Positions 1 to 64,000 of a DNA stretch of 64,000 bases are shown here, in pieces (within the stretch, counting starts at the first letter, position 1; every line of letters starts with the position of its first letter). The translations under genes and the position numbers were made by a program. The notes under the pieces were generated by a model. That model did no database searches and was not told the DNA's origin. It worked only from the letters and a program-made list of their open reading frames with translations. The stretch lies in the NCBI RefSeq assembly GCF_017358165.1, contig NZ_CP071446.1, positions 1,488,001-1,552,000 of the forward strand, given 5' to 3'. The DNA comes from Thermosipho ferrireducens (lineage in GTDB: Bacteria > Thermotogota > Thermotogae > Thermotogales > Fervidobacteriaceae).

Positions 1-657
1 ACATGTGCAGGGAATAGTAAGTTTGAGCTGGAAGAAACTTTAATTGATCTTGATTTTTTGGAAATTGACAATATTTTTGTAGTAAGAGGAGATAAATCAA
101 AAAATGTAGTAAAAAAAGACTGGCAATATGATTATGCATATCAACTTGTCGAACAAATTTCTAATATGAATGCAGGAAAGTATCTTTATCAAAACGCTAA
201 AAAAACAAATTTTTGTATAGGTGTTGCAGGATATCCTGAAAAGCATTTCGAATCTCCAAATATATTGGAAGATATAAAATGTTTAAAGAAAAAAATTGAT
301 TCTGGTGCAAAGTTTGTAATAACTCAAATGTTTTTTGATGAAAATAAATATATATCTTTTGTAAAAAAATTGAGAGAACAAAATATAAATGTTCCAGTAA
401 TACCGGGATTAAAACCAATTACAAAATTCAAAAGTGCTTTGAAACTACCGGGAAAATTTTACATAGACATTCCTGAAAAGCTATTAAAACAGTTAAGTGA
501 GGCAAAAACGGAAAAAGAAGAATTTTTGGTTGGGGTTAAGTATATGTTGAGAATGATAGAAAATTTAGTAGATTTTGGAATACCAGGTATTCACTTTTTC
601 ACAATGAGTAAAACAGATGCCATTGTTGAAATATTAAGAAATATTCAGGGGTGTTAA
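1..657 (+). CDS. metF: Methylenetetrahydrofolate reductase, C-terminal part (runs off the left edge)
   Basis: The reading frame is open from base 1, so the gene begins outside the window and about 218 codons are visible. The first residues read TCAGNSK, the conserved MetF block, followed by the VVRGD segment (the ALRGD block of the family) and, further on, GVAGYPEKH and ITQMFFD, which line the FAD/folate barrel. MetF reduces 5,10-methylene-THF to 5-methyl-THF, the methyl donor for methionine synthase. A TTG at base 58 could be read as a start, but the family signature continues upstream of it, so it is internal. The gene ends 3 bases before the MetH reactivation gene and metH follows, so this is a methionine-synthesis operon that delivers 5-methyl-THF directly to its consumer. 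Confidence 0.95.
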   Translation, partial: TCAGNSKFELEETLIDLDFLEIDNIFVVRGDKSKNVVKKDWQYDYAYQLVEQISNMNAGKYLYQNAKKTNFCIGVAGYPEKHFESPNILEDIKCLKKKIDSGAKFVITQMFFDENKYISFVKKLREQNINVPVIPGLKPITKFKSALKLPGKFYIDIPEKLLKQLSEAKTEKEEFLVGVKYMLRMIENLVDFGIPGIHFFTMSKTDAIVEILRNIQGC

Positions 658-660
658 AAG

Positions 661-1200
661 ATGACTTACCTTCCAAATGATATAGAGTTTATGCCATCAA
701 AAAAGATGATTTTTGCACGGCTTGGTGTCAGATATAAAAATGTGGATCAATATTTTAACAAAAAAGTGAATGATATATATGTTGAAGGTATGAAATATTC
801 AAAACCTAAGGTTTGGTGGAAAATATTTGACAGAGTACCTGAATCAATTATGCCAGAAGAATTTTCTGGAGTAAAAAAGATAGTTGTTTTTGTTTCTACT
901 CTTGGCAAACATATAGACGTAAGGATAGATAAATATATGAAAAACAATGAAATTCTTAATGGAACTATTTTAGATGCATGGGCTTCAGAAGCTTTAGAAG
1001 CTTTGAATGAGTCATTTGATATAAGGTTGAGACATATGTTTGGAGAAGGAACCAGAAGATTTTCTCCTGGTTATGGCAATGTAGATATAAGGGAGAATAA
1101 AACAGTTATTAGGCTTATGAAAATAGAAAGTATAAAAGTTTTTGAGAGTGGAGTAATGATTCCCAGGAAAACTACAACATGTATGATAGGGTGGTGGTGA
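661..1200 (+). CDS. Stand-alone methionine synthase reactivation (AdoMet-binding) domain protein
   Basis: A 179-residue protein matching the C-terminal reactivation domain of B12-dependent methionine synthase. It carries the R-x-SPGYG block (RRFSPGYG, about residues 136-143), which corresponds to the RPAPGYP AdoMet-binding motif of E. coli MetH, and the usual Cys-rich end (TTTCMIGWW). In that family the domain binds AdoMet and methylates cob(II)alamin that has been accidentally oxidised. Here it is a separate gene just upstream of metH, whose product ends after the B12 domain, so the two chains must form the active enzyme together. From memory, Thermotoga maritima has the same split (TM0268/TM0269). 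The spacing to metF is 3 bases and to the likely metH start 2 bases, so all three are cotranscribed. Confidence 0.9.
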   Translation: MTYLPNDIEFMPSKKMIFARLGVRYKNVDQYFNKKVNDIYVEGMKYSKPKVWWKIFDRVPESIMPEEFSGVKKIVVFVSTLGKHIDVRIDKYMKNNEILNGTILDAWASEALEALNESFDIRLRHMFGEGTRRFSPGYGNVDIRENKTVIRLMKIESIKVFESGVMIPRKTTTCMIGWW

Positions 1201-1202
1201 TT

Positions 1203-3542
1203 TTGACAAGAAAAGAATTTTTAGGGCTTTTGAATGAAAGAATACACTATCTTGATGGTGCATATGGTACGGAATTTTTTAGATCTGGTTTTAAGGGAGT
1301 TATAGAAATTTTAAATATTGAAAATAAAGAAATGGTTTACTCATTACAAAAAGCTTATGTAGAGGCAGGTGTTGATTTTTTGTTAACAAATACTTTTAGT
1401 GCAAACAGGTTAAAACTTGAAACATTAAAAGTGAATTATGATTTAAGGGATATAAATTATAACGCGGTGAAAATTGCAAAAATGGCTGCAGCAAATAAAA
1501 ACGTTTACATACTTGGAGATATTTCGTCAACGGGACATTTTATAAAACCATTTGGGGAAATTTCTTTTAATGAAGCGTATGATGTTTTTAAAGAGCAATC
1601 AGAAATTTTATTAAATGCGGGAGTTGACGGTTTTATAATAGAAACTATCTCAGATTTGAAAGAATTAAAAGCTGCTATTCTGGCTATTAGAGATCTTGAC
1701 GATGACATACCTATAATTGCCCACATGACGTTTAATAAAAATGGAGTTTCCGTTACGGGAACAAGCGTTGAGATTTTTGTCACTCTTTTAAATGATCTGG
1801 ATGTTGATGTTATAGGTACAAATTGTACACTTGCTCCCGAAGAATTAGTACCTGTTTTTAAAAAGATTTCTGAGTATTCAAAGAAGCCTGTAAGCGTTGA
1901 ACCAAATGCAGGAAAACCAAGACTTCAGAGAGATGGAAGTGTTATTTACAAAGTTTCCAGGGAAAGATTCGCAATTTGTATGGAAGATTTCATCGAAATG
2001 GGTTCAAATATTATTGGAGGTTGCTGTGGTACTTCCCCTGATCATATAAAGTTTATGATTGAATTTCTTGGAAAAGTAAAAAGTAAAAAACGAAATATTT
2101 TGCTGAAAGAGTTTGTCTCAAGCAGAACGAAAATAAAAAGTACTGAACCTTTTCTTATAATTGGCGAAAAGATTAACGCATCTGGAAAGAAAAATTTTCA
2201 ACGTAAGATTAGAGAGAAAAATACGGAAAAAATAGTAGAACTCGCTATTACACAAGAACAGGAAGGTGCTCATGTTTTGGATGTAAATTTGGGGATAGAA
2301 AAACTTCTTGAAAGTTCCCATTTTACTACCGTTATAAATGAACTTGATAAAGTGAGTTCTTTACCGCTTTCTTTAGACATTCAACAGTATGAATTTATGG
2401 AGGAAGCTTTAAAAGAGTATGTTGGACGTCCTATAATAAACTCTTCTACGTGTAAGACAGAGCAACTTGATAAGGCTATTTATTTATTAAAACGGTACGG
2501 AGGAATTTTAATACTTTTAACTATGAAAGATAAAATTCCAAAAACTGCAAAAGAACGTGCTGAGATAGCGAAAAATGCTATAAAATATCTTGAAAAAAAT
2601 GGCATAAATAAAGAAAGAGTTTTTGTCGATCCTCTTGTCCTTCCAATTGGTGCGAAAAAAGATCCGTATGTAACTATAGAAGCAATAAATATTTTATCCA
2701 GAAGTGGTATAAATACAAGTATAGGACTTTCTAATCTTAGTTTTGGTATGCCAAATAGAGAGGCGCTAAACTCAGCTTTCCTGGCGCTATGTATAAATGA
2801 AGGTTTAAGTGCTGCTATATTAAATACTTCTGAAAGAAGTACGATGAATGTTATATTTGGTAGTTTAATGTTAAAAGGTATTGAAATAACTGAGAAAAAG
2901 AAATTTTTTGAAAATCCAATAGTTAATATGATATTGAAAAAAAAGGAAACAGATTTAAAAAGAGAAATAGAAAAGTTACTCGAAGACTATTCTCCATTGC
3001 AAATAAGTCAGGATATACTTTCAAAAGCTATGGAATATGTGGGAGAACTTTATTCTAAAGGAGAAATACACTTGCCCGAGTTAATTCTTGCCGCAGAGAC
3101 TGTTAGTCCTATATTTGAATTTTTAAATAGCTTAATTGAAGAAAAAGACAATAAGCAAATAACAACAATATTATTGGCAACAGTTGAAGGAGATGTACAC
3201 GATATAGGAAAAAAAATTGTGGGGACAGTATTGAAAAGTGCAGGGTTCAACATTATAGATTTAGGAAAGGATGTGCCTGCTAATGTTATATTAAGCGCAA
3301 TAAAAAAGTATAATCCAGATATCTTAGGACTTTCTGCGATGATGACAACTACGATAGGAAAAATAAAAGAAGTTAAAGACCTACTTAAAAATGAAAATAT
3401 AAAAATACCTATAATAGCTGGAGGAGCATCGATGAATGGTGAAATAGCCAAAAAATTTGGAGTATTCTATGCTAAAAATGCTTCGGATGCTTTAAAATTA
3501 GTAAAGAAACTGTTAAAAGATATAGAAAAAGTTATAGGATAA
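1203..3542 (+). CDS. metH: B12-dependent methionine synthase lacking the reactivation domain
   Basis: Transfers methyl from 5-methyl-THF to homocysteine through cobalamin. Start chosen at the TTG at 1203: the preceding GGTGGTGAT fits the ribosome site, whereas an in-frame ATG at 1179 lies inside the upstream gene. About 779 residues. Domains in order: homocysteine-binding barrel (about 1-300) with zinc ligands Cys208, Cys274 and Cys275 (GTNC and GGCCGT); pterin-binding barrel (about 315-580, beginning IIGEKINASG); B12 cap helices (about 600-650); and Rossmann-like B12 domain with the base-off motif D-x-H-x-x-G, where His666 is the lower cobalt ligand. Full-length MetH is about 1200 residues and ends with the reactivation domain; that part is absent here and is supplied by the gene at 661-1200. 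Confidence 0.95.
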   Translation: MTRKEFLGLLNERIHYLDGAYGTEFFRSGFKGVIEILNIENKEMVYSLQKAYVEAGVDFLLTNTFSANRLKLETLKVNYDLRDINYNAVKIAKMAAANKNVYILGDISSTGHFIKPFGEISFNEAYDVFKEQSEILLNAGVDGFIIETISDLKELKAAILAIRDLDDDIPIIAHMTFNKNGVSVTGTSVEIFVTLLNDLDVDVIGTNCTLAPEELVPVFKKISEYSKKPVSVEPNAGKPRLQRDGSVIYKVSRERFAICMEDFIEMGSNIIGGCCGTSPDHIKFMIEFLGKVKSKKRNILLKEFVSSRTKIKSTEPFLIIGEKINASGKKNFQRKIREKNTEKIVELAITQEQEGAHVLDVNLGIEKLLESSHFTTVINELDKVSSLPLSLDIQQYEFMEEALKEYVGRPIINSSTCKTEQLDKAIYLLKRYGGILILLTMKDKIPKTAKERAEIAKNAIKYLEKNGINKERVFVDPLVLPIGAKKDPYVTIEAINILSRSGINTSIGLSNLSFGMPNREALNSAFLALCINEGLSAAILNTSERSTMNVIFGSLMLKGIEITEKKKFFENPIVNMILKKKETDLKREIEKLLEDYSPLQISQDILSKAMEYVGELYSKGEIHLPELILAAETVSPIFEFLNSLIEEKDNKQITTILLATVEGDVHDIGKKIVGTVLKSAGFNIIDLGKDVPANVILSAIKKYNPDILGLSAMMTTTIGKIKEVKDLLKNENIKIPIIAGGASMNGEIAKKFGVFYAKNASDALKLVKKLLKDIEKVIG

Positions 3543-3634
3543 GCGAATAATGTTTCCGATTTTACAGGGAAACCCATAAAAAGAACAATTTGAATTGGAG
3601 AAATTCTCTCTCCCATTTGAATGTTATGTAATAT
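3543..3634. other. Short convergent gap after metH
   Basis: Lies between metH and a gene on the opposite strand. It contains a weak inverted repeat, GTTTCC at about 3551 with GGAAAC about 10 bases later, but no T-run, so termination here is only possible. Confidence 0.3.
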
Positions 3635-4504
3635 TCAGTTGTTACTGTTTAGATAGATCATCACCTCTTTTTCAATTGTACTGAAACTTAATTGTGCTAT
3701 CTCTTTTATACTGTATTTTTGTTCTAATTTTTTTATAAATTCAGCTCCTAAGTAATAACCAACATCACTGATTCCTAAAATTTTATGCCAATCTCCGAAA
3801 AACTTTTTTACGCCTTCTTTTTCCAGCGCTTGTCTATACAATTTCTTTAGAGCATTTTTCTTTTTTCTACATTTTTCAAGCCATTCTTTGCCTCGTGGAT
3901 CAGTATCCTTTTCAATTAATTTATTTTGATAAAATTGAGCGAAACCTTCTTCGTATAATCTCCATATTCCTATATTGTATTCATTTTTTTCCATTGCTTC
4001 TGGTAAATCATCTTCACCTCTTAACTCGAAATGTATAACATGACAAAGTTCATGTGCTACAAGTGGTTCGAGTTTCTCTTTAGTATGCCACTCAAGTTCA
4101 GCAATCTTATCAATTCCAAGAAGAATAGCTCTTTTTCCGTTATATTTATCTACCCACCCAGCACTGTTGCAAAGTCCGCAGTATAGCACCATGTACAATT
4201 CTAAATTTAAATCAAATGTGTGTGAAACTCTTTTGCTTATATTGTTAATAACCTGTATTAAGTTATAATACGCCTGAACCATTTTTTTAAAATTTTTTTT
4301 GGTATTATTAAAAACCCTATTTTTTGCTATTTCTCGCCAATTGTAACCGTATAGTTCATAGTCTTTTTTTATTTTGTTTTCAAGTTCTGGATATTTGCAT
4401 ATGTATGCTTTATTCCACAAATCAATTTTTTCATCTACAGACAAATCTAACTTATTCTGAAAAACCTCTTTGAATTCTTTGAATGTGTCGATAATTTTTA
4501 TCAT
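3635..4504 (-). CDS. Predicted zinc metallopeptidase (HExxH type, DUF2268-like)
   Basis: A 289-residue protein with HELCH at residues 151-155 (HExxH zinc site) and a downstream E-E-G-F-A-Q segment (about 185-190) whose Glu is a good third zinc ligand, as in gluzincin-like peptidases. There is no signal peptide or membrane segment, so it is probably cytoplasmic. The layout resembles the predicted Zn-dependent proteases of the DUF2268 group, but I cannot assign the family with certainty or name a substrate. It stands alone, transcribed towards metH, and its promoter must lie in the 410-base gap to its right. The rest of the protein is charged and helical with no other motif I recognise. Confidence 0.7.
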   Translation of the reverse strand: MIKIIDTFKEFKEVFQNKLDLSVDEKIDLWNKAYICKYPELENKIKKDYELYGYNWREIAKNRVFNNTKKNFKKMVQAYYNLIQVINNISKRVSHTFDLNLELYMVLYCGLCNSAGWVDKYNGKRAILLGIDKIAELEWHTKEKLEPLVAHELCHVIHFELRGEDDLPEAMEKNEYNIGIWRLYEEGFAQFYQNKLIEKDTDPRGKEWLEKCRKKKNALKKLYRQALEKEGVKKFFGDWHKILGISDVGYYLGAEFIKKLEQKYSIKEIAQLSFSTIEKEVMIYLNSNN

Positions 4505-4914
4505 TTAGTTACCCTCCAGGTCATTTATTTATCAAAAAGTTGCTTTCAAAATAATTTTACCATTTTTAATTGGTTTTATTTTGAAAAAATGTTGATGCAA
4601 TATAAGAATTATTATATTGCATCAAGAAATTTTCATTAAAAAATGTCAAACAAATGCTGCAAAAGTGCGGATTTTATAATGTTTTCAGCAAATTCGCGTT
4701 TAAATCCTTGTTAAAGCCACGAATGATTGTTCTGTATGTAATTGTATATTTGGGTATTCAAAAAGGTGTTTATAGAGGAATATAAACGGTATTTCGTATT
4801 ACGAATTATTAAATGAAAATGCTTTATGCAAAAACTTGTTAAAATCGAAGTTATTGGAAACGGTTCCGGTATTATTTTAATATTTTTTGTTGCAGTTGTA
4901 ATAATGAAAAATGT
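4505..4914. other. 410-base intergenic region between two minus-strand genes
   Basis: No convincing gene. It holds the perfect inverted repeat at 4592-4625 (listed separately) and a near-palindrome GGAAACGGTTCC at about 4857-4868 that resembles a degenerate LacI-family operator. The promoter of the metallopeptidase gene should be near its left end, but I could not pick out a clear -35/-10 pair. Confidence 0.5.
4592..4625. repeat. Perfect 14-bp inverted repeat, copy 1 of a hairpin family
   Basis: Arms 4592-4605 and 4612-4625 pair perfectly around a 6-base loop. Read on the minus strand the hairpin is followed by ACATTTTTTC, so it can act as terminator of the 2H-phosphoesterase-like gene (4915-5607). 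The core GCAATATAA/TTATATTGC and the loop length recur at 20052-20081. Confidence 0.75.
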
Positions 4915-5607
4915 TTACTCATTCTTGTAAACGCTTTCATATAAATCCATGGTGTGAAATATCTGGTATGTTAATCTTGAAAGTTCTAATGAGATGTCTA
5001 TGTCAACTTTCATGTTTTCCAGCGTGGAGATAATTTCTTTTCGTTCAATTTCTGTATAATCTCTTGGTAAATAATACCCTAATGTAACATGTGGAATAAA
5101 TAATCTTTCAAGTTTTATTAATTTATCAAAGACGTTTCTTATATTAAACAGTATTTCTACTGTGGCATCAACTGGAGCAAACATGATACCAATAGCAGAA
5201 CCTCCATTATATAGTCCAATTGAACTCATTTTTATAATCTTGCGTTTTGGTAGAGTTTTAAATATTTCAGGAATAATTTTTTTATTGTATTCCATGCAGT
5301 TTTTTATGTTATTTGTTGTGCTGGTGTTGCACAAATCATGCAATGTCAAATGGAAATATTTTTTGCTTAGCGGTTTTGCCAGAAGATCTGGAATTTCTGA
5401 ATAGAGTTTTTTCTGAATTGTATATACTTTTTCGATATCTTCTTTGTTTAGGGAAAATACTATTGTATCTCCTTTAAATTCTTTGTAATTTCCGTTTTTA
5501 TCTACTTTTTCGAAAAGTTCTTTTTTTGGATTCCATTGCTTTTTAAGTGCTTCCAGACTTTTTTTTCGATATTCTTTCAGGTTATTTATATATCTTGATA
5601 AATTCAT
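4915..5607 (-). CDS. 2H-phosphoesterase-like protein (two HxT motifs)
   Basis: A 230-residue protein with two H-x-T-L tetrads, HLTL at 86-89 and HVTL at 173-176. This spacing defines the 2H phosphoesterase fold (LigT, CPDase and 2'-5' RNA ligase relatives), which opens cyclic phosphodiesters or acts on 2'-5' bonds. Overall sequence is otherwise unfamiliar, so the substrate (RNA end, cyclic nucleotide or other) is unknown. The N-terminal 45 residues are a charged helical extension not typical of LigT. The start at 5607 is preceded by AGGAGGCGG on the coding strand. The gene is divergent from the sugar ABC operon. Its last codons (4926-4939) contain a sequence matching the cre operator consensus. 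Confidence 0.7.
   Translation of the reverse strand: MNLSRYINNLKEYRKKSLEALKKQWNPKKELFEKVDKNGNYKEFKGDTIVFSLNKEDIEKVYTIQKKLYSEIPDLLAKPLSKKYFHLTLHDLCNTSTTNNIKNCMEYNKKIIPEIFKTLPKRKIIKMSSIGLYNGGSAIGIMFAPVDATVEILFNIRNVFDKLIKLERLFIPHVTLGYYLPRDYTEIERKEIISTLENMKVDIDISLELSRLTYQIFHTMDLYESVYKNE
4926..4939. promoter_or_regulatory. cre-like sequence TGTAAACGCTTTCA inside the 3' end of the 2H gene
   Basis: Matches TGWAANCGNTNWCA at every position and differs by one base from the operator at 5689-5702. Because it lies in coding sequence about 760 bases from that operator it may be chance, or an auxiliary site for looping by a LacI-family regulator. Confidence 0.3.
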
Positions 5608-5688
5608 TATACCGCCTCCTGTAAAGTTTTTTTCTGTTCATAGAAAATAATACCATATAATTCGAAATATTTTAAATTAATCTAATTT

Positions 5689-5714
5689 TGTAAACGCTTA
5701 CACTATATGATAAT
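5689..5714 (+). promoter_or_regulatory. cre/LacI-family operator and -10 element of the sugar ABC operon
   Basis: TGTAAACGCTTACA at 5689-5702 matches the cre consensus TGWAANCGNTNWCA at every position. It is followed directly by TATGATAAT (5706-5714), a good -10 box. The operator would sit across the -35 to -10 region, so binding of a CcpA/LacI-family repressor should block transcription of the operon starting at 5776. No LacI-family gene is in the window. Confidence 0.7.
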
Positions 5715-5775
5715 ATTACCACGGATGGGAAATTTTGGAATATTTCTTAGCGCATTCCAAAGAGGAGGTGGGGTC

Positions 5776-6984
5776 ATGCGTAAAGTATTTATTGTGTTGT
5801 TAGTGTTAATGGTTGTTTTTGCGTTCAGTGTTGAGACTCTGGTTGTCACTTCAAGGCTCTGGACACCACCAACAGAGAAAGAGTTTATTATTAACGAGAT
5901 TATCAAACCTTTCGAAGAGATGTACAACGTTAAAGTAGTATTCCAGACAATGGATGACGAGTCGATTTTGAAGCAAGTAGCTGTTCAGGAACAAACTGGA
6001 AAGATCACCACCGATGTTGTTATAGTGTATGCTTCGAAAATGCCAGAATGGGTTGAAAAAGGCTATGTTGTTGACTTAACTCCTTATGTTTCCAAATGGA
6101 CGGATAGGACTTTCTCAAAGGGTTTCGACACAATGACAGTGTTTGATGGAAAGAGGTATTTCTTGCCAGTAGGTGCCGATGTTTATTTGACATTGATTAA
6201 TAAGAAGGCGTTACAGTATAAGCCAGAGGACGTAGATATAGAAAATCTTACATGGGAGCAACTTGCTGAATGGGCAAATCTTGTTGCACAAGGTGAAGGT
6301 GAAGGGAAATTTGCAGTAACCGGTGTTCCAATGAAATCTCTTATTTACCAAATTGGTGCTATAACATTGTCATACGGTGGAGACTGGCCAAATCTTGATA
6401 ATCCTGGAGCAGTTGCAGCCTGGTATCTTGTATACAAAATGAAAGATGCATTTGCACCTGCAGTTAAGACATACGATGACACAAGGCCACCAATGAAGAG
6501 GGAAGAGACATGGATGACGGTTGCACACTCTGCGCGTGTTGGAGAAGTTTACAAGAGTAATCCAACACAGTTCATTATAGCACCAGCTCCAAAAGGACCT
6601 GCTGGAAGAGGTTCAGTTGCTGGAACAAGTGGACTTGCTATTGTTAAAGGTACAAAACACTTTGACCTTGCACTCAAGTTCCTGGAATATATGACAAGAC
6701 CAGATATAATTTTGAAATCACACAAAGGTACAGGTGGATTTATTCCTCCAGTCGATGAAGCAATTAATTATCTTGGTGATGATATAGAAGACCAGGTTGT
6801 GAAAAATGCTATAAAGGTTTTGAAAGAGGGAGTTTTATCCTATATTGCACCTACATGGAAAGACTGGGGTCAGGTAAAACTGGTTTACGATGAAATATTC
6901 AAGAAAATGATTCTTGAAGATAAGAGATTTGAGCCAGATCTTCTTGAGTTCTACCAGATAAAGATAAACAGTCTTAAAAAATAG
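5776..6984 (+). CDS. Sugar ABC transporter, extracellular solute-binding protein (family 1)
   Basis: About 402 residues. Start taken at ATG 5776 because AGAGGAGGTGGG lies 5-15 bases upstream and a clean signal peptide follows (MRKVFIVLLVLMVVFAFSVE); an in-frame upstream ATG would overlap the promoter. The mature part has the MalE-like order: EMYNVKVVF, TTDVVIVYASKMPEW, a hinge region, ALKFLEYMTRP near the C terminus. It captures a sugar outside the membrane and delivers it to the two permeases encoded next. A hairpin (6990-7008) separates it from the permeases, a common way to express more binding protein than membrane parts. No lipobox Cys is evident, so it may be anchored through its uncleaved leader or be free outside the cell. 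Substrate not readable from sequence. Confidence 0.9.
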   Translation: MRKVFIVLLVLMVVFAFSVETLVVTSRLWTPPTEKEFIINEIIKPFEEMYNVKVVFQTMDDESILKQVAVQEQTGKITTDVVIVYASKMPEWVEKGYVVDLTPYVSKWTDRTFSKGFDTMTVFDGKRYFLPVGADVYLTLINKKALQYKPEDVDIENLTWEQLAEWANLVAQGEGEGKFAVTGVPMKSLIYQIGAITLSYGGDWPNLDNPGAVAAWYLVYKMKDAFAPAVKTYDDTRPPMKREETWMTVAHSARVGEVYKSNPTQFIIAPAPKGPAGRGSVAGTSGLAIVKGTKHFDLALKFLEYMTRPDIILKSHKGTGGFIPPVDEAINYLGDDIEDQVVKNAIKVLKEGVLSYIAPTWKDWGQVKLVYDEIFKKMILEDKRFEPDLLEFYQIKINSLKK

Positions 6985-6989
6985 ACTTT

Positions 6990-7008
6990 AAGGGGGCCCA
7001 GCCCCCTT
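6990..7008 (+). terminator. Hairpin between binding protein and permease genes (attenuator)
   Basis: AAGGGGGC and GCCCCCTT pair around a 3-base loop. The following bases are TAATTAAAAG, without a real T-run, so partial termination or mRNA-end protection is likelier than full stop. Confidence 0.65.
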
Positions 7009-7054
7009 TAATTAAAAGAAAAGAGCAATTAAATGGTTAAGGTGGTGACTTCTC

Positions 7055-7924
7055 TTGAATAAAGTAGAAAGTAGAAAATGGATACCGTATATTCTGATTG
7101 CTCCAACAATTATTTACTATATAGTTTTCTGGCTAAGACCTGTCATTTCTGCTGTTGTTTATAGCTTTTTTGATGACAATAATATATTTACTTTGAATAA
7201 TTACCTGACAATATTTAGAGATCCTAATTTTAAGAAAGCTGTTATAAATACAGCAATTTTTGTTGTTATTTCAGTTACTCTTGAATTTTTAGTTGCTCTT
7301 GGACTTGCGCTAATTATAAACAAAAAATTCAGAGGTGCTCAATTGTTATTATCAATTGCATTGATTCCTATGGCGCTTCCAGCTGTTGCTGTTGGTGCCA
7401 TGTGGTCAAGTGGTTTTGCAACATATGGCTGGGTGAATAGTCTTCTCCATCATTTAGGCCTTATTTCCGCAGATGGTAAAATAGTTTTTCTTGCAGGAAG
7501 TGATTTTCAATCCCTTATGTTGATCATTCTTATAGACGCGTGGCAGGTCATTCCATTTATGATGGTGATACTTCTTGCAGGACTTCAGGGACTTTCTAAG
7601 GAGGCCATTGAAGCTGGATATATATTTGGAGGAACAAAATTTACGGTCCTAAGGAAAATAACTTTACCCATGCTTAAACCGAGTATTCAAACGGCACTTA
7701 TACTTAGGATTATTTCTGCTATTCAGGTATGGTTAATCATAGTTATGATTTTTGGCTATAGAAGAATACCGGTGCTTCTTGAAGAAGTGGTGTTTTATGA
7801 AGAGCAGTTATTGGGTTTCTATCGAGTTGCATTGGCTTATTCCGTTATAGTTTCAATAATTGTTTCTATAGTTTCGGTGATTTATTTAAAAGTTTCCGGT
7901 GCGTTTGAGAAGGGGGAACAATAA
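7055..7924 (+). CDS. Sugar ABC transporter permease, MalF/UgpA type
   Basis: A 289-residue inner-membrane protein with six predicted membrane segments (first at about 12-30, last at about 262-280) and the EAA cytoplasmic loop EAIEAGYIFGGTKFTVLRKI, which docks on the ATPase. The TTG start at 7055 is supported by AAGGTGGTGA 8-10 bases upstream. It ends in TAATG, sharing one base with the next permease, so translation is coupled. It forms the membrane channel with the MalG-type partner. Length is normal for the family, in contrast to the partner, which carries an added domain. Confidence 0.9.
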   Translation: MNKVESRKWIPYILIAPTIIYYIVFWLRPVISAVVYSFFDDNNIFTLNNYLTIFRDPNFKKAVINTAIFVVISVTLEFLVALGLALIINKKFRGAQLLLSIALIPMALPAVAVGAMWSSGFATYGWVNSLLHHLGLISADGKIVFLAGSDFQSLMLIILIDAWQVIPFMMVILLAGLQGLSKEAIEAGYIFGGTKFTVLRKITLPMLKPSIQTALILRIISAIQVWLIIVMIFGYRRIPVLLEEVVFYEEQLLGFYRVALAYSVIVSIIVSIVSVIYLKVSGAFEKGEQ

Positions 7925-9204
7925 TGAAGGTTGCAAAAATAATACGACAGACACTTTTTTATATAATAGTGGCAGGGATTGTATTGGTTATACTTACGCC
8001 TATTTATTTTCTTGTAACCATTTCTCTAATGTCCGACCAGGAAGCTTATGATTGGCCAACTCAAATGATACCAAGTTTTTTCAATAAATTTAAATTGGAA
8101 ATAGTAGATAATGAATTTTTAATAAGTGTGTATAGTCCTGCAAAAAAAACTTATGTAACTATAAAGCAGTCTTCAAATTTTGAAGATCTTCAAAAATTTG
8201 TGCGTAATAAAACTAATTCTACGATAAAAAAAGAACTTTTTGAGACTCAGGTAAAAAAGCTGGAGAAAATAATTCAGGAAAATAAAGATAGAATTGATCT
8301 TTTAAGAAAAGAGAGGGATAAACTCAAAAGACAGATTAACAGACTAACCGTCGAAACTGTTCGACTTAAAAGCCAGTTAGAAATGGCGGAAAAAGCCAAT
8401 ATGCAGGAATTTATAGATATGATAAAAAAACAAATAGAAGATAATGAACAAGAGAAGGCTGAACTTGTGAAGAATCTGGAAAATGTTACAGCAGAATTGG
8501 ATAAAATTGGTGCTGTTCATTTTAGTGTTGCTAAGAATATTTTTGACAATTACATAAATTTCTTTAGAGTTACAAGCGATGCTTTGCCTGCTCTTTTGAG
8601 AAGTGTACAGGTTGCGGTTCTTACAGTGATTATTTCCCTTAGTATAGGCGGAATGGCCGGCTATGCATTTGCAAGGTATTCTTTCAAAGGGAAAAATTTA
8701 TTAAAATTAAGTGTTCTTTTTGTCAGGATGTTTCCCGGTATCTCGATAGCAATGCCTATGGTTATAATACTTATAAATATGGGCTTTTACGATAAACCAA
8801 TAGGATTGTCTTTAGTTTATTCAGTTGGTCAAATAGGTATGACTGTGTGGATAACTGCCAGTATTTTCATGGGAATTCCCGTAGAATTAGAAGAAGCTGC
8901 GATGATATTTGGGACAACACGCAGAGGTGCATTTTTCAAAGTGACATTGCCACTTGCCTTACCAGGTCTTGCTGCAAGTGCTATGTACGCTTTTATTGGG
9001 AGCTGGTCTGAAACAGCACAAGCAATAGTCTTAACACAGTTTAATCCTACGTTTCCAGTAGTAGTTTATCAGACACTTGTTGGAGCAAAGGGACTGATTA
9101 ACTTAACTGCCGCTGGTGGCGTATCTCTGGCTTTACCTGCTGTTGTATTTACTATGATAATAAGGAAATATATCCTTCAAATGTGGGGCGGAGTACGTGT
9201 TTAA
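7924..9204 (+). CDS. Sugar ABC transporter permease, MalG type, with extracytoplasmic coiled-coil insertion
   Basis: The second permease of the sugar transporter, 426 residues against about 275-280 for MalG. Residues 8-34 are the first membrane segment. Residues about 52-200 are an extra hydrophilic block, of which about 100-195 is a continuous heptad-rich coiled coil (many Lys, Glu, Leu and Asn). The remaining five membrane segments follow from about 222 with the EAA loop LEEAAMIFGTTRRGAFFKV. By topology the insertion lies outside the membrane, where it could touch the binding protein or the cell envelope. Thermotoga MalG proteins are, from memory, also oversized. The gene overlaps the upstream permease by one base and precedes the ATPase by 32 bases. 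Confidence 0.9.
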   Translation: MKVAKIIRQTLFYIIVAGIVLVILTPIYFLVTISLMSDQEAYDWPTQMIPSFFNKFKLEIVDNEFLISVYSPAKKTYVTIKQSSNFEDLQKFVRNKTNSTIKKELFETQVKKLEKIIQENKDRIDLLRKERDKLKRQINRLTVETVRLKSQLEMAEKANMQEFIDMIKKQIEDNEQEKAELVKNLENVTAELDKIGAVHFSVAKNIFDNYINFFRVTSDALPALLRSVQVAVLTVIISLSIGGMAGYAFARYSFKGKNLLKLSVLFVRMFPGISIAMPMVIILINMGFYDKPIGLSLVYSVGQIGMTVWITASIFMGIPVELEEAAMIFGTTRRGAFFKVTLPLALPGLAASAMYAFIGSWSETAQAIVLTQFNPTFPVVVYQTLVGAKGLINLTAAGGVSLALPAVVFTMIIRKYILQMWGGVRV

Positions 9205-9236
9205 TAAAAATTATAAGATAAAAGGAGCGGTGAAAT

Positions 9237-10337
9237 ATGGCGACACTTGAACTTATAAATCTTTCAAAAAGATATGGTAAAAAAGTGTGGGGCGCAAAAG
9301 ATGTTAATTTAATAGTCAATGATGGAGAGTTTATAGTCCTCTTAGGGCCTTCAGGTTGTGGTAAAACAACCACGCTTAGAATGATAGCAGGTTTGGAAGA
9401 AGTAACGGAAGGAAAAATCCTGATAGATAAACAGGATGTAACTTATTTAGAGCCGAGAAAAAGAGAAGTTAGTATGGTATTTCAAAGTTATGCTGTCTGG
9501 CCTCACATGACAGTTTATGAAAATATAGCTTTTCCATTAAAACTCAGAAAATTACCTGACAATGAGATTAACAAAGTGGTTCATGAAGTTTCACAGATGG
9601 TAAAAATAGAAGAATACTTAAATAGATACCCATCTCAACTTTCAGGAGGTCAAAGACAGAGAGTCGCTCTTGCAAGAGCTCTTGCAGTAAAACCAAAGAT
9701 TTTTCTTATGGATGAACCTTTGTCTAATCTTGACGCAAAACTAAGAGTGAAGATGAGAACAGAGTTAAAAGCTATTCATCATAAAACGGGGGCTACCACA
9801 ATATTTGTCACACACGATCAGTCTGAGGCTATGTCTATGGCAGATAGAATTGTTGTTATGAAAGATGGACATATTGAACAGGTTGGAACACCAGATGATG
9901 TATATTTTAACAGTGCAAATGTTTTTGTTGCTGGATTTATTGGAACACCACCAACAAACTTTTTTGAAATGGAAATTGTGCGTGAAAAGGGACGTTTGTA
10001 CCTGAAAAATCAGTTTATCTCCATACTACTTACCGAGGAATTGACACAAATTCTTGAAAAGTACAATAAATCACATTTAATTGTTGGAATACGCCCAGAA
10101 AATTTAAAGATAACTGATGATAAAAGCCAGGCAATATTCTCAGAAAAAATTCTTGTTGTTGAGCCGCAGGGCTCGCATCAAATTATAGCTGTTGAACTTG
10201 GAGAACAAATAGTAAAGATAGTTTCTCCTGCATTTCCAAAATACAACGCTGATGAATTAGTAAACGTGACTCTTGATTACGAACGTATAATGTTGTTTGA
10301 TATTGACACTAAAAAAAGATTGGAGATGATTTCATGA
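9237..10337 (+). CDS. Sugar ABC transporter ATPase, MalK/MsmX type
   Basis: A 366-residue cytoplasmic ATPase. Walker A GPSGCGKTT at 37-45, Q-loop VFQSYAVWPHM, signature LSGGQRQR at about 135-142, Walker B IFLMDEP and H-loop VTHDQSEA, followed by a C-terminal OB/TOBE regulatory domain (about 240-366, with IRPENLKI). This is the arrangement of sugar-importer ATPases. It powers the two permeases upstream. AAAGGAGCGGTGAA sits just before the ATG. Its stop overlaps the start of the glycosyltransferase gene by four bases (ATGA), so both are translated together. Confidence 0.95.
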   Translation: MATLELINLSKRYGKKVWGAKDVNLIVNDGEFIVLLGPSGCGKTTTLRMIAGLEEVTEGKILIDKQDVTYLEPRKREVSMVFQSYAVWPHMTVYENIAFPLKLRKLPDNEINKVVHEVSQMVKIEEYLNRYPSQLSGGQRQRVALARALAVKPKIFLMDEPLSNLDAKLRVKMRTELKAIHHKTGATTIFVTHDQSEAMSMADRIVVMKDGHIEQVGTPDDVYFNSANVFVAGFIGTPPTNFFEMEIVREKGRLYLKNQFISILLTEELTQILEKYNKSHLIVGIRPENLKITDDKSQAIFSEKILVVEPQGSHQIIAVELGEQIVKIVSPAFPKYNADELVNVTLDYERIMLFDIDTKKRLEMIS

Positions 10338-11629
10338 ATGTTGCTCTTGTTCACTACCGAGCCGGGCTAATGGATGGTGTTTCTCTTGAAATGGAAAAGT
10401 GGAAAAGGGTATTGACCAGAATTGGCCACAATGTTGATATAATCGCTGGAAATGGTGAAAAAGGTGTAGATGTGCAGGTTTCATCTATAGGTTTTGAAAA
10501 TCCAAAATATAGAATTATCAACAAAAACGCATTTGAAAAACTTGAGGATTACACAGAAAAAGAATTAATCGCTGAAATATTTCAGGAAAGTGAGAAGATA
10601 TACAACGATATAGTGGCAATTTTAGATAAATATGATGTAATAATTCCAAACAATATCTGGTCTATTGGAGCGTTTCTACCATCTGCTGTAGCGTTTACTA
10701 AATATGCCAGAAATAATCCAGATAAAATTTTTATAGGTCACCATCATGACTTCTGGTGGGAAAGAAAATACTTTTTAAATGCCACAACTTCTAAAATCAC
10801 AGAACTTCTTGTAAAATATTGCCCACCGATAGGAGATAATATAAAACATCTTGTTATAAATACCTTTGCAAAGCACGCGCTTTATTCAAGGAAAGGGGTT
10901 GATTCTGTAGTTGTTCCTAACGTTATGGATTTCAAGGCGCCAGCTTTTACTAAAAAAGAAATAAACTTGAAAATCAGAGAAACTTATAATGTTTCAACAG
11001 GAGCTATTGTATTATTGCAGGCAACAAGAATTACCGAAAGAAAGGCAATAGAGTTGGCTATAGATCTTATATCAAACATGCAAAAGAAAGCAAAAAATTA
11101 TATTGGAAAGACACTTTACAATGGAGAAAAATTCACAGGTGAAATAGTGCTCGCTTTTTCTGGCATGTGCGAGGATGATGTATATAAATACAAACTTTTA
11201 GATAAAGCGTTTGAATACGGTGTTAGAACAATAAATTTATACCCCAATGTGGAAAATAAAGTGTGGTCTTTCTGGGATCTCTATAGTATTGCAGATGCAA
11301 TAACATATCCCTCCATTCTTGAAGGATGGGGAAATCAACTTTTGGAAGCAATTGTTGCAAAAAAGCCCATAGTACTTTTTGAATATGAAGTTTTTGAAAA
11401 GGATATAAAACCGTCTGGTCTGGAATATGTAAGCCTTGGAAACAAATACGAATTATTGGAAAATATTGTAAAAGTAGAGGAAGATATAATAGAAAAAGCT
11501 TCTCTAAAGCTGTTTGAGATATTGTTTAATAAGGAGTTATATGAATATACAGTTAACAAAAACTTTGAAATTGGAAAAAATTATTACAGCCTTGAAAGTC
11601 TGGAAAAAATCATCAAAGATATTCTTTAA
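10334..11629 (+). CDS. Family-4 glycosyltransferase
   Basis: A 431-residue GT-B protein. The N terminus (HYRAGLMDGVSLEMEKWKR) has the glycine-rich acceptor-domain loop, and the C-terminal half contains ATRITERKAIELAI and the E-x7-E nucleotide-sugar motif (Glu330 and Glu338 in ILEGWGNQLLEA). These are GT4 hallmarks. It is cytoplasmic and translationally coupled to the transporter ATPase, so it probably uses or makes the transported sugar. In Thermotogota, related GT4 enzymes make compatible solutes such as mannosylglucosylglycerate, and TreT-like enzymes make trehalose; either is possible and I cannot choose. It is the last gene before a strong terminator. Confidence 0.8.
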   Translation: MNVALVHYRAGLMDGVSLEMEKWKRVLTRIGHNVDIIAGNGEKGVDVQVSSIGFENPKYRIINKNAFEKLEDYTEKELIAEIFQESEKIYNDIVAILDKYDVIIPNNIWSIGAFLPSAVAFTKYARNNPDKIFIGHHHDFWWERKYFLNATTSKITELLVKYCPPIGDNIKHLVINTFAKHALYSRKGVDSVVVPNVMDFKAPAFTKKEINLKIRETYNVSTGAIVLLQATRITERKAIELAIDLISNMQKKAKNYIGKTLYNGEKFTGEIVLAFSGMCEDDVYKYKLLDKAFEYGVRTINLYPNVENKVWSFWDLYSIADAITYPSILEGWGNQLLEAIVAKKPIVLFEYEVFEKDIKPSGLEYVSLGNKYELLENIVKVEEDIIEKASLKLFEILFNKELYEYTVNKNFEIGKNYYSLESLEKIIKDIL

Positions 11630-11649
11630 GCAAATAGAAGTATTAGAAG

Positions 11650-11683
11650 GTAAAAAGGGGGACTTCCCCCTTTTTACTTTTTT
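11650..11683 (+). terminator. Rho-independent terminator of the sugar ABC operon
   Basis: A 12-bp perfect stem (11650-11661 with 11666-11677), ACTT loop, followed by a run of T ending at 11683. Confidence 0.9.
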
Positions 11684-11771
11684 CAAGATGAGAGTTCAAA
11701 ATATCTTTCAATTGTAAAAGTCAAGATAAAAATGCATAAAAAAGGGAAAATAATAATGGACAAAAAAAGTA

Positions 11772-12533
11772 TTATTGCTTAGAAGAATTAGAGAAAAATT
11801 CGAGTTTTTCCTTTAATCTATATGATTCACCTTTAATTGAAATTACGTGGGAATGATGCAGTAGTCTATCCAGGATTGCTTGAGCCAGGACAGGGGATCC
11901 AAATATTTCACTCCACTCTGAAAACGGTGTATTGGTTGTTATTATCGTTGAATGTTTTTCATATCTTTTTGAGATTAACTGGAAGAATATATTTGCACCA
12001 TCTTTATCTATTGGTAAATATCCTATTTCATCTATTATTAATACTTTGTATTTTGCAAAATGTTTTAGTCTTACTTCTAATCTATTTTCTTTTAAAGCCT
12101 TTTTCAATTGAGCTATTAATTCTTGAAAATGTATAAAATATGTTGAGTATCTATGTTTTGCACATTCAATTCCCAATGAAACAGCAAGATGCGTTTTACC
12201 AACTCCTGGAGTACCTACAAATAATATATTTTCATTATTTTCCACAAATCTTAAGCTTTTTAAATCTAAGATTTGTTGTTTATTTATTCCAGGTTGAAAA
12301 TCAAAGTCAAAATCTTCTATTCCTTTCAAAAAAGGAAAATTAGCAACTTTTACCATTGAAGCAATAGCTCTTTTTCTCTTTGCTTTTAACTCTAATTCAC
12401 TTAATTCATATAATGCTTCTACTATGCTTTTTTCTTCATTATTTATAAGGGTTATATATTTATCCAGATTATTTTTCATATTTACCAGATTCAATTCTTC
12501 CAGATTGTTTTGTAATTTTATATAAACATTCAT
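11772..12533 (-). CDS. istB: IS21-family helper ATPase IstB
   Basis: A 253-residue AAA+ ATPase of DnaC-like type. Walker A GTPGVGKT at 107-114, Walker B VLIIDEIGYLP, and the IstB-typical IITTNTPFSEW and LDRLLHHSHVI segments. IstB loads onto target DNA and activates the IstA transposase. It is full length with no stop or frameshift. Its ATG overlaps the end of istA by four bases, as is normal for the family. The encoded protein carries no anomaly that would suggest inactivity. Confidence 0.95.
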   Translation of the reverse strand: MNVYIKLQNNLEELNLVNMKNNLDKYITLINNEEKSIVEALYELSELELKAKRKRAIASMVKVANFPFLKGIEDFDFDFQPGINKQQILDLKSLRFVENNENILFVGTPGVGKTHLAVSLGIECAKHRYSTYFIHFQELIAQLKKALKENRLEVRLKHFAKYKVLIIDEIGYLPIDKDGANIFFQLISKRYEKHSTIITTNTPFSEWSEIFGSPVLAQAILDRLLHHSHVISIKGESYRLKEKLEFFSNSSKQ

Positions 12534-13744
12534 ACATTTCCCTCCTGCAAGAATTTATCCAGATTTTTTAAATTATTCTCACATACTTCTTTTAATTCTT
12601 CGCCGCTTTTTATATGCTTTCTCATTAATGCCATATAATGGTTATTAAGATAATTAATTTTTTTACCTGTTATTTCGTGTACTGCTATTAACTCTGTGAT
12701 ATAATACACATAGATGTAGTTCTCATTGATTTTTAAATTAACTATTTTTCCTATGTATTCTGGTGGAACGGAGTATTTATTCCCTTTGTAGTATATCAAT
12801 GAATCTTTTTGGACTTTAACTTTGACAGAATAATCTACATATGATTCAATGATATGTCTTTTTGGTAGTGGGAATAAATACTCCTTTTCTTTTTGAAACA
12901 ACAACAGTGGTGGAACATTAGTTGCTTGATTTATTCGTGTGTTGACTTTTTTATTTATCCTTCTGATTATATCCTTTAATTCTTCCTCACTTTCAAAAGC
13001 GTAATTATATGCTAATAACCAATTTAAAAATTTATTTGCTGATTCTACTTTCCCTTTGGTATATGAGTGCTTTGGCTTACATAATTTAATTTTAAACCCA
13101 AAATCTTTCGCAAAAGCTTTCATCTTGTTGTTTATTTTTCTACCGTTTTCGGTAATATCTACAACAGATTTCATATTGTCGAATAGTATTTCTTGAGGAA
13201 CACCACCTGTAGCTTTAAATGCGTTGATTAAACATTCAAAAATATCTTGTTGTGTTTTGCTTTGTCTGTATTCAAAGTAACAGTATCTTGAATATCCCAA
13301 TTTGTAATTAAATACATTTACTACAAATTCTTCACCACTTTTTGAATGTAATCTCATATTTTCTTTCCAATCCACTTGAGCTTGAATACCAGGTAAAGTT
13401 TCAAACCTCGGATGTCCTTTAGAATTCTTCTCAGCTCTCAACCCCTTCCTTTTTACATATTTCCTAAAGTTCGAATATGTTCCAATTACATCTCCTTCTT
13501 CATCTCTCAATCTTTCATATGCCGCTCTAATTGTAATTCCTTTAATTGACATTAACATCGCTATTTTTTCAAAATATTTATCCAGCTTACTGGGTTTGTT
13601 TCTAGTTTTAGGCTTTCCCTGATAACCTTCCCAATACTTCTTTACAGTTCTTCTATCTATCCCATATATCCTTGCTAGTTCAGAAAAGTTAGGTTTCAAA
13701 TTCATCCCCCTTAACATTTGCAAATGTTGTTTGATTTTCTCCAT
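12530..13744 (-). CDS. istA: IS21-family transposase IstA
   Basis: About 404 residues. Start chosen at ATG 13744 because GGGAGGAGGGAT lies just upstream; a longer reading from 13789 has no ribosome site. The N terminus is a helix-turn-helix (FSELARIYGIDRRTVKKYW, about 20-38) that binds the element ends. The catalytic DDE residues are Asp125 (QVDWKE), Asp189 (EILFDNMKS) and Glu234 (KGKVESANKF). A small C-terminal barrel with YSVPPEYIGK follows. All three acidic residues are present and the frame is intact, so the element may still move. Confidence 0.95.
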   Translation of the reverse strand: MEKIKQHLQMLRGMNLKPNFSELARIYGIDRRTVKKYWEGYQGKPKTRNKPSKLDKYFEKIAMLMSIKGITIRAAYERLRDEEGDVIGTYSNFRKYVKRKGLRAEKNSKGHPRFETLPGIQAQVDWKENMRLHSKSGEEFVVNVFNYKLGYSRYCYFEYRQSKTQQDIFECLINAFKATGGVPQEILFDNMKSVVDITENGRKINNKMKAFAKDFGFKIKLCKPKHSYTKGKVESANKFLNWLLAYNYAFESEEELKDIIRRINKKVNTRINQATNVPPLLLFQKEKEYLFPLPKRHIIESYVDYSVKVKVQKDSLIYYKGNKYSVPPEYIGKIVNLKINENYIYVYYITELIAVHEITGKKINYLNNHYMALMRKHIKSGEELKEVCENNLKNLDKFLQEGNV

Positions 13745-13830
13745 CTTTGGTATCCCTCCTCCCAAAGGAAGGATACCATTTATGTACATTTTTGTGCATT
13801 TTTATTTTCCTCTTTTTGTCCATTTGTATT

Positions 13831-14085
13831 TTACCATTTACATTCAATAAAATTTTTTATTTCCAGTATACCAAAGTTTCTTGAAAATCTTTTTAGTTCA
13901 ACTCCCTGATCAATGAAAATTAAAGTTGGTACAGTGAACACCAACATCTGGCCTGCTATTTCTGGATTTGTTACAACATCAATAATTTCAAAGTTAATGT
14001 TATATTCTTTTGCAATAATTTCTATTTTTGGAAGAACGGCTCTACATACAGAGCAATTATCGTTTTTAAAATACATTATCTTCAT
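13831..14085 (-). CDS. Small thioredoxin-like protein
   Basis: An 84-residue thioredoxin fold with redox pair Cys11/Cys14 (CSVC) and the cis-proline motif TVPT (Pro53). Thioredoxins reduce disulfides in the cytoplasm. There is no signal peptide. The final residues lie where the right end of the IS21 element begins, so the natural C terminus may have been replaced by element sequence. The gene is alone, with GGAGGTATAGTA before its ATG. The unusual CSVC pair suggests a glutaredoxin- or NrdH-like or arsenate-type role, but no specific function can be given. Confidence 0.85.
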   Translation of the reverse strand: MKIMYFKNDNCSVCRAVLPKIEIIAKEYNINFEIIDVVTNPEIAGQMLVFTVPTLIFIDQGVELKRFSRNFGILEIKNFIECKW

Positions 14086-14314
14086 TACTATACCTCCATA
14101 GGATCTGAATATTTGTAATCTGGATATATCAAGTCCATTTTAACAGTTTGAAGGTGATTATTGGTTGAAAAATTGTAAAAATTTCTCTTTTATTTTCCAG
14201 AAATTTTATTATATGTCTTATAAATGTTACACCAGTAATATTCTAATTGCATTGAAAATGTTATTATATAATATATAAAAGGAAAATATTACAACTAAAG
14301 TAGGAGATGGTGAG

Positions 14315-15580
14315 ATGCAGCTTGAAAGTGTATTCACACTGTTAATTGTTGTAATAGCGTACGGTTTTATAATTTTTGGTAGAAAGAACAAAGCAGCAAT
14401 TACTTTTGGTTTAGCCCTGGTAATTGCTGCTTTTAAATTTGTTAAAGGTATAGAATTTGAAAATATAAGTCGTATTGTGGATTTTGACACTTTGAGTTTG
14501 CTTACTGGAATGATGATAATTGTAGCCTTCTTAAGCAAATCTGGTTTTTTTGAATTTTTTTCTGTAAAAGTGGTTAAAATAGGTGGAAAGAGATTTTATC
14601 TCACCCTCAGTTTTTTAATGGTAATAGTTGCGTTAACATCTGCTTTCCTTGATAATGTGGTAACTATTCTTGTTATGACTCCAATGATATTCTTTATAGC
14701 AGATGTTCTTCAACTTAATCCAATACCACTTATGATGCTAACTCTGGCTATGGATAATATAGGTGGTGCCGGGACATTAATTGGGAGTCCATTAAACCTT
14801 GTTATTGGTTCTATAAGTGGTTATTCTTTTAATGATTTTATTATCAGAATGGGACCAGTCGCTATTCTTGCATTTATTGGTGTTCTTATATATTATAGAA
14901 GACGTATAAAACTTGATAAAGAACTTTTAGAGCGTATCGAAAAGTTAAAAGAAATGGATGAAAAAGCTGCTGTTACCAATTGGACTATGATGTATACATC
15001 TCTTGGAGTTTTTTTGGTTACTATCCTGCTGTTTATGTTGCACAACGTTTTAAATGTAGAATTAGGTATTATAGCTTTGCTTGGTGGAACATTTTTAATA
15101 GTTATTTTTAGTGATGGTTATGAAAGTGTGGCTGAGCATATTGACTGGGACATGTTATTTTTCTTTGCCGGGTTGTATATAATGTCTTATGCATTAGAAG
15201 AGATAGGTGTAACTCAGACAATTGCTAATGCTCTTTTACCTTTAAAATCTGCTCCTATCTTAAGCATGTTGGTAATTTATGGATTAGCGATTTTAACTGC
15301 TCCGATTTTGAACAATGTTCCAGCTGCGCTTATTATCGCTCCTGTAATAAAAATACTGGTAGCCAATGGTTTTTCACAAAGTCTCTGGTGGACTTTTGCA
15401 ATAGGTGCTAATTTTGCGACCAATTTAACACCGCTTGGCGCTGTTCAAAATATAGTGGCTGTTAGTATGCTTGAAAAACAAATACACCGAAAGTTTGGAT
15501 TTGTTGAGTTTGTAAAATTAATGTTTATGCCTGTGTTAGTTTCTCTTGCCATTGGTTTTGTATATAATCTGTTTGTATAA
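14315..15580 (+). CDS. ArsB/NhaD-type ion transporter (permease superfamily)
   Basis: A 421-residue membrane protein with 10-12 predicted segments. It has two repeats characteristic of the ion-transporter superfamily: FLDNVVTILVMTPM with DNIGGAGTLIGSPLNLV in the first half, and LNNVPAALIIAPV with GANFATNLTPLGAVQN in the second. Members move arsenite, citrate or exchange Na+/H+ (NhaD), and the sequence alone does not decide. AGGAGATGGTGAG precedes the ATG. The gene stands alone between an upstream divergent thioredoxin gene and a strong two-way terminator, so no genomic context such as arsR points to arsenic. Confidence 0.85.
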   Translation: MQLESVFTLLIVVIAYGFIIFGRKNKAAITFGLALVIAAFKFVKGIEFENISRIVDFDTLSLLTGMMIIVAFLSKSGFFEFFSVKVVKIGGKRFYLTLSFLMVIVALTSAFLDNVVTILVMTPMIFFIADVLQLNPIPLMMLTLAMDNIGGAGTLIGSPLNLVIGSISGYSFNDFIIRMGPVAILAFIGVLIYYRRRIKLDKELLERIEKLKEMDEKAAVTNWTMMYTSLGVFLVTILLFMLHNVLNVELGIIALLGGTFLIVIFSDGYESVAEHIDWDMLFFFAGLYIMSYALEEIGVTQTIANALLPLKSAPILSMLVIYGLAILTAPILNNVPAALIIAPVIKILVANGFSQSLWWTFAIGANFATNLTPLGAVQNIVAVSMLEKQIHRKFGFVEFVKLMFMPVLVSLAIGFVYNLFV

Positions 15581-15593
15581 CTTAAGTAAATCT

Positions 15594-15624
15594 AAATAAG
15601 CCCCTGATAAACAGGGGCTTATTT
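15594..15624. terminator. Bidirectional terminator between convergent genes
   Basis: A 13-bp perfect stem, AAATAAGCCCCTG with its complement, around ATAAA. It has A-rich and T-rich arms, so it can serve both the transporter (plus) and the alcohol dehydrogenase (minus). Confidence 0.9.
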
Positions 15625-15641
15625 GTAAATGATGATTATTG

Positions 15642-16856
15642 TTATTTTGAAATTGATTTAAGTGAATTTTTGTAAATTTCTGTAATAGCTTCTTTTGTTG
15701 CCTTAACTGGAGCCATACTAAGTAATAAACCCAGAGAGGGGGTATTCATTGCAAGCTCTACAAGATGTGGAATATCGTCTTCTTTAAAGCCTATATCTTC
15801 TAATTTTTCAGTTATTCCCAATGTAAATAGCCAATTTTCTATACCAGCTGCTATTTTTTCAGCCTCTCCAGGAACACCTTTAAGATCCGGTACTATTGGT
15901 TCATAAATTTCAGCCAGTACTTCTGGTTGTGCAGGATAGATATGTTTTACTACAGCAGGTAACAATATGGCCAAACCCAACCCATGAGCAAGGTCAGGCT
16001 TTACAGCACTTAAAGGGTGTTCAAGAGCGTGTGTAAAATGAAGAAGTCCATTATCAAAAGATATACCAGCAATAGCTGAAGCATACAATAGATAGTACCT
16101 TGCGGTAAGATCTTCAGGGTGTGCAAGTGCCTGAGGAAGATATTTGGTTATAAGTCTTATAGTTTCTTTCGCAAGAAGTATAGAATAGGGACTTGCAACC
16201 AGAGTAGTAGCTGCTTCAGTTACGTGATTAACCGCATCAATTGAAGTATATTTTGTTTGATTGTAAGGCAATGTTTTCATCAATTCAGGATCATCTATTG
16301 CAAACATAGGATAAATACAATCGTATGCAATAGCAGGCTTATATTTTTTATCAAGTATTGATGCAACCGCAAATCGATCAACCTCTGTGCCTGTTCCATG
16401 AGTTGTATTAACTGCAATTATAGGTACAGCTTTCGTTGGAATAAATTTTTGTTCGTATAATTCAGTTGCGCTTTTATCTTTATACTCAAGAAGTATAGCA
16501 ACACTTTTTGCAGCATCGATGGGGCTTCCTCCACCGATTCCTATTACGGCTTTTGCACCAAAGTCTTTACCCAATTTAGTTGCCTCATCAATTTGTTCAA
16601 CAGTAGGATTTGGACTTACTTTAGTGTACATAACATATTCCACATTTTTTTCTTTCAAAGCGGGTTCAATAACATCCCATGCACCAGTAACTTTGTATGC
16701 AATTTCATCAGTAACAACTATGACTTTATCCACATCAATATTTTTTAGTGCATCTGCAATATCTTTAATTTTGTTTATAGCTCCAACACCAAAATAGCAG
16801 GTAGTTTTACTTCTGAGTTCAAAAACATTGTAGATGTCTACTTTACTTTCTACCAT
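15642..16856 (-). CDS. Iron-containing alcohol dehydrogenase
   Basis: About 404 residues, start set at ATG 16856 because GGGAGGTGAGC lies 5-8 bases upstream; a GTG at 16865 lies inside that ribosome site. NAD(P)-binding motif GIGGGSPIDAAK, and metal ligands Asp207, His211 (SIDAVNHVTE), His276 (FTHALEHPL) and His291 (LAHGLG). It reduces aldehydes or ketones to alcohols and disposes of NAD(P)H during fermentation, or runs in reverse. Cytoplasmic. Two inverted repeats resembling Rex operators sit just upstream (16877-16894 and 16954-16971), which fits control by the NADH/NAD+ ratio. It shares a terminator with the convergent transporter. Confidence 0.92.
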   Translation of the reverse strand: MVESKVDIYNVFELRSKTTCYFGVGAINKIKDIADALKNIDVDKVIVVTDEIAYKVTGAWDVIEPALKEKNVEYVMYTKVSPNPTVEQIDEATKLGKDFGAKAVIGIGGGSPIDAAKSVAILLEYKDKSATELYEQKFIPTKAVPIIAVNTTHGTGTEVDRFAVASILDKKYKPAIAYDCIYPMFAIDDPELMKTLPYNQTKYTSIDAVNHVTEAATTLVASPYSILLAKETIRLITKYLPQALAHPEDLTARYYLLYASAIAGISFDNGLLHFTHALEHPLSAVKPDLAHGLGLAILLPAVVKHIYPAQPEVLAEIYEPIVPDLKGVPGEAEKIAAGIENWLFTLGITEKLEDIGFKEDDIPHLVELAMNTPSLGLLLSMAPVKATKEAITEIYKNSLKSISK

Positions 16857-16876
16857 AATGCTCACCTCCCGATAAA

Positions 16877-16894
16877 ATGTGAATTACTTCACAT
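16877..16894. promoter_or_regulatory. Rex-like operator 1 upstream of the alcohol dehydrogenase
   Basis: ATGTGAA and TTCACAT are a perfect inverted repeat spaced by four bases, matching the Rex pattern TTGTGAAnnnnTTCACAA at all but the outermost bases. It overlaps the presumed -10 (TATATG on the minus strand), where repressor binding would block the promoter. Confidence 0.6.
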
Positions 16895-16953
16895 ATAATA
16901 TACCATGATTTCAATGCTAATTGGTTTCATGGAAGTTAATCCTGTGAAACAGT

Positions 16954-16971
16954 ATGTGTATTTTTTCACAA
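16954..16971. promoter_or_regulatory. Rex-like operator 2 upstream of the alcohol dehydrogenase
   Basis: On the minus strand TTGTGAA, four A, TACACAT. This has one internal and one outer mismatch to the Rex pattern, and it starts 77 bases from operator 1. Confidence 0.5.
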
Positions 16972-16997
16972 ATATTTTAACTTTAGTTACTGAAAGA

Positions 16998-17033
16998 TTG
17001 ACAAAATTGGCGAGGTTAGCGAAGTTGGTAAGA
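16998..17033 (+). repeat. Tandem 9-mer array, copy A (four units)
   Basis: Units TTGACAAAA, TTGGCGAGG, TTAGCGAAG and TTGGTAAGA, consensus TTrGCrArr. A related six-unit array lies at 18045-18099, in both cases just before the dispersed repeat. Confidence 0.7.
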
Positions 17034-17050
17034 AATTCCCCCTCTGTGTC

Positions 17051-17134
17051 GTTCCGAACCCGAAAGGTGAGGGATCTTAATTGGCGAGTATTATTAAAAA
17101 AAGATCCCTCGTCACTTCGTTCCTCGGGATGACA
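17051..17134. repeat. Dispersed intergenic repeat, copy A
   Basis: About 84 bases nearly identical to 18241-18325. It begins GTTCCGAACCCGAAAGG, contains the inverted pair GAGGGATCTT/AAGATCCCTC, and ends CCTCGGGATGACAAA. This style of repeat (TCATTCCGA... GGGATGAC) is common between genes in Thermotogota. Translation of the reverse strand gives CHPEERSDEGS, a spurious peptide. Confidence 0.85.
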
Positions 17135-17205
17135 AAAAAAGAAGGTCATTACAGGGAGCATAATGGCAAAAAATATCCTACATATGTTATTCCGAGGAGT
17201 AATGC

Positions 17206-17254
17206 AAATGGTAAAATACAAATGGACAAAAAGAGGAAGGTAAAAATGCACGAA
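17206..17254 (+). mobile_element. Solo IS21 end (relic)
   Basis: Nearly identical over about 49 bases to the right end of the IS21 element at 13791-13839 read on the opposite strand: same AAATGGTAAAATAC start, then ATGGACAAAAAGAGGAA and AAAAATGCAC. No transposase sequence adjoins it, so it is a scar or a target-linked fragment. Confidence 0.8.
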
Positions 17255-17282
17255 ATTGTATATTTGTTCAAACTTCCTTTTT

Positions 17283-17978
17283 CTAAAATTCTCCATGCAG
17301 AAATTTTATTCGTTCATTTTCGGGAAATTTTTCAATAGCGTATCTAAGCATTGTACGGGGCATGGCTTTGTAATGTCTTTTCAAAAATTCTATTTCCAGA
17401 TTTTTGTCTCTTTTTCCAATTTCTCTCAATGTCCATCCAACTGCTTTATGTATTAAATCGTGTTTATGATTAACTAAAATTTCAGCAATTCTGATCGCGT
17501 CGTTAAAATCGTTCTGTTTAATAAAATAATGTGTACTTATAATTGCTATCCTTTGTCTCCACAAATTGTTCGATGATGCAAATTCGTACAAAATTTTTCT
17601 ATCTTTATTATCTAAGTATCTACCTAAAATATGTGGCGCTGAAGAATCAACCAGGTCCCAGTTGTTAATTTTTTCAATGTTACAAAGGTATATACTGACA
17701 ACCTTTTCAGGAGATCCTTTAAATTTGTGAATAAGAATAAATACAGCAGTAAGACGATGCTCATGATATTCTGAGTTCAAAAGTTTTTCAGTTTCTTCAA
17801 AAGTAAGATTTCGGTATTTTTTTGCAATTTTTCTCAGATAAGGAACACGAATTCCTAAAAATTTATCACCTTCACCATAACCACCAGGATATGCTTGAAA
17901 AAATTTAGCTAAAAATTTTGATTTTTCCTCTTCAATGTACTTTTCCAGTTCTTTTTTTAAATCTTCAATTCTTTTCAT
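17283..17978 (-). CDS. DNA alkylation repair protein, AlkD family
   Basis: A 231-residue all-helical HEAT-like protein. Family signatures are GIRVPYLRKIAKKY (about 42-55), HEHRLTAVFIL, NNWDLVDSSAPHI, LWRQRIAIISTHYFIK and HKAVGWTLREIGKRD. AlkD glycosylases remove 3- and 7-alkylpurines without base flipping. Trp, Asp and Arg residues of the active cleft (the Trp of WDLVD, the Asp after it, and the Arg of LWRQR) are conserved here. AGGAAAA before the ATG is a usable ribosome site. The gene is single, flanked on both sides by dispersed repeats. It is intact, and a role in repairing alkylation or heat damage is likely. Confidence 0.9.
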   Translation of the reverse strand: MKRIEDLKKELEKYIEEEKSKFLAKFFQAYPGGYGEGDKFLGIRVPYLRKIAKKYRNLTFEETEKLLNSEYHEHRLTAVFILIHKFKGSPEKVVSIYLCNIEKINNWDLVDSSAPHILGRYLDNKDRKILYEFASSNNLWRQRIAIISTHYFIKQNDFNDAIRIAEILVNHKHDLIHKAVGWTLREIGKRDKNLEIEFLKRHYKAMPRTMLRYAIEKFPENERIKFLHGEF

Positions 17979-18044
17979 ATTTTTCCTCCATTTTGTATGG
18001 AAATTTTTGTTTTTAAGTATGAATAGATTATATCATGAATAATG

Positions 18045-18099
18045 TTGGCAAGATTAGCGAGGTTGGTGAAGTTAGCGAGAGTTAGCAAGATTGGTAAAA
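18045..18099 (+). repeat. Tandem 9-mer array, copy B (six units)
   Basis: TTGGCAAGA, TTAGCGAGG, TTGGTGAAG, TTAGCGAGA(G), TTAGCAAGA, TTGGTAAAA. One unit has a one-base insertion. Same consensus as copy A. Confidence 0.75.
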
Positions 18100-18325
18100 G
18101 AGATCCTTCGCTACGCTCAGGATGACATCGCCCTCACATTCGTTCGGAATGACAGAAAAGGAATAGTCATTCCAAAGAGCGTAAACGGCGAGAAATTCTC
18201 TCCTGCGTCATTTCGAGGAAGGAATCCAACTTTCGCATGTCATTCCGAACCCAAAGGGTGAGGAATCTTAATTGGCGTGTGTTATTAAAAAAAGATCCCT
18301 CGTCACTTCGTTCCTCGGGATGACA
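18100..18325. repeat. Compound dispersed repeat, copy B
   Basis: 18241-18325 is nearly identical to copy A (17051-17134). In front of it lie further related pieces, GATCCTTCGCTACGCTCAGG and CATTCGTTCGGAATGAC, in the style of the same repeat family, so this is a composite of at least two units. It fills most of the gap between the AlkD and dipeptidase genes. Confidence 0.8.
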
Positions 18326-18428
18326 AAGAAAAAATCCTTCTTTGGGAATTTTTGTTTGATGAAACTTATGATAAACTTACCTTAAAAGGAGAGCTCTCTG
18401 GTAAAACTTAAAAAAAGGAGGTAAGGAT

Positions 18429-19832
18429 ATGGACGAAAAAATTGGTTCAAAGATTGATTTGTTAGTTGAGAAATATTTTGAACAGGCTCTGGATTCACTA
18501 AAAACTATAGTAGGAATAAAGTCTGTTATGAACACTCCAGAAGAGAATATGCCGTTTGGGGAAGGTCCTGCAAAAGCACTGTTGGAAACTCTTAGAATTT
18601 GTGAGCAACTTGGTTTCAAAACTCTAAATGTAGATAATTATGCGGGGCATGTAACTTATGGAAATAAAGGTAAGCTATATGCAATACTCGGACACTTAGA
18701 TGTGGTACCTGAAGGTGATTTAGAAAAATGGAACAGTAATCCCTATGAATTGAATATTAGAAACGGAAAAATGTATGGCAGAGGAGTTTCTGATGATAAA
18801 GGTCCAAGCATAGGTGCTTTATATGCGCTTAAAATTGCTACAGAATTGGTTGAAAGTCCTGAAAACACAGTAAGAATAGTTTTTGGAACAAACGAAGAAA
18901 ACGGTTCAAATTGTTTAAAATACTATTTTAAAAAGCAACCCTATCCAGATGTTGCTGTTACTCCAGATGGGTATTTTCCCGTTATATTTGCAGAAAAAGG
19001 AAATGTTACGTATCAACTCTCAACTGGCCTGAAAAATGATTATCATACAAAGTTATTGAAGATGAACGCAGGAGTTGCACCAAATGTAGTACCTGAAACC
19101 TGTGAAGTAGTTATCAAAACAGAAAAAGTTAATGAAATAGAATACACTATTAAAAATCACAAAAGTAATTGTTCATTTGAGTATACAGTAAATGGCGATG
19201 AAATAACAATAAGGTCAATAGGGAAATCTGCGCATGGTGCGAGTCCAGAACTTGGAATAAATGCTGCATCTTGTATGTTAGAGTTGTTAACAAAAATTGA
19301 TTTTGGGCCGGGAAATTGGATTTTTGAAACTTTATTTGAAAAAATAGGAAAAGATGTAAATGGAAAAGGTCTGGATATATTTGGTGAAGATAAAATAAGT
19401 GGGCAATTAACGTGTAATCTTGGAATATTAAGGTTCGAAAAGGATCGTTTATATGCGATTATAAATATAAGATATCCGATCTTTTTTAATGAAGAGATGA
19501 TAACTATCCAGATAAAAGAAGCTTTGAAAGGGTTTGATATAGAGGAAAAGTCCCATAGTAAACCCCTGTATGTTTCAAAAGATAGTTCCCTTATTAAGTC
19601 ATTGCTAAACGTGTATAGAAGTGTCACAAACGATGAAAGCGAGCCAATTGCAATTGGTGGTGGAACATATGTAAGGAGGGTGCCATACGGTGTGACATTT
19701 GGCGCGACATTTCCTGGTGAAGATACTGCAATGCATCAACCAAATGAGAATTGGTCATTAGAGTCGTTTAAAAAATTTATCAGAATTTATGCACGGTTAA
19801 TTTATACATGGTTAACAGAGGATCATTCATGA
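18429..19832 (+). CDS. M20-family dipeptidase (PepV type)
   Basis: A 467-residue cytoplasmic metallopeptidase with two-zinc site: His89 and Asp91 (GHLDVVP), Asp122/123 (GVSDDKGP), Glu156/157 (TNEENGS), Asp in TPDGYFP and His in AMHQPNE. The long lid domain between about 190 and 380 (containing SAHGASPELG) is typical of PepV, which cleaves dipeptides including carnosine-like ones. AAAAAAAGGAGGTAAGG lies before the ATG, a strong site. It stands alone, with a terminator-like hairpin beyond its end. With the oligopeptide transporter at 50-58 kb and the M42 enzyme at 60 kb it fits peptide use. Confidence 0.9.
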   Translation: MDEKIGSKIDLLVEKYFEQALDSLKTIVGIKSVMNTPEENMPFGEGPAKALLETLRICEQLGFKTLNVDNYAGHVTYGNKGKLYAILGHLDVVPEGDLEKWNSNPYELNIRNGKMYGRGVSDDKGPSIGALYALKIATELVESPENTVRIVFGTNEENGSNCLKYYFKKQPYPDVAVTPDGYFPVIFAEKGNVTYQLSTGLKNDYHTKLLKMNAGVAPNVVPETCEVVIKTEKVNEIEYTIKNHKSNCSFEYTVNGDEITIRSIGKSAHGASPELGINAASCMLELLTKIDFGPGNWIFETLFEKIGKDVNGKGLDIFGEDKISGQLTCNLGILRFEKDRLYAIINIRYPIFFNEEMITIQIKEALKGFDIEEKSHSKPLYVSKDSSLIKSLLNVYRSVTNDESEPIAIGGGTYVRRVPYGVTFGATFPGEDTAMHQPNENWSLESFKKFIRIYARLIYTWLTEDHS

Positions 19833-19895
19833 ATATTAACATATAATTCGCTTAGCGAAATACGCTTTATTTTCGAAAATAAGCTCCTTTAAAAT

Positions 19896-19946
19896 GCCGC
19901 GGGTATGTTATATGATGTCTTTTAAATTTCCGCGGCCTTATTTTTT
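19896..19946 (+). terminator. Terminator of the dipeptidase gene
   Basis: GCCGCGG at 19896-19902 pairs with CCGCGGC at 19930-19936 around a 27-base loop, followed by CTTA and six T. Confidence 0.65.
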
Positions 19947-20051
19947 AAAATACAAAGAATTTGCTATAAGAAGGTATAAAAATGTATATATTGGCGGCAC
20001 ATATCGGAAAAATTAAGAATATTTTTTGATGAAAAATGATTGAAAAACATG

Positions 20052-20090
20052 GTTGCAATATAAGGTACATTATATTGCAACTATTTTTTT
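20052..20090. repeat. Perfect inverted repeat, copy 2 of the hairpin family
   Basis: Arms GTTGCAATATAA and TTATATTGCAAC (20052-20063 and 20070-20081), 6-base loop, followed by TATTTTTTT on the plus strand. Same GCAATATAA core and loop length as 4592-4625, but with one base pair inverted (A-T to T-A), a compensatory change that keeps the stem. Confidence 0.75.
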
Positions 20091-20239
20091 CGTAAATATT
20101 CATTTTGATAAGAACATAAAATAATGTAGTTATCCTTTTTATAATGTGGGAAAAGTTTGTAAGAAGGTTAATAGAAAGGAGTGACAGGAAATTTATCCCT
20201 TGTCAAAAGGCTGCTTATGCAGTATTGAGATTTTATTCC

Positions 20240-21403
20240 TCAATTTTTATTTTTTGATACATCTATAGATGAAAAGGCTTCAGTACTTTTTGCTCTAATA
20301 ACGTTTTCTTTTATTTCATCGTTCGCGTTACGAATCTGAGTAATGGCTCTGTCGATTGCTGTGGTTTTTTTATTAATTTTTTCCATAAGCTGGAGTAAGA
20401 TTTCAATTATTTGCTTGTATCTTCCTATATCTCCCTCTTCTTTCAATCTTATATATTTATCCTGTAATGTATGGGCAATGACAAAGACATCTTTATAACT
20501 ACATACGAATACGTTATTCTCTTTTCCTAAACTTATTAATTCGGGTGCAAGTTCTAAAATAGCCTCAGGTACAACTAATATGCAACTATCGATAGTATTT
20601 ACAAGATTTTGATACTTTTGCACATTTTGAATCTGCTTTTTTACCTTGTTGATTATTTCTTTTTTAATTTTCTCCCTCTCGCTTATTTCCTCAGTCTTAC
20701 TGTATTTTTCTAATAGTTGAAAAACATCAGGTAACTTTGAATCAATAGGAATATATTTTCCATCGCCTAAATCCCAGGCAAATTCTACTTCACCGTTTTG
20801 TGTTTTTAAATTAGTCTTTATTAGTCCTACCTTTATGGAATCTTTCAATGCTTCTTTTAACAAAATTTCACCAGTAATACCCCTTGTTTTGGTACCTGAA
20901 ACTGTTTTTGCAAACATAGATATCATTCTTTTCATGTCTTCTATTTGAGCATCACGTCTTTTTTCAATTTCTTCTCTTGATTTACCTTGTTCCAATAAAA
21001 ATTTTTCAGTGTTTTCTTTTTGCTCTTCAAAAAATTCTTTCATTTGTTGAACAAGAGAACTAATTCTTTTATCTTTTTCCTCATCTATTTTTATGGTCTT
21101 CTCGCTAAGCTCGGAAAAAAGCTTTTGCGTGTTTTCAATAAATTCTTTAAATCTTCGCTCCTTTTCCTCATTTATTTTCTCTTTTTGCTTTTCAGACTCC
21201 ATTCTTGCCTTTTCTATTTCTTCATATTTTGCCTTTAACTCTGCTATTTGAACTGAAAGATTGTTAATAGTTGATAATTGATTATTAAATTCCTGAGAAA
21301 TTTTCTCTTTTTGTCCCAATTTGTACCCAAAAAGATACCCGATTAAGATCCCAAGAATCATTGTAACTAATGAAACCATTACTAAATTAAGAGTACTTAT
21401 CAC
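20240..21403 (-). CDS. rmuC: RmuC-family DNA recombination protein
   Basis: A 387-residue protein with one N-terminal membrane segment (about 5-28), a long coiled coil (about 38-160) and a C-terminal nuclease-like domain. That domain has the RmuC landmarks GEILLKEALKDS, IPIDSKLP (D-x-K of the PD-(D/E)xK fold) and VFVCSYKDVFVIAHTL. RmuC limits DNA rearrangement at inverted repeats in E. coli. It is probably tethered to the inner membrane. The GTG start overlaps the esterase stop by four bases (GTGA), so they are coupled. Length is within the family range. Confidence 0.9.
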   Translation of the reverse strand: MISTLNLVMVSLVTMILGILIGYLFGYKLGQKEKISQEFNNQLSTINNLSVQIAELKAKYEEIEKARMESEKQKEKINEEKERRFKEFIENTQKLFSELSEKTIKIDEEKDKRISSLVQQMKEFFEEQKENTEKFLLEQGKSREEIEKRRDAQIEDMKRMISMFAKTVSGTKTRGITGEILLKEALKDSIKVGLIKTNLKTQNGEVEFAWDLGDGKYIPIDSKLPDVFQLLEKYSKTEEISEREKIKKEIINKVKKQIQNVQKYQNLVNTIDSCILVVPEAILELAPELISLGKENNVFVCSYKDVFVIAHTLQDKYIRLKEEGDIGRYKQIIEILLQLMEKINKKTTAIDRAITQIRNANDEIKENVIRAKSTEAFSSIDVSKNKN

Positions 21404-22131
21404 ACAACTCCCCCTTTAAAATTACTAAATAACCATTTGAGCATAGATTTATCTTGATATGCCAGAACCCATGACTCGTGAGGATCGTGCCCCATGTTTT
21501 TTAATAAACCTTCTGGATATTCTGTATAATTAACTTTACCACCGATTTCTTTAAGGGCTTTGACTAATTTCCTTGAAAAATTCACATGAACTATTGAGTC
21601 ATCTTCGGCGTGGAAAAACCATAAGTGAATGTTTTTAATTTTTTCAATGTTTTTTAGATTACCTCCTCCACAAACAATAACCCCTGCTGAAAATTTATCA
21701 GGAAATTCTTTTAGCAGCGTAATTGTCCCAAAGCCTCCCATTGATAACCCGGTTATGTAAATTCTATCTTCGTCAATTGGATATTCTCTTATCAATTTAT
21801 TGATTACAAGCATAACTGTATATAAAATTGAATTAGGTTCAAAAGCTTCATTATCTTTTGGATAATTTCCCCACCAGCTATTTTCAGGGCATTGAGGCGC
21901 AAGAACAAAGGATGGATTTTCACGTTGAATTTCATTAGAAACCCAAATCGTTGCACCTTGATTTGCGGTAATTTGTTTAACATTATCAATTCCTCTTTCA
22001 CCAGCTCCATGAAGAAATACAATCAAAGGATATAATTTTTGAGTTTTTAACGAAGGTATAAATAAACGATAGGGAAGTTCAATAAATTCATCTTTGTAAA
22101 CAAAAGGTTTAAATTTCTCAATAAAATTCAA
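21400..22131 (-). CDS. Alpha/beta-hydrolase, predicted carboxylesterase
   Basis: A 243-residue cytoplasmic alpha/beta-hydrolase starting at TTG 22131 (GGGGGTG just upstream). Oxyanion-hole segment FLHGAGERG (39-47), nucleophile elbow GLSMGG with Ser130, acid in AEDDS (Asp177 or 178) and catalytic His in NMGHDPH (His215 or 218). There is no signal peptide. The pattern is that of the prolyl-oligopeptidase/phospholipase-like esterases with a WWGNY segment seen in Thermotoga esterases. The gene is coupled to rmuC by a four-base overlap, so it may be expressed from the same transcript. The substrate is not readable. Confidence 0.85.
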   Translation of the reverse strand: MNFIEKFKPFVYKDEFIELPYRLFIPSLKTQKLYPLIVFLHGAGERGIDNVKQITANQGATIWVSNEIQRENPSFVLAPQCPENSWWGNYPKDNEAFEPNSILYTVMLVINKLIREYPIDEDRIYITGLSMGGFGTITLLKEFPDKFSAGVIVCGGGNLKNIEKIKNIHLWFFHAEDDSIVHVNFSRKLVKALKEIGGKVNYTEYPEGLLKNMGHDPHESWVLAYQDKSMLKWLFSNFKGGVV

Positions 22132-22252
22132 TTTAACACCCCCTACTATATTTTAACATAACCTTTCACTGAAGTACTGTTTTTTAGAGTTTCTCACAAA
22201 ATTTGCGTAACCTTCAAATATGTGAAAAGGTCAAAATTGAATAAAAAAGAAT

Positions 22253-22281
22253 AAAGCAGGGAGTGGCAGACTCCCTGCTTT
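22253..22281. terminator. Terminator of the prenyl-lipid cluster
   Basis: AAAGCAGGGAGT pairs perfectly with ACTCCCTGCTTT around GGCAG. On the minus strand it is followed by ATTCTTTTTTATT, so it ends the operon that starts near 25516. Confidence 0.85.
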
Positions 22282-22314
22282 TAGATTTTATGATTTTACC
22301 ATAGGAAAGTTAAA

Positions 22315-22899
22315 TTATTTTTTCATGGGAAGAGGTACCCATTTTCCAAAACTTCCCTGTGGATCTGTATGACCAATTAATGAACCAGCCATGGTGATAA
22401 ACCAGGCTAAAAGAGTCAAAACAAGCAGAATAATTGCCAGTACTTTTATAATTTTGTTATCTCTAAGTTTCCAAACAATAGGGCTTAGAATACCTGTTAA
22501 GCCTGTACCCAGGTATCCAAGGAAAGTTTCGACTGGATTTCTTGTAATATCATACTTCAAAATAGCCCCCGATAAGATTACTGCATAAATACCTGCTACA
22601 AGAGCAAAAATTGTAACTGGTGTTAAATCCCATCCTTTTGCAAGTGCAAAAGCCGCTGCAAGAAATACAAATCCATATAATGTAAATGCCTCACCAAATA
22701 CAATGTTATGTACGCCTGGAAGTGGCCATGTTAGTACCATATGCAATCCTGCAATAACTCCTATAAGCCCAACTACACCAAATGCTGGAGAAAATGATTT
22801 GCTTTTTTCAGGTTCCATTCCCGACCAGACAAAGAATAATAACAAAGCAAAACCCGCAACAATATCACCCATAAAAAGTGTTAAATAATCAACAAACAT
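22315..22899 (-). CDS. DUF981-like integral membrane protein
   Basis: A 194-residue protein with about six membrane segments (near 10-26, 38-58, 72-86, 90-108, 120-140 and 150-170). The sequence LHMVLTWPLPGVHNIVFGEAFTLYG resembles the DUF981 family, which has no known function. AAAGGAGGTAGAGAGT lies before the ATG. It is the last gene of a minus-strand cluster with polyprenyl synthase, CPBP protease and UbiA-type transferase, before a strong terminator. A lipid-linked role is possible from that context only. Confidence 0.6.
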   Translation of the reverse strand: MFVDYLTLFMGDIVAGFALLLFFVWSGMEPEKSKSFSPAFGVVGLIGVIAGLHMVLTWPLPGVHNIVFGEAFTLYGFVFLAAAFALAKGWDLTPVTIFALVAGIYAVILSGAILKYDITRNPVETFLGYLGTGLTGILSPIVWKLRDNKIIKVLAIILLVLTLLAWFITMAGSLIGHTDPQGSFGKWVPLPMKK

Positions 22900-22928
22900 A
22901 CTCTCTACCTCCTTTAGTAGAATAGTAC

Positions 22929-23846
22929 CTATTTGAAAAACTGGTTAAAAATGCCCATCACATAATTGTTTAACCACGAATAAGTTTGTACAAATTTCGT
23001 AATCATTCCATTTAATTCATCTTTTGCCTGTTCCAAAATTTTGTTGTTTATTATGAAATTATAAACTTTTTTCCAATCATTTTTTTCGTAAGCTTTAACA
23101 AGTGAACTTTCTTTTTCAAAGGCCAGTATTATTGGATAAGATATTATTCCATTTTTTATATCAAGCATAGTTGATTTTCCAACTTTTTCAGGCTTTTCAA
23201 AGTCTAAAATATCATCAGCCACCTGGTAATATTGTCCCAGTTTTTCTCCAATTTTGTAATAATCATTGTTTGAATCGCCTTTAAAAATTGAAGGAATCCA
23301 GGTTGAAAGTCCAAACAAGCTTCCACTTTTTCCATTTACTATTTCAAAATAAGTTTTTCTCGAGATAGGTTTCCCTTTATTAAGTTGTTCTAACATCTCA
23401 CCTACTGACATCATTTTAATAACTTTTAAAAATGCTTTTCTTAGTTTTTCGATCCCGATTTCTTCTACCAGTTCAAATGCTAATACCAATACTATATCTC
23501 CCACAGCTACTGCGGTAGTATCACCAAATAGAACATTTATGGTTTCTTTACCTCTTCTCATAACAGAATGATCAATTACATCATCGTGTAACAGTGAAGC
23601 CAGATGAACAAGTTCTAAAGCAACTAAACTTTTAATATGTTCTTCACTCAATTTTTTAAAGAATTTTTTAAAAAGCATTACTGCCAGTCTTACCCTGAGC
23701 ATTTTCCCGGAAGGAGGTAAAGAATCATATACATTTTCAGGTAGAGAATTTTTCAATGTTTCTTTAATTTTACTCCTGACATACTCTAAATCTTTTTCTT
23801 CTATGTTGTCAAACTGATTTTGGCCATTTATTTTCATCAACAGCAT
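22929..23846 (-). CDS. Trans-polyprenyl diphosphate synthase
   Basis: A 305-residue cytoplasmic or membrane-associated enzyme. First aspartate-rich motif DDVID at 88-92 (LLHDDVID) and second DDILD at 211-215, with the GQYYQVADDILD stretch that binds Mg-diphosphate. It condenses isopentenyl diphosphate onto an allylic starter to build a long all-trans chain. The residues just before the first motif set product length. The start codon is uncertain: ATG at 23846 follows GGAGGTGT almost directly, and a second ATG at 23837 is possible. It is the natural donor for the UbiA-type enzyme upstream in the same operon. Confidence 0.92.
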   Translation of the reverse strand: MLLMKINGQNQFDNIEEKDLEYVRSKIKETLKNSLPENVYDSLPPSGKMLRVRLAVMLFKKFFKKLSEEHIKSLVALELVHLASLLHDDVIDHSVMRRGKETINVLFGDTTAVAVGDIVLVLAFELVEEIGIEKLRKAFLKVIKMMSVGEMLEQLNKGKPISRKTYFEIVNGKSGSLFGLSTWIPSIFKGDSNNDYYKIGEKLGQYYQVADDILDFEKPEKVGKSTMLDIKNGIISYPIILAFEKESSLVKAYEKNDWKKVYNFIINNKILEQAKDELNGMITKFVQTYSWLNNYVMGIFNQFFK

Positions 23847-23891
23847 ACACCTCCGATGCGAACAATAATGTTCATTTCCTACGGCTTTATA

Positions 23892-24500
23892 TCAATCAAA
23901 AGGGAATATAAGGAATACTAATAATCCCCATATCGCGTGTATAAATGCTGTGGTGCTTACTTTCCCTGTAATAGTGTAAACGAAGGCTAAAATCAATCCC
24001 AGGAAAAATGCTCCACCTATTAATGCAACATTCCCCGTAAAGATATGTACAACTGAATACAGTATAGAAGAAATAAATATAGCAGGTACAATATTTAGAG
24101 TTTGTAATAAATATTCGGTTATAAACCCTCTCCAGATTATTTCTTCAAAGAATGCAATTAATAATAAAGTAATAACTACTTTTAACACGTTTTGTCCCTC
24201 TGAAAGTTTGTAAACGGAATTAATATGCGCGTTGAAAAGCGGTATAAAAGATGATATTAAGTCTAAGATTAAAAATAGTACATAACTAAAAATACTTACA
24301 ATTATAATAATAGGTATTTCTAATCTGTTAGGAACAATGTTTACTTTTCCCCCCATGATAATAGCAAGAACTGCCGCGACTAATGTTGTTAACGTCATTC
24401 TTATCCAGAAATCAAACAAATTTGTTTGGAATGCAAAATACCAACCGAAAAATAGGAAAATAACCAATAATACAAAACTTCCTGACTTTATCTTTTTCAC
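23892..24500 (-). CDS. CPBP-family intramembrane metalloprotease
   Basis: A 202-residue membrane protein with seven or so segments. Conserved CPBP motifs: EExxxR (Glu119, Glu120 and Arg124 in AFFEEIIWRGF), His152 (VVHIF) and His188 (FIHAIWG). The family includes CAAX prenyl proteases and bacteriocin-processing relatives, and the site may be zinc- or water-based. Start is GTG at 24500 with GAGGTGATT upstream. It lies 7 bases after the UbiA-type gene and is in the same operon. Whether it cleaves prenylated peptides, as its company hints, cannot be shown. Confidence 0.85.
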   Translation of the reverse strand: MKKIKSGSFVLLVIFLFFGWYFAFQTNLFDFWIRMTLTTLVAAVLAIIMGGKVNIVPNRLEIPIIIIVSIFSYVLFLILDLISSFIPLFNAHINSVYKLSEGQNVLKVVITLLLIAFFEEIIWRGFITEYLLQTLNIVPAIFISSILYSVVHIFTGNVALIGGAFFLGLILAFVYTITGKVSTTAFIHAIWGLLVFLIFPFD

Positions 24501-24507
24501 TTATTAA

Positions 24508-25380
24508 TCACCTCAACATTGAAACAATAATTATTACAGTAATAACCATTTCTGCTAATGCGCCCATCTTATCTACATTTGCTATTTCTTTTGGAGATTT
24601 TTTACCTAAGGCTTTTTCTTTCAGAAGTTTAAAAATGGATATATATAATGGAAGGACTAAAAAACTTAACAATATAAAAGCATTAAAAACTTTCATTAAA
24701 TACAAAACAATAAACAAAATGTATATTAAAACTACAAGTATAAAATATAAATTCGCAGCTTTTTTATCACCAAGAATAATTGATAGTGTTTTTATTCCAA
24801 CCTTGCTGTCAAATTGTGAGTCTCTAATCTCATTAGCATGTAAAATAAGATCTGTCATCAAACCTATAGGAATTGAAAGTAATAAAGCTTTATATGAAAA
24901 TTGCCCTGTCTGAACATAATAGGAGCCCAAAACCATTAATGGCCCCATCAATATAAACACCTGAAACGTACCTAACGCTTTGTATTTTAACTGTAAAGGT
25001 TTCCCAGTGTACAAATAACCAAAAAGAATTCCTACAATTCCATACCAGATTAAGCCTGTGCCAACCTTTAAAACAAGATATAATCCCAGAAGTGTCCCTA
25101 AAATATAACAAACAATACTTATAGTTACTATCTTTGAAGGTTTAACTTGACCATTAATCAATAATCCACTGGAACCTAAAGAATTTTTATTATCAACACC
25201 TTTTTTAAAATCAAAATAATCATTTGTCGTATTTACACCAGCATGAATTAAAATTGCTGCTAAAAGTGATAAAAAATAAAGTGAAAAATTGAACCTTTCT
25301 GCTAACAAAGCTCCTACAGTTACAGGCAAAAAACTGGCTACAAATGAAAATGGTCTAATAGCAATTAATAGAACCTTCAT
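24508..25380 (-). CDS. UbiA-family prenyltransferase (MenA-like)
   Basis: A 290-residue membrane protein with eight or nine segments and the two metal-binding Asp motifs of the UbiA family: NDYFD at 53-57, and RDSQFDSK at about 185-192. The NTTNDYFDFKKGVDN signature resembles 1,4-dihydroxy-2-naphthoate octaprenyltransferase (MenA). It would transfer a polyprenyl chain to an aromatic or other acceptor. No other menaquinone gene is in the window, so the acceptor is open; archaeal-type lipid synthases belong to the same superfamily. AGGAGGAATCAGG precedes the ATG, and a good promoter lies at 25523-25552. Confidence 0.85.
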   Translation of the reverse strand: MKVLLIAIRPFSFVASFLPVTVGALLAERFNFSLYFLSLLAAILIHAGVNTTNDYFDFKKGVDNKNSLGSSGLLINGQVKPSKIVTISIVCYILGTLLGLYLVLKVGTGLIWYGIVGILFGYLYTGKPLQLKYKALGTFQVFILMGPLMVLGSYYVQTGQFSYKALLLSIPIGLMTDLILHANEIRDSQFDSKVGIKTLSIILGDKKAANLYFILVVLIYILFIVLYLMKVFNAFILLSFLVLPLYISIFKLLKEKALGKKSPKEIANVDKMGALAEMVITVIIIVSMLR

Positions 25381-25733
25381 CCTGATTCCTCCTTTGGGAT
25401 GGAACTGCGCTTGAAAATGTTAAACCAAGTTTTAATAAGACTTTCCCCAAAAAAGCATTAAATTCAAGAACAATTTCTGAACGTGAAAAAATTCTCCTGT
25501 AGTCTTTTCTCATTGTGCTGATATTATACCAAAAAGACGTGATTTTAAGCAAACGTCTAAAAATAATAAAACAATTTTAATAAATAAGGAAGCGTACAAT
25601 AAAAACAAAAAGTATTGCAAAAGTTTATACAATACCCTGAAAAAGAAGAACAAAGACAACATTTTACAACCAAAACTATTTTCTGTTCTTGTGTTATAAT
25701 TATTTTGGAAAAATAAAAAGGAAGTGGCTGAAA
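25381..25733. other. Divergent intergenic region of about 350 bases
   Basis: Contains the minus-strand promoter at 25523-25552 and an untranslated leader of about 135 bases to the UbiA-type start, and a plus-strand TATAAT (25695-25700) that could serve the truncated methylase. A weak palindrome GTATTG/CAATAC occurs near 25613-25636. Nothing else seen. Confidence 0.5.
25523..25552 (-). promoter_or_regulatory. Promoter of the prenyl-lipid cluster
   Basis: On the minus strand TTGCTT (25552-25547), 18-base spacer, TATAAT (25528-25523). Start expected near 25516. Confidence 0.7.
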
Positions 25734-25871
25734 ATGGATTACGTGTTATTTCCAGACGTACATGTTAAGTATAATGACACTAATGCTAAACCGTTTCTAA
25801 AATGGGCTGGTGGAAAATCTCAATTAATAGGTGAATTATATAAAAGATTACCAAAAGGTAAAACTGCATGA
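25734..25871 (+). pseudogene. Truncated Dam-type DNA adenine methylase (N-terminal 45 residues)
   Basis: AAGGAAGTGG precedes an ATG, and the product reads KPFLKWAGGKSQLI near residue 20, the first conserved block (AdoMet-binding motif I) of class-D12 N6-adenine methylases such as Dam and DpnM. The frame stops after LPKGKTA, before the DPPY catalytic motif, so the product cannot methylate. No C-terminal remainder is recognisable nearby; an unrelated nuclease gene comes next on the other strand. It is most likely a deletion remnant of a restriction-modification locus. Confidence 0.8.
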
Positions 25872-25925
25872 GAGATGTTCAAAAATGATCTTATAGTAAA
25901 TTGTTGACTACTAACAATTTTGTTC

Positions 25926-26897
25926 TTATACAATCGTAAATTTTAACATTTTTAAAAGCTCTTCGAATGAATAAACGTCATTAATGTCTAAATCTTCAAA
26001 ATAGTATCTCACGTAAACAATATTATTATCCTTTAAGTGTATTAATTTTGGAAGATCCTTAGCAATTAAAACCCCTCCGAGAGCTTCTTTCCCAAACTGG
26101 TTCAAATAATTTTGCAATTGTTTAATATCGTTTGTAGTAACTTTTCCTGTCTTAACTTCTACTAATATATACCTGTTTATAGCTATTGGGTACTTTAGTT
26201 TTATAAAAATGTCAACAAATCCTTCAGGTAGGGCTTTTTCGCCTAAAATTTCAAAATCATCTATAGAAAAACTTTCTTTAAAAGCTTCTAAAATATCTTT
26301 TAGTAAGAAATTTTTTATTTTTTTACGTATTAGAGATTGAAGAATAAGTTCGTGAAAACTAAATTTAAATGGTATTTCTTCATTTTCTTTGCTGAAAACT
26401 ATCTTGGGAGTAAACGTTTCGGAATTAATTTCCAAAGTTTCTGGATTTCCTTTGTTTATTTTTCCAAAACTTGAAACGTTGTGTAATGTTGTTAGATCAG
26501 CTTGAAAATGAGTCTTCCTATATCCTCCTCTTAATAATAAATTTTCAGCTACATACGAAAACTCAGCTCTTACTAATGATTCATCTAAACTTCTTACTTT
26601 TTCTAAATATAATCTAAACGGGAAATAGTATATTCTACCTGAACTTTTGAATTTTATTAAAGGCCAAGGAGGAAGTTGATCTGCATTTTTAAAAGCCATT
26701 TTTTTAGTAACACGATATAAGTCTTTTATTTTTGCGCCGTAAAGAAAAGAAATATAATCTCCTATATTTATGTCAGAGTATGTCCAAAATCCGTTGATAC
26801 TATTTGTAAATCCAGCTATAGCATATTTTCTACACAATTCAAGATTATTACTATTTGAAACAGAAATTAAGAAATAATTAATTTCTGAATTTATCAT
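25926..26897 (-). CDS. EVE-like domain fused to NucS-like PD-(D/E)xK nuclease
   Basis: A 323-residue protein. Residues about 6-103 look like an EVE/PUA-type reader domain: W near 38, [18 protein letters not shown] and a final [11 protein letters not shown] strand. These domains bind modified bases. Residues about 180-323 resemble the NucS/DUF91 nuclease: VDI with Asp229, then Glu247 and Lys249 in LVEVKTGK (the D...E-x-K triad), followed by the [12 protein letters not shown] helix. The combination suggests a modification-dependent restriction enzyme. It is convergent with the truncated Dam-type methylase, separated by 54 bases. AGGTGATAAA precedes the ATG. Family assignment is by eye. Confidence 0.7.
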
Positions 26898-27389
26898 TTT
26901 ATCACCTACATTTTTAATAAATTTCCAGATATTAAAAAGTAAACCTTATATTTCTTTTAATTCTTTGAAAAAATAAATTCTTTAAGCAAAAAAGATAATT
27001 TTTTAGATGTTTTATAATGGCCTTTTTTAATCATTATAGCATGCTTTACAAGAAATATTTCTAATTACTTTTAGAAAAGTTGAAGTATCTATTGTCATTT
27101 CCATGTCTTTCGACAACATTATTAATTATATTGAATTTTTCTACTTCTTCAAAAATTCTTTCATATTTACTTGATCTAAAAGATTTTTTTAAATCACATG
27201 GTTGTTATTGGAAATAAAGTGCGCGAAAAAAATATAAAAAAATTATTTAAACTTAATTTTTGTGATATAATCTTTCTCGTACGGTTTGGCAATTATAAAA
27301 GAGTTGTGTATCAGTGATTAATAGATGATTATTTTTTAATTTATGTTGTTAAGAATAAATCTACTTTTTTTAAAAAGGGGGGGAGTTTA
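26898..27389. other. About 490 bases without an intact gene
   Basis: Very AT-rich. It holds a short minus-strand open stretch (27061-27204, listed separately) and, at 27266-27271, a TATAAT box that may serve the hydrolase/membrane gene downstream. GGGGGGGAG lies just before that start. Confidence 0.5.
27061..27204 (-). pseudogene. Possible C-terminal fragment of an unknown protein
   Basis: Open without a start codon for 47 codons ending in TAG. The peptide has protein-like composition (YERIFEEVEKFNIINN, then VVERHGNDNRYFNF), unlike the surrounding AT-rich noise, so it may be the tail of a deleted gene. I do not recognise the family. Confidence 0.25.
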
Positions 27390-29435
27390 ATGAGTACAAG
27401 TAGGAAAGACAATGTCAAAAAGTTACTTGTGATATCATTAGTCCTGATAATTCTGGGAAGTTTTTTGGCTCATATGTTTAACACTTCGTTTTATAAAGTC
27501 AAAGTTACCCGCATTAAATTTAAGACGGAAAACGGTACACTCTCTGGGTTACTTTACATGCCCAAAGATGCAAATTCCAACAATCCTAAACCCACCATAA
27601 TTACAACTCACGGTTATTTAAATTCTGCCGAAATGCAAGATGCGGGAGCAATTGAAATGTCAAGAAGAGGGTTTATAGTTCTTGCACTTGATATGTATGA
27701 ACATGGCCATTCTTTGTATGGGAAAGAATATAAAGCTTCCAGTGCATTCTTTACTTTTTGGCCTGTAAGTTTGTATGACGCTGTACAATACATGTACAAA
27801 CAAAATTATGTTTTGAAGGATGAAAAAGGAAATGGAATCATAGCAGTGGCAGGACATTCAATGGGTGGTTTTTCAACGACTATGGCAATTGTAAGAGATG
27901 AACAAGACTTTGCACAAACAGGTATTAGAAAAATATATGCTGGATTACCGATGGCTTCAGATTATAGTATTTCAAGTTATATTGGAGTTACCGCTGATGT
28001 GGCATTCCAAGCATACGGTCCTAGACCAATTGGAATTGTAGCTGCACATTATGATGATTTTTTCTTTGATCCAGAAGCCAGAAAAACTGGTGAAACAGTT
28101 GTTTTTAAAGATTATATTAAAACAACTGAAGGACAAGCCTTTTTGGGTAATCCTCCAGCTCCAAAACAAGATACCTTCTATACTTTAAAAAACGGATCAA
28201 TAAGAGTAATTTTTGAACCATATGAAATTCATCCATGGAATCATTTCTCTTATACCACAACAGGTCACCAAATTGAGTTTTATTCCCGTGCATTTGCAAA
28301 GTATGCTGATTTACTAAATCTTGATTTATCAAAAACAAACCAAATTTGGTTTTTAAAAGAATATTCAGAATTCATTGCATTAATTGGATTCTTTATGTTG
28401 CCAATTGCATTAATTTTATTACTTATAAAATTACCATTTTTTTCTTTGTCAAAAACTACACCTGTTGAAATATTTAAAGGCTCCATCTCCAAAAAATCGG
28501 GTATCGTTTTATGGAGTTTAACCATATTCGCTATATCATTCCCCGCATTATTCTTTCCAACATTGATGGATAAAACAGGATTAGGTATGGCTATTTTAAA
28601 ATATGCTTCGATAACATTAATGATTGCTGCAACTGTGATAGGACTAATCGTTGCATTTAAAAGAAAAGAAAAAGCAAAATCTACAATCTTGGGAACAATC
28701 TTAATAATCTTAGCAAATTTAAGTTTGTTATTAACTATTATTTACTCAAATAAGATGTTTAAACTAAATAGTTATTTTAATCAACCAACAACCAATCAAA
28801 TTCTTTACTGGGCAATTGTTGTTGCCGAAGTAGTATTGATAATAGAATTAATTAATTACTTTACTATAAAGAAACCTGCAGGTGCAAATTCTAAACAATA
28901 TGGTTTTTTGGTAAACCCAAAAACAATTGTTGCTTCGTTAATTACTGTAATTTTCGCAGTCTTTTTGTCATATTTAGTTCTTTACATTGTAGACGCCGTA
29001 TTTAAAACCGATTTTAGGATATGGACCTGGGCAGTAAAAACGTTTGAAACATGGCATCTAAGTGCTGCACTTAGATATATACCCCTTTATTTTATATTCT
29101 ATTTTGTTATGACTGTAGTCGTAAATGCTCTATCTAATCAATTTAAAGGATGGAAAGGATACGTGATTGCTTTTGTTCAAATGTTTGGGGGACTAGTAGT
29201 CTATTTATCGCTTCACTATGGACTACTCTTTGCAACTGGAAGAGCATTTTGCCCTGATCAATCACTAACAAGTATATTGTTATTTGCACTTATTCCAACT
29301 TTATTAGTTGCAACTGTTTATATGAAATACTTATTTAAGAAAACTGGAAATGTGTACACTGCTGCTTTTTTAAATGCCATTTTAATGACAATGATTACAG
29401 CAGCAAATACAATTACATACGTTAATTTAAAATGA
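27390..29435 (+). CDS. Alpha/beta-hydrolase fused to a polytopic membrane domain
   Basis: A 681-residue protein. An N-terminal membrane anchor (about 11-30) is followed by an alpha/beta-hydrolase domain: TTHGYLNS (oxyanion region, 72-79) and nucleophile elbow GHSMGG with Ser157. The His is probably within IHPWNH (about 280), a plausible but unproven choice. From about residue 325 the protein has some nine membrane segments with no motif I know. The hydrolase should lie outside the membrane if the first segment is an uncleaved anchor. Could act on lipids or cell-wall polymer. Ribosome site GGGGGGGAG precedes the ATG, and a clear terminator follows. Confidence 0.75.
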   Translation: MSTSRKDNVKKLLVISLVLIILGSFLAHMFNTSFYKVKVTRIKFKTENGTLSGLLYMPKDANSNNPKPTIITTHGYLNSAEMQDAGAIEMSRRGFIVLALDMYEHGHSLYGKEYKASSAFFTFWPVSLYDAVQYMYKQNYVLKDEKGNGIIAVAGHSMGGFSTTMAIVRDEQDFAQTGIRKIYAGLPMASDYSISSYIGVTADVAFQAYGPRPIGIVAAHYDDFFFDPEARKTGETVVFKDYIKTTEGQAFLGNPPAPKQDTFYTLKNGSIRVIFEPYEIHPWNHFSYTTTGHQIEFYSRAFAKYADLLNLDLSKTNQIWFLKEYSEFIALIGFFMLPIALILLLIKLPFFSLSKTTPVEIFKGSISKKSGIVLWSLTIFAISFPALFFPTLMDKTGLGMAILKYASITLMIAATVIGLIVAFKRKEKAKSTILGTILIILANLSLLLTIIYSNKMFKLNSYFNQPTTNQILYWAIVVAEVVLIIELINYFTIKKPAGANSKQYGFLVNPKTIVASLITVIFAVFLSYLVLYIVDAVFKTDFRIWTWAVKTFETWHLSAALRYIPLYFIFYFVMTVVVNALSNQFKGWKGYVIAFVQMFGGLVVYLSLHYGLLFATGRAFCPDQSLTSILLFALIPTLLVATVYMKYLFKKTGNVYTAAFLNAILMTMITAANTITYVNLK

Positions 29436-29491
29436 TTTCGTGATTTACTATTACCAAAGTTAACAGTATTTGCTAGACTATAAAAATGATG

Positions 29492-29527
29492 GCCATATGT
29501 CAATAGGAATTGGCATATGGCTTTTTT
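29492..29527 (+). terminator. Terminator of the hydrolase/membrane gene
   Basis: GCCATATG and CATATGGC extend inward by five more pairs (one G-U) around AGGA, followed by six T. The gap 29436-29751 holds nothing else I can identify. Confidence 0.85.
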
Positions 29528-29751
29528 GTTTTAGAAATGTAGACATAGCAACAGTAAAACAAACCAAACAAGGAACTTAAAATGTAAAGAAAGGAAAGGC
29601 AACAAAAGAGCAAAATTAGAAAATTAATAAAATTAATTGCAAGGAATTCTGGGGCTTGCATTGTAAAAGACATCCAAAATATATTTTAATATTTAACTAA
29701 AATGTTGTTCTCATATCTTTTAAATTTTACCCTATGCCTACAACCTCACTT

Positions 29752-30543
29752 TCAATCTAACAATCCCACAAAAACAGCAAATCTTTTGTGTGTTTTTTCT
29801 TTTCTATATGAATAAAAATACTCAGTATTTACATATGTATCAATCATTGAATTTTCAATATTTATAATTCCAACCTCTTTTAATTGAATTTCCGCTATCT
29901 TCCACAAATCAATATATACTTTCCCATCTTTTAGTTTCACTATTTGATTTCCATATTTTTTTATAAATTTTTCTGCAACATCCGTTCCAACCTCAAAACT
30001 TTCTGGCCCAATTGATGGCCCTATACTTACAAAAATATCCTGGGGTGCACAATTAAATATATCAACCATTCTCATAATTAAGTTTTTTGGTGTTTCAATT
30101 AAAGTTCCACGCCATCCTGAATGTACAACACCTACAACATTTTTAATAGGATCATATGCGATTATAGGCATACAATCAGCATATTTCGTAACCAGGAAAA
30201 TACCTCTTGTGCTGGTCATTAATCCATCTGTCCCTTTTATTACGTTATTCCAATATACTCCAGTTAAATATGATTCATCAATATATTCAACTTTTTTACC
30301 ATGAACTTGATTAGTAAAAACCATTCTATTCAAATCAAGTTCCAATTTATCAGATAACAGGTTATAATGTTCTTGAAAATTTTCATTATTAAATGACAAA
30401 TCTAGGTCTTTAATATCAGTATTTCCCACTTTAATCTTTCTTGTAGTAATAAAATGGTTTAAATTTTTAAACTGAAACAATAATCTCGATTGACAGATTG
30501 TTATACCATTTACATCTTTACAAATATAATTTCCTATTTGCAT
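29752..30543 (-). CDS. Laccase-domain protein (YfiH/PgeF type purine nucleoside hydrolase/oxidoreductase)
   Basis: A 263-residue protein of the multicopper polyphenol oxidoreductase (DUF152) family. The zinc/copper ligands are His81 (VHGKKV), Cys124 (YADCMP) and His141 (VVHSGWRG), with the family signature HSGWRG. Members were called laccases but several act on purine nucleosides. Cytoplasmic. Length and motifs are complete. It precedes the MFS gene in the minus direction of transcription by 17 bases, so the two may be cotranscribed from the MFS side. Confidence 0.9.
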   Translation of the reverse strand: MQIGNYICKDVNGITICQSRLLFQFKNLNHFITTRKIKVGNTDIKDLDLSFNNENFQEHYNLLSDKLELDLNRMVFTNQVHGKKVEYIDESYLTGVYWNNVIKGTDGLMTSTRGIFLVTKYADCMPIIAYDPIKNVVGVVHSGWRGTLIETPKNLIMRMVDIFNCAPQDIFVSIGPSIGPESFEVGTDVAEKFIKKYGNQIVKLKDGKVYIDLWKIAEIQLKEVGIINIENSMIDTYVNTEYFYSYRKEKTHKRFAVFVGLLD

Positions 30544-30560
30544 ATTTTCCTCCCTAATAT

Positions 30561-31772
30561 TTATTTTTTACTGATATATTTAAACTTCTTACTTTTCAAA
30601 TTTACAGCTACGTTTATTATACTAAAAATTAAGATTACTATTGATAACGTTTTAAATGAACTTTTAAATGAAAATAAATCAGCAAACTTACCGAAAAGTG
30701 GAAAGATTATAATCATATAAAAGCTATAAACCATTGAACACATTGAAAGAATAGTTGCTCTTTTTTCACTAGGTATGTTTTTGTTAACAAAGTCATTATA
30801 AACGATAAACAGTATTCCAACAATTCCACTCATTAATATATTGAAAATGTATGGTGCCTTTGATACTAAACCAAAGGACAATAAAGAATAAATCAAAGGC
30901 AATACCATTAATATTACTTTTAACCCTATTCTTTTTTCAATTCTGTGTGAAAAATATGACATAGTAGCACTAAATAGACCTGATATTGCCATTATTATCC
31001 CTATTTCAAACTGATTAAACCCAATTGATAAAAAATAATTTTGTAAATAAAAAAACAAAGTAGTTCCAACTACAAACATACCTTCTATAAAAAAGATTAA
31101 ATATAAGACATCCTTTCTGTTTTTTAAATATTTTAAACTTTCATATGCATTTTTAAAAACAGCTTTCAATGATTTTATTTGATGTTCTTCTTTTATTTTA
31201 GGTTCTTTAAATGTTAATGATTGAATAATTGCAATTAATCCTAAAATAATTACATAAATAAAAACCAGCTCATATTTTATTTTCGCAATATATCCACCTA
31301 ATACATATCCACTAATCATACCTATTTGAGTTATTAATTCAATTTTTCCGGCAATCTTCATATATTCATTTTTCCGTTTTATTTCTTTTAAAGAATCATA
31401 TATTAAGGCCTGTCCAGCACCAGATTCTAAATTATACGATAAAGCCATTAAGGACATAGCTATAGCAAAATTATAAAAATTGTTTCCATATAACATTGTT
31501 ATATTAGATACAACCCACATTATTCTGCCTAATGTTCTACTTGTTTTTCTTCCAAAAATGTCAGCTATAGCACCTGTTGGAACCTCCATTAAAAATGAAG
31601 TAATATGGAATATCCCCTCTAATATTCCTATCTGGGTTAAACTCATTCCTTTATATGCTAAATAGAGCATCCACACGGTAGAAATTAAATTAAAGTTACT
31701 CAAAAAAGTATAAACAAATTCTCTGTTAATATTCTTTTTTAGCTGAGTTGTATATCTAATATCTTTCTCCAT
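30561..31772 (-). CDS. Major facilitator superfamily transporter
   Basis: A 403-residue membrane protein with 12 predicted segments. The loop-2 motif between segments 2 and 3 reads TGAIADIFGRKTSRTLG, the G-x-x-x-D-x-x-G-R-K-x-x type signature of MFS carriers; the matching loop 8-9 sequence is weaker. Substrate unknown; drug/sugar efflux-like members look alike. AAAGGTGATAGAAA precedes the ATG. The gene lies upstream of the laccase-domain gene in the same orientation. It is full length. Confidence 0.88.
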   Translation of the reverse strand: MEKDIRYTTQLKKNINREFVYTFLSNFNLISTVWMLYLAYKGMSLTQIGILEGIFHITSFLMEVPTGAIADIFGRKTSRTLGRIMWVVSNITMLYGNNFYNFAIAMSLMALSYNLESGAGQALIYDSLKEIKRKNEYMKIAGKIELITQIGMISGYVLGGYIAKIKYELVFIYVIILGLIAIIQSLTFKEPKIKEEHQIKSLKAVFKNAYESLKYLKNRKDVLYLIFFIEGMFVVGTTLFFYLQNYFLSIGFNQFEIGIIMAISGLFSATMSYFSHRIEKRIGLKVILMVLPLIYSLLSFGLVSKAPYIFNILMSGIVGILFIVYNDFVNKNIPSEKRATILSMCSMVYSFYMIIIFPLFGKFADLFSFKSSFKTLSIVILIFSIINVAVNLKSKKFKYISKK

Positions 31773-31813
31773 TTTCTATCACCTTTAATTATTTTAAAAT
31801 TTTTGTGTATATT

Positions 31814-31848
31814 TAAAATAAAAAAAACCCGAAAAGCTCAGTTTTCGG
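31814..31848 (-). terminator. Terminator of the C69 peptidase gene
   Basis: On the minus strand CCGAAAA pairs with TTTTCGG around CTGAGC, followed by G and a run of eight T. Confidence 0.8.
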
Positions 31849-31898
31849 TGCTTAAAAAACATTAAATTCAAAAAATAATCCCGAAAAAAGAACTTTTT

Positions 31899-33029
31899 TC
31901 ATAAAAACTTACTAATTAACTTTTCTTCCTCTTTCCAAATTTCTTCAATGTTTCCTTCATTCCATTCCATATTTAAAGCTCTTTTTTCAAGTTTATCTCT
32001 TTGAAGTATAAACTCATTAGCAAGAGTCTTATTTTTTGAAAGTTCTAAAACTAATTTTCTTCTCTTTTGCCAGTATTTAATAGCTTTTCTTGTTTCATTT
32101 TCAGAAAATAAAAATTTGCCATTAAATAAAAGTGGTTTATAAACTGATAAACAAGGGCGAGGACTTAATGTAGCAAAAATTTGTATTTCTCCATCTTTTA
32201 ATTTAACCACAATACTTCCAGTTGTTTCACTTGATATCAAACTCCAGGCATGCATACAAATATTTTTCATTGAACCATTGAATATATTTTTTGAGTTTGT
32301 ATGTATTCTGGTTATTTTAAAAACATTATTTAAGTCTATATTACCTCTTCTCTTTCTTAATTCTTCACGTGTTAAAGCTCTTCTAAAATCACCTGAAGCA
32401 ACTTTTGCAATCAGTCTTCTTTCAAAAGTTGCTTTGAAATCTATATCTTTTCCTACAGATGATTTAAAATGGTCTTTTTTAATACTCAATGAGTTGGAAA
32501 TTGAATCAAAATCTTTTATTTCTTTTACTGCCCATTCCCTTCCTGCTGTTTCAAGAACAAATGCTTTATTAAAATCAACTATCATATATGAATTATCATA
32601 TGTTAAATTCTTTTTATACCCGCATTTTCCACCCTGGCCATATTGCTTAAGTAACTTAATTATAACTTCAACTGCTTCTTCTGTATTTTTTGATCTTTCA
32701 AGTGCAAGTCTAACATAATCCATACCAATTAAAGATTCTTCTTTTGAAATTAATTTTGTAAATACTGCTTCATTTCCAATCACCACCCCATACTCATTAA
32801 TTCCCATTTCTGCGCCCCATATCCAGGATGGTTTAAAAAGCATACATGCATATGTCTCAGGAACCTGATCAACTTCAATGTATGTACATTTTACTTTCTT
32901 TTCATTATGTTTTTTTCTTTCAACAAAAATACCAATATGAGGTTCAGCAGGTTCTCTATCACTGTTTTTTGCAAATATTATTGAATTATCCTTTGTTACA
33001 TTTGACAATGCTACAAAAGTATCGCACAT
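31899..33029 (-). CDS. C69-family peptidase (secernin/PepD-like)
   Basis: About 376 residues. Start set at ATG 33029 because the next codon gives Cys2 (MCDTFVAL), the N-terminal nucleophile that defines this Ntn-hydrolase family. An upstream reading would bury it. FAKNSDREPAEPH (about 18-30) is the conserved block after the nucleophile, and WGAEMGINEYGVVIGNEAVFT follows. The enzyme cleaves small peptides; in the secernin group function is less clear. It would require autocatalytic removal of Met1 only. It is 37 bases downstream of the AAA ATPase gene, probably one transcript, and ends at a terminator. Confidence 0.85.
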   Translation of the reverse strand: MCDTFVALSNVTKDNSIIFAKNSDREPAEPHIGIFVERKKHNEKKVKCTYIEVDQVPETYACMLFKPSWIWGAEMGINEYGVVIGNEAVFTKLISKEESLIGMDYVRLALERSKNTEEAVEVIIKLLKQYGQGGKCGYKKNLTYDNSYMIVDFNKAFVLETAGREWAVKEIKDFDSISNSLSIKKDHFKSSVGKDIDFKATFERRLIAKVASGDFRRALTREELRKRRGNIDLNNVFKITRIHTNSKNIFNGSMKNICMHAWSLISSETTGSIVVKLKDGEIQIFATLSPRPCLSVYKPLLFNGKFLFSENETRKAIKYWQKRRKLVLELSKNKTLANEFILQRDKLEKRALNMEWNEGNIEEIWKEEEKLISKFL

Positions 33030-33066
33030 GTGATTTCCCCCACTTTTGAGAAAGTTGAAAAATAGA

Positions 33067-34233
33067 TTAATATTGAAATCCAATCAACCATAAAGGTATA
33101 GAGTTTTTAACGGGAACTTCTATATCATCTCTTAAAACAAAATCTGCATTTTTTCTTTTTTTATTTTTGCCTCCAACTTCAATAAGAACGTTATCAATAA
33201 GAAAATCTCCATACTCTTCACTTTTTGAAGCATAAACATCTTTTCCAGCTTCTGAAAACAAAGTAGCTACATATGCTTCTCTTACATTACCAATCTCACC
33301 ATTAAATATTTTGTATGTACCTGGATCATACAAAAATATTTTTGAACCTGCTGAATTTAATTTAAAATCTCTTTCTTTTCTAATAATTCTAATTACATTA
33401 ACAGTTTCAAGTGCGTTTATTAGTTGATATAATTTTTCTTTTCCTATACCAAATTCCCTGCATAATGAATTTATTACAAGCCTTGGAATTTTCGAAATTG
33501 CCAGATATCCAACAATTGCATTTAAAATTCTCAAATGATTTTCACGTAATTGTGGAATTAGAAATAGAACATCTGCCTGTATGGATTTTTCAATAATTTT
33601 AAGTAGTTTGTTTTCATACATATTTGTACCTTCCAAAAATACGGGCCTAAATCCATGGTCCAAGTAATCGTAATAATATTTTAGAATATTTATTTCGGAA
33701 ATAATCGTTTTTACATCTTCAAATTCATATTCAAAAGGATTTATCACAGGGAATAATTTACCTGTAGTTAAATATATATATTCTCTTAAAGACAGCAAAG
33801 GCATGTGTATAATTGGAAAGCGCCTTGAAAGATCAGCCACTCCTTTCTGCAGCACTATGCTACTGCTATCGCTTACCCAAACAATTTTTTCAGGAAAAAC
33901 ATCGTAAATACCTTTTAAATGCATACTCCAATTATTAGCAAAATGTATTTCATCAATGAAAACACTATCATATCCCTTTAAAAACACCGCTTCAACTAAA
34001 TCAAACAGCGGAACAGTTGAAACAATTGGATTATCAACAGAAATATAAAGAGCATTTCTTTCTTTTATATTTTTTAGCAAAAAAGTAGTTTTACCAGTAC
34101 CACGCGGCCCTACAATCATTATATTTTTTGCATCTGGTATAGTATCAAAAAACGGCCTGTAATTTTTAGGCAATAAAAATAATAGCCTTTCTTGAAACTT
34201 CTCAAGTCTTACAATTATTTCATCCAGAATCAT
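33067..34233 (-). CDS. AAA ATPase with DUF4143-like C-terminal domain
   Basis: A 388-residue ATPase. Walker A GPRGTGKTT at 42-50 (I-M-I-V before it), Walker B VFIDEIHF, then a winged-helix-like linker (about 225-290) and a C-terminal domain with the E-V-G-G-K segment (VLIEVGGKNKKRKNADFVLRDDIEVPVKN) typical of AAA_14/DUF4143 proteins. That domain looks like a degenerate PD-(D/E)xK fold. Function of the family is not settled. CAGGAGGATAAT precedes the ATG. It appears to be repressed from the two operators upstream. A decayed fragment of a close relative lies at 46985-47062. Confidence 0.85.
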   Translation of the reverse strand: MILDEIIVRLEKFQERLLFLLPKNYRPFFDTIPDAKNIMIVGPRGTGKTTFLLKNIKERNALYISVDNPIVSTVPLFDLVEAVFLKGYDSVFIDEIHFANNWSMHLKGIYDVFPEKIVWVSDSSSIVLQKGVADLSRRFPIIHMPLLSLREYIYLTTGKLFPVINPFEYEFEDVKTIISEINILKYYYDYLDHGFRPVFLEGTNMYENKLLKIIEKSIQADVLFLIPQLRENHLRILNAIVGYLAISKIPRLVINSLCREFGIGKEKLYQLINALETVNVIRIIRKERDFKLNSAGSKIFLYDPGTYKIFNGEIGNVREAYVATLFSEAGKDVYASKSEEYGDFLIDNVLIEVGGKNKKRKNADFVLRDDIEVPVKNSIPLWLIGFQY

Positions 34234-34250
34234 TTCATTATCCTCCTGAT

Positions 34251-34305
34251 GGTTCTAATACAGAACCAAATTAATATAAAATAGTTCTGCGGCAGAACCA
34301 TTATA
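34251..34305 (-). promoter_or_regulatory. Twin GTTCTnnnnnAGAAC operators and -10 box of the AAA ATPase gene
   Basis: GGTTCTaatacAGAACC (34251-34267) and GTTCTgcggcAGAAC (34284-34298) are two perfect inverted repeats with the same five-base spacing and centres 32 bases apart, three helical turns. A minus-strand TATAAT (34305-34300) precedes them. A dimeric or tetrameric repressor is implied. The regulator is unknown. Confidence 0.65.
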
Positions 34306-34341
34306 CCATAAATTTTTCGAAATGATTCAAAAATAAGACTT

Positions 34342-34459
34342 TCAATAGAAATATTAAGAAACATGAATGAAGAATGGATAATGAAAAGAAGGGAGCTTGA
34401 TATGGATGAATGATCATTATGGGATACAGGGAATTTTACAGCACTTTCTTGACAGAACC
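34342..34459 (+). mobile_element. IS256-family relic A (transposase tail and right end)
   Basis: The frame ending at 34413 reads MNEEWIMKRRELDMDE, matching the tail encoded in relic B (42594-42749) and the E-E-W-x(3)-R-R-Y type C terminus of IS256 transposases. 34435-34459 reads TTTACAGCACTTTCTTGACAGAACC, the same end as relic B in opposite orientation. The rest of the element is lost. Confidence 0.7.
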
Positions 34460-35008
34460 TGATTTTTTCAAGTACCTCTGAATATCTTTGAGGCTGAGGA
34501 ATAGTATGGAATCAAATATTTTTTACATTTTTCTCTTTTTCTTGTTAGATTCCATTTTTCAAGTCCTTGTTATCAACTCCATTTGCAACACCAATGTCAC
34601 TTGCTTGCGTTTATTCAAACATAATTGATTGTTTTTTTTTCAAAGCTTTTCATCATGAAAGAATTATCTTAAATGAAGAAATTGCAGTAATTTACACATT
34701 CAAAAGCAAGTTTTTTAAAAAACTCGACAATTTAAATTCAATTAATGATAATTAATGAATTTTTAGTTACAAAATCGTTGCTTCACAAAAAATGTGTTAT
34801 AATTTTTTCTAGTTAATATTGATAAATAAAACTACTGGCATAAATAACATAAAAGAGGTGAGAACAAATAATTACTTTTAATAGACCATTCTTTAAATCA
34901 CCAACAAAATCCTACAAATCTACATATCATTTTTCATTACAACGTTTATAATGTTTTTATCTTACTTGAATATGTTTTCAATACAATCATGTAGAAGAGG
35001 TGGTTGCT
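34460..35008. other. About 550 bases without a gene
   Basis: AT-rich. It includes a run of 62 codons open from 34567 that lacks a ribosome site and a protein-like composition, and a TATAAT at 34798-34803 without a well-spaced -35. AAGAGGTGG at 34995-35003 is the ribosome site of the next gene. Confidence 0.4.
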
Positions 35009-35581
35009 GTGAAAAAATTTTTTCTATTAGTATTGTTAATGTTGTTAGTTTTGAATATTTATGCTGTTCCAAAAGTTGTCTCTGGAACTGTTTTAGAGAA
35101 TGATGATCTGAAAATTGTTATAAGTTTTAAAAATAGTATGTGGGTTGGTAATATTCTCAACACAATTCAACTTGATATTACAAATAAGACAGATAAAACT
35201 ATAAAAATTTTACTACAGGAAAGTGTATTTACTGATAATAGGAATAGTTTAACTTATCTTATTAATTCACAGACTAGAGTCATGAATGTAGGCAAAGATA
35301 ACAGACCTTTAATTATTCCACCAAACTCACACATTACTTATGAAGTGGTACCTGATTCCCACTTACACTATAGTACTAATTTAGGTTGGTATTTAGAAGC
35401 AATTACTGCTTTTCCTTCAAACAGAACTTTATTAATAACATATGAAATTGAAGGCCAAAAACGTGACATTTCTACGGTAATTAGATTAGAAGATTCAAAT
35501 TCTGGAAATTTGACAAATATAATTCTTATGATTGGACTTATTTTATTAATTGGAGCAGTAACAATAGGTTTTGGTTCTTAA
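35009..35581 (+). CDS. Hypothetical exported protein with C-terminal membrane anchor
   Basis: About 190 residues. GTG 35009 is preferred over GTG 35000 because AAGAGGTGG ends 5 bases upstream. Residues 1-20 form a signal peptide (MKKFFLLVLLMLLVLNIYA). The middle (25-160) is a beta-rich domain with no Cys and is probably outside the cell. Residues about 168-187 are a membrane segment near the very end (NIILMIGLILLIGAVTIGF), so the protein seems to be held by its C terminus. I recognise no family. It lies between IS256 relic A and the DUF2726-like gene and ends at a strong terminator. Confidence 0.65.
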   Translation: MKKFFLLVLLMLLVLNIYAVPKVVSGTVLENDDLKIVISFKNSMWVGNILNTIQLDITNKTDKTIKILLQESVFTDNRNSLTYLINSQTRVMNVGKDNRPLIIPPNSHITYEVVPDSHLHYSTNLGWYLEAITAFPSNRTLLITYEIEGQKRDISTVIRLEDSNSGNLTNIILMIGLILLIGAVTIGFGS

Positions 35582-35612
35582 CTTTTTGTTTTTCAGACAT
35601 ATTAACTTGTTT

Positions 35613-35638
35613 AATTCCCGGCATTTGCCGGGAATTTT
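35613..35638 (+). terminator. Terminator of the exported-protein gene
   Basis: AATTCCCGGCA and TGCCGGGAATT, an 11-bp stem with a two-base loop, followed by T residues. The rest of 35582-35967 is AT-rich and holds only an unsupported 75-codon open stretch. Confidence 0.85.
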
Positions 35639-35967
35639 ATGTTCTATATAAATAATTATTTTATTTAAATTGTTTACTATCAATTAAAAGATTTTTTCTG
35701 TAAATGTCAGCACATAATAATTTTTATCAAAAGTCACTTGATTCACATTCATATTTTATTATCAATTTCTTGTTTTTTGACGTTTCAAATTTACCTTTAT
35801 CATACATTATTCTCTTAATTAGTTTTATTTTGTTTATTTTTCATTTTCTAAATTTTTACTCAGCGATAATAAAATTCTGCATAATTTTCTATCTATTAAA
35901 TAACCCATATTTTCCTAAACAAAAAAACTGATGCAAAAAACTAATCAATGAAAATTAAAATTTGGTA

Positions 35968-36861
35968 TCATTTTAAAATTTTTACTCCATTCTTAATCGC
36001 TGTTTTATAATAAACTGAAAGTTCTGCAATGTTTTTAACAATACTTAACGGCGAAACCAATATTCCTTCAAAATTTCTTATCCAGACTTTTGATGTTATT
36101 TTTCCTTTTGGTGTTTCACACCAAGCCTCACAGCCAATCCACTCTATTCTGTTATACGAATTTATTCTTTTATTTGGTAACTCAGGTTTTGATAGGAATC
36201 GGTATCCATAATTGTTTGTAATTCCATTTGTAAATAAAATATTTCCAATTTCTGCTGCCTTTTTGGCAATTGGATCCCAAGTTAATTCTTGTTCTACCTC
36301 TGCAGAAATCACTAAATCTTGAATAAATTCATTACGTTCATATTCACCCATAGAACTTAAAATATCTTGATTATCTTTTAAATATTCGCCTATTTTTATT
36401 GGAATTTGCATATTTGCAATTGTTTGTCCAATAATTCCATCAATAACTGCTAAATGGATTTCCTCAGATATATATTCTACTTCTTCGTAGGAAATTATGT
36501 AAAGCGGGAAACAATGTTCCCTTGCTATTTTCAATTTCAATTCTAATTTCCATTTTCTCTTTTTTCTCTTTAAATCTTTTTTTAACTGAATATATTTGCC
36601 TTCTTTACTATACCCTCGACCTATACCATCAAACTCAATACACATAAGTGGTTTGTAGTTTTTATCACATATTGTATAATCAATATTTGTTTTTAATAAA
36701 AAATTCCTTTCTTTTTGATCAACATTTAATTTTTTTATATCAAAAATTTTCGTAAATGGCAATTGAGGATATATGATTAATTTATCTTTCCATATCGAAT
36801 CTATATGTTCAAAAAGCTTTTTTTCAGAATAACTATCAAATATGCTTTTCTTTAAACCCAT
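35968..36861 (-). CDS. DUF2726-like nuclease-domain protein
   Basis: About 297 residues, start set at ATG 36861 after GGGTGGGAGAAAG. Residues 30-115 contain IYPQLPFTKIFDI, IDYTICDKNYKPLMCIEFDG and downstream Lys/Arg-rich helix, a pattern of DUF2726 and related PD-(D/E)xK-like proteins (Asp61, Glu76, Asp78). The C-terminal half (about 180-297) is unfamiliar, with a Trp-Cys pair (GCEAWCETPKGKITSKVWIRNF). It could be a restriction-type nuclease or the catalytic arm of an uncharacterised defence gene. It stands next to the type III restriction genes but is separated by a 384-base gap. Confidence 0.6.
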   Translation of the reverse strand: MGLKKSIFDSYSEKKLFEHIDSIWKDKLIIYPQLPFTKIFDIKKLNVDQKERNFLLKTNIDYTICDKNYKPLMCIEFDGIGRGYSKEGKYIQLKKDLKRKKRKWKLELKLKIAREHCFPLYIISYEEVEYISEEIHLAVIDGIIGQTIANMQIPIKIGEYLKDNQDILSSMGEYERNEFIQDLVISAEVEQELTWDPIAKKAAEIGNILFTNGITNNYGYRFLSKPELPNKRINSYNRIEWIGCEAWCETPKGKITSKVWIRNFEGILVSPLSIVKNIAELSVYYKTAIKNGVKILK

Positions 36862-37245
36862 GTTTCTTTCTCCCACCCTGAAAAATCGTAATAACACACA
36901 CTCCCATAATAACTTGTCTTAACGTCAAAAAGATTTCTAATTTTAGATTTGCATTTATCAAATAATACTTTATAAAATTATTAATTCTTTTATAATTCCT
37001 TACTAGAAAAGGAAGAAATTTTTCCCTTATTCCTGTATCAGCTTTACCTGCAGATTTTATTTCATCTTTAAACCTTATTAAAAACTATTAGCAACAATTT
37101 ATGTCCTGTGATTTTAATAACTTCTTTTTTATCAAAATTAATCATTTATTACAATTTTTTGATCCAATATTGGTTATTGCTATATTTCATAAATTTTCAT
37201 TTGGAAGTGTTTTTAAAAATAAATGCATAACTTGTAAAGAAAATT
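36862..37245. other. 384-base gap between the nuclease-domain gene and the type III res gene
   Basis: No intact gene. On the minus strand about 80 codons are open (roughly 36839-37089) with a protein-like stretch (FKDEIKSAGKADTGIREKFL) but no start codon. This could be a relic of an unrecognised gene. Confidence 0.35.
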
Positions 37246-40158
37246 TTAGAATTCAAATAAATTTTTATTTGTCAATTGTTTATCAGTATAGTTAGCTGCA
37301 TACTCAAGAATTTCTTCTGCAGAAGCTCCATTATCCTTTAAACCATAAAACGTATTTTCACCAAGCAATACATATTTCCATTTACATTCCATTCGAAGCT
37401 CCGGCCTTAATTTATTTATCTTTTTTACCCATTCAAGGGCAGCTAACTGTTTTTGCTTTACATTCGGAACTGTTATATCCTTGTCTGCTTTAGTTTCAAC
37501 AACATACATATTCTTTTTAGTTTTAACTAAAAAGTCTGGGAAATATAAAGAGAGTATTCCATTGTTCCTTATATAAAGAATATGGGCAAATGTATGCTTA
37601 TGTTCGTAAATCTTAATAAACGTCTCTACTGAAGAATCGCGATCAATAAAAAGCATGAATTCTTTTTCAAAACCTCCTTTATTTGAAGGGTATGAAAGTC
37701 GTTCATAAATTGTTTTTGTAAGTTTAAGAGAAAAATTCTCTCTCATTGTTAATTCTTTTACTTCTGAAAAATTTCTTTTTTCTACAATTGCCTCTATAAC
37801 ATCAACATTTTTCTGCATACTGAAAATTACCTTACTGATTTCTCTTAAAATATGTTCTAAAACACCATTATTATGCAACAAGAGAATTCGCCAATTATTA
37901 TCTTTTAAAGGATCAAATTCTTGACTAAATAGCTTATATCTTATATATTTATCAATAATCTTGGCAAGTTCAACTTGATTTATTTGCATTAAAGGAAATT
38001 CTTTGATTTTTCTCTTTCCTATCCTACAAATAGCATTAGTAACAGTATCCACTATTCTGGCAAGAAGCTCATTATATCCATTTGCATTAAAAATATTCTT
38101 ACTTACTTTATAATCACCAAATCTTGTTTTTACAGTTAATTCTTCAGAATAAAACACTTCTCCATCTTCTGGAACATATTGTTTCAATTTTTCTAATGGA
38201 AAAAGCTTAAATGGTTGTAAATCATTAATTGAAAGTTTCTCAAATCTAAGTACTTCTTCTTGTTCTTGAATTATTATTGGCCAGAAAAGTTCGTACTTTT
38301 GATAATTATTTTTTAAACCAACTTTGATAATATCTCCAAGGACATGACCCCTATTCTTAGGTGAATTTTTTACTTCAGCTACAATTCCTTCTCTCATTAG
38401 TTCATTATAAAATTCCATAAATTTTGGATGTTCTATTATTGAAAGTATATCTAAATAATTTATAGGCTCCTTTTTCTCTACTAAAAGTCTTCTTCTATTT
38501 TCTAATTTTGCTTCTTCAAAATCCTTTTCTCTCCACATTAATCTAAGTCCTCTTCCTACTATTTGTTCCAAAAGAATTGGAGCTTCTGAAGAGCGAAGTG
38601 GCACAATTACACATATATTATTTACATCAAAGCCTTCCCTCAGCATAAGAACAGAAACTATAATTTTTGGTTTCTCATATTTATCAATGTTAAAAAGCTT
38701 TTGCTTTATTTTATCCCACTCTTTTTGTGGAACTTCTCCTTTTTTATTAGAATCTATTTGCAAAATATCATTTTCACTTAGACCCTCTTTTTTCAAAAAA
38801 TTTACTACAAGAGGGGCTACTTTTGTATCCTCACAAATAATAAGCATTTTAGGATGTTTATCTGGACGAATTTTTGTAAATTGTTCTTCAAGGATTTTCA
38901 ATTTCTGTAATCCTGCTCTTATCATTAGCCTTTGTCCTTCTGAAAGTTCGATAACTTCTTTCCCATCCCTTATAGCTTTGAAGTCCAATGGTAAAGTCGC
39001 TATTTCTTTTCTCTTATCTATCACGATAGTTTTAACAAGCCCTTTCCATATAGCAGTTTTTAAGTCAAAATCTACAACTATATGAGGAAAATAATGTTTT
39101 GTTCTGTTTCGTCCACTTCCAGTTACATCATAAGGTGTTGCTGAAAAATCTATCTGGATAAAGTTTTTTCCTTTGTTTTCAGCTATCCTGTTCAAACTTT
39201 TTTGCCATTCCACTTCCATAATTTCACCGTAAGACTTGTTCTCATGGATATGATGAGCTTCATCATTTATCACTACCAAATTAGAAAGTCTTGCAAGAAA
39301 ATCTATCTCTTTTCCTCTAAAGTAATTATTATCAAGTGCTTCCAACGAATGTCCTGCCGTTGTACCAGGTGAAATTGGTAATAATTCATTTGCTATGTTT
39401 CTAACGTCCTCTAGAGGGGTATATCCCTTCTCTTCATTTTCTTCTTTTTCCATTAATAAATGCCAATTAGTAATAGCAATCAATCCATCCCCAGTAACTT
39501 TTGAACCTATCTCTTCCTTTTTGACGACACTACTTTGAACAAAACCAAGAATAATATCCCTGTAAGATGGAGGAATAAACAGCTCTCTGAAGCGGTAAAT
39601 ATCTGAAGTTTCAAAAACTCTCTCTCCGGATTCATTTTCCTTTCCCAAATAAGCATCGAGTAATCTGTTATAAACAATCAAACCGGGAGCAACTAAAAGA
39701 AAGTTTTTTGAATATCTCTCAGTTTTTTTAATTTCAAATTTTGCATTCAGATATTGCCAGATAAGAAGAGCGTGCATCACCCAAGTTTTTCCAGTTCCTG
39801 TAGCCATCTTTATGGCATACTTGGGAATATTGTATTTTTCTTTCATTAAAAGTGTTATATCCATTTCATGTATAAGTTCTGGAGAAATCCTTTCATACAT
39901 TTCTATCACGGAGGAAACTTCTAAAACTTCGTGCAAATAAATTGTATTAAGAATTGCTTGTTTTTGCCCTTCATGAAAGTTAAAATTCCTATTGTCTGTA
40001 AATGGCTCTGTAAACCAATATGTCAATAAATTCTGGGTTACAGGAGATACTTTAGCCAAAAAATCCCCATTTTCCCATTCATAATTAACTTTTTCAGTCA
40101 AAACCCTCGCGAACTTTAACGGGACATCTCTTGTTCCTGTATTTATAGGCGTAGGCAT
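37246..40158 (-). CDS. res: Type III restriction enzyme, Res subunit
   Basis: A 970-residue superfamily-2 helicase/nuclease. Walker A MATGTGKTW (about 118-126), DEAH box VINDEAHH (about 293-300), motif III IDFSATPYD, motif VI-like EQIVGRGLRL, and a C-terminal PD-(D/E)xK nuclease YFPDFLVKTKKNMYVVETKAD (about 865-890; Asp and Glu-x-Lys). It cuts DNA next to unmethylated sites after ATP-driven sliding, only as a complex with Mod. Its ATG shares one base with the Mod stop (TAATG), and GAGGAGGTAAGATA inside mod is the ribosome site. Full length; all motifs intact. Confidence 0.95.
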   Translation of the reverse strand: MPTPINTGTRDVPLKFARVLTEKVNYEWENGDFLAKVSPVTQNLLTYWFTEPFTDNRNFNFHEGQKQAILNTIYLHEVLEVSSVIEMYERISPELIHEMDITLLMKEKYNIPKYAIKMATGTGKTWVMHALLIWQYLNAKFEIKKTERYSKNFLLVAPGLIVYNRLLDAYLGKENESGERVFETSDIYRFRELFIPPSYRDIILGFVQSSVVKKEEIGSKVTGDGLIAITNWHLLMEKEENEEKGYTPLEDVRNIANELLPISPGTTAGHSLEALDNNYFRGKEIDFLARLSNLVVINDEAHHIHENKSYGEIMEVEWQKSLNRIAENKGKNFIQIDFSATPYDVTGSGRNRTKHYFPHIVVDFDLKTAIWKGLVKTIVIDKRKEIATLPLDFKAIRDGKEVIELSEGQRLMIRAGLQKLKILEEQFTKIRPDKHPKMLIICEDTKVAPLVVNFLKKEGLSENDILQIDSNKKGEVPQKEWDKIKQKLFNIDKYEKPKIIVSVLMLREGFDVNNICVIVPLRSSEAPILLEQIVGRGLRLMWREKDFEEAKLENRRRLLVEKKEPINYLDILSIIEHPKFMEFYNELMREGIVAEVKNSPKNRGHVLGDIIKVGLKNNYQKYELFWPIIIQEQEEVLRFEKLSINDLQPFKLFPLEKLKQYVPEDGEVFYSEELTVKTRFGDYKVSKNIFNANGYNELLARIVDTVTNAICRIGKRKIKEFPLMQINQVELAKIIDKYIRYKLFSQEFDPLKDNNWRILLLHNNGVLEHILREISKVIFSMQKNVDVIEAIVEKRNFSEVKELTMRENFSLKLTKTIYERLSYPSNKGGFEKEFMLFIDRDSSVETFIKIYEHKHTFAHILYIRNNGILSLYFPDFLVKTKKNMYVVETKADKDITVPNVKQKQLAALEWVKKINKLRPELRMECKWKYVLLGENTFYGLKDNGASAEEILEYAANYTDKQLTNKNLFEF

Positions 40159-42233
40159 TATCTTACCTCCTCTATAACCACACTCTCAAAGCCAAACACA
40201 TCAACAGCTTTTACACAGACTTTTCTATTATTCTTTTTAGGAACGATTAGCTCCGCCCTCGTAATAACCCTGTATGGATCGCTATCGTTGGCTGTATTTT
40301 CTCTGTAATCCTGCCACTTACTTCTAAAAACTTCTCCATCATAATCAGGATCTATGCTCCAATATTCAATTAAAGCAAGAGGATCTTTGTTCATTATCTC
40401 TTTAAGTTTTTCTCTATCTTTTTCATCCAATGGAACATTATCAGGAGAAAGCAGCACATAATTTTCAAGTTCAACTATTAATTTTTCTTCTTCCTCACTA
40501 ACCGATTCTATTCTGATAGGTTTAATAGATAAGTATTGTAGCGAAGAAAATCTTACTTTACCGGCTAATTTATCATATCCCTGTTTCTTTAACCTATTGA
40601 TTAGGTCCGGAGGTATAACCAAAACTTCTAGTTTTGGGTCATTGAGTTCTTGAATAGCACTTGTAATATCAAAACTAAAATTCCAGCCAAGAACAATAAC
40701 TTTATTCCAACCTCCACCCATAAAAGTTTCTCTAAGCACCTGTGCTCTTTTCAAAGTGCTCTTACCGGTAATTTTGTTCGGTGAGTCCACATACACAAGG
40801 ATCTTACCCTCTTTGACATATCCTAAATTATTGCTTGGATTATTTTCCAATGGAAACGGTATTGCTCCGTAAAGCTGTAATACTACATGAGCTAAATCTC
40901 CAACTCGTTTATAAATTTTTGAAGAAGCAAATACTTCCTTTTGATAATCACCAATTGATTGATAGAGGAAGGGTTTAGCATCAATATCTATCATCCTCTT
41001 ACGCATTATCATACATGCAGGTTTTCCTATATCATTAACTATCCATTTCCTACCGAGTTTTTCAGCAACTGCTGCGGTAGTTCCTGAACCAGCAAAAAAA
41101 TCTGCTACAACAGAACCTCTATCGGAACCCATAAGAATAATACGCTTTAAAAGCTCTTCGCTTTTCTGTGTTTTGAATCCATAGGAGTAATCATATCCTT
41201 TTATATCTAACCAATTGTTGTCACAAATTACCTTTTCTTGAGGTGGAACCCAATATTGAGGTTTTGCATTCCCTTCTCTTCTAATAAATTCAAGTTTTTT
41301 TCCAGTTCTTATCCAATACTCTTCTAATGTTTCACCAGTTTTATTACTTATTTCTAAAAATTTCTTATAATTTTCTACTGCTCTGTAAGCTCTTTCCTTT
41401 GACCATTTCCACTGTCCAGTAGTAATTTTAACTCCCAGTAATTTATATCTCATCGTCGGTCTATCCGCATTATTCCACATACTTTGCCATCTTCCAACAC
41501 GTTGATAGTCTGCTGCTTCTTTAAGAGGTGGATTAAAATAGGAATCGATAGTTTTAGAGTACCACAGTATTGTATCATAGAAAACATTCATTCTTTTAAA
41601 TTCTTTAAATTGATAAGCTAAATTTTTCGTTTGACCTCTTCGTGTAATTATCTCATTTCTAAAATTATCTTTTCCAAAAATTTCATCCATTATTATCTTC
41701 ACATAGTGACCTACGTGCCAGTCCACATGAACATAAATACTACCTTTTTCACTTAAGAGTTCTCTCATTAAGACCAGTCTTGGATAAAGCATTTTTAAAT
41801 AACTTACAGTCCCATCTTTCCATGTATCAGCATAAGCAAATTGCTCAATTACAGCAGGATTTTTCTTTACTTCGAAACCCGGAAGATTTATTTTCACTTT
41901 ATAATTAGCTTTGCTATCAAATGGAGGATCAATGTAAATTAAATCTATCTTCCCTCTCATAGAGGGCAATCCACTTTCTTCATCACCGGCTAGCAAAGCT
42001 TGCATGACAAGCAAGTTATCTCCATAAATAAGCCTATTTAACCATTCTTCACCTTTATACTCAGGCACTTTATCCTTAAAAAGCCCCGAAACATCTTTGG
42101 CAGGCAAAACAAGTTCATTTGTCTGAAGTGCAAGCCTCTTACCACTCGCTATTTGATCCAATATTCTTTCAGCTTCTCTTCTTCCTTCTGCTACTATTTT
42201 TGGAAGTTCTTCTATTAAAGTCTTACTCCTCAT
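40158..42233 (-). CDS. mod: Type III restriction-modification, Mod methyltransferase
   Basis: A 691-residue beta-class N6-adenine methyltransferase. The catalytic motif IV DPPF (about 100-103, IYIDPPFDSKANYKV) comes before the AdoMet motif ADFFAGSGTT (about 377-386), with the target-recognition region between, as usual for type III Mod. The C-terminal 200 residues are family-variable. It gives the recognition sequence to both the methylase and the Res nuclease. GGAGGAATTTAGC precedes the ATG. The target sequence cannot be read from the gene. The Mod-Res pair lies between two IS256-family relics in inverted orientation. Confidence 0.95.
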   Translation of the reverse strand: MRSKTLIEELPKIVAEGRREAERILDQIASGKRLALQTNELVLPAKDVSGLFKDKVPEYKGEEWLNRLIYGDNLLVMQALLAGDEESGLPSMRGKIDLIYIDPPFDSKANYKVKINLPGFEVKKNPAVIEQFAYADTWKDGTVSYLKMLYPRLVLMRELLSEKGSIYVHVDWHVGHYVKIIMDEIFGKDNFRNEIITRRGQTKNLAYQFKEFKRMNVFYDTILWYSKTIDSYFNPPLKEAADYQRVGRWQSMWNNADRPTMRYKLLGVKITTGQWKWSKERAYRAVENYKKFLEISNKTGETLEEYWIRTGKKLEFIRREGNAKPQYWVPPQEKVICDNNWLDIKGYDYSYGFKTQKSEELLKRIILMGSDRGSVVADFFAGSGTTAAVAEKLGRKWIVNDIGKPACMIMRKRMIDIDAKPFLYQSIGDYQKEVFASSKIYKRVGDLAHVVLQLYGAIPFPLENNPSNNLGYVKEGKILVYVDSPNKITGKSTLKRAQVLRETFMGGGWNKVIVLGWNFSFDITSAIQELNDPKLEVLVIPPDLINRLKKQGYDKLAGKVRFSSLQYLSIKPIRIESVSEEEEKLIVELENYVLLSPDNVPLDEKDREKLKEIMNKDPLALIEYWSIDPDYDGEVFRSKWQDYRENTANDSDPYRVITRAELIVPKKNNRKVCVKAVDVFGFESVVIEEVR

Positions 42234-42543
42234 AGCTAAATTCCTCCAATCCTTTCCTTTATTTTATACTTGCTTATTTAATTGCTACTGTTTTCAATTA
42301 ATATTTTGCGTAACTAATATTATATTTTTACTACTTTACTATATGTCTTAGATATTTTGACGTCCTTACTTTTTAGTGCTGTTACGTCAACATCTATATC
42401 ATCCACAAACAAAAAAACTTTAATTTCTATTTAGTGATTTTTATAAAGATACCTTCTATTTGCATATCTAGCAAAATAAATATATTAAAGAAATTGCCCC
42501 AATCATTATTATCTTCTCAACCCATTAAATACATACACTTTAC
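42234..42543. other. Region upstream of mod, about 310 bases
   Basis: AT-rich. No gene. The mod promoter must lie here on the minus strand; I see a TATAAA and TTGAAA with an over-long spacing but no clear pair. Confidence 0.3.
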
Positions 42544-42749
42544 GGTTCTGTCAAGTAATTGCTGTAAAAAAAACTTGCACTTCATTACAAACATTAATCA
42601 GTCATATCAAGATACCTTCTTCCAGTTCACCATTCTTCGTTTATATCCATCAATAGTGTTCTTTTTCTTTACCCATTCCTGTGTGCTTTTCTTGATGTAC
42701 TTCGTTCATAGTAAGAAGTACCAGCTTGTATTTTAGCCTCATATTCCAT
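42544..42749 (-). mobile_element. IS256-family relic B (internally deleted transposase)
   Basis: Element end GGTTCTGTCAAGTAATTGCTGTAAA (42544-42568), same as the end of relic A in opposite orientation. From ATG 42749 one frame runs to 42594 with two internal stops: it joins an IS256-type N-terminal piece (EAKIQAGTSYYERSTS then RKAHRNG) directly to the C-terminal piece (NEEW, then GRRYLDMTD). So the middle was deleted in frame and two stops have appeared. Not functional. Confidence 0.8.
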
Positions 42750-42852
42750 AATAGTGTTTAAAAATCAGGTTAGAATTTGCCTCATTCCCATTTCATTATC
42801 CCGTAGAAATTGGTGTATAATATATTCAGGTAAATTGATGTGTTCTTTTATA

Positions 42853-42916
42853 GCCCTGTATCCCTCCTTAAGTAATGTATTGTTATTTCTATTTTACAGG
42901 ATACAGGGCTTTTTTT
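42853..42916. terminator. Long-loop hairpin with T-run
   Basis: AGCCCTGTATCC (42853-42864) pairs perfectly with GGATACAGGGCT (42899-42910), followed by T residues. The similar GGGATACAGGG also occurs near relic A (34420). It may belong to the mobile element or end the helicase fragment on the minus strand. Confidence 0.5.
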
Positions 42917-42929
42917 CTTTTTACAGCAT

Positions 42930-43193
42930 TTATTTTACACTGCCAAGAGCACTATTTATTGTTATTAAATCACCATATGATAATTTTGGAGATACAATTA
43001 ATTTCATTTTCCCATTATTCTTAATTAAGCCAACTATTCCCCTTGCGGCTAACGATAAAGATTCAGATGTAAAAAAACCTGACAAGCGACAATAGCTTAT
43101 CGAGTTTTCTAAAATCGGCAAATAAAATTCATTTAAAATATCATCTGAGTCGGAAGAATAACTTCTTTTTAAATTCAAATCTTTAAAACTCAT
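42930..43193 (-). pseudogene. N-terminal fragment of a PLD-type helicase
   Basis: Eighty-seven residues matching the N terminus of large superfamily-2 helicases with a phospholipase-D-like leader: LNLKRSYSSDSDDILNEFYLP, then RLSGFFTSESLSLAARGI and KMKLIVSPKLS. Intact members continue for several hundred residues. Here the frame stops after ALGSVK, beside IS256 relic B. AGTAGGTGAATT precedes the ATG, and it lies 19 bases after the McrC-like gene in the same direction, so it was probably part of that operon before truncation. Confidence 0.75.
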
Positions 43194-43212
43194 AATTCAC
43201 CTACTTATTAAA

Positions 43213-44511
43213 TTAAAATTTCACATTAGAACCATAACTAATCACTTGTACTAATTCATTATTTATATAATCATGTTCTATTCTATCTGTAAACAAAATC
43301 CCTTTCACTTCTAATTTTTGATTAGTAGTTCTATAGATAAACTCGCCATTTTTGTCTTTCAAAAAATAAATATACTCAAGAAGTTCCTTTAATCCTTGTA
43401 AAATATAACTTTTATCGGTTGTATATTTCACTTCACCTATAATAACTTTTTTCAACTCATATGTTCTTGTATCTCTAATTTCTATTAAAATATCTGGCCT
43501 ACCCTGCCAAACATTTTCAGATATTTCTCTATCATCAAATAATTTAGAACCTATTGTTCTAAATTGGTCAAAAATCATAACTTGTCTTTTAAAAAACTCA
43601 TCTTTTACTTTTGAATCCTCAATTTCATTTCTATATACTTTAAATACCAATTCATTTGAACCTGTGCTATTATGATATATTATGTACAAATATTCATTAT
43701 CTTCCCAGGTTGCTACTTTATTTTCTTTGACATCCATTATATACATCTTATAATCCTTCTGATAATTTTTTATTACTTTTATTACCCAATATAATTCAAA
43801 TAGAGTATTTTCATCAGCAATTTCAATAAATGTTTTTTCGAAAAGTTCTTTTAAGCGCAATTTATTTACTTTAAAACTTAAATAATCTCTATATAACTTA
43901 AATAATTTAGCGGTTTTGTTATAAATATAATTTCTATTTCTTTTCACATTTTCAAGCATTCTATTTGTGATTTTTATATTTCCTGTATCTACTTTATTCA
44001 AGTATATATTTTTTTCATAAACATCCTTTACAATCCTATTAATCTCTTTTCCATCTTTATACCACTCATATTTTTCAAATTCAACCATATTCAATTCATA
44101 ATGTATTATTGTATATAAAATTTCTATAAATTTTTTTAAAACAATATTTTCTTTTGTGTTGTATTCTTTATTTCTTTCACTGACAGAAAATAGCGTTTTG
44201 TCATTATAACCTACATTCAACCTTTCTTTAATAGTTTTTTGCCAATTAATTTTTCCTTTTATGCTTTCTCTTGAATTTTGTTCATTCATTGAGGAAGAAA
44301 CTTTTAATGTTCTAATTAAAAACGGCAAACTCTTTACATATTCTCTAACTTCATCTAAAAGGATAAAATGAAGTTTTATTAATCTCTCAAAATTCTCAAT
44401 GTTTAAATTGAGTTTTCTCAAAAAAGTATTTGGTGAAAAATGTCCATTTTTTACATATGTTATTAAATCATCACTTATTTCTTTAATAATTACCTCTTTA
44501 GGCGTTTTCAT
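43213..44511 (-). CDS. McrC-like nuclease subunit (DUF2357-type)
   Basis: A 432-residue protein with the nuclease core of McrC-type proteins: RPDILIEI followed by IIGEVKYTTDKSYI (about 337-365), the D...E-x-K of a PD-(D/E)xK site. The N-terminal 300 residues are the helical region seen in McrC-like partners (LNTFLRKL, then VKSLPFLIRTLKV). It overlaps the McrB-like gene by 14 bases, so translation is coupled. Together they would cut DNA carrying modified bases, or act as another NTP-dependent nuclease of the McrBC type. Target modification is not visible. Confidence 0.8.
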   Translation of the reverse strand: MKTPKEVIIKEISDDLITYVKNGHFSPNTFLRKLNLNIENFERLIKLHFILLDEVREYVKSLPFLIRTLKVSSSMNEQNSRESIKGKINWQKTIKERLNVGYNDKTLFSVSERNKEYNTKENIVLKKFIEILYTIIHYELNMVEFEKYEWYKDGKEINRIVKDVYEKNIYLNKVDTGNIKITNRMLENVKRNRNYIYNKTAKLFKLYRDYLSFKVNKLRLKELFEKTFIEIADENTLFELYWVIKVIKNYQKDYKMYIMDVKENKVATWEDNEYLYIIYHNSTGSNELVFKVYRNEIEDSKVKDEFFKRQVMIFDQFRTIGSKLFDDREISENVWQGRPDILIEIRDTRTYELKKVIIGEVKYTTDKSYILQGLKELLEYIYFLKDKNGEFIYRTTNQKLEVKGILFTDRIEHDYINNELVQVISYGSNVKF

Positions 44512-46870
44512 CGATAATCACACCAAAAAAGTCGTATATAAAATTTTCAAGTATTTGCCTTTTTTCTTTTTCTTTAAACTGTTCAATGGTTGAATTGTAA
44601 AGCTCTTCGATAAATTTTTTAATATTATCTTCGGAAATGCCTTCAAATTGAGGAAGTAAGTATAGTATTAAGGCTGAAACGTAGTCTCCCTCTATACTTA
44701 CATAATTTGCAATATCTTTTATTATTGCTGGACCAATTTTTCTGTATTTATTTGCTGTTCTCCAAATTTCTAATAAAGCTTCTTTTAAACTTATCTCGTT
44801 TATACTCTTATCTTCTATACTCCATTTATTTAATAATTTTTCAACTAATTCTTCACTAATAACTTTTGGAACTCCAACATAGATAAATGCAAAACGTCTC
44901 ATAAATGCATAACTTAACTCGTATAACGATGTTTTATCGTATGTATTCATTGTTCCTATAATTCTAAAATTTTTTGGAAGGATATATATATTATCTCCAT
45001 CTATTTTCTGTTCTTCATCTGATTCAGGTTTAATTATTATATTTTTACCTGAACGAGATTTTAGACTTAATTCAACTTCATCTCCAGTTAACACAGATAA
45101 AAAAGGTCCAAAGGTTTTATCAATATCAGCTCTGTTTATTTCATCAATAATTAACCAGTAAAGTTTATCATTGTTTTTGCTTTTTAACATTTTAAGAAAT
45201 ATTCCTTCTACAAATTCTAATGTACCGTCTTCTTTTGGTTTATAACCACCAATCGTATCATATGTTGACCAATCAGACATTGCAGTTACCATCTTATAAT
45301 CAACGTCGTAACTATTGCATATTTCTTTTGCGAGCTTTGATTTTCCGGTTCCTGGAGGGCCAATAAGGATGATATGTTTTCCAGATTTTAATGCTGTAGA
45401 TATTTGGGATAATAAGTTATCTTGGTTTTCAAAATACAATTGTGAAACTGTTAAATATTTATTCCAATCAATAAAATGTTCCTTTTTTTCTTTCCCCCCA
45501 TTTTCATTGGGCCCCATTTCTTTAAGCTTGTTATATTCAAAAAATTTATCTATAACTTTTTCGTATTTCCTTATAACTTTATTAAAAATAGAAAAATCAA
45601 TAACGTGTTCTTTATCTTCTTCAGATTTTAGTGATTTGTCCTTTTTTTGCAATTTAGAACCTCTCCATAATCCAAAAGCAATAAAAGTAGGATAAATAGC
45701 AATACCTAATTGAACAGCTTGTTGATGATTCTTCATATTTGAAGGATATATTGCACCCCAGCAGTGGTCAGTTCCAAAAGGTTGAGAACCATAAAAATTG
45801 ACTATATGAGTTTTTAGTCCAAAAGTTATTTTTAAGTTATTTTCTATATAATCCTTTAAAATATTTAGAAGTCTTTCAAGTATACGGTCATCCCTTTTTT
45901 TGTATTTTTCGTAGAAAAATGGGAACAGTATTTTAAAATTGTCCCATGGTAATAAAATATTTTTTTTATATTTTTTTGATATTTCACCTTTAATTTTTTC
46001 CAAAATATTTAAATCTAACTTTTCACCATTTAATAACTTTTCTGCAATTTTAAACCTAATGAGATTTACTTTTTCACTTCCAGAATACTTATCATGGAAT
46101 TTTTTTAAATAACTTTTATCAAGATTATTTACGTAGTTTATAAATTCTTCATCATTATTTTCGAACTTATCTATTGTTTTTGCTATCATCTGAAGATATT
46201 TTAAGTCAACATCAAAAGTGAAATTATAATAATCATCTGCGGAAAGACAATATATAAAGTCTTGAATATCTAAAACATCAGGATTTTCCAAATACTTTCT
46301 CTCTTCAAAATATTCCTTTAATATATAACATAATTGATAAAAATAGTAATATTTCTCGGCTTTATCACTGTATTTCTCATTAATATTAAAGAGCTCAAGA
46401 AAATTTTTGAATATTTTATCTTTAAATATCGGATACTTTTTGTAATTATAACTTGCAAGTAAATAACCTATCAACGGCGTTCCAGGAGAAAAACTTAATT
46501 TATTAACTTTAAAAATACTTTCAAAAATTTTTATTCTTTCAACTAAATTCACTGTTTCATCATACAAAACATTTAAAGCTTTCATAACAATTTCAGGATA
46601 ACTTAGTGAGATTTTATACAAACTATCAAGTTGGGCCCAATAAACAAACGAACCTTTTGAGGGGTTAGCATTCTTCAATTTTTCAATTATTTCTACTACA
46701 TTGTCAATAGTTATTCTTTTATTCTGTAAGTAATTATTCAACTCAGATAGAATTTCTTTTTTATATTGTTCATTATATTGTGGATTATCTTTAAATTTAA
46801 GATACTCATTTATTGCTATATCCAAATAGTTGTCGTCATTCCAAATCTTTTTAAACTCTTCTATTTTCAT
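44498..46870 (-). CDS. McrB-like AAA GTPase/ATPase subunit
   Basis: About 790 residues, start set at ATG 46870 with GGAGGAGTGG upstream; a TTG 24 bases earlier has none. The N-terminal 400 residues are helical and unfamiliar and probably read DNA or its modification. The AAA module has Walker A LIGPPGTGKSK (about 501-511), Walker B LIIDEINRAD (about 571-580) and GTMNTYDKT (about 637-645), which matches the McrB signature MNTxD. It assembles into a hexamer that drives the McrC-like nuclease. The operon is transcribed towards IS256 relic B, where the third gene is truncated. Confidence 0.85.
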   Translation of the reverse strand: MKIEEFKKIWNDDNYLDIAINEYLKFKDNPQYNEQYKKEILSELNNYLQNKRITIDNVVEIIEKLKNANPSKGSFVYWAQLDSLYKISLSYPEIVMKALNVLYDETVNLVERIKIFESIFKVNKLSFSPGTPLIGYLLASYNYKKYPIFKDKIFKNFLELFNINEKYSDKAEKYYYFYQLCYILKEYFEERKYLENPDVLDIQDFIYCLSADDYYNFTFDVDLKYLQMIAKTIDKFENNDEEFINYVNNLDKSYLKKFHDKYSGSEKVNLIRFKIAEKLLNGEKLDLNILEKIKGEISKKYKKNILLPWDNFKILFPFFYEKYKKRDDRILERLLNILKDYIENNLKITFGLKTHIVNFYGSQPFGTDHCWGAIYPSNMKNHQQAVQLGIAIYPTFIAFGLWRGSKLQKKDKSLKSEEDKEHVIDFSIFNKVIRKYEKVIDKFFEYNKLKEMGPNENGGKEKKEHFIDWNKYLTVSQLYFENQDNLLSQISTALKSGKHIILIGPPGTGKSKLAKEICNSYDVDYKMVTAMSDWSTYDTIGGYKPKEDGTLEFVEGIFLKMLKSKNNDKLYWLIIDEINRADIDKTFGPFLSVLTGDEVELSLKSRSGKNIIIKPESDEEQKIDGDNIYILPKNFRIIGTMNTYDKTSLYELSYAFMRRFAFIYVGVPKVISEELVEKLLNKWSIEDKSINEISLKEALLEIWRTANKYRKIGPAIIKDIANYVSIEGDYVSALILYLLPQFEGISEDNIKKFIEELYNSTIEQFKEKEKRQILENFIYDFFGVIIDENA

Positions 46871-46984
46871 GTAAAGCCACTCCTCCGTTCGCAAGATGCA
46901 AGTATCTTTTTTATGATTATATGGGCAAAAGTAATATTTCGCTGCATTCCATAGTTTTTAGGATCTTACTATTTTATTATTCTA

Positions 46985-47062
46985 AAACAACAGTTGATCG
47001 GATTTTTCACAGGAACTTCTATATCACCTTTTAAAACAAAATTTGTATTTTTTCTTTTTTTC
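46985..47062 (-). pseudogene. Fragment of an AAA_14/DUF4143 ATPase
   Basis: The minus strand reads KKRKNTNFVLKGDIEVPVKN, nearly the same as the C-terminal KKRKNADFVLRDDIEVPVKN of the ATPase at 33067-34233. Only this tail remains, so a relative of that gene once stood here or was copied here. Confidence 0.75.
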
Positions 47063-47163
47063 TTTTCAGTTGCCTCACCTTCCGTCTTGATTCTTTTTTT
47101 GGCTCATTTGGTTCATATTTGACTCTTTTTTGGTTCAAAAGAGTGTAATGAATGTTTCTTTTT

Positions 47164-47555
47164 TCAAAGGTTTAAATAAATTATGGGTGTTGCCTTGGAA
47201 ACCTCAAAAAATTTCTGATACTCCTTATTCGTTATTTTACCTTTCTCCTTAATATACATCACTGCCTTTATCTGTCTATCATTTAACCTAAGCTCCCTCA
47301 AATATTCTTCTGTGTAAATGTCTTTTCTAAAATAAACGGAAAAATCATCCATCTCTTCTTTAAATTCTGGTTCTGGAAGTTCTACTTTTTTCATGTTCTC
47401 TATTATTCTACCTGTCCCTGAACCCATTTCTTCTATAAAACCAGCAAGATAAAAGATGTGCACGATTAAAGGATTTCTTGGAACAGAAAAATGAGGTCTT
47501 TTTAACTATTCAAGTGTAATACCTTCAAAGCCTTCAATGTTTTGTCTTTTCAACC
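47164..47555 (-). pseudogene. Degraded AlbA_2/COG2865-type regulator, C-terminal part
   Basis: The frame reads IEGFEGITLE, a TAG stop, LKRPHFSVPRNPLIVHIFYL and GFIEEMGSGTGRIIE, then a helix-turn-helix-like tail (NDRQIKAVMYIKEKGKITN). This is the C-terminal pattern of the ATP-binding transcriptional regulators with an AlbA_2 (Schlafen-like) domain. The N-terminal ATPase-like part is missing, one stop interrupts the rest, and the end is altered, so it is non-functional. It sits just left of the HepT-MntA module. Confidence 0.75.
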
Positions 47556-47623
47556 CCAATGATATAGAATTTTTTAAATGAAATACACCATGTGAAAAAG
47601 TTTATAGCCGCGAAACAACAAAC

Positions 47624-47968
47624 TTATATTTCATCGTTTATCTTTTCCAACATCTTCTTTAATTCTGGGATTTGTTTGCTGATTATTGTCCATATTATTC
47701 GCAAATCGACTGCAAAGTATCCGTGAATACCTACATTTCTTAATCCCACGACTCTTTTCCATGGTATCTCAGAATATCTCTTGCGAATATTTTCAGGAAT
47801 TTTTCCCGCTGCTTCTCCTATAATTTCGAGGTTTCTCAAAACTGCGTCAACTATCATCTCCTGTTTTTCAAACTCTTCGAAATTTTTAATTCCTTTGCAG
47901 TATCTATCTATTTTATTAATGGCGTCAAGCATATCTTCAATAAATAACTTCGCATTTCTTTTAGACAT
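47624..47968 (-). CDS. hepT: HepT-like RNase toxin (HEPN)
   Basis: About 114 residues from ATG 47968, chosen because AAGGAGGACATTG lies just upstream; a longer reading runs into mntA. The HEPN catalytic motif R-x4-H-x-Y is present as RNVGIHGY (Arg77, His82, Tyr84). In the type VII HepT-MntA system the toxin cleaves RNA and is silenced when MntA adds AMP to that Tyr. The gene overlaps mntA by eight bases, downstream of it. All active residues are intact. Confidence 0.9.
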   Translation of the reverse strand: MSKRNAKLFIEDMLDAINKIDRYCKGIKNFEEFEKQEMIVDAVLRNLEIIGEAAGKIPENIRKRYSEIPWKRVVGLRNVGIHGYFAVDLRIIWTIISKQIPELKKMLEKINDEI

Positions 47969-48254
47969 ATACAATGTCCTCCTTAATTGATTCCCACAAA
48001 AGCGGTTTACTTGATACAGCATTTTTTGTTACCACATCGACTTTAACACCAAGAAGTCTTTCAAATTCTTCACACAGGTCCACAAATTCCCATCCTATGT
48101 TTTTTTCAAATTCAACAAGAATATCCACATCGCTTAATTCTTTTTCCTCTCCACGAGCAAAGGAACCGAAGACTGCAATCGATTTTATCCCGTATTTATC
48201 CTTCAATTCTTCTTTGTGTTCAGAAAGTATTTTCTTTATTTCTTCAAGTTTCAT
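47961..48254 (-). CDS. mntA: MntA-like nucleotidyltransferase antitoxin
   Basis: Ninety-seven residues, start set at ATG 48254 with AAGTGGTGATATTT upstream. The longer open frame to 48380 is a relic of another gene. The minimal nucleotidyltransferase motif GS-x10-D-x-D is exact: Gly30-Ser31 (FGSFARG) and Asp42/Asp44 (SDVDILVEF). It AMPylates the HepT toxin. It is the upstream gene of the pair. Confidence 0.9.
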   Translation of the reverse strand: MKLEEIKKILSEHKEELKDKYGIKSIAVFGSFARGEEKELSDVDILVEFEKNIGWEFVDLCEEFERLLGVKVDVVTKNAVSSKPLLWESIKEDIVYV

Positions 48255-48282
48255 AAATATCACCACTTTCTTGAAATTTTCA

Positions 48283-48345
48283 ATATAAAAAATATGCACA
48301 ATCAGTGGATTAAAGTATTTAGCAAAGCTTCTCCTATTGCCTCCA
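48283..48345 (-). pseudogene. Second fragment of the AlbA_2-type regulator
   Basis: The minus strand reads NRRSFAKYFNPLIVHIFYI, sharing the NPLIVHIFY core with the relic at 47164-47555. About 20 codons only. It lies directly upstream of mntA, so the toxin-antitoxin pair sits between two pieces of the same family. Confidence 0.6.
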
Positions 48346-48683
48346 AAGGATAATACCATATTTCTTTTCTTACAAGCCATTTAATCTCATATTTTACATA
48401 TATGAATTTTTTAATTGTTTCTTCTTAAGTTATAACCTGTTTAAGAACACTCTCTTTATAACCTTTTTCAACATAAATTTTACCATATTTTTAATTGTGA
48501 AATCCACGTAATTTAAAAAATATAAAAGTGGCATTAATAAATTAGCAATGAAAAAAATAAGAGCCCCGCATATGGCGGGACGACATTTTCTTTAAGAAAC
48601 GCAAAGAATAGTAATTTTTTAATAAGTGAAAATTTAAAGGAAAGGCTTGATTATAATTCTTTTTAAATAGGGTTTTTATCAGG
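48346..48683. other. About 340 bases without a gene
   Basis: AT-rich. It holds a weak hairpin CCCGC/GCGGG at 48565-48579, which on the minus strand is followed by a T-run (to 48550) and could end the OFA carrier gene. Nothing else seen. Confidence 0.5.
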
Positions 48684-49958
48684 TTAGTTTTCTACCACTT
48701 TATAAGGTTTCAATTTTTTTAAGAGAAGCATGCATAAAAGTGCTCCAATTCCTGATAGTATTCCTGCTGATATAAATGCGTGGAAGTAACTTCCTGTCAT
48801 ATCGTATATCCAGGCTCCAATTGTTGGTGATATTGCACCTACTCCAAAAGCTGTAAACACAAGACCATAATTAACTCCCAGATTTTTTGTTCCAAAATAT
48901 TCGGCTGTTAAAACTGGAAATAGTGCCAGAGTAACAGCAAAGCCCCATCCTGTAATTGCTGCTGCTATACACAACATTGGAAAGGTTACAACAAATACTG
49001 GAAATAAAATCAATATTATCATCTGCATTATATATGTTGTTATCATCACTCTTAAAACTCCAAGTTTATCACTGAGAAATCCTGCTAATGGTCTGCCAAG
49101 GCCGTTAACTCCGGAAAAAATCGCAATAGCCCATGCCGCTTCCATGGAGGATAACCCAAGAATAAGTTCACCATACGGAGGTATGAGTTTCATACTCAAC
49201 ATTCCTCCTGTAACAACAAGTGCTAAAACTAACCACATTACATAAAAAATAGGAGTTTTTATAAGGATTGTTGGTGGTACTTCGTTGTGAGGTTTATCAG
49301 GGTGCTTTAAACTCTTAACTTTTTTTAGAACAGAATCCGGTAATTTCCAGTTTTCAGGTGGATTTTCTATCAATAAAACGGCAACTGAAAGTACAATAAG
49401 AGTGGATATTCCAATTATAACAAAGGTGCCTTCTATTCCATGATTTGGAATTAAATAACCAGCTTTAAGTGGGGCAAACATAAGAGCTGCTAAACCAAAT
49501 CCCATAACTCCAAACGATACAGCCATTCCAGGTTTATCAGGAAAAAATTTCCTTATAGGGGGCGCAACACATGCATAAGTTAATCCACATGATATTCCAC
49601 CTATGATTCCATATGTTATTATTAACCACCAGCTATAAGGGAAATGTCCCACAAACGATGCGGAAATATAAGCCAGAAAGAATAATATTGTACCAATTGC
49701 TGAAACTTTTTTTGGTCCCCACATGTCCTGAAGTTTACCCGCTGGAACCATTGTTAGAGCAAAAATCACCATGAATACAGTAAACGGTAAAGTAGCTTCT
49801 GTTGTAGACCATCCGAATCTTTCAACCAGAGGTACGATAAACACTCCCCAGGCATAAGAAAGTCCACCCATTAGCGCTAAAAGAAATCCTGCCAGCGGTA
49901 TTTTCCAGCGTATTCTGAAATATCTTTCATTTAAATTTTCAGTGATGTATTTCTCCAA
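48684..49958 (-). CDS. MFS transporter of the oxalate/formate antiporter (OFA) family
   Basis: A 424-residue carrier with 12 predicted segments, starting at TTG 49958 after AGGAGGAAAAGCC. OFA features: YAWGVFIVPLVERFGWS in segment 1 and its loop, AGKLQDMWGPKKV after segment 2, and GLTYACVAPPIRKFFPDKPGMAVSFG in the segment 4-5 region, repeated in the second half by PLAGFLSDKLGVLR. Members exchange oxalate/formate or carry other carboxylates or polyols. A well-formed promoter lies at 50059-50087. Substrate unknown. Confidence 0.88.
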   Translation of the reverse strand: MEKYITENLNERYFRIRWKIPLAGFLLALMGGLSYAWGVFIVPLVERFGWSTTEATLPFTVFMVIFALTMVPAGKLQDMWGPKKVSAIGTILFFLAYISASFVGHFPYSWWLIITYGIIGGISCGLTYACVAPPIRKFFPDKPGMAVSFGVMGFGLAALMFAPLKAGYLIPNHGIEGTFVIIGISTLIVLSVAVLLIENPPENWKLPDSVLKKVKSLKHPDKPHNEVPPTILIKTPIFYVMWLVLALVVTGGMLSMKLIPPYGELILGLSSMEAAWAIAIFSGVNGLGRPLAGFLSDKLGVLRVMITTYIMQMIILILFPVFVVTFPMLCIAAAITGWGFAVTLALFPVLTAEYFGTKNLGVNYGLVFTAFGVGAISPTIGAWIYDMTGSYFHAFISAGILSGIGALLCMLLLKKLKPYKVVEN

Positions 49959-50058
49959 GGCTTTTCCTCCTTTTTGAATTTTATAATATCTTCAAAGCTA
50001 AATTGCGTATTTAAAATTATTTTAAAGCTTTTATCCATCCCGGTTCTATTACGGAATC

Positions 50059-50087
50059 AGTATATCATAATTTGCAACGTACTTCAA
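50059..50087 (-). promoter_or_regulatory. Promoter of the OFA carrier gene
   Basis: On the minus strand TTGAAG (50087-50082), 17-base spacer, TATACT (50064-50059). Start expected near 50052. Confidence 0.75.
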
Positions 50088-50105
50088 AAGTGTAAATAAT
50101 GCATT

Positions 50106-50142
50106 ATAACAAAGCTCCCTGAAAATCAGGGAGCTTTGTTAT
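50106..50142. terminator. Terminator at the end of the opp operon
   Basis: A 17-bp perfect stem with a three-base AAA loop (50106-50122 with 50126-50142), 22 bases after the oppF stop on the minus strand. The T-run is poor, but the stem is very stable. Confidence 0.8.
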
Positions 50143-50163
50143 AAAAATTTGAATTTACAATAT

Positions 50164-51153
50164 TTATTTGCCAATAAGATGGCATGCTACATAATGTTCA
50201 TTTCCAAGGTCTTTTAACTCGGGATGATGTTGAGTTTTACAGATTTTTTCTTTAAGCGGGCATCTTTCATAGAACCTGCATATTGGAGGTGGATTTATAG
50301 GTTTACTTACACTACCAACAATGTCAGGTTCACCTTTTTGGTACTCAGGGTCTGGAACAGGGACTGCTGTTAATAATGCTTTTGTGTAAGGATGCATAGG
50401 ATTTGAAAGTAATTCTTCAGTATTAGCGTATTCGACGATCTTTCCAAGGTACATAACAGCTATTTTATCACACATGTATCTTGCTACAGCAAAATCGTGT
50501 GTTATGTATAAATAGCTCATACCGTGCTTTTCCTGGAGTTCCATCATCAGGTTCATAACCCCTGTTCTAACAGAAACATCGAGCATGGAGGTAGGTTCGT
50601 CTGCAACAATGAATGTTGGATCCAAAACCAATGCTCTTGCTATAGCAACTCTTTGTCTTTGACCACCAGATAATTCATGAGGATACCTCCACATGAAACT
50701 TGATGGTGGTGTCAATCCAACTTCTTGAAGAAGGTTCTTGACTTTTTCTTCTCTTTCCTGCAAGTTGCCTATATTATGTATGTTAAGAGGTTCTGAAATG
50801 ATGTCAAATATAGTCATTCTTGGATTTAGAGATTCATATGGATCCTGAAAGATCATTTGAACCTTTCTGTGATATTCCAGTTTTGATGTATATTCGTGTA
50901 TTTCCTTACCGTCTATGAAAATTTCTCCTTCTGTTGGAGCTTCTAAACCAACAATCACTTTACCTGTTGTTGTTTTTCCACAGCCTGATTCTCCAACCAA
51001 TCCCAGGGATTTTCCCCTGATTATTTCAAAACTTACATCATCAACCGCGTGTACAAAATGCTTTACTTTCATAAACAATCCTCTGTCGGCAGCGAAAAAC
51101 TTTTTCAAACTTTTAACTTTTAAAATAATATCATTTGAGCTGTGCTTTTGCAT
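50164..51153 (-). CDS. oppF: Oligopeptide/oligosaccharide ABC transporter ATPase, OppF/DppF type
   Basis: A 329-residue ATPase. Walker A GESGCGKTT (about 55-63), signature LSGGQRQR, Walker B FIVADEPTSMLD, and the C-terminal Cys-rich stretch ICRFYERCPLKEKIC (four Cys, a likely Fe-S or zinc site typical of OppD/F). It powers the permease pair OppB/OppC together with OppD. AAGAGGTGAGAGAAA is its ribosome site. It overlaps the OppD end by 23 bases and is the last gene of the operon, followed by a strong hairpin. Confidence 0.92.
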   Translation of the reverse strand: MQKHSSNDIILKVKSLKKFFAADRGLFMKVKHFVHAVDDVSFEIIRGKSLGLVGESGCGKTTTGKVIVGLEAPTEGEIFIDGKEIHEYTSKLEYHRKVQMIFQDPYESLNPRMTIFDIISEPLNIHNIGNLQEREEKVKNLLQEVGLTPPSSFMWRYPHELSGGQRQRVAIARALVLDPTFIVADEPTSMLDVSVRTGVMNLMMELQEKHGMSYLYITHDFAVARYMCDKIAVMYLGKIVEYANTEELLSNPMHPYTKALLTAVPVPDPEYQKGEPDIVGSVSKPINPPPICRFYERCPLKEKICKTQHHPELKDLGNEHYVACHLIGK

Positions 51154-52138
51154 TTTCTCTCACCTCTTCCGTTAGTGGATGCCAGCATGCTATATAATGC
51201 CCATTTTCAATTAATTTGTATTCGGGTTCTTCTTCTCTACATTTGTCTGTTGCCCATGGGCATCTGGGAGCAAATCTACAACCCTTTGGTGGCTCTAATA
51301 GATTTGGTGGCTCACCGGGAATTGTAAACAATTCTTTCTTTTCACCAACAATACTTGGAAACGCGTTCATTAGAAGGTATGTATATGGATGCATTGGATT
51401 TTTGAATATTGTTACAGAATCTGCCAGTTCTACAAATTTTCCGGCATACATCACAGCTATTTTGTCACTTACCTCTGCAATAACAGCTATATCGTGGGAA
51501 ATATAAATCATAGCCATATTGAGTTTCTTCTGAATTTTTTTCATTTCTTTCAAGATTTTATCCTGGACAATAACGTCAAGGGCAGTAGTTGGTTCATCGG
51601 CTATAATAACTTTTGGATCACATGATAAAGCAAGAGCTATAACAGCTCGTTGTTTCATACCACCACTGTATTGATGAGGATATTGCTCCATCCTTTTTGG
51701 ATCAAGCCCTACCAGTTCAAACAGTTTTGCTACTTTCTTTTTCGCATCATCTATGTTCATATCGGGATAATGTGTTAGAATCGCCTCAACTATTTGATCT
51801 CCAACTTTGTAAACAGGATTTAATGAATTCATCGCAGCCTGGAAAATCATTGCAAGACCTTTCCATCTGTATTTTCGCATTTCATTTTCTGGAAGTGTAA
51901 CTAAATCTACAGGACCGTTTCCTTCGTCAAAAAGAACGCTTCCTCCTTTAAATTCTCCGTTTTCTGGTAACAGTCTCAGCATAGTCATTGAAACAGACGT
52001 TTTCCCACAACCTGATTCTCCAACAATTCCCAGGCTTTCTCCACTATCAAGAGTAAAATTTATACCATCGACAGCTTTAACATATCCCATTTTGGTTTTA
52101 TAATGCATTTTTAAATTTCGAACATCTAATACTGGCAC
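51131..52138 (-). CDS. oppD: Oligopeptide/oligosaccharide ABC transporter ATPase, OppD/DppD type
   Basis: About 335 residues, start set at GTG 52138 after AGAGGTGATT; an earlier GTG at 52147 is inside that site. Walker A GESGCGKTS, signature YSGGMKQR, Walker B IIADEPTTALD, and the family Cys cluster CRFAPRCPWATDKC near residues 290-303. OppD pairs with OppF as the second nucleotide-binding subunit. The start is six bases beyond the OppC stop and the end overlaps OppF, so the order B-C-D-F is translationally linked. No unusual changes in the ATP site. Confidence 0.92.
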   Translation of the reverse strand: MPVLDVRNLKMHYKTKMGYVKAVDGINFTLDSGESLGIVGESGCGKTSVSMTMLRLLPENGEFKGGSVLFDEGNGPVDLVTLPENEMRKYRWKGLAMIFQAAMNSLNPVYKVGDQIVEAILTHYPDMNIDDAKKKVAKLFELVGLDPKRMEQYPHQYSGGMKQRAVIALALSCDPKVIIADEPTTALDVIVQDKILKEMKKIQKKLNMAMIYISHDIAVIAEVSDKIAVMYAGKFVELADSVTIFKNPMHPYTYLLMNAFPSIVGEKKELFTIPGEPPNLLEPPKGCRFAPRCPWATDKCREEEPEYKLIENGHYIACWHPLTEEVRENAKAQLK

Positions 52139-52143
52139 ACAAA

Positions 52144-54675
52144 TCACCTCTTTCTTAATCTTGGGTTGACAATTTCTTCAAGTCCTCTTCCAAGGAAATA
52201 AAATCCTGAACAGAAAATTGTTATTATCAAACCAGCTGGAACCCATAACCACCAATACGCCCCTATATTACCAGAAGATAAGTATCCAGAAGTCCAGGCG
52301 GTGTTGATCATGATACCCCAGCTTATTCTAATTCTGAGAAGTCCAAAGAAGCTTAAAACAGCTTCTGAAAACACTGCGGCAGTAACATTAAACATCATAT
52401 ACAGGAAAGATAAAGGCATTACATTGGGGATTATGTGATTAAAGATGATGTATGCATTGTTTCCGCCAGCTACTCTTGCAGCTTCAATATATGGTTTTAC
52501 TTTTACTGTTAACGCCTGAGCTTTAATAACCAATGTAATACCACCGAACCCTCCAAGAAGACCAAGAATAAGCGCAAGCCAGAACAAATTAATCTGGAAA
52601 AACCCAGAGAGAACTATCAAGAAAGCAATACCCGGGAATAATAAGATCAAATCAGCAAGTCTCATGAATAAGGTATCAACAGCTCCTCCAAAGTATGCGG
52701 CAGTTGTACCAACTATAGTTCCAATCACAACGGTTATTAAAGCTGCCAGAAAACCAAGCATAAATTCACTTGGGGTACTCCTTAAAAGCTGCATGAATAT
52801 GTCTCTTCCACCAGGATCAGTTCCAAGTAAATGCCATCTATTAGGTGGAAGTGGATGTTGAATTCCAAGTTTTGAGTTAAGTGCAAGATTATTGTAAAGA
52901 TTTACAACTGATTCTTTAGCTTCTTTCTGGCTAATTTCAAACGTTGAATTTAGTTGTTTTACAACATCTCCAAGATCATTCTGGTTATAGGCTATGTAAT
53001 CTTTGAATTCATCTGTCCAGAATTCTTTGTTTTTTAGATACTTTATGTGATCTTTCACAAGATTAGCAAAAAGATATCTGGATATAGGTGTTTTAATATC
53101 TGAGTCAGGTAGAAGTAATTTTACTGAATTAATGGGTTTTGAAAGTTCTTTCATCTTCTTTACTATATCTAATCTTTTATAATTTATATCACCTGCATTT
53201 TCTATATTTGAAATTATCAGGTTATAGTGTTTTGTATTTTTTGTCGCAAAGGAAAGTAAAGATACTACAGGTTTGTCCATGGCAGGTATTAGCTGAGTAA
53301 AATCAATATTCAAATAAACATCAGGTATTTTGATATTTTCAGGGGATTCTTCAGTAATGTCAGAGATTATGCTTGCCATAAAAGCTCTGGCGTTTGCCAC
53401 TTCTATAAACAATGCTTCAAGCTCTTTTCTAAATCCATACTGTATGTCCGGATAGTTTGAAAGTGCTGTTTCAACTTTTGCCCTAAATTCAGGTGAAAAA
53501 TCAAATGTTAAAATCGCTAATTTTATCCCGGAAAGTACGTCAAGAAGTTTAACAGGTTCGCTGTAATTGGCTTTTATGTCTAATTGTGAAAATAACGTCT
53601 CTATTTCTTCAAGGTATTGTTTAACCCTTTCATAATTAGATTTTTTACTTTCTTCGTTGGAAAGATCAGGCATTCTTATTTCTGCGTAATTTAACAATTC
53701 TGAATATTGTGAATTTTTTAAAGCTGCTATCAAAGAATCATAATCTCCAGAAATTTTAGAATAGGTTAAAATATCAACAAGAACATTGAATATTGTTGCT
53801 TTTGCTAAATCCTGTACAGGAACCTTTTCGGTTTTTATTATTTCCTCAAGATCCTTTTGATTGGCCACGGAAATTTGAACATTTATTAAGCTCTTTCTTA
53901 CTAAATTTGAAACAACGCTAAAAATCTTTTCTTGTGCCTCTTTGATTTCTTTTTCTGAAAAGTCCTTTCTTAATAGGTTTTTGAATTTTTTCTGTTCTTC
54001 AGAACCTTTTGCTATTTTCAACCATAAGGTTATTCGTGAAACTTCTCGTTTAGATTTGTAAGGTGCAAGAGCCATTGCTAATGTCTCTGTATCTACCTCT
54101 TTGACTAACTTTTTAAAATCACTTAGTGAGAATTTTTTTCTATTGCCAATTTCCAAAATGTTTGCTAAGGGTTTAACTTCAATTAAACCCTGATCAAGGA
54201 GCTGGGAGATTTGATTCTGGTATCTCATTCTTTCTTTCATTGGAATGTAATTATCTACAATGGCATCTAAAATAGGTCTAAATGCCTGTGCATAATCTAA
54301 GTTCACAAATATTTTTTGAGCAACGTCTATTCGTTTTTCTATTGCCTTTTTGAAATCTTCTCCCTGGTCTAAAAAAGAGTAAGTGAACAATGTAGCCGCC
54401 GGGATTTCAATACCTTTTATAACATTTAATGGAGACATGTATTTAGAGACGTACGATATATCCTGAACTCGTGGATCAGTGCCTGTAACAGGATCATAAA
54501 TGCTTTTATCTACAAATTGCCACACTATTGGATATGATAGGGCAAATAGTCCAAATGCGATAATTATAATTAGTCCGAAAAGTCCCAATTTGTGTTCTTT
54601 AAACAGTTCCCAGTTTCTTTTTGTATTTTTCAAAAATAATTTCAGTTTTATTTTGGTGATTGATTCTTTAGCCAT
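52144..54675 (-). CDS. oppC: Oligopeptide/oligosaccharide ABC permease, OppC/DppC type, with a very large extracytoplasmic insertion
   Basis: An 843-residue membrane protein, against about 280-300 for ordinary OppC. Residues 30-53 are the first membrane segment. Residues about 75-600 are a mostly helical hydrophilic insertion (many Lys, Glu, Asp, Leu; few Cys or Trp). The usual permease continues from about 612 with GTDPGGRDIFMQLLRS and five further segments, including the EAA-like loop YIEAARVAGGNNAYIIFNHIIP. By topology the insertion lies outside the membrane. It is a continuous frame with no stop. The start at 54675 follows AAGGGGTGAAATTG. It could dock the binding protein or the cell envelope. 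A similar, smaller insertion is in the MalG-type permease at 7924-9204. Confidence 0.9.
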   Translation of the reverse strand: MAKESITKIKLKLFLKNTKRNWELFKEHKLGLFGLIIIIAFGLFALSYPIVWQFVDKSIYDPVTGTDPRVQDISYVSKYMSPLNVIKGIEIPAATLFTYSFLDQGEDFKKAIEKRIDVAQKIFVNLDYAQAFRPILDAIVDNYIPMKERMRYQNQISQLLDQGLIEVKPLANILEIGNRKKFSLSDFKKLVKEVDTETLAMALAPYKSKREVSRITLWLKIAKGSEEQKKFKNLLRKDFSEKEIKEAQEKIFSVVSNLVRKSLINVQISVANQKDLEEIIKTEKVPVQDLAKATIFNVLVDILTYSKISGDYDSLIAALKNSQYSELLNYAEIRMPDLSNEESKKSNYERVKQYLEEIETLFSQLDIKANYSEPVKLLDVLSGIKLAILTFDFSPEFRAKVETALSNYPDIQYGFRKELEALFIEVANARAFMASIISDITEESPENIKIPDVYLNIDFTQLIPAMDKPVVSLLSFATKNTKHYNLIISNIENAGDINYKRLDIVKKMKELSKPINSVKLLLPDSDIKTPISRYLFANLVKDHIKYLKNKEFWTDEFKDYIAYNQNDLGDVVKQLNSTFEISQKEAKESVVNLYNNLALNSKLGIQHPLPPNRWHLLGTDPGGRDIFMQLLRSTPSEFMLGFLAALITVVIGTIVGTTAAYFGGAVDTLFMRLADLILLFPGIAFLIVLSGFFQINLFWLALILGLLGGFGGITLVIKAQALTVKVKPYIEAARVAGGNNAYIIFNHIIPNVMPLSFLYMMFNVTAAVFSEAVLSFFGLLRIRISWGIMINTAWTSGYLSSGNIGAYWWLWVPAGLIITIFCSGFYFLGRGLEEIVNPRLRKR

Positions 54676-54689
54676 TCAATTTCACCCCT

Positions 54690-56129
54690 TCAGTATCTAA
54701 TCCTTGGATCTAATATTGCATATAAAATGTCAGCAATAAGGTGCGCAAAAAGGACAAAAACACCTGTAAAAATTAAGCACCCCATGGCAAGCGGGGTATC
54801 TTGAAGAAGTGTTGCGTTCAAAAGAGTTAATCCCATCCCTTTCCATGAAAACATTGTTTCAGTAATTACTCCCCCACTAACAGTTGTGGCAAGAGCTAAA
54901 ACAAAACTTGTAATTAATGGTAAGAGCGCGGTTCTTGCAGCGTGTTTGTCTCTTACAACTTTGTCGGGAAGTCCCTTAGCTTTTGCTGTTGTTATATAAT
55001 CTTCTTTGATAATTTCCAGCATTGTATCTCTCATAACCAGCATACTACCGGCAAATCCAAGAACGGTCAACGATATAACAGGAAGAATAACGTGGTAAAT
55101 AATATCAAGGGCATAATATCCATAACCATTTGTCAGCCAGTATATTAATACGCTGCCTATTCCTCCAAACGTGAATGTCAACATCGCAGCATTCTTAGTT
55201 TTTTTGGTTTTCATAAATGATGCAAAAAGTATGCCAACGCTCCAGAACATCACAAGTACTATTGAACTCCATAATAGCTTTATAAATACATCTTGAGAGG
55301 AGAATGTAACATTCAACCATTTAGAGGGTTCTATAAATCCACTAATTGGGAATATTTTTAAGACCACCCCAAAAAGCCAGATCATAATAAGCATGAAAAA
55401 GGGAGTGAAAATCGTCCAGAATATTATTCCCACAAACGTGGCAACTTTATCGGACACCCCACCTCTTTTCCATGCGATTTTTTTCCCAAGATTATATCCT
55501 AAAAGATAAGAAGATAATGTAGTCATTAAAAATAAAAATACAGTTCTTGGAAGTCTTTCTCCAATAATCTCTGCAACAGGTTTGGGATATTCTGAAAAAG
55601 ATATACCAAGTTCCAAATTGAAGAAATTTTTCATGTGTTTTGCATACTTTACATACCACGGGTCGTCAACACCAAAAAGTTTTTTAATTCTTTCGTACAT
55701 TTCAGGTTGTTTCATCAGTTTTGGATCTAAAAACTTTGTTGTGTAATCTCCAGGCATTAAAAGGAAGATGAAAAATACTATTGTGACGTATATCACAAGT
55801 AAAATTATCATTTGATATAACCTATTTCGTATGAATTTAAACAATCCAGGAAGTGGTAATGAAAACAAATACAAAATGAAAAACAGGATATAGTTAAAAC
55901 GTGGGCTAAAAACAAAGAAATATTTAAAGTTAAAAATAGCAGACAAATACAAAGCAAGAGAGATTACTAAAAACACATAGTGATAAAACTTTTCAGCATT
56001 AAATAACGTAATTAGAACGGCAAGTAGTGGTAAAAGTATTGCAAATCCAAAAAACGAGAGACTTTCAAAAAACAATGATATAACAAAAAATATTCCTACT
56101 ATTAGCTGAATCAATAGTTTTATATTCAT
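54690..56129 (-). CDS. oppB: Oligopeptide/oligosaccharide ABC permease, OppB/DppB type, with extended N terminus
   Basis: About 479 residues, start preferred at ATG 56129, since GGAGAGGTG covers the alternative GTG at 56135. The C-terminal 370 residues are a normal OppB: DDPWYVKYAKHMKNFFNLELGISF, then EIIGERLPRT, the loop EDYITTAKAKGLPDKVVRDKHAARTALLP and VITETMFSWKGMG. The first 105 residues add about four membrane segments absent from ordinary OppB, which has about 310 residues. It forms the channel with OppC. The upstream binding-protein gene is separated by a hairpin. Confidence 0.9.
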   Translation of the reverse strand: MNIKLLIQLIVGIFFVISLFFESLSFFGFAILLPLLAVLITLFNAEKFYHYVFLVISLALYLSAIFNFKYFFVFSPRFNYILFFILYLFSLPLPGLFKFIRNRLYQMIILLVIYVTIVFFIFLLMPGDYTTKFLDPKLMKQPEMYERIKKLFGVDDPWYVKYAKHMKNFFNLELGISFSEYPKPVAEIIGERLPRTVFLFLMTTLSSYLLGYNLGKKIAWKRGGVSDKVATFVGIIFWTIFTPFFMLIMIWLFGVVLKIFPISGFIEPSKWLNVTFSSQDVFIKLLWSSIVLVMFWSVGILFASFMKTKKTKNAAMLTFTFGGIGSVLIYWLTNGYGYYALDIIYHVILPVISLTVLGFAGSMLVMRDTMLEIIKEDYITTAKAKGLPDKVVRDKHAARTALLPLITSFVLALATTVSGGVITETMFSWKGMGLTLLNATLLQDTPLAMGCLIFTGVFVLFAHLIADILYAILDPRIRY

Positions 56130-56160
56130 TTTCACCTCTCCTTTTTATTGAAAAATTAAA

Positions 56161-56185
56161 GCCCCCGCCCAGACGGGCCGAGGGC
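56161..56185 (-). terminator. Attenuating hairpin between binding protein and oppB
   Basis: GC-rich imperfect stem with GGGC/GCCC arms. On the minus strand it is followed by TTTAATTTTT. It probably lowers permease expression relative to the binding protein. Confidence 0.65.
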
Positions 56186-56196
56186 GTAACAGATAT

Positions 56197-58020
56197 TTAT
56201 TTAACTCTTACCACATTTTCCGGGAAACCATTGTAATTTTGAATACCATCAAGTGTGTCTGTGAATGGGAACTCAATTGTATCCCTGTACGCTTCATAAA
56301 TTGGAGTTGTAAAGAGGATAATATATGGAAGGTCTTCTGCGAGTAATTCCTGTGCTTCTTTTATAGCTTCTACCGCTTCATCAAAGGAATCGGCCATTTC
56401 AAATTCATCAATAAGAGCGTCAAATTCTGGATTGGAGTAACCTGGAGTGTTGAAACCTTCAGGTGCGGATTGATCTGATTTCCAGAAACTCTTGAAGTAC
56501 GTTGGGACTCTTCCAATACCCCAGCCAAGCATGTACATATCAAAATCAACTTCGTCAAATGCTCTGGTAACAATTTCGTTGAAGTCTGTAAGTTTAACAT
56601 CAATAGGAAGGCCGAGATCTTTTGCCCATTGTTCTATATAAATAGCAGTTGTAGCTCTCATTGGGTCGTATTCTCCAGACGGAGCGAGAAGTTCAAGGTC
56701 AGGAACGTATTTACCATCTGGTCCCTTTAAGCCTTTTCCACGTTTGACAACCGGGTTAGCTGCTTTTGAAGGATCAATTACTGGTTCCTGATCCCAGCTA
56801 AATCCTGCTTTTTTCAGAAGTTCAATAGCAAGCTGATATCTTTCTCCTCTGCTCAGTCCTTCACCAATTGTTTTGACATCTGCGTTGTACCAGAAAGTGT
56901 TTGCAGGTGGAACTGGCGTGGAAAGTGGTATAGCTTTTCCCTGAAGAACTCTGTTACAAATGTAATCCCTATCGATTAATGCAGCTAATGCCTGTCTGAA
57001 TTCTTTTATGTTGAACGGATATTTTCTCATATTGAAAGCAAGATATCTAAATCCAAGAGATGGATTTACTGTAAGTTTGATTCCTGGAACTCCTTTTAAC
57101 GACTCAAATTCACCTGAGGTCAATCCTAAAGGATTCAATACAAAATCAACATCTCCTTTTTGAAGAGCCTGCAGTGCAACAGCTTTGTTTCCATATATTC
57201 TGTAAATTATCTTGTCTATATATGGTCCATTTACAACTTTCAATTTTACGGAACCTTCTGGTGCAGGATTATTGCTTGTCCATTCAAAACCGGTGGTAGG
57301 ATTCTTAATTACAAATCCGCCGTTTTCATAATAAAGATTTTCTTCACCCTCTGGCAAATAGAAACCTTTTTCCACTACTCTTTTAACTTCTACAAATGCA
57401 CCTTTTTCTATTTTTCCAAGATTCAATGCTGTAATAGCGGGATCTACTACTTCCTGGCTCAACAACCAGTTTACTGGATTTTCCTGCTTTTTAGCTTTTT
57501 CTACATAAGGAGCCCAGAAGTTTTTGCTTACAATGGCAGTCATGAGAGTGTCATAGTAAATTGTCATTGTGGTTTTTTCCTTGAAATAGAATTTCACAGT
57601 CCATTCATCTATTTTCTCTACTTTTGTTGGTTCATATGCGCCTACCCAGTTTCCACCAGGGATTTGCAATTCTTGAATAGTATTGTATGTAAATACAACA
57701 TCGTTTGCAGTAAACGGAGAACCATCACTCCATCTCAAATCTTTTCTCAATTTCACTGTTACCGTGTACATTCCATTTTCTTCTACAATTTTGGGAACTT
57801 CTGCAGCTGCTGATGGAATAAGCATACCGTCTTTATTCATGGTTAACAATGCTGGATACTTCCACAGCTGAACATAAAAGTTCCAGGCAGATGAACCAGA
57901 TCCCAACAGGTTCCAGATGTTTGTGGTGGTAATATCCTCTAAAAGAGCGTAGTTTACAACAGCTTCACCAAATATGAATAATGTTAACAACAACCCAACA
58001 AAGACAAGTAAACGTTTCAT
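56197..58020 (-). CDS. Extracellular solute-binding protein, family 5 (Opp/Dpp type)
   Basis: About 607 residues from ATG 58020, chosen because GGAGGGGTCGC lies just upstream and a signal peptide follows (MKRLLVFVGLLLTLFIFGEA). Family-5 marks: LRKDLRWSDGSPFTANDVVFTYNTI (about 100-125), FRQALAALIDRDYI, and DPMRATTAIYIEQWAKDLGLPIDVKLTDFNEI. It binds a peptide or, as often in Thermotogota, an oligosaccharide outside the membrane. No lipobox Cys. It is the first gene of the operon under the promoter at 58084-58112. The substrate cannot be settled by sequence. Confidence 0.92.
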   Translation of the reverse strand: MKRLLVFVGLLLTLFIFGEAVVNYALLEDITTTNIWNLLGSGSSAWNFYVQLWKYPALLTMNKDGMLIPSAAAEVPKIVEENGMYTVTVKLRKDLRWSDGSPFTANDVVFTYNTIQELQIPGGNWVGAYEPTKVEKIDEWTVKFYFKEKTTMTIYYDTLMTAIVSKNFWAPYVEKAKKQENPVNWLLSQEVVDPAITALNLGKIEKGAFVEVKRVVEKGFYLPEGEENLYYENGGFVIKNPTTGFEWTSNNPAPEGSVKLKVVNGPYIDKIIYRIYGNKAVALQALQKGDVDFVLNPLGLTSGEFESLKGVPGIKLTVNPSLGFRYLAFNMRKYPFNIKEFRQALAALIDRDYICNRVLQGKAIPLSTPVPPANTFWYNADVKTIGEGLSRGERYQLAIELLKKAGFSWDQEPVIDPSKAANPVVKRGKGLKGPDGKYVPDLELLAPSGEYDPMRATTAIYIEQWAKDLGLPIDVKLTDFNEIVTRAFDEVDFDMYMLGWGIGRVPTYFKSFWKSDQSAPEGFNTPGYSNPEFDALIDEFEMADSFDEAVEAIKEAQELLAEDLPYIILFTTPIYEAYRDTIEFPFTDTLDGIQNYNGFPENVVRVK

Positions 58021-58083
58021 AAAGCGACCCCTCCTTTTCAAAAGTGTAAATCAAAATAACTTTGTGTTAAAAAACACGAAATT

Positions 58084-58112
58084 ATTATACAAAATTGAAT
58101 TTTATAAGTCAA
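58084..58112 (-). promoter_or_regulatory. Promoter of the opp operon
   Basis: On the minus strand TTGACT (58112-58107), exactly 17 bases, TATAAT (58089-58084). Start near 58077. The rest of the 315-base gap to 58335 holds AT-rich sequence and, at its right end, AAGGAGG for the mnhE-like gene. Confidence 0.85.
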
Positions 58113-58335
58113 GTTATGTAATTGGAAAAAATATTGAGAAAAATCTTGTTAAATTTCTTTTATGAAGATTACATACTTTGATTTTTGAAATTAAACTCAG
58201 CGGTTGGGATTTTCGTAATATTCATTGTATATTGTTATCTTAAAGCTATTCTCTCAAATCCCTCAAAATAAAAACAGAATATTTTTCAGGCATAAATTAA
58301 GCATATGGTAAAATTATAAGCAAGGAGGTTTTCAG

Positions 58336-58692
58336 ATGCTAAATTTAATACTGACAATTTTGTTTGGGAGCTTTTTTTTAACTATATTGACAGGAATTGA
58401 GTATTTTTTTTATAACATTTTAATCTCGTCAGCCTTAGCGTTAATAATTTACCCGGGGAAGTTTCCTTTTTTGAGGCTAATAGGAACTGTTGCCCAAAAA
58501 ATTCCAGAGGCTATAATAGAAACAGTTGAAATTTTTTTTCTAAAAAAAGAAACTGTTTATCATCTGGAATATAAAGATAATTTTGAAATGCTTGAAAGAA
58601 TTATATACATAACGTTTACTCCAAAAACGTTAGTTTTTGACCATGATGAGGATTATCTCTATGTACATAAGATAGGAAGTGATAACTTGTGA
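58336..58692 (+). CDS. mnhE: MnhE/MrpE-like Na+/H+ antiporter subunit
   Basis: A 118-residue protein with two or three N-terminal membrane segments (4-22, 24-40 and about 46-62) and a hydrophilic C-terminal tail with IETVEIFFLKKETVY and TFTPKTLVFDHDEDYLYVHKI. The tail resembles the TLTPGTL region of MrpE. MrpE is an accessory subunit of the multisubunit cation/proton antiporter and related membrane hydrogenase complexes. AAGGAGGTTTTCAG precedes the ATG. It overlaps mnhF by four bases. Subunits A, C and D are not nearby. Confidence 0.8.
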   Translation: MLNLILTILFGSFFLTILTGIEYFFYNILISSALALIIYPGKFPFLRLIGTVAQKIPEAIIETVEIFFLKKETVYHLEYKDNFEMLERIIYITFTPKTLVFDHDEDYLYVHKIGSDNL

Positions 58693-58937
58693 GCATCTTG
58701 ATTCTAATCTTAATGGCAATTCTTCTAAATAGTTTTATGATGGTGAAAAGTAAAAACATCTGGGAAAAAGTTGTCCCACTATTAGCGTTATCAACGAAAA
58801 TATCGTTGTTCCTTCTGGTTTTTTCGTTTATTAATAAAGATAAGTTCCTGTACGATGTTGGAATTTTATATTTATTATTTGGAACTGGTGGAGGACTTAT
58901 TATAGCTTCTTTTCTTGCAAGGAGTGACATGGAATGA
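58689..58937 (+). CDS. mnhF: MnhF/MrpF-like subunit
   Basis: An 82-residue membrane protein with three segments (about 2-19, 30-46 and 54-74), starting at GTG 58689, which overlaps the mnhE stop. Family identity rests mainly on size, topology and position between E- and G-like genes, as MrpF is poorly conserved. It overlaps the next gene by four bases (ATGA). It is a small accessory subunit of the antiporter complex. Confidence 0.65.
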   Translation: MSILILILMAILLNSFMMVKSKNIWEKVVPLLALSTKISLFLLVFSFINKDKFLYDVGILYLLFGTGGGLIIASFLARSDME

Positions 58938-59215
58938 ATCTTTTTCAACAAATATTTTTGTGGGCAGGGGCTATAATAATGGTCGCAGGGAATATTTTTG
59001 CATTTTTTGAAAATTCAACATTAAAACGCCTTCACTATATAGGTGCAGGAGACAGTATTGGCGGAATGTTTATGTTAATATCCTTTCTATTTTCAAAGGT
59101 GTTTTTCTTTAAAGGATTACTTGCAATAATAATTTTAATTGTGTGGTCTCCAATGGTTTCATATTATATTGCTGTTGCGTATTCAAAGAGGGGGCAAAGA
59201 CGTGCAAATCGTTAG
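58934..59215 (+). CDS. mnhG: MnhG/MrpG-like subunit
   Basis: A 93-residue protein with three membrane segments (about 6-24, 40-57 and 60-80). It fits the PhaG/MnhG pattern: LKRLHYIGAGDSIGGMFMLIS matches the family block (R-L-H-x-x-x-x-x-D-x-x-G), and PMVSYYIAVA the last segment. It completes an E-F-G trio. It overlaps the DUF4040 gene by 14 bases, so expression is linked. Confidence 0.8.
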   Translation: MNLFQQIFLWAGAIIMVAGNIFAFFENSTLKRLHYIGAGDSIGGMFMLISFLFSKVFFFKGLLAIIILIVWSPMVSYYIAVAYSKRGQRRANR

Positions 59216-59861
59216 AGTACTCTTTTTATTAGTAGCTGTTTTATTTGCCTCGCTTGCAATCATTAGAATTAAACCCTTTCATTCTTTTTTGTGGCGAACT
59301 GCTCTCAGTATACTTGCTGTCGCCATTTATACGTTGTATTTTGCTCCTGATGTAGCCTTAGCAGAAGCAATGTTAGGAGCTCTTCTAACAACTTTTGTCT
59401 ATTTGCTGGCAATAAAAATTCATTCTAAGGTACGTGTAGGAATAATTGTTGTACCTGTAATATGTGAAAAATACGGCGATTCTTATGTTGGAATTATTCC
59501 CGGAATAATGGAAGCTTTTGCAAAAAAGTATAATCATAAAATAGAATATGTAGAATTTGAAGATTATAATCAGATCGCAAAAGCTGTAAATGAAGCGGTG
59601 ATAGATATAGGAATAAGTTATTCGGGAGATTTTCCAATAATAGAAGTCCCTGTGTATGAGTATAATGGGAAAAAAAGTGATTATTTCTCTCTTCAGAAAA
59701 TATTGGAAGAAAATCCACATTATGGCAAAATAAGCAAAATTACTAATGCCATGCTTTATTTTTCTTTTAATGAAAGTGATAGTATACTCTTTGAAGAATT
59801 TGAAGAATTCTTCGAAACTTTCGAAAAAGAAAAAATCGTAAACAAGTATTTGAGGAGGTAA
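59202..59861 (+). CDS. DUF4040/MbhD-like membrane protein fused to a binding-protein-like domain
   Basis: About 219 residues from GTG 59202 (GAGGGGGCAAAGAC upstream; the longer open frame overlaps mnhG without a ribosome site). The first 75 residues have three membrane segments and the DUF4040 signature APDVALAEAMLGALLTTFVYLLAIK found in MrpB/MbhD subunits. From residue 76 there is a soluble part resembling a type-2 periplasmic binding fold: KVRVGIIVVPVICEKYG, GIIPGIMEAFAKKYNHKIEY and DIGISYSGDFP. This suggests a ligand- or cofactor-binding domain attached to an antiporter subunit. Likely outside the membrane, not proven. Confidence 0.7.
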   Translation: MQIVRVLFLLVAVLFASLAIIRIKPFHSFLWRTALSILAVAIYTLYFAPDVALAEAMLGALLTTFVYLLAIKIHSKVRVGIIVVPVICEKYGDSYVGIIPGIMEAFAKKYNHKIEYVEFEDYNQIAKAVNEAVIDIGISYSGDFPIIEVPVYEYNGKKSDYFSLQKILEENPHYGKISKITNAMLYFSFNESDSILFEEFEEFFETFEKEKIVNKYLRR

Positions 59862-59865
59862 AATT

Positions 59866-60897
59866 ATGGATTATGTTCACTATGCTGTAAACAAAATTGT
59901 AGAATTATGTTCAATTCCCAGCCCGACAGGTTTTACTCAAAAGATTATTAACTATCTTGTGGAAGAATTTAAAAAGTTTGGATTCACGTACGAAATAACA
60001 AATAAAAATAATCTTGTTGTAGAGCTCAACGGAGAAGAAGAAAATGGAATAATGCTTGTAGCTCATGTGGACACTCTGGGAGCTATGGTAAAATCCATCA
60101 AAAGTAATGGAAGACTGGCAATTTCGAAAATCGGTGGATTTTCTTTTTCCACTATAGAAAATGAAAATTGTAGAATTCACACAAGAGAAGGAAAAGAGTA
60201 CACCGGGACAATATACCTAACCCATCCATCTTCACATGTATTTAACGATGTAAATTCTTTAAAAAGAACAGAGGAAACTATAGAAATTGTGCTGGATCAG
60301 AAAGTCAATAGCAAAGACGATGTTTTAGAGCTTGGCATTATGCCAGGTGATTTTGTTTCTTTCGAGCCAAGAACTGTGGTAACAAAAACCGGGTTTATAA
60401 AGAGCAGACACTTAGATGATAAAGCAGGAGTTGGAATTTTACTGGGACTTGCAAAAGCAATAAGAGATTTCACAACAGAGCCTAAAAGGAAAGTCTATAT
60501 GATGTTCACTTCTTATGAGGAAGTTGGACATGGAGCAGCTTCAGGAATACCTGAGGATGTTACAGAGGTTATTTCGGTTGATATGGGCGCTGTTGGAGCT
60601 GATTTAGAATCAAATGTTTTTTCTGCATCGATATGTGCGAAGGATTCAGGAGGACCTTACGATTATGAAATAGTTTCTAAATTAATAAACGCAGCAAATA
60701 TTGCAGGAATTAATTATAGTGTAGACATTTACCCGTACTACGGCTCTGATGTTGAAAGCTCATTAAGGGCAGGCCACGACGTAAAGCATGGATTAGTAGG
60801 CCCCGGAATTTATGCTTCCCATAGTTATGAAAGAACTCACATAGATGCCATAGAGGCTACCTTAAAACTCTTACAGACCTACCTCACTCTGGATTGA
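59866..60897 (+). CDS. M42-family glutamyl/lysyl aminopeptidase
   Basis: A 343-residue cytoplasmic metallopeptidase. Zinc ligands and catalytic residues: His67 and Asp69 (AHVDTLG), Asp in HLDDKAG, Glu-Glu in YEEVGHG, Asp in SVDMGA and His in ASHSYERTH. M42 enzymes form large dodecamers that trim peptides from the N terminus and are common in hyperthermophiles. AGGAGGTAAAATT precedes the ATG. It follows the Mrp-like cluster by four bases and ends at a terminator. It complements the PepV-type dipeptidase and the opp importer. Confidence 0.93.
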   Translation: MDYVHYAVNKIVELCSIPSPTGFTQKIINYLVEEFKKFGFTYEITNKNNLVVELNGEEENGIMLVAHVDTLGAMVKSIKSNGRLAISKIGGFSFSTIENENCRIHTREGKEYTGTIYLTHPSSHVFNDVNSLKRTEETIEIVLDQKVNSKDDVLELGIMPGDFVSFEPRTVVTKTGFIKSRHLDDKAGVGILLGLAKAIRDFTTEPKRKVYMMFTSYEEVGHGAASGIPEDVTEVISVDMGAVGADLESNVFSASICAKDSGGPYDYEIVSKLINAANIAGINYSVDIYPYYGSDVESSLRAGHDVKHGLVGPGIYASHSYERTHIDAIEATLKLLQTYLTLD

Positions 60898-60906
60898 AAA
60901 AGGTAT

Positions 60907-60929
60907 AAAGGGGGAAGTCCCCCTTTTTT
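60907..60929 (+). terminator. Terminator after the M42 gene
   Basis: AAAGGGGG and CCCCCTTT around AAGT, followed by six T. Confidence 0.9.
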
Positions 60930-60951
60930 ATTTGGAATTAAAAGTATATGA

Positions 60952-60957
60952 TATAAT
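60952..60957 (+). promoter_or_regulatory. -10 box of the regulator operon
   Basis: TATAAT, 39 bases before the TTG start of the DtxR-like gene. The -35 (TTTGGA region) is weak. Confidence 0.5.
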
Positions 60958-60995
60958 CGAATTAGACGCATCTTATTGACAGGAGGTCTGATATA

Positions 60996-61508
60996 TTGAT
61001 GGGAACATCTGTACCTTTGACACGCGCTGAAAGAAAGTATTTGTTAATGGTGTTTTTAACGTTAAACGAAATGGGCTGGACAAGATTGAAAAGAATATCT
61101 GAGTATGCTAATGTAAAAATGCCTTCTGCAAAGCAATCTTTAGATTCCCTTGCAAAGAAAGAACTTATATATTATGAAAGAAGAGGGGCAATTACATTAA
61201 CTGCTAAAGGAAAAATGATAGCTGTTCAGGAAAACGAAAATCTTCAAGCTGTATACAAATTCTTTACAGAAGTAATGTTAATAAATCCTGAAAAAGCCAT
61301 GGATGCCTGCTGGAAAATATACTTTGACATGGATGAAGAGGTTGTGACAAGATTTCTTCAGTTTGCAAAATTCATGAACAAATGTCCTTCTGAAAAACCC
61401 ATTTTTATCGCCCATTTTAAAGAATATGTTACTAAAGGAAAACTTGAAAGTAAATGTCCGTATTTAAAACAAGATACTGAGAAAAAAAGTAGTGGGAGTG
61501 AGAAATAA
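60996..61508 (+). CDS. DtxR/MarR-like winged-helix regulator
   Basis: About 170 residues; start TTG 60996 or ATG 60999, after AGGAGG at 60981. Residues 8-75 are a winged helix (AERKYLLMVFLTLNEMGWTRLKRISEY and SAKQSLDSLAKKELIYYERRG), the order seen in DtxR/MntR. The following helical part (VMLINPEKAMDACWKIYFDMDEEVV) resembles the DtxR dimer helix, but the usual His ligands are replaced by Tyr and Asp. Two later Cys (KCPSEK, KCPYLK) might bind metal instead. It precedes five genes in one direction and probably regulates this operon or itself. Metal response is uncertain. Confidence 0.7.
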   Translation: MMGTSVPLTRAERKYLLMVFLTLNEMGWTRLKRISEYANVKMPSAKQSLDSLAKKELIYYERRGAITLTAKGKMIAVQENENLQAVYKFFTEVMLINPEKAMDACWKIYFDMDEEVVTRFLQFAKFMNKCPSEKPIFIAHFKEYVTKGKLESKCPYLKQDTEKKSSGSEK

Positions 61509-61739
61509 ATGGAATACGACATCCTGGTAAAAATTTCACGCGAAGATGTTCATTTTTTGAGTTATGTTCTGGAAACAGAAGATAATATGATGAATATAAG
61601 AAAATACGAAAACGGGATTTTAAGAATAATAGTTCCTGATGCTTTTAAAAATGAGGTTCTCAAACTTCTGGAAAGTATGAAAAAACATATTAAACTTGAA
61701 GTTGTTGATGTCAAAAAAAATAATGGTTCAGCAGATTAG
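61509..61739 (+). CDS. Small DUF4911-like protein
   Basis: Seventy-six residues with a simple alternating alpha/beta pattern (EYDILVKISREDVHFLSYVLE, then GILRIIVPDAFKNEVLKLLESM). It resembles DUF4911, whose function is unknown. It starts one base after the regulator's stop and is followed by an acetyltransferase gene. No cysteine and no membrane segment. Similarity to the domain is by eye, so treat the family name as tentative. Confidence 0.6.
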   Translation: MEYDILVKISREDVHFLSYVLETEDNMMNIRKYENGILRIIVPDAFKNEVLKLLESMKKHIKLEVVDVKKNNGSAD

Positions 61740-61757
61740 TTAAAGGCGTGAGAAGCA

Positions 61758-62282
61758 GTGGAATATAATGAAATTATAATAAGGCCTGTTCAACTGAGCG
61801 ATGTTAAGAAAATTTACGAATTCAGAAAAAAAGTTGTTAGTGAAACACATTATCTTATAACTTCACCTGATGAGCTACCCAATTATGAAACTTTAAGGAG
61901 ATATGTGAAAATTTATATAACTGATCCGTTAAGACTTCACTTAGTTGCGGAGTTTGATAGAAAGATTGTTGGGGAAATTACTATGTTGATCCATGAAAAA
62001 AAGCGAATGAGACATGTTGCAGAATTTGGAATATCAGTTCTGAAAGATTACTGGGGAGTTGGTATCGGAAAAAACCTTATTTCAAACGCTATAAAATGGG
62101 CTATTACCAAAAAGGTTACTCGAATTCAACTGGAGGTGATGAAAACTAACAAAAGAGCGATTAAATTATACGAAAAATTTGGCTTTCAAATAGAGGGGAT
62201 TAAAAGAAATGCTGTAAAAATAAACAATAGATACATAGATCTTCTTATTATGGGATTACTTATAGCTCCTGAAAGAAGGTGA
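61758..62282 (+). CDS. GNAT-family acetyltransferase
   Basis: A 174-residue protein from GTG 61758 (AAAGGCGTGAGAAG upstream). GNAT motif A is visible as FGISVLKDYWGVGIGKNLISNAI (about 95-117) with the R/Q-x-x-G-x-G/A pyrophosphate loop represented by GVGIGKN, and motif B as AIKLYEKFGFQIEG. It transfers acetyl from acetyl-CoA to an amine; the acceptor could be a ribosomal protein N terminus (Rim-like) or small amine. It lies 18 bases after the DUF4911-like gene and 3 before the next gene. Confidence 0.85.
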   Translation: MEYNEIIIRPVQLSDVKKIYEFRKKVVSETHYLITSPDELPNYETLRRYVKIYITDPLRLHLVAEFDRKIVGEITMLIHEKKRMRHVAEFGISVLKDYWGVGIGKNLISNAIKWAITKKVTRIQLEVMKTNKRAIKLYEKFGFQIEGIKRNAVKINNRYIDLLIMGLLIAPERR

Positions 62283-62285
62283 AGA

Positions 62286-63026
62286 ATGCGAAAAACCTTT
62301 TTTCTTTTTTGTGCTATTTTGTTGATTATCATGCCATATTTGATATATTTGAGCAGTTTATCTTATACATTTTATGATATCAAAAATCTGGAACATATGC
62401 TTCGTAATGAATTAAAACTTTATTTTATGTTAATAGAAAGTATTGTTAATTTAAAAAAGCCAAGTGGTTATGTAATTGAACAGGAAAGTATATACTACAA
62501 GGGTAACTTATATAACGTTAAAGTAAACGAAGAAGAAATAAACTTTGTAGAGATAAATAACGAAAAGATGTTGATTTATGTAAAAGATGGAAAATGGTAT
62601 AAAATCCCGGATTTTAGCGGAAATTTTATCATTTACAATTACCAGGGGATTATTATAACAGACAAATTTTTTGGGGAAAAAATAGAAAATCTTTTTAGTT
62701 TAACAAAGACGATTCAAAAAGGATTTTTTGAAGGTAAAAGAGTTTTACTGAAAAGAATATCGCTGCAAAAAAACTTGCAAGCAGTGATTATAAAGGCGTT
62801 ACCAATCCAACATGTACTATTATACTTTTTCTTTGTTCCATTATCACTGATTTTGATCTATGATGGTTTTATTTATAAAAGAAAATTGGAAAGGGAATTT
62901 AAGAAAAAGTCTGAAAAACTTTCTAAAGCTCTTTTGATTGTAAAAGAGATTCTGACAAATCTTGAAGATAAAGAGAAAATGCTTGAAGGGGTAAGAAAAA
63001 TTAAAAGAGTACTGAAGGGGGAGTGA
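62286..63026 (+). CDS. Two-segment membrane protein of unknown function
   Basis: A 246-residue protein. Membrane segment 1 at about 5-24, an external domain of about 150 residues (30-178), segment 2 at about 180-200, and a Lys/Glu-rich cytoplasmic coiled-coil tail (205-246). This resembles a receptor or anchoring protein without a catalytic domain. I recognise no family. AAGAAGGTGAAGA precedes the ATG. It lies inside the regulator operon with only three to four bases to each neighbour, so its role may be linked to the unknown protein that follows. Confidence 0.65.
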   Translation: MRKTFFLFCAILLIIMPYLIYLSSLSYTFYDIKNLEHMLRNELKLYFMLIESIVNLKKPSGYVIEQESIYYKGNLYNVKVNEEEINFVEINNEKMLIYVKDGKWYKIPDFSGNFIIYNYQGIIITDKFFGEKIENLFSLTKTIQKGFFEGKRVLLKRISLQKNLQAVIIKALPIQHVLLYFFFVPLSLILIYDGFIYKRKLEREFKKKSEKLSKALLIVKEILTNLEDKEKMLEGVRKIKRVLKGE

Positions 63027-63029
63027 ATT

Positions 63030-63794
63030 TTGACTATTCTATTTGATGCAAGTTTTTCTTTTCAGGAGATTATAGATTTTTTAGTGCCCATAATCATAAA
63101 AGTTGACGGGGGGTATAAAGTAGATTTTTTTGGAAAAACATCGTTATTACTTGCCAATAAACAAATAACAAAACAGAGCATGACAACATTCAAAGGTAAA
63201 AATTTTCGTGTTATTGAAATAAATGGCGAAAGTGAAAGTGCCGTTAAACTTCCAAATTTAACTTCAAAGTTGTGGGAACTTTTTTTAATAAGAAATACCG
63301 TAGCCAATGAATTTATGAAATCAAAGATGATTTTCCCTCCTGAAATGCTTAGAATAGAAAATTCGTTTTCAGACGAAGGAATAATCATAGAAATCAATAC
63401 CGATTATATTATCCAGAATGGTCAACTACTTTACTTTAAAGGCATGGAAAAGATTTTAGACGTTCTTATATACTTCTCGCTTTACAAACTTTGCCAGCAG
63501 TATTCTTATGAACTTTCACTTACTCAAAGCATTATATACCATGTATATCCTACATGTGAATTTGATAAATTTCAAAAATTTTTCTCAGAGTTAAAAAGCA
63601 AAAGTTTAAAAATAGATGCCTATTTGACAGAAAATGTTGAACGTATAAAACAAAGTGTTGAAAAATTTGAATACATTTTCGAACTTTTTCCTATAGAAGC
63701 TCTTCGACTGTTGTCAATAAATTTTGAGCATTTAGAAACAATAAAAAAGCAGCTTGAATATTTTAGCGAATTTATAAAAAGTATTGTGGGGTGA
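63030..63794 (+). CDS. Unknown cytoplasmic protein
   Basis: A 254-residue soluble protein, starting at TTG 63030 with GGGGGAGTGA upstream. No signal peptide or membrane segment. It has a mixed alpha/beta composition with a helical C-terminal half (FDKFQKFFSELKSKSLKIDAY, LETIKKQLEYFSEFIKSI). No motif is recognisable. It is tightly packed between the two-segment membrane protein and the cobalamin adenosyltransferase gene, with four bases to the next start. Confidence 0.6.
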   Translation: MTILFDASFSFQEIIDFLVPIIIKVDGGYKVDFFGKTSLLLANKQITKQSMTTFKGKNFRVIEINGESESAVKLPNLTSKLWELFLIRNTVANEFMKSKMIFPPEMLRIENSFSDEGIIIEINTDYIIQNGQLLYFKGMEKILDVLIYFSLYKLCQQYSYELSLTQSIIYHVYPTCEFDKFQKFFSELKSKSLKIDAYLTENVERIKQSVEKFEYIFELFPIEALRLLSINFEHLETIKKQLEYFSEFIKSIVG

Positions 63795-63798
63795 TGAA

Positions 63799-64000
63799 AT
63801 GATTTCTACAAAAACTGGAGATTCTGGAAAAACAAGTTTGGCAAATGGTGAAAGAGTAGATAAAGATAACATTAGAGTGGAAGCTTATGGAACAATTGAT
63901 GAATTAACTTCTTTTTTGGGAATTGTAAAGTGTTATTTAACAGGTGAAGAAAAAAAATTAATCGAATCTATTCAAAAAGAACTTTTTAAAATAGCTGCTG
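63799..64000 (+). CDS. Cob(I)alamin adenosyltransferase, PduO type (runs off the right edge)
   Basis: The first 67 codons are visible. The N terminus ISTKTGDSGKTSLANGERV, then VEAYGTIDELTSFLGI, matches the PduO/MMAB family: the TKTGDxGxTSL ATP-binding loop and the D-E-L-x-S-x-L-G helix. The enzyme adenosylates reduced cobalamin to coenzyme B12. GGGGTGATGAA precedes the ATG. With metH at the left edge it shows that this organism handles two B12 forms. It is the last gene of the operon that starts at the regulator. Confidence 0.92.
   Translation, partial: MISTKTGDSGKTSLANGERVDKDNIRVEAYGTIDELTSFLGIVKCYLTGEEKKLIESIQKELFKIAA

Follow-up and report, generated by a model that had tools for sequence, protein, structure and literature searches.

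A predicted extracytoplasmic insert of 539 residues, with a likely FliG-like fold, in the permease OppC of an Opp/Dpp-type importer from Thermotogota

Introduction

In Opp/Dpp importers, short loops are commonly considered sufficient for docking of the binding protein. Solved OppC and DppC chains have 273-289 modelled residues and no ectodomain, whereas the OppC described here has 539 residues added in the loop between TM1 and TM2, and its partner OppB has four added helices. What is this insert, how did it arise and what does it do for the importer? The gene lies in a window of 64,000 nucleotides, by which we mean the whole stretch of DNA that was analysed. In this study, we describe three features that go beyond an earlier note on this DNA: a probable FliG-like domain within the insert, orthologues without the insert, and a second, unrelated insert in another lineage.

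Results

The oppC reading frame (52144..54675) runs on the minus strand from 54675 to 52144 and encodes 843 aa without a stop; the plus strand across the same interval has many stops. The host genome is one contig of 1,982,543 bases. Open reading frames and Pfam matches placed the gene in an oppABCDF operon, all on the minus strand, with oppA (56197..58041; a family-5 binding protein with a signal peptide and, by eye, no lipobox), oppB (54690..56135; 481 aa) and the ATPase genes oppD (51131..52147) and oppF (50164..51153). Pfam OppC_N matched OppC residues 20-54 (25.0 bits against a cut-off of 23.9) and BPD_transp_1 matched residues 652-842 (67.7 bits against 26.4), and the approximately 550 residues between them had no confident Pfam match. 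The NCBIfam Opp4C equivalog gave 173.4 bits, under the required 350. The order A-B-C-D-F and the pairing of OppC_N with BPD_transp_1 are shared with known OppC/DppC systems, and the core fold is alike in E. coli DppBCDF (8z1v-8z1x) and OppBCDF (8z21) and in M. tuberculosis OppABCD (8j5q-t): the OppC core model matched 13 OppC/DppC entries with Z 21-25 over about 270 residues. The transporter thus belongs to a familiar kind, the type I ABC importers of the Opp/Dpp type, and what is new in it is the ectodomain.

The boundaries of the insert were determined by alignment with insert-less orthologues, in which the loop reads ...YDPVxGxD....HPxPPSxxHLLGTDPxGRD. In this OppC, YDPVTGTD is followed by 539 residues (68-606; 52858..54474, minus strand) and then by HPLPPNRWHLLGTDPGGRD, so that the insert lies between YDPVTGTD and HPLPPxRWH/GTDP. 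Hydropathy showed a single TM at residues 30-48 (TM1, 54532..54588, within the OppC_N match), with the next TM only at 638. The permease core after the insert (residues 607-843; 52147..52857), defined by Pfam, hydropathy and identity, holds TM2-TM6 and an EAA-type loop (about 732-755), which is cytoplasmic in this family. Counting the TMs back from this loop places the insert outside the cytoplasm, in the predicted extracytoplasmic TM1-TM2 loop; a cytoplasmic insert was ruled out by this predicted topology. The N-terminus is rich in K and R (9 K+R versus 3 D+E). The earlier note had read the region as an extracytoplasmic insertion of about 500 residues after the first membrane segment, and both the alignment and the predicted topology agree with it. 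Self-comparison of the insert by hhalign gave no internal repeats (below 1%).

The distribution of the insert was examined in 103 Thermotogota genomes. A single-sequence search found it in 18, all in the families coded f1 and f11, and a profile search returned the same 18 together with one chance-level row (G029) and a weak second match (G067, E 0.014). The frame was open in all 18 carriers, uninterrupted in 17 and divided between two contigs in the other (G102). The orthologous OppC core, defined by E at most 1e-60, was present in 47 of the 103 genomes. Of these, 18 have this insert, 6 belong to family f3, and the remaining 23 have short frames (296-369 aa). Within its clade the insert was kept by all 18 genomes that have the orthologue, at a length of 514-608 residues, so that the survey proposed earlier found it conserved; in the 17 sequences that were aligned, it occupies an identical position within the loop. 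Thermotogota of other families have the orthologous operon without the insert, and the close insert-less orthologues are 60-70% identical in the core and retain the same loop. In Bipolaricaulota, the orthologous core was found in 21 of 100 genomes; the 22 rows concerned all had an open frame, between 318 and 445 aa long. The insert itself was found in 0 of these 100 genomes and in 0 of 398 genomes of the phylum of a Limnochordaceae MAG (G104), empty results that show little without a positive control. No insert was found in the viral contigs searched. Among the matches listed, OppC outside this orthologue group never exceeded 565 aa.

The core and the insert evolve at different rates. In 16 relatives, the core (607-843) was 78-92% identical to this OppC, and identity was 34-57% at residues 171-267, 24-44% at residues 436-600, and 22-57% over most segments of the insert. 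In 17 aligned sequences, 162 of 237 core positions were invariant, compared with 10 of 97 at residues 171-267 and 11 of 43 at residues 68-110 (54346..54474), the membrane-proximal stretch that is the most conserved of the insert. In unsaturated close pairs, dN/dS was about 0.04-0.13 for the insert and 0.01-0.08 for the core; one very close pair gave 0.265, on almost no substitutions. The insert is thus fast-evolving yet under purifying selection. Since the frame is open in 18 genomes and dN/dS is low, it is neither a chance frame nor an assembly artefact, and a frameshift or pseudogene was ruled out by the same data together with the conservation. The earlier note had argued from the lack of a stop or frameshift that the insertion is functional sequence, and these data bear it out.

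Two other OppC proteins carry extra residues in this loop. A paralogue in the same genome (L001 1429-3051; G000:C1 at about 1306326) has 541 aa and about 240 extra residues of a different sequence, and Pfam finds OppC_N and BPD_transp_1 alone in it. An OppC of Bacillota (L061 5107-6777) has about 250 residues there, acidic and, by eye, strand-like. As the Bacillota insert lies in this loop too, the stretch between TM1 and TM2 appears to be a place where insertions recur.

The fold of the insert was predicted with AlphaFold2, using the whole OppC (20 alignment rows, mean pLDDT 71) and the insert alone (5 alignment rows, mean pLDDT 64). Both runs gave an all-helical insert, as the earlier note had proposed. 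The confident part of that agreement is restricted to residues of about 131-426, mostly at pLDDT 79-95 (about 133-426 correspond to 53398..54279); residues 436-606 were mostly below 50, and this C-terminal stretch (435-606; 52858..53373), predicted as helical at low confidence, is also the fastest evolving. When the insert model was compared with known structures by VIA-align, eight FliG entries (3usw, 3usy, 4fhr, 1lkv, 1qc7, 3ajc, 3hjl and 8ucs) filled the first eight ranks with Z 10.4-11.9, at 1.9-2.2 A over 85-88 residues and 20-26% identity. The next match had Z 7.0, a gap of 3.4 Z units. With the whole OppC model, FliG entries stood among the permease matches at Z 11.2-12.9, 1lkv at 3.3 A over 114 residues; across both models, all other FliG matches lay at 1.7-2.2 A over 85-89. 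Foldseek with the insert model gave nothing at E 0.001 or better. Residues 268-435 could be assigned to no family, although the VIA-align comparison barely covers this stretch.

Sequence comparisons pointed to the same family below the usual thresholds. FliG_C was matched by five of nine insert members (best E 0.0037, sub-threshold) and was the sole Pfam family that matched more than two of them; the insert of this OppC scored 15.3 bits, under the cut-off of 23.3. In a six-frame search of the 103 genomes, FliG_C matched the insert in at least 10 of the 18 carriers with E 0.002-0.06, about the level of FliG's own middle domain. A FliG_C profile built from Thermotogota alone gave marginal scores of 3.7-7.4 bits in 10 of 17 insert rows, against controls of up to 6.7 bits for shuffled and 5.0 bits for reversed rows. 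By hhalign, the insert matched FliG with a probability of 22.6, compared with 0.8 for the reversed control. The sequence register paired insert residue 189 with FliG 251 and 260 with 319, and the structural ranges paired 171-267 with FliG 236-326; the two coincide at the end of the segment and differ by no more than about three residues where it begins. Neither FliG_N, FliG_M nor MgtE_N was among the 16 Pfam families matched at E up to 1 by the nine members, a search in which HMMER filters may drop weak ones. By eye, the stretch SKRAAxLLKDELEYMGPVR, which presumably holds the charged torque residues of FliG, did not appear to be retained in the hhalign and FliG_C-profile alignments of the insert.

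The resemblance to FliG could reflect a generic helical arrangement without homology, which would make the insert a new all-helical fold. The marginal controls and sub-threshold scores fit this reading, as does the caution that helical bundles can reach VIA-align Z values under about 13 by chance. However, the first eight entries belong to one family and are followed by the gap in Z, the two registers agree at residue 260, and five of nine members match FliG_C independently. We therefore regard the generic explanation as rather unlikely. These results suggest that residues 171-267 (53875..54165) likely adopt a fold like that of the FliG C-terminal domain (T. maritima 1qc7 and 1lkv; H. pylori 3usw) and are probably homologous to it. 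This segment differs from FliG in its predicted place on the other side of the membrane, in being embedded in a transporter, and in scoring under the Pfam cut-off.

A second type of insert was found in family f3. Five genomes with complete OppC frames (954-977 aa) have 642-649 residues inserted in the same loop; the frame of the sixth (G098) is interrupted by a contig end. This insert precedes a YDPVTGND motif, whereas the FliG-type insert follows YDPVTGTD, and it appears helical by composition and look alone. No homology between the two types was detected, with an hhalign probability of at most 2.0, zero hmmsearch matches and a best blastp E of 0.012. The second type gave no FliG signal. In the genomes searched, both giant inserts occur only in Thermotogota.

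We investigated the relationship between the two types with trees. In a tree of the OppC core, constructed without L032 (motif not found), L022, L023, L035 and L002, the FliG-type rows formed one clade (99) and the second-type rows another (95), sister (97) to insert-less rows of the Pseudothermotoga type. With OppC alone, a clade uniting the two insert types could not be rejected (p-AU 0.067). In a tree of OppB, OppC, OppD and OppF from 45 complete loci, built without L004-L024, L044, L048, L051 and rows lacking any of the four genes, a single insert clade was rejected (p-AU 2.8e-8); the second type grouped with insert-less f2 rows with support of 100, and the FliG-type rows formed their own clade (100). 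The simplest reading is two gains of an insert from an insert-less ancestor; the counts alone are compatible with gain or loss. That a second lineage built a different outer domain in the same loop suggests a real job there.

The other subunits were compared across the three states. OppB of this operon has about 97 extra N-terminal residues (1-97; 55845..56135) with four predicted TMs, in accordance with the roughly four extra N-terminal segments described in the earlier note. All ten FliG-type rows (nine distinct genomes, since L026 and L101 are the same genome) had 75-113 extra N-terminal residues, in which a crude threshold recognised 1-4 TMs. An OppB extension bearing a TM was found in 0 of 32 insert-less rows, so that it accompanied only the FliG-type insert. 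The second-type rows had no N-terminal extension (0 of 5); about 131 residues are inserted internally instead, giving 12 TMs in total versus 6-9 in insert-less rows. This comparison used OppB frames that do not run into the end of a contig or locus. Both lineages have therefore enlarged the outer loop of OppC as well as the membrane part of OppB, each in its own way. In four OppB proteins of Bipolaricaulota (L049, L050, L053 and L056), about 50 additional residues are distributed among three blocks of the core; their OppC partners have frames of 350-353 aa.

OppA was predicted to be soluble and secreted in the insert-less, FliG-type and second-type lineages alike, with similar length and no lipobox by eye; a script flagged a lipobox in L027 alone, at a place that precedes the likely start. 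Loss of a lipid anchor on OppA was considered as a driver and rejected on these grounds: as OppA is soluble and alike in all three states, the insert is not a substitute for a lost anchor. OppD in Thermotogales rows was 78-89% identical to that of this genome in all three states, so the ATPases changed far less. Among the flanking genes (10 proteins, 10 of 11 loci), nothing shared indicated the substrate.

Discussion

The permease MalF of the maltose importer, which is also of type I, has a large extracytoplasmic domain, P2, inserted on the side of the binding protein. P2 is far smaller than the insert of OppC and occupies another loop with another fold, and we claim no kinship between them. 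According to a report on E. coli DppABCDF (PMC12136057), DppA caps DppB and DppC, the periplasmic TM1-TM2 regions of DppB and DppC differ, and a scoop motif of DppB begins after TM1 and enters the cleft of DppA. As the insert lies in the corresponding loop of DppB's partner subunit, the most economical reading is that it may serve to dock or capture OppA or to form a seal with it. In the mechanism that we propose, the ancestor of a single clade of Thermotogota would have gained a longer TM1-TM2 loop in OppC, giving a putative helical ectodomain of 514-608 residues with a FliG C-terminal-like module. This ectodomain would be located beside the binding protein and would hold or capture OppA, which is soluble and secreted here, so that the local concentration of OppA may rise at the mouth of the translocation path. 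The added OppB helices would brace the ectodomain in the membrane, and the whole would work like MalF P2. We hold this explanation as a whole tentatively, at a little short of an even chance.

Units of the FliG/MgtE-type armadillo-like (ARM) fold stack on each other; both the C-ring and the periplasmic E-ring show this. Because this stacking is between proteins and is known in the periplasm, the main rival is that the ectodomain is a scaffold for oligomerisation, which would bring several transporters together or connect them with a different protein of the envelope. Besides the predicted FliG-like fold itself, this agrees with two reports (PMC13023049, PMC11870540), in which FlgY, FlbB and MotE form rings and give a precedent for periplasmic ARM units like those of FliG and MgtE. 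These relatives are stand-alone secreted coiled-coil proteins with an ARM of the MgtE_N type, unlike the OppC insert, and neither the middle domain of FliG nor an interface for stacking was found in the insert. We consider the scaffold an unlikely alternative, though one to be taken seriously. A FlgY/MotE-like protein was also found in Thermotoga: L137 1183-2124 (G095, inferred to be Thermotoga) and L138 have 309-314 aa with an N-terminal membrane segment and a coiled coil. L137 matches MgtE_N and FliG_C in Pfam and by eye adjoins a FliK-like gene, and the two are possibly E-ring proteins.

Thermotogota possess an outer sheath, the toga. The ectodomain may serve to tether the importer to peptidoglycan or to this sheath, or act as a spacer, and so position it in a wide periplasm; the confinement of both giant inserts to Thermotogota in the genomes searched would fit. 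However, the Pfam matches of the insert include no envelope-binding domain, and Thermotogota of other families manage the orthologous operon without it, which makes the tether improbable. That a tolerant loop simply expanded by neutral or nearly neutral change, with no specific partner, has a poor chance: a large share of the insert varies freely at low identity beside a conserved core, and the same type of loop takes other inserts (L001, 541 aa; L061), but the low dN/dS, the retention in all 18 genomes and the coupled changes of OppB argue against it.

A broader reading is that a module of the FliG fold, outside the membrane, would serve as the working arm of an ABC importer, with an unrelated giant arm built independently in a sister lineage and new OppB helices each time. 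We consider this somewhat less likely than not. If it is true, Thermotogota would have a class of type I importers with giant ectodomains, in which it is the permease that organises the delivery of substrate, a task left neither to the binding protein nor to a lipid anchor.

In the literature covered by titles and the openings of abstracts, mostly outside subscription papers, no FliG-like or comparably large OppC insert was reported. Specialists would not expect a FliG-like fold on that side of the membrane in a permease, nor a second independent insertion. A single orthologous operon in three states, with a bare loop, a FliG-like ectodomain or another ectodomain, provides a natural experiment on the value of the ectodomain. 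A FliG-type fold outside the cytoplasm in a transporter would also bear on the spread of the FliG/MgtE/FlgY fold.

Two further loci were noted by eye on the minus strand of the window. At 47624-48380, two small genes resemble a toxin-antitoxin pair of HEPN and nucleotidyltransferase (MNT) type. At 43213-46894, an AAA protein of 798 aa, together with the 432-aa protein next to it, resembles a restriction system of the McrBC type.

Follow-up and report, generated by a model that had tools for sequence, protein, structure and literature searches.

A putative Group 3 Mrp antiporter with dispersed genes in Thermosipho ferrireducens, whose MbhD-type subunit carries one lobe of a binding protein

Group 3 Mrp complexes are defined by the absence of mrpA, with MrpD only and with domains redistributed over fused subunits (PMC8415708). 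What energises or controls such MrpA-less complexes has been described as unknown (PMC8415708). Pyrococcus furiosus has a stand-alone Mrp of Group 3, encoded by an mrpEFGBB'CD cluster, in which MbhD continues into MbhE; these two are described as lying where the proton and sodium modules meet (PMC8415708). In Cyanobacteria, Group 3 is represented by Ah-Mrp of Aphanothece, a Na+/H+ antiporter according to Fukaya et al. (2009), as cited in PMC5703873. Related subunits also occur in the MBH and MBS complexes. In MBS, the C-terminal tail of the MbhD-type subunit, MbsD, makes contact with the partner complex at its peripheral arm (PMC7684303). Finally, aspartates of the small subunit MrpF are implicated in Na+ transfer (PMC7419157, PMC9568556).

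Here, we describe a related set of genes from Thermosipho ferrireducens (Thermotogota), located in a 64,000-nucleotide stretch of contig NZ_CP071446.1 (positions 1,488,001 to 1,552,000), hereafter the window. The MbhD-type subunit of this set, called D* below, is extended by a C-terminal domain. As far as the open-access literature searched can tell, which is not proof of absence, a binding-protein domain on an MbhD-type subunit has not been described; the original prediction likewise mentioned no earlier description for this family.

The E-F-G-D* operon and its partner genes

Four genes of the window form the tight E-F-G-DUF4040 operon of Mrp type that had been predicted, with correct coordinates and frames and with matches to the Pfam families. 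The features are as follows:

58336..58692, + strand: MrpE-like subunit (MbhA type), 118 aa; MNHE Pfam match 8.5e-4, under the cut-off
58689..58937, + strand: MrpF-like subunit (MbhB type), 82 aa; MrpF_PhaF match 1.8e-4, under the Pfam cut-off
58934..59215, + strand: MrpG-like subunit (MbhC type), 93 aa; PhaG_MnhG match 4.1e-10, exceeding the Pfam cut-off
59202..59861, + strand: D* (DUF4040/MbhD fusion), 219 aa; GTG start, 14-base overlap with the G gene
59202..59426, + strand: D* residues 1-75, segment of MbhD/MrpA-C-terminal type with three transmembrane (TM) helices; MbhD Pfam match 5.8e-9, exceeding the cut-off
59427..59858, + strand: D* residues 76-219, 144-residue tail, one-lobed SBP_bac_3 (type 2 periplasmic-binding-protein) domain
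59664..59729, + strand: D* residues 155-176 approximately, short strand-helix cap in the place of lobe 2, from the secondary structure of the model

The E gene, which is the first of the set in relatives too, follows a strong ribosome-binding site (AAGGAGG). The F gene starts with GTG and overlaps the E gene by 4 bases; its product matches the NCBIfam model of subunit F at 1.4e-9, under the cut-off. The overlaps between E, F, G, and D* are those of a translationally coupled operon, and a gene for an M42 peptidase begins 4 bases past the D* stop codon. The PF13244 three-TM segment with its conserved PDVA..E motif is present in D*, of which residues 1-75 match 6u8y_D at 1.6e-12; the three helices are also found in the structure model. 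As predicted, no A, C, or D gene adjoins the set in the window.

Upstream of the set, on the minus strand, the window also carries a DppC/OppC-like peptide permease of 843 aa (52144-54675), much longer than is usual for such permeases; its first TM helix is followed by an insertion of about 500 residues. This permease adjoins a DppB-like permease of 481 aa (54690-56135, minus strand) with extra hydrophobic segments at its N-terminus, next to an OppA-like binding protein (56197-58041).

The set had also been called an orphan, a view ruled out by searching the genome (1.98 Mb, a single contig) one protein family at a time. Three PF00361 channel genes were found, two in an mbh-like cluster at 86-97 kb and one encoding a stand-alone MrpD at 734.6 kb. 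No further PF00361 gene was found in the genome, and hence no large MrpA with the N-terminal NuoL-like channel of the canonical Group 1/2 Mrp. The stand-alone MrpD aligns to MbhH (6cfw_H) and to MrpD (7qru_D), with the TM5 Glu and the key membrane Lys kept. An mrpC gene lies downstream within the same locus (734.6-737 kb), past a gene at about 736.0-736.7 kb that we take to be comB-like, from its resemblance to 2-phosphosulfolactate phosphatase. A second MnhB gene, at 1325 kb, is recognized by NCBIfam as antiporter subunit B above the cut-off; its N-terminal part is MbhE-like, as judged from a weak Pfam match and from an alignment to 6u8y_E, and we read its product as a fused MbhE+MrpB. Thus C, D, E, F, G, B, and the MbhD- and MbhE-type domains all exist in the genome, the MbhE part by a weak match.

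Computation on this gene content leads us, with high certainty as to content and dispersal, to assign the set to a dispersed Group 3 Mrp module without MrpA channel, beside the separate mbh-like cluster; the assignment is made from sequence. Group 3 genes are expected in one cluster and here occupy three loci; such scattering is not a property of the complex, and so is not disqualifying. The P. furiosus Mrp (PMC8415708) and the T. ferrireducens set both have no MrpA channel, one MrpD, all the MbhA-H-type domains, and fused MbhD/E/F-type subunits, and in both genomes there are separate respiratory Mrp-like complexes. They differ in that the T. ferrireducens genes are dispersed, that the MbhD-type subunit bears a lobe of a periplasmic binding protein (PBP) rather than MbhE, and that MrpE and MrpF are weakly matched by Pfam.

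Since the subunits are encoded at three places, we infer their joint assembly from co-occurrence. D* with its tail was found in 38 of 61 relatives (Thermotogota). The stand-alone MrpD has orthologues in 35 of the 61 and the 1325-kb B has them in 37; every one of these genomes carries D*, and no such orthologue was found in the 23 genomes without D* (Fisher p of about 1e-13 and 1e-15, values that ignore shared ancestry). The D* genomes without an MrpD orthologue are two fragmented assemblies (G021 and G044) and G057, which is also without a clear B. Two other genera of the T. ferrireducens family (g2, g3) and most of a second family (f2) are devoid of D*, the stand-alone MrpD, and B at once, suggesting that the antiporter was lost there in its entirety. 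Outside the T. ferrireducens family, the genes are contiguous, mostly in the order C-D-E-F-G-D*-B, with B, C, and D placed after D* at two loci (L055 and L056). The same C-D-E-F-G-D*-B order surrounds the D* homologue in Synergistota, Cyanobacteria, Pontiella, and Desulfobacterota. Because the operon is contiguous in other families and phyla, dispersal is most likely derived, the T. ferrireducens family having scattered an ancestral operon.

These data also bear on the idea that E-F-G-D* serves another complex, for instance by supplying the respiratory mbh-like complex with alternative small subunits. Homologous subunits do exist in the mbh-like cluster, and the genome has just one stand-alone channel subunit. 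However, that cluster is complete, with its own E, F, G, MbhD (79 aa, without fusion), B, and C besides hydrogenase-type subunits. In addition, D* is found in company with the stand-alone MrpD and B, whereas the genomes without these keep the mbh-type MbhD and B, and the operon of the relatives unites D* with its own C, D, and B. Service in another complex is therefore highly improbable.

The C-terminal domain of D*

The original prediction had noticed binding-protein features in the tail. They are real: SBP_bac_3 is matched by 21 of 22 homologous tails (best 7e-11), although T. ferrireducens D* itself gives a sub-threshold match over residues 93-139. When compared with the PDB, a profile of the 22 tails finds type 2 PBP chains, BvgS (2.1e-9), GlnPQ (6e-9), and AncQR (5e-7). 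An artefact of gene calling was also ruled out, as the fusion is a single open frame and no stop separates the two parts in about 30 homologues.

Structure prediction and fold comparison of residues 76-219, proposed as a check, gave a binding-protein fold. The AF2 model of full D* has a mean pLDDT of 85.5, and that of the isolated domain a pLDDT of 91.6 and a pTM of 0.84. Amino-acid-binding proteins rank first in Foldseek, with E-values of 4.5e-5 and 1.9e-6. VIA-align gives Z of about 14.5, and most of the alignments comprise 140-146 residues, the targets being 220-260 residues long (for 4ymx, Z 14.6, rmsd 2.7, 144 residues aligned).

The alignments also indicate which part is missing. In AncQR (4zv1), lobe-1-type matches fall at chain residues 28-78 and 192-233, so that the N- and C-terminal parts of lobe 1 are both represented, and about 40 positions of the tail profile stand for the approximately 110 chain residues that separate these matches. 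Similarly, residues 323-401 of the GlnPQ SBD2 chain (79 residues) correspond to 15 residues of the tail of a relative (L056), which covers positions 3-130 of the 132-position SBP_bac_3 profile. In the D* model, two long strands run to the short strand-helix cap at the position of lobe 2. Two lobes with a closing cleft were looked for in homologues, profiles, and models, and lobe 2 is absent from D* of T. ferrireducens and of its relatives. Candidates for full two-lobed proteins in Thermotogaceae were rejected: their 304 aa are the length of the open frames, and from the homologous start the proteins have about 222 aa and are one-lobed.

We therefore consider with high certainty that the computed fold is a single PBP lobe, with lobe 1 kept and lobe 2 reduced to a cap. 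Judged from sequence and model, the tail is homologous to solute-binding proteins and yet would lack their defining features. Indeed, it shares the fold and sequence of lobe 1 with SBP_bac_3 proteins such as AncQR (4zv1), the GlnPQ domains (6h30, 4kr5), and 4ymx. Unlike these proteins, it has no lobe 2, it is fused to a membrane subunit, and it is probably cytoplasmic. The Arg that binds the alpha-carboxylate (TxxER motif) is also replaced in the relative tested (L056), where it aligns with a Glu; the segment is shortened in T. ferrireducens. Conserved residues near the former cleft are E89 and, in many relatives, a CGG motif that is lost in the T. ferrireducens family.

Position and possible role of the lobe

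The side of the membrane on which the lobe stands was deduced from the distribution of positive charges. K+R averages 0.5 per protein at the N-terminus; loop 1 has 2.6, loop 2 has 0.03, and the stretch just past helix 3 has 2.9. This pattern predicts an outside N-terminus and an inside C-terminus. From these charges and from the position of the MbsD tail, the lobe is probably on the cytoplasmic side, and we hold this with fairly high confidence. D* shares with MbhD and MbsD (6cfw, 6u8y) the three-TM DUF4040 segment and a conserved Glu, the invariant E55 of D* aligning with E58 of MbsD. The MbsD tail is short, Trp-rich, and in contact with the partner complex, whereas D* has a folded domain of 144 residues.

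According to the original prediction, the domain might sense a ligand or metal and control the antiporter. The lobe would then be a true sensor, through which a solute from outside or from the cytosol acts on transport, in keeping with its genuine SBP_bac_3 ancestry and with the conserved residues by the former cleft. Against this, there is no second lobe, and a single lobe is unlikely to act as a ligand switch by closing. The relative tested has another residue in place of the canonical Arg, the lobe is predicted to be cytoplasmic, and the CGG motif has been lost in the T. ferrireducens family. A classical ligand sensor is thus unlikely; the sensing part of the proposal is weakened, while control of the antiporter may be exerted by another route. 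We consider it likelier that the lobe is a structural or regulatory domain in the cytosol, over the junction where H+ and Na+ are coupled.

The reading that we favor, with a probability of about 0.6, is the following. In an MrpA-less (Group 3) cation/proton antiporter of Mrp type, E-F-G-D* would make up the sodium-path half, joined in the membrane by MrpC, MrpD, and the fused MbhE+MrpB from the two other loci. D* would be the coupling-layer subunit (MbhD or MrpA C-terminal type) with an added domain, presumably derived from SBP_bac_3 lobe 1 after deletion of lobe 2. Protons would be swapped for a monovalent cation via MrpD together with the C/D*/F/G/B layers. The lobe would face the cytosol over the coupling layer, where the proton and sodium modules meet, and would not bind amino acids by closing a cleft. 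It would instead stabilize the assembly or a dimer, or gate access to the cation path from the cytosolic side. This role of the lobe is the weakest step of the model. If correct, D* would be a case of a binding protein that has shed one lobe and has apparently been relocated to the cytoplasm.

The nature of the transported ion is less clear. MrpF proteins of the D* clade, cyanobacterial and Synergistota ones included, are devoid of the canonical ADR/ALD aspartates and have a conserved Lys five positions past the ALD Asp; the other MrpF of the genome keeps the aspartates. By our own mapping, the ALD aspartate is presumably the MrpF residue implicated in Na+ transfer. With the canonical Asp of the Na+ path missing from this MrpF, the identity of the ion carried is uncertain, and the question of ion coupling is raised for the whole D* clade. 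A more far-reaching proposal would combine these changes with an input function of the lobe: a partner protein or cytosolic signal, bound over the H+/Na+ junction, would gate or drive transport, and the loss of the MrpF aspartates together with the new Lys would reflect a different ion-coupling chemistry. We regard this combination as rather doubtful.

Distribution of the fusion and its cyanobacterial relatives

Conservation of the fusion in relatives was likewise established by computation. The full fusion is found across Thermotogota and Synergistota, and a shorter, more diverged tail is present on the D* homologue of Cyanobacteria, Pontiella, and Desulfobacterota. This reduction, together with the loss of the CGG motif in the T. 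ferrireducens family, is what would be expected if the lobe were a decaying, functionless leftover of an old gene fusion. However, the tail is carried by D* in all 38 Thermotogota genomes, and the lobe is under purifying selection (dN/dS of about 0.05-0.15 in close Thermotogaceae pairs), which argues for a present-day role. The cyanobacterial tail is also conserved in itself, with 13 invariant columns. A leftover is accordingly very improbable. Conserved as a folded domain of the coupling subunit in Thermotogota and Synergistota, and reduced in Cyanobacteria, the lobe would rather be a concrete candidate part for the control of Group 3 complexes.

The cyanobacterial Group 3 mrp operon (L087, for example) has the C-D-E-F-G-DUF4040-B order in common with the D* operons, and its tail is related. 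Two mrpD genes are present in the reported cyanobacterial clusters (PMC5703873), vs. one stand-alone MrpD in T. ferrireducens. D* matches the NCBIfam PRK07377 models, named "hypothetical protein," at 4e-14, under the cut-offs, which suggests a possible origin for this protein of cyanobacterial mrp operons. The cyanobacterial tail is shorter than that of D* and is not recognizable as SBP_bac_3 alone: a direct search with it for SBP_bac_3 gave nothing significant in the PDB or Pfam, and direct identification was dropped. The sole link is the profile comparison with the Thermotogota tail (E 3e-5, probability 73%, 81 columns). In L087 and others, the PRK07377 tail resembles the start of PBP lobe 1 and then diverges, with a R.(Q/K/R)R.Y motif conserved near its end.
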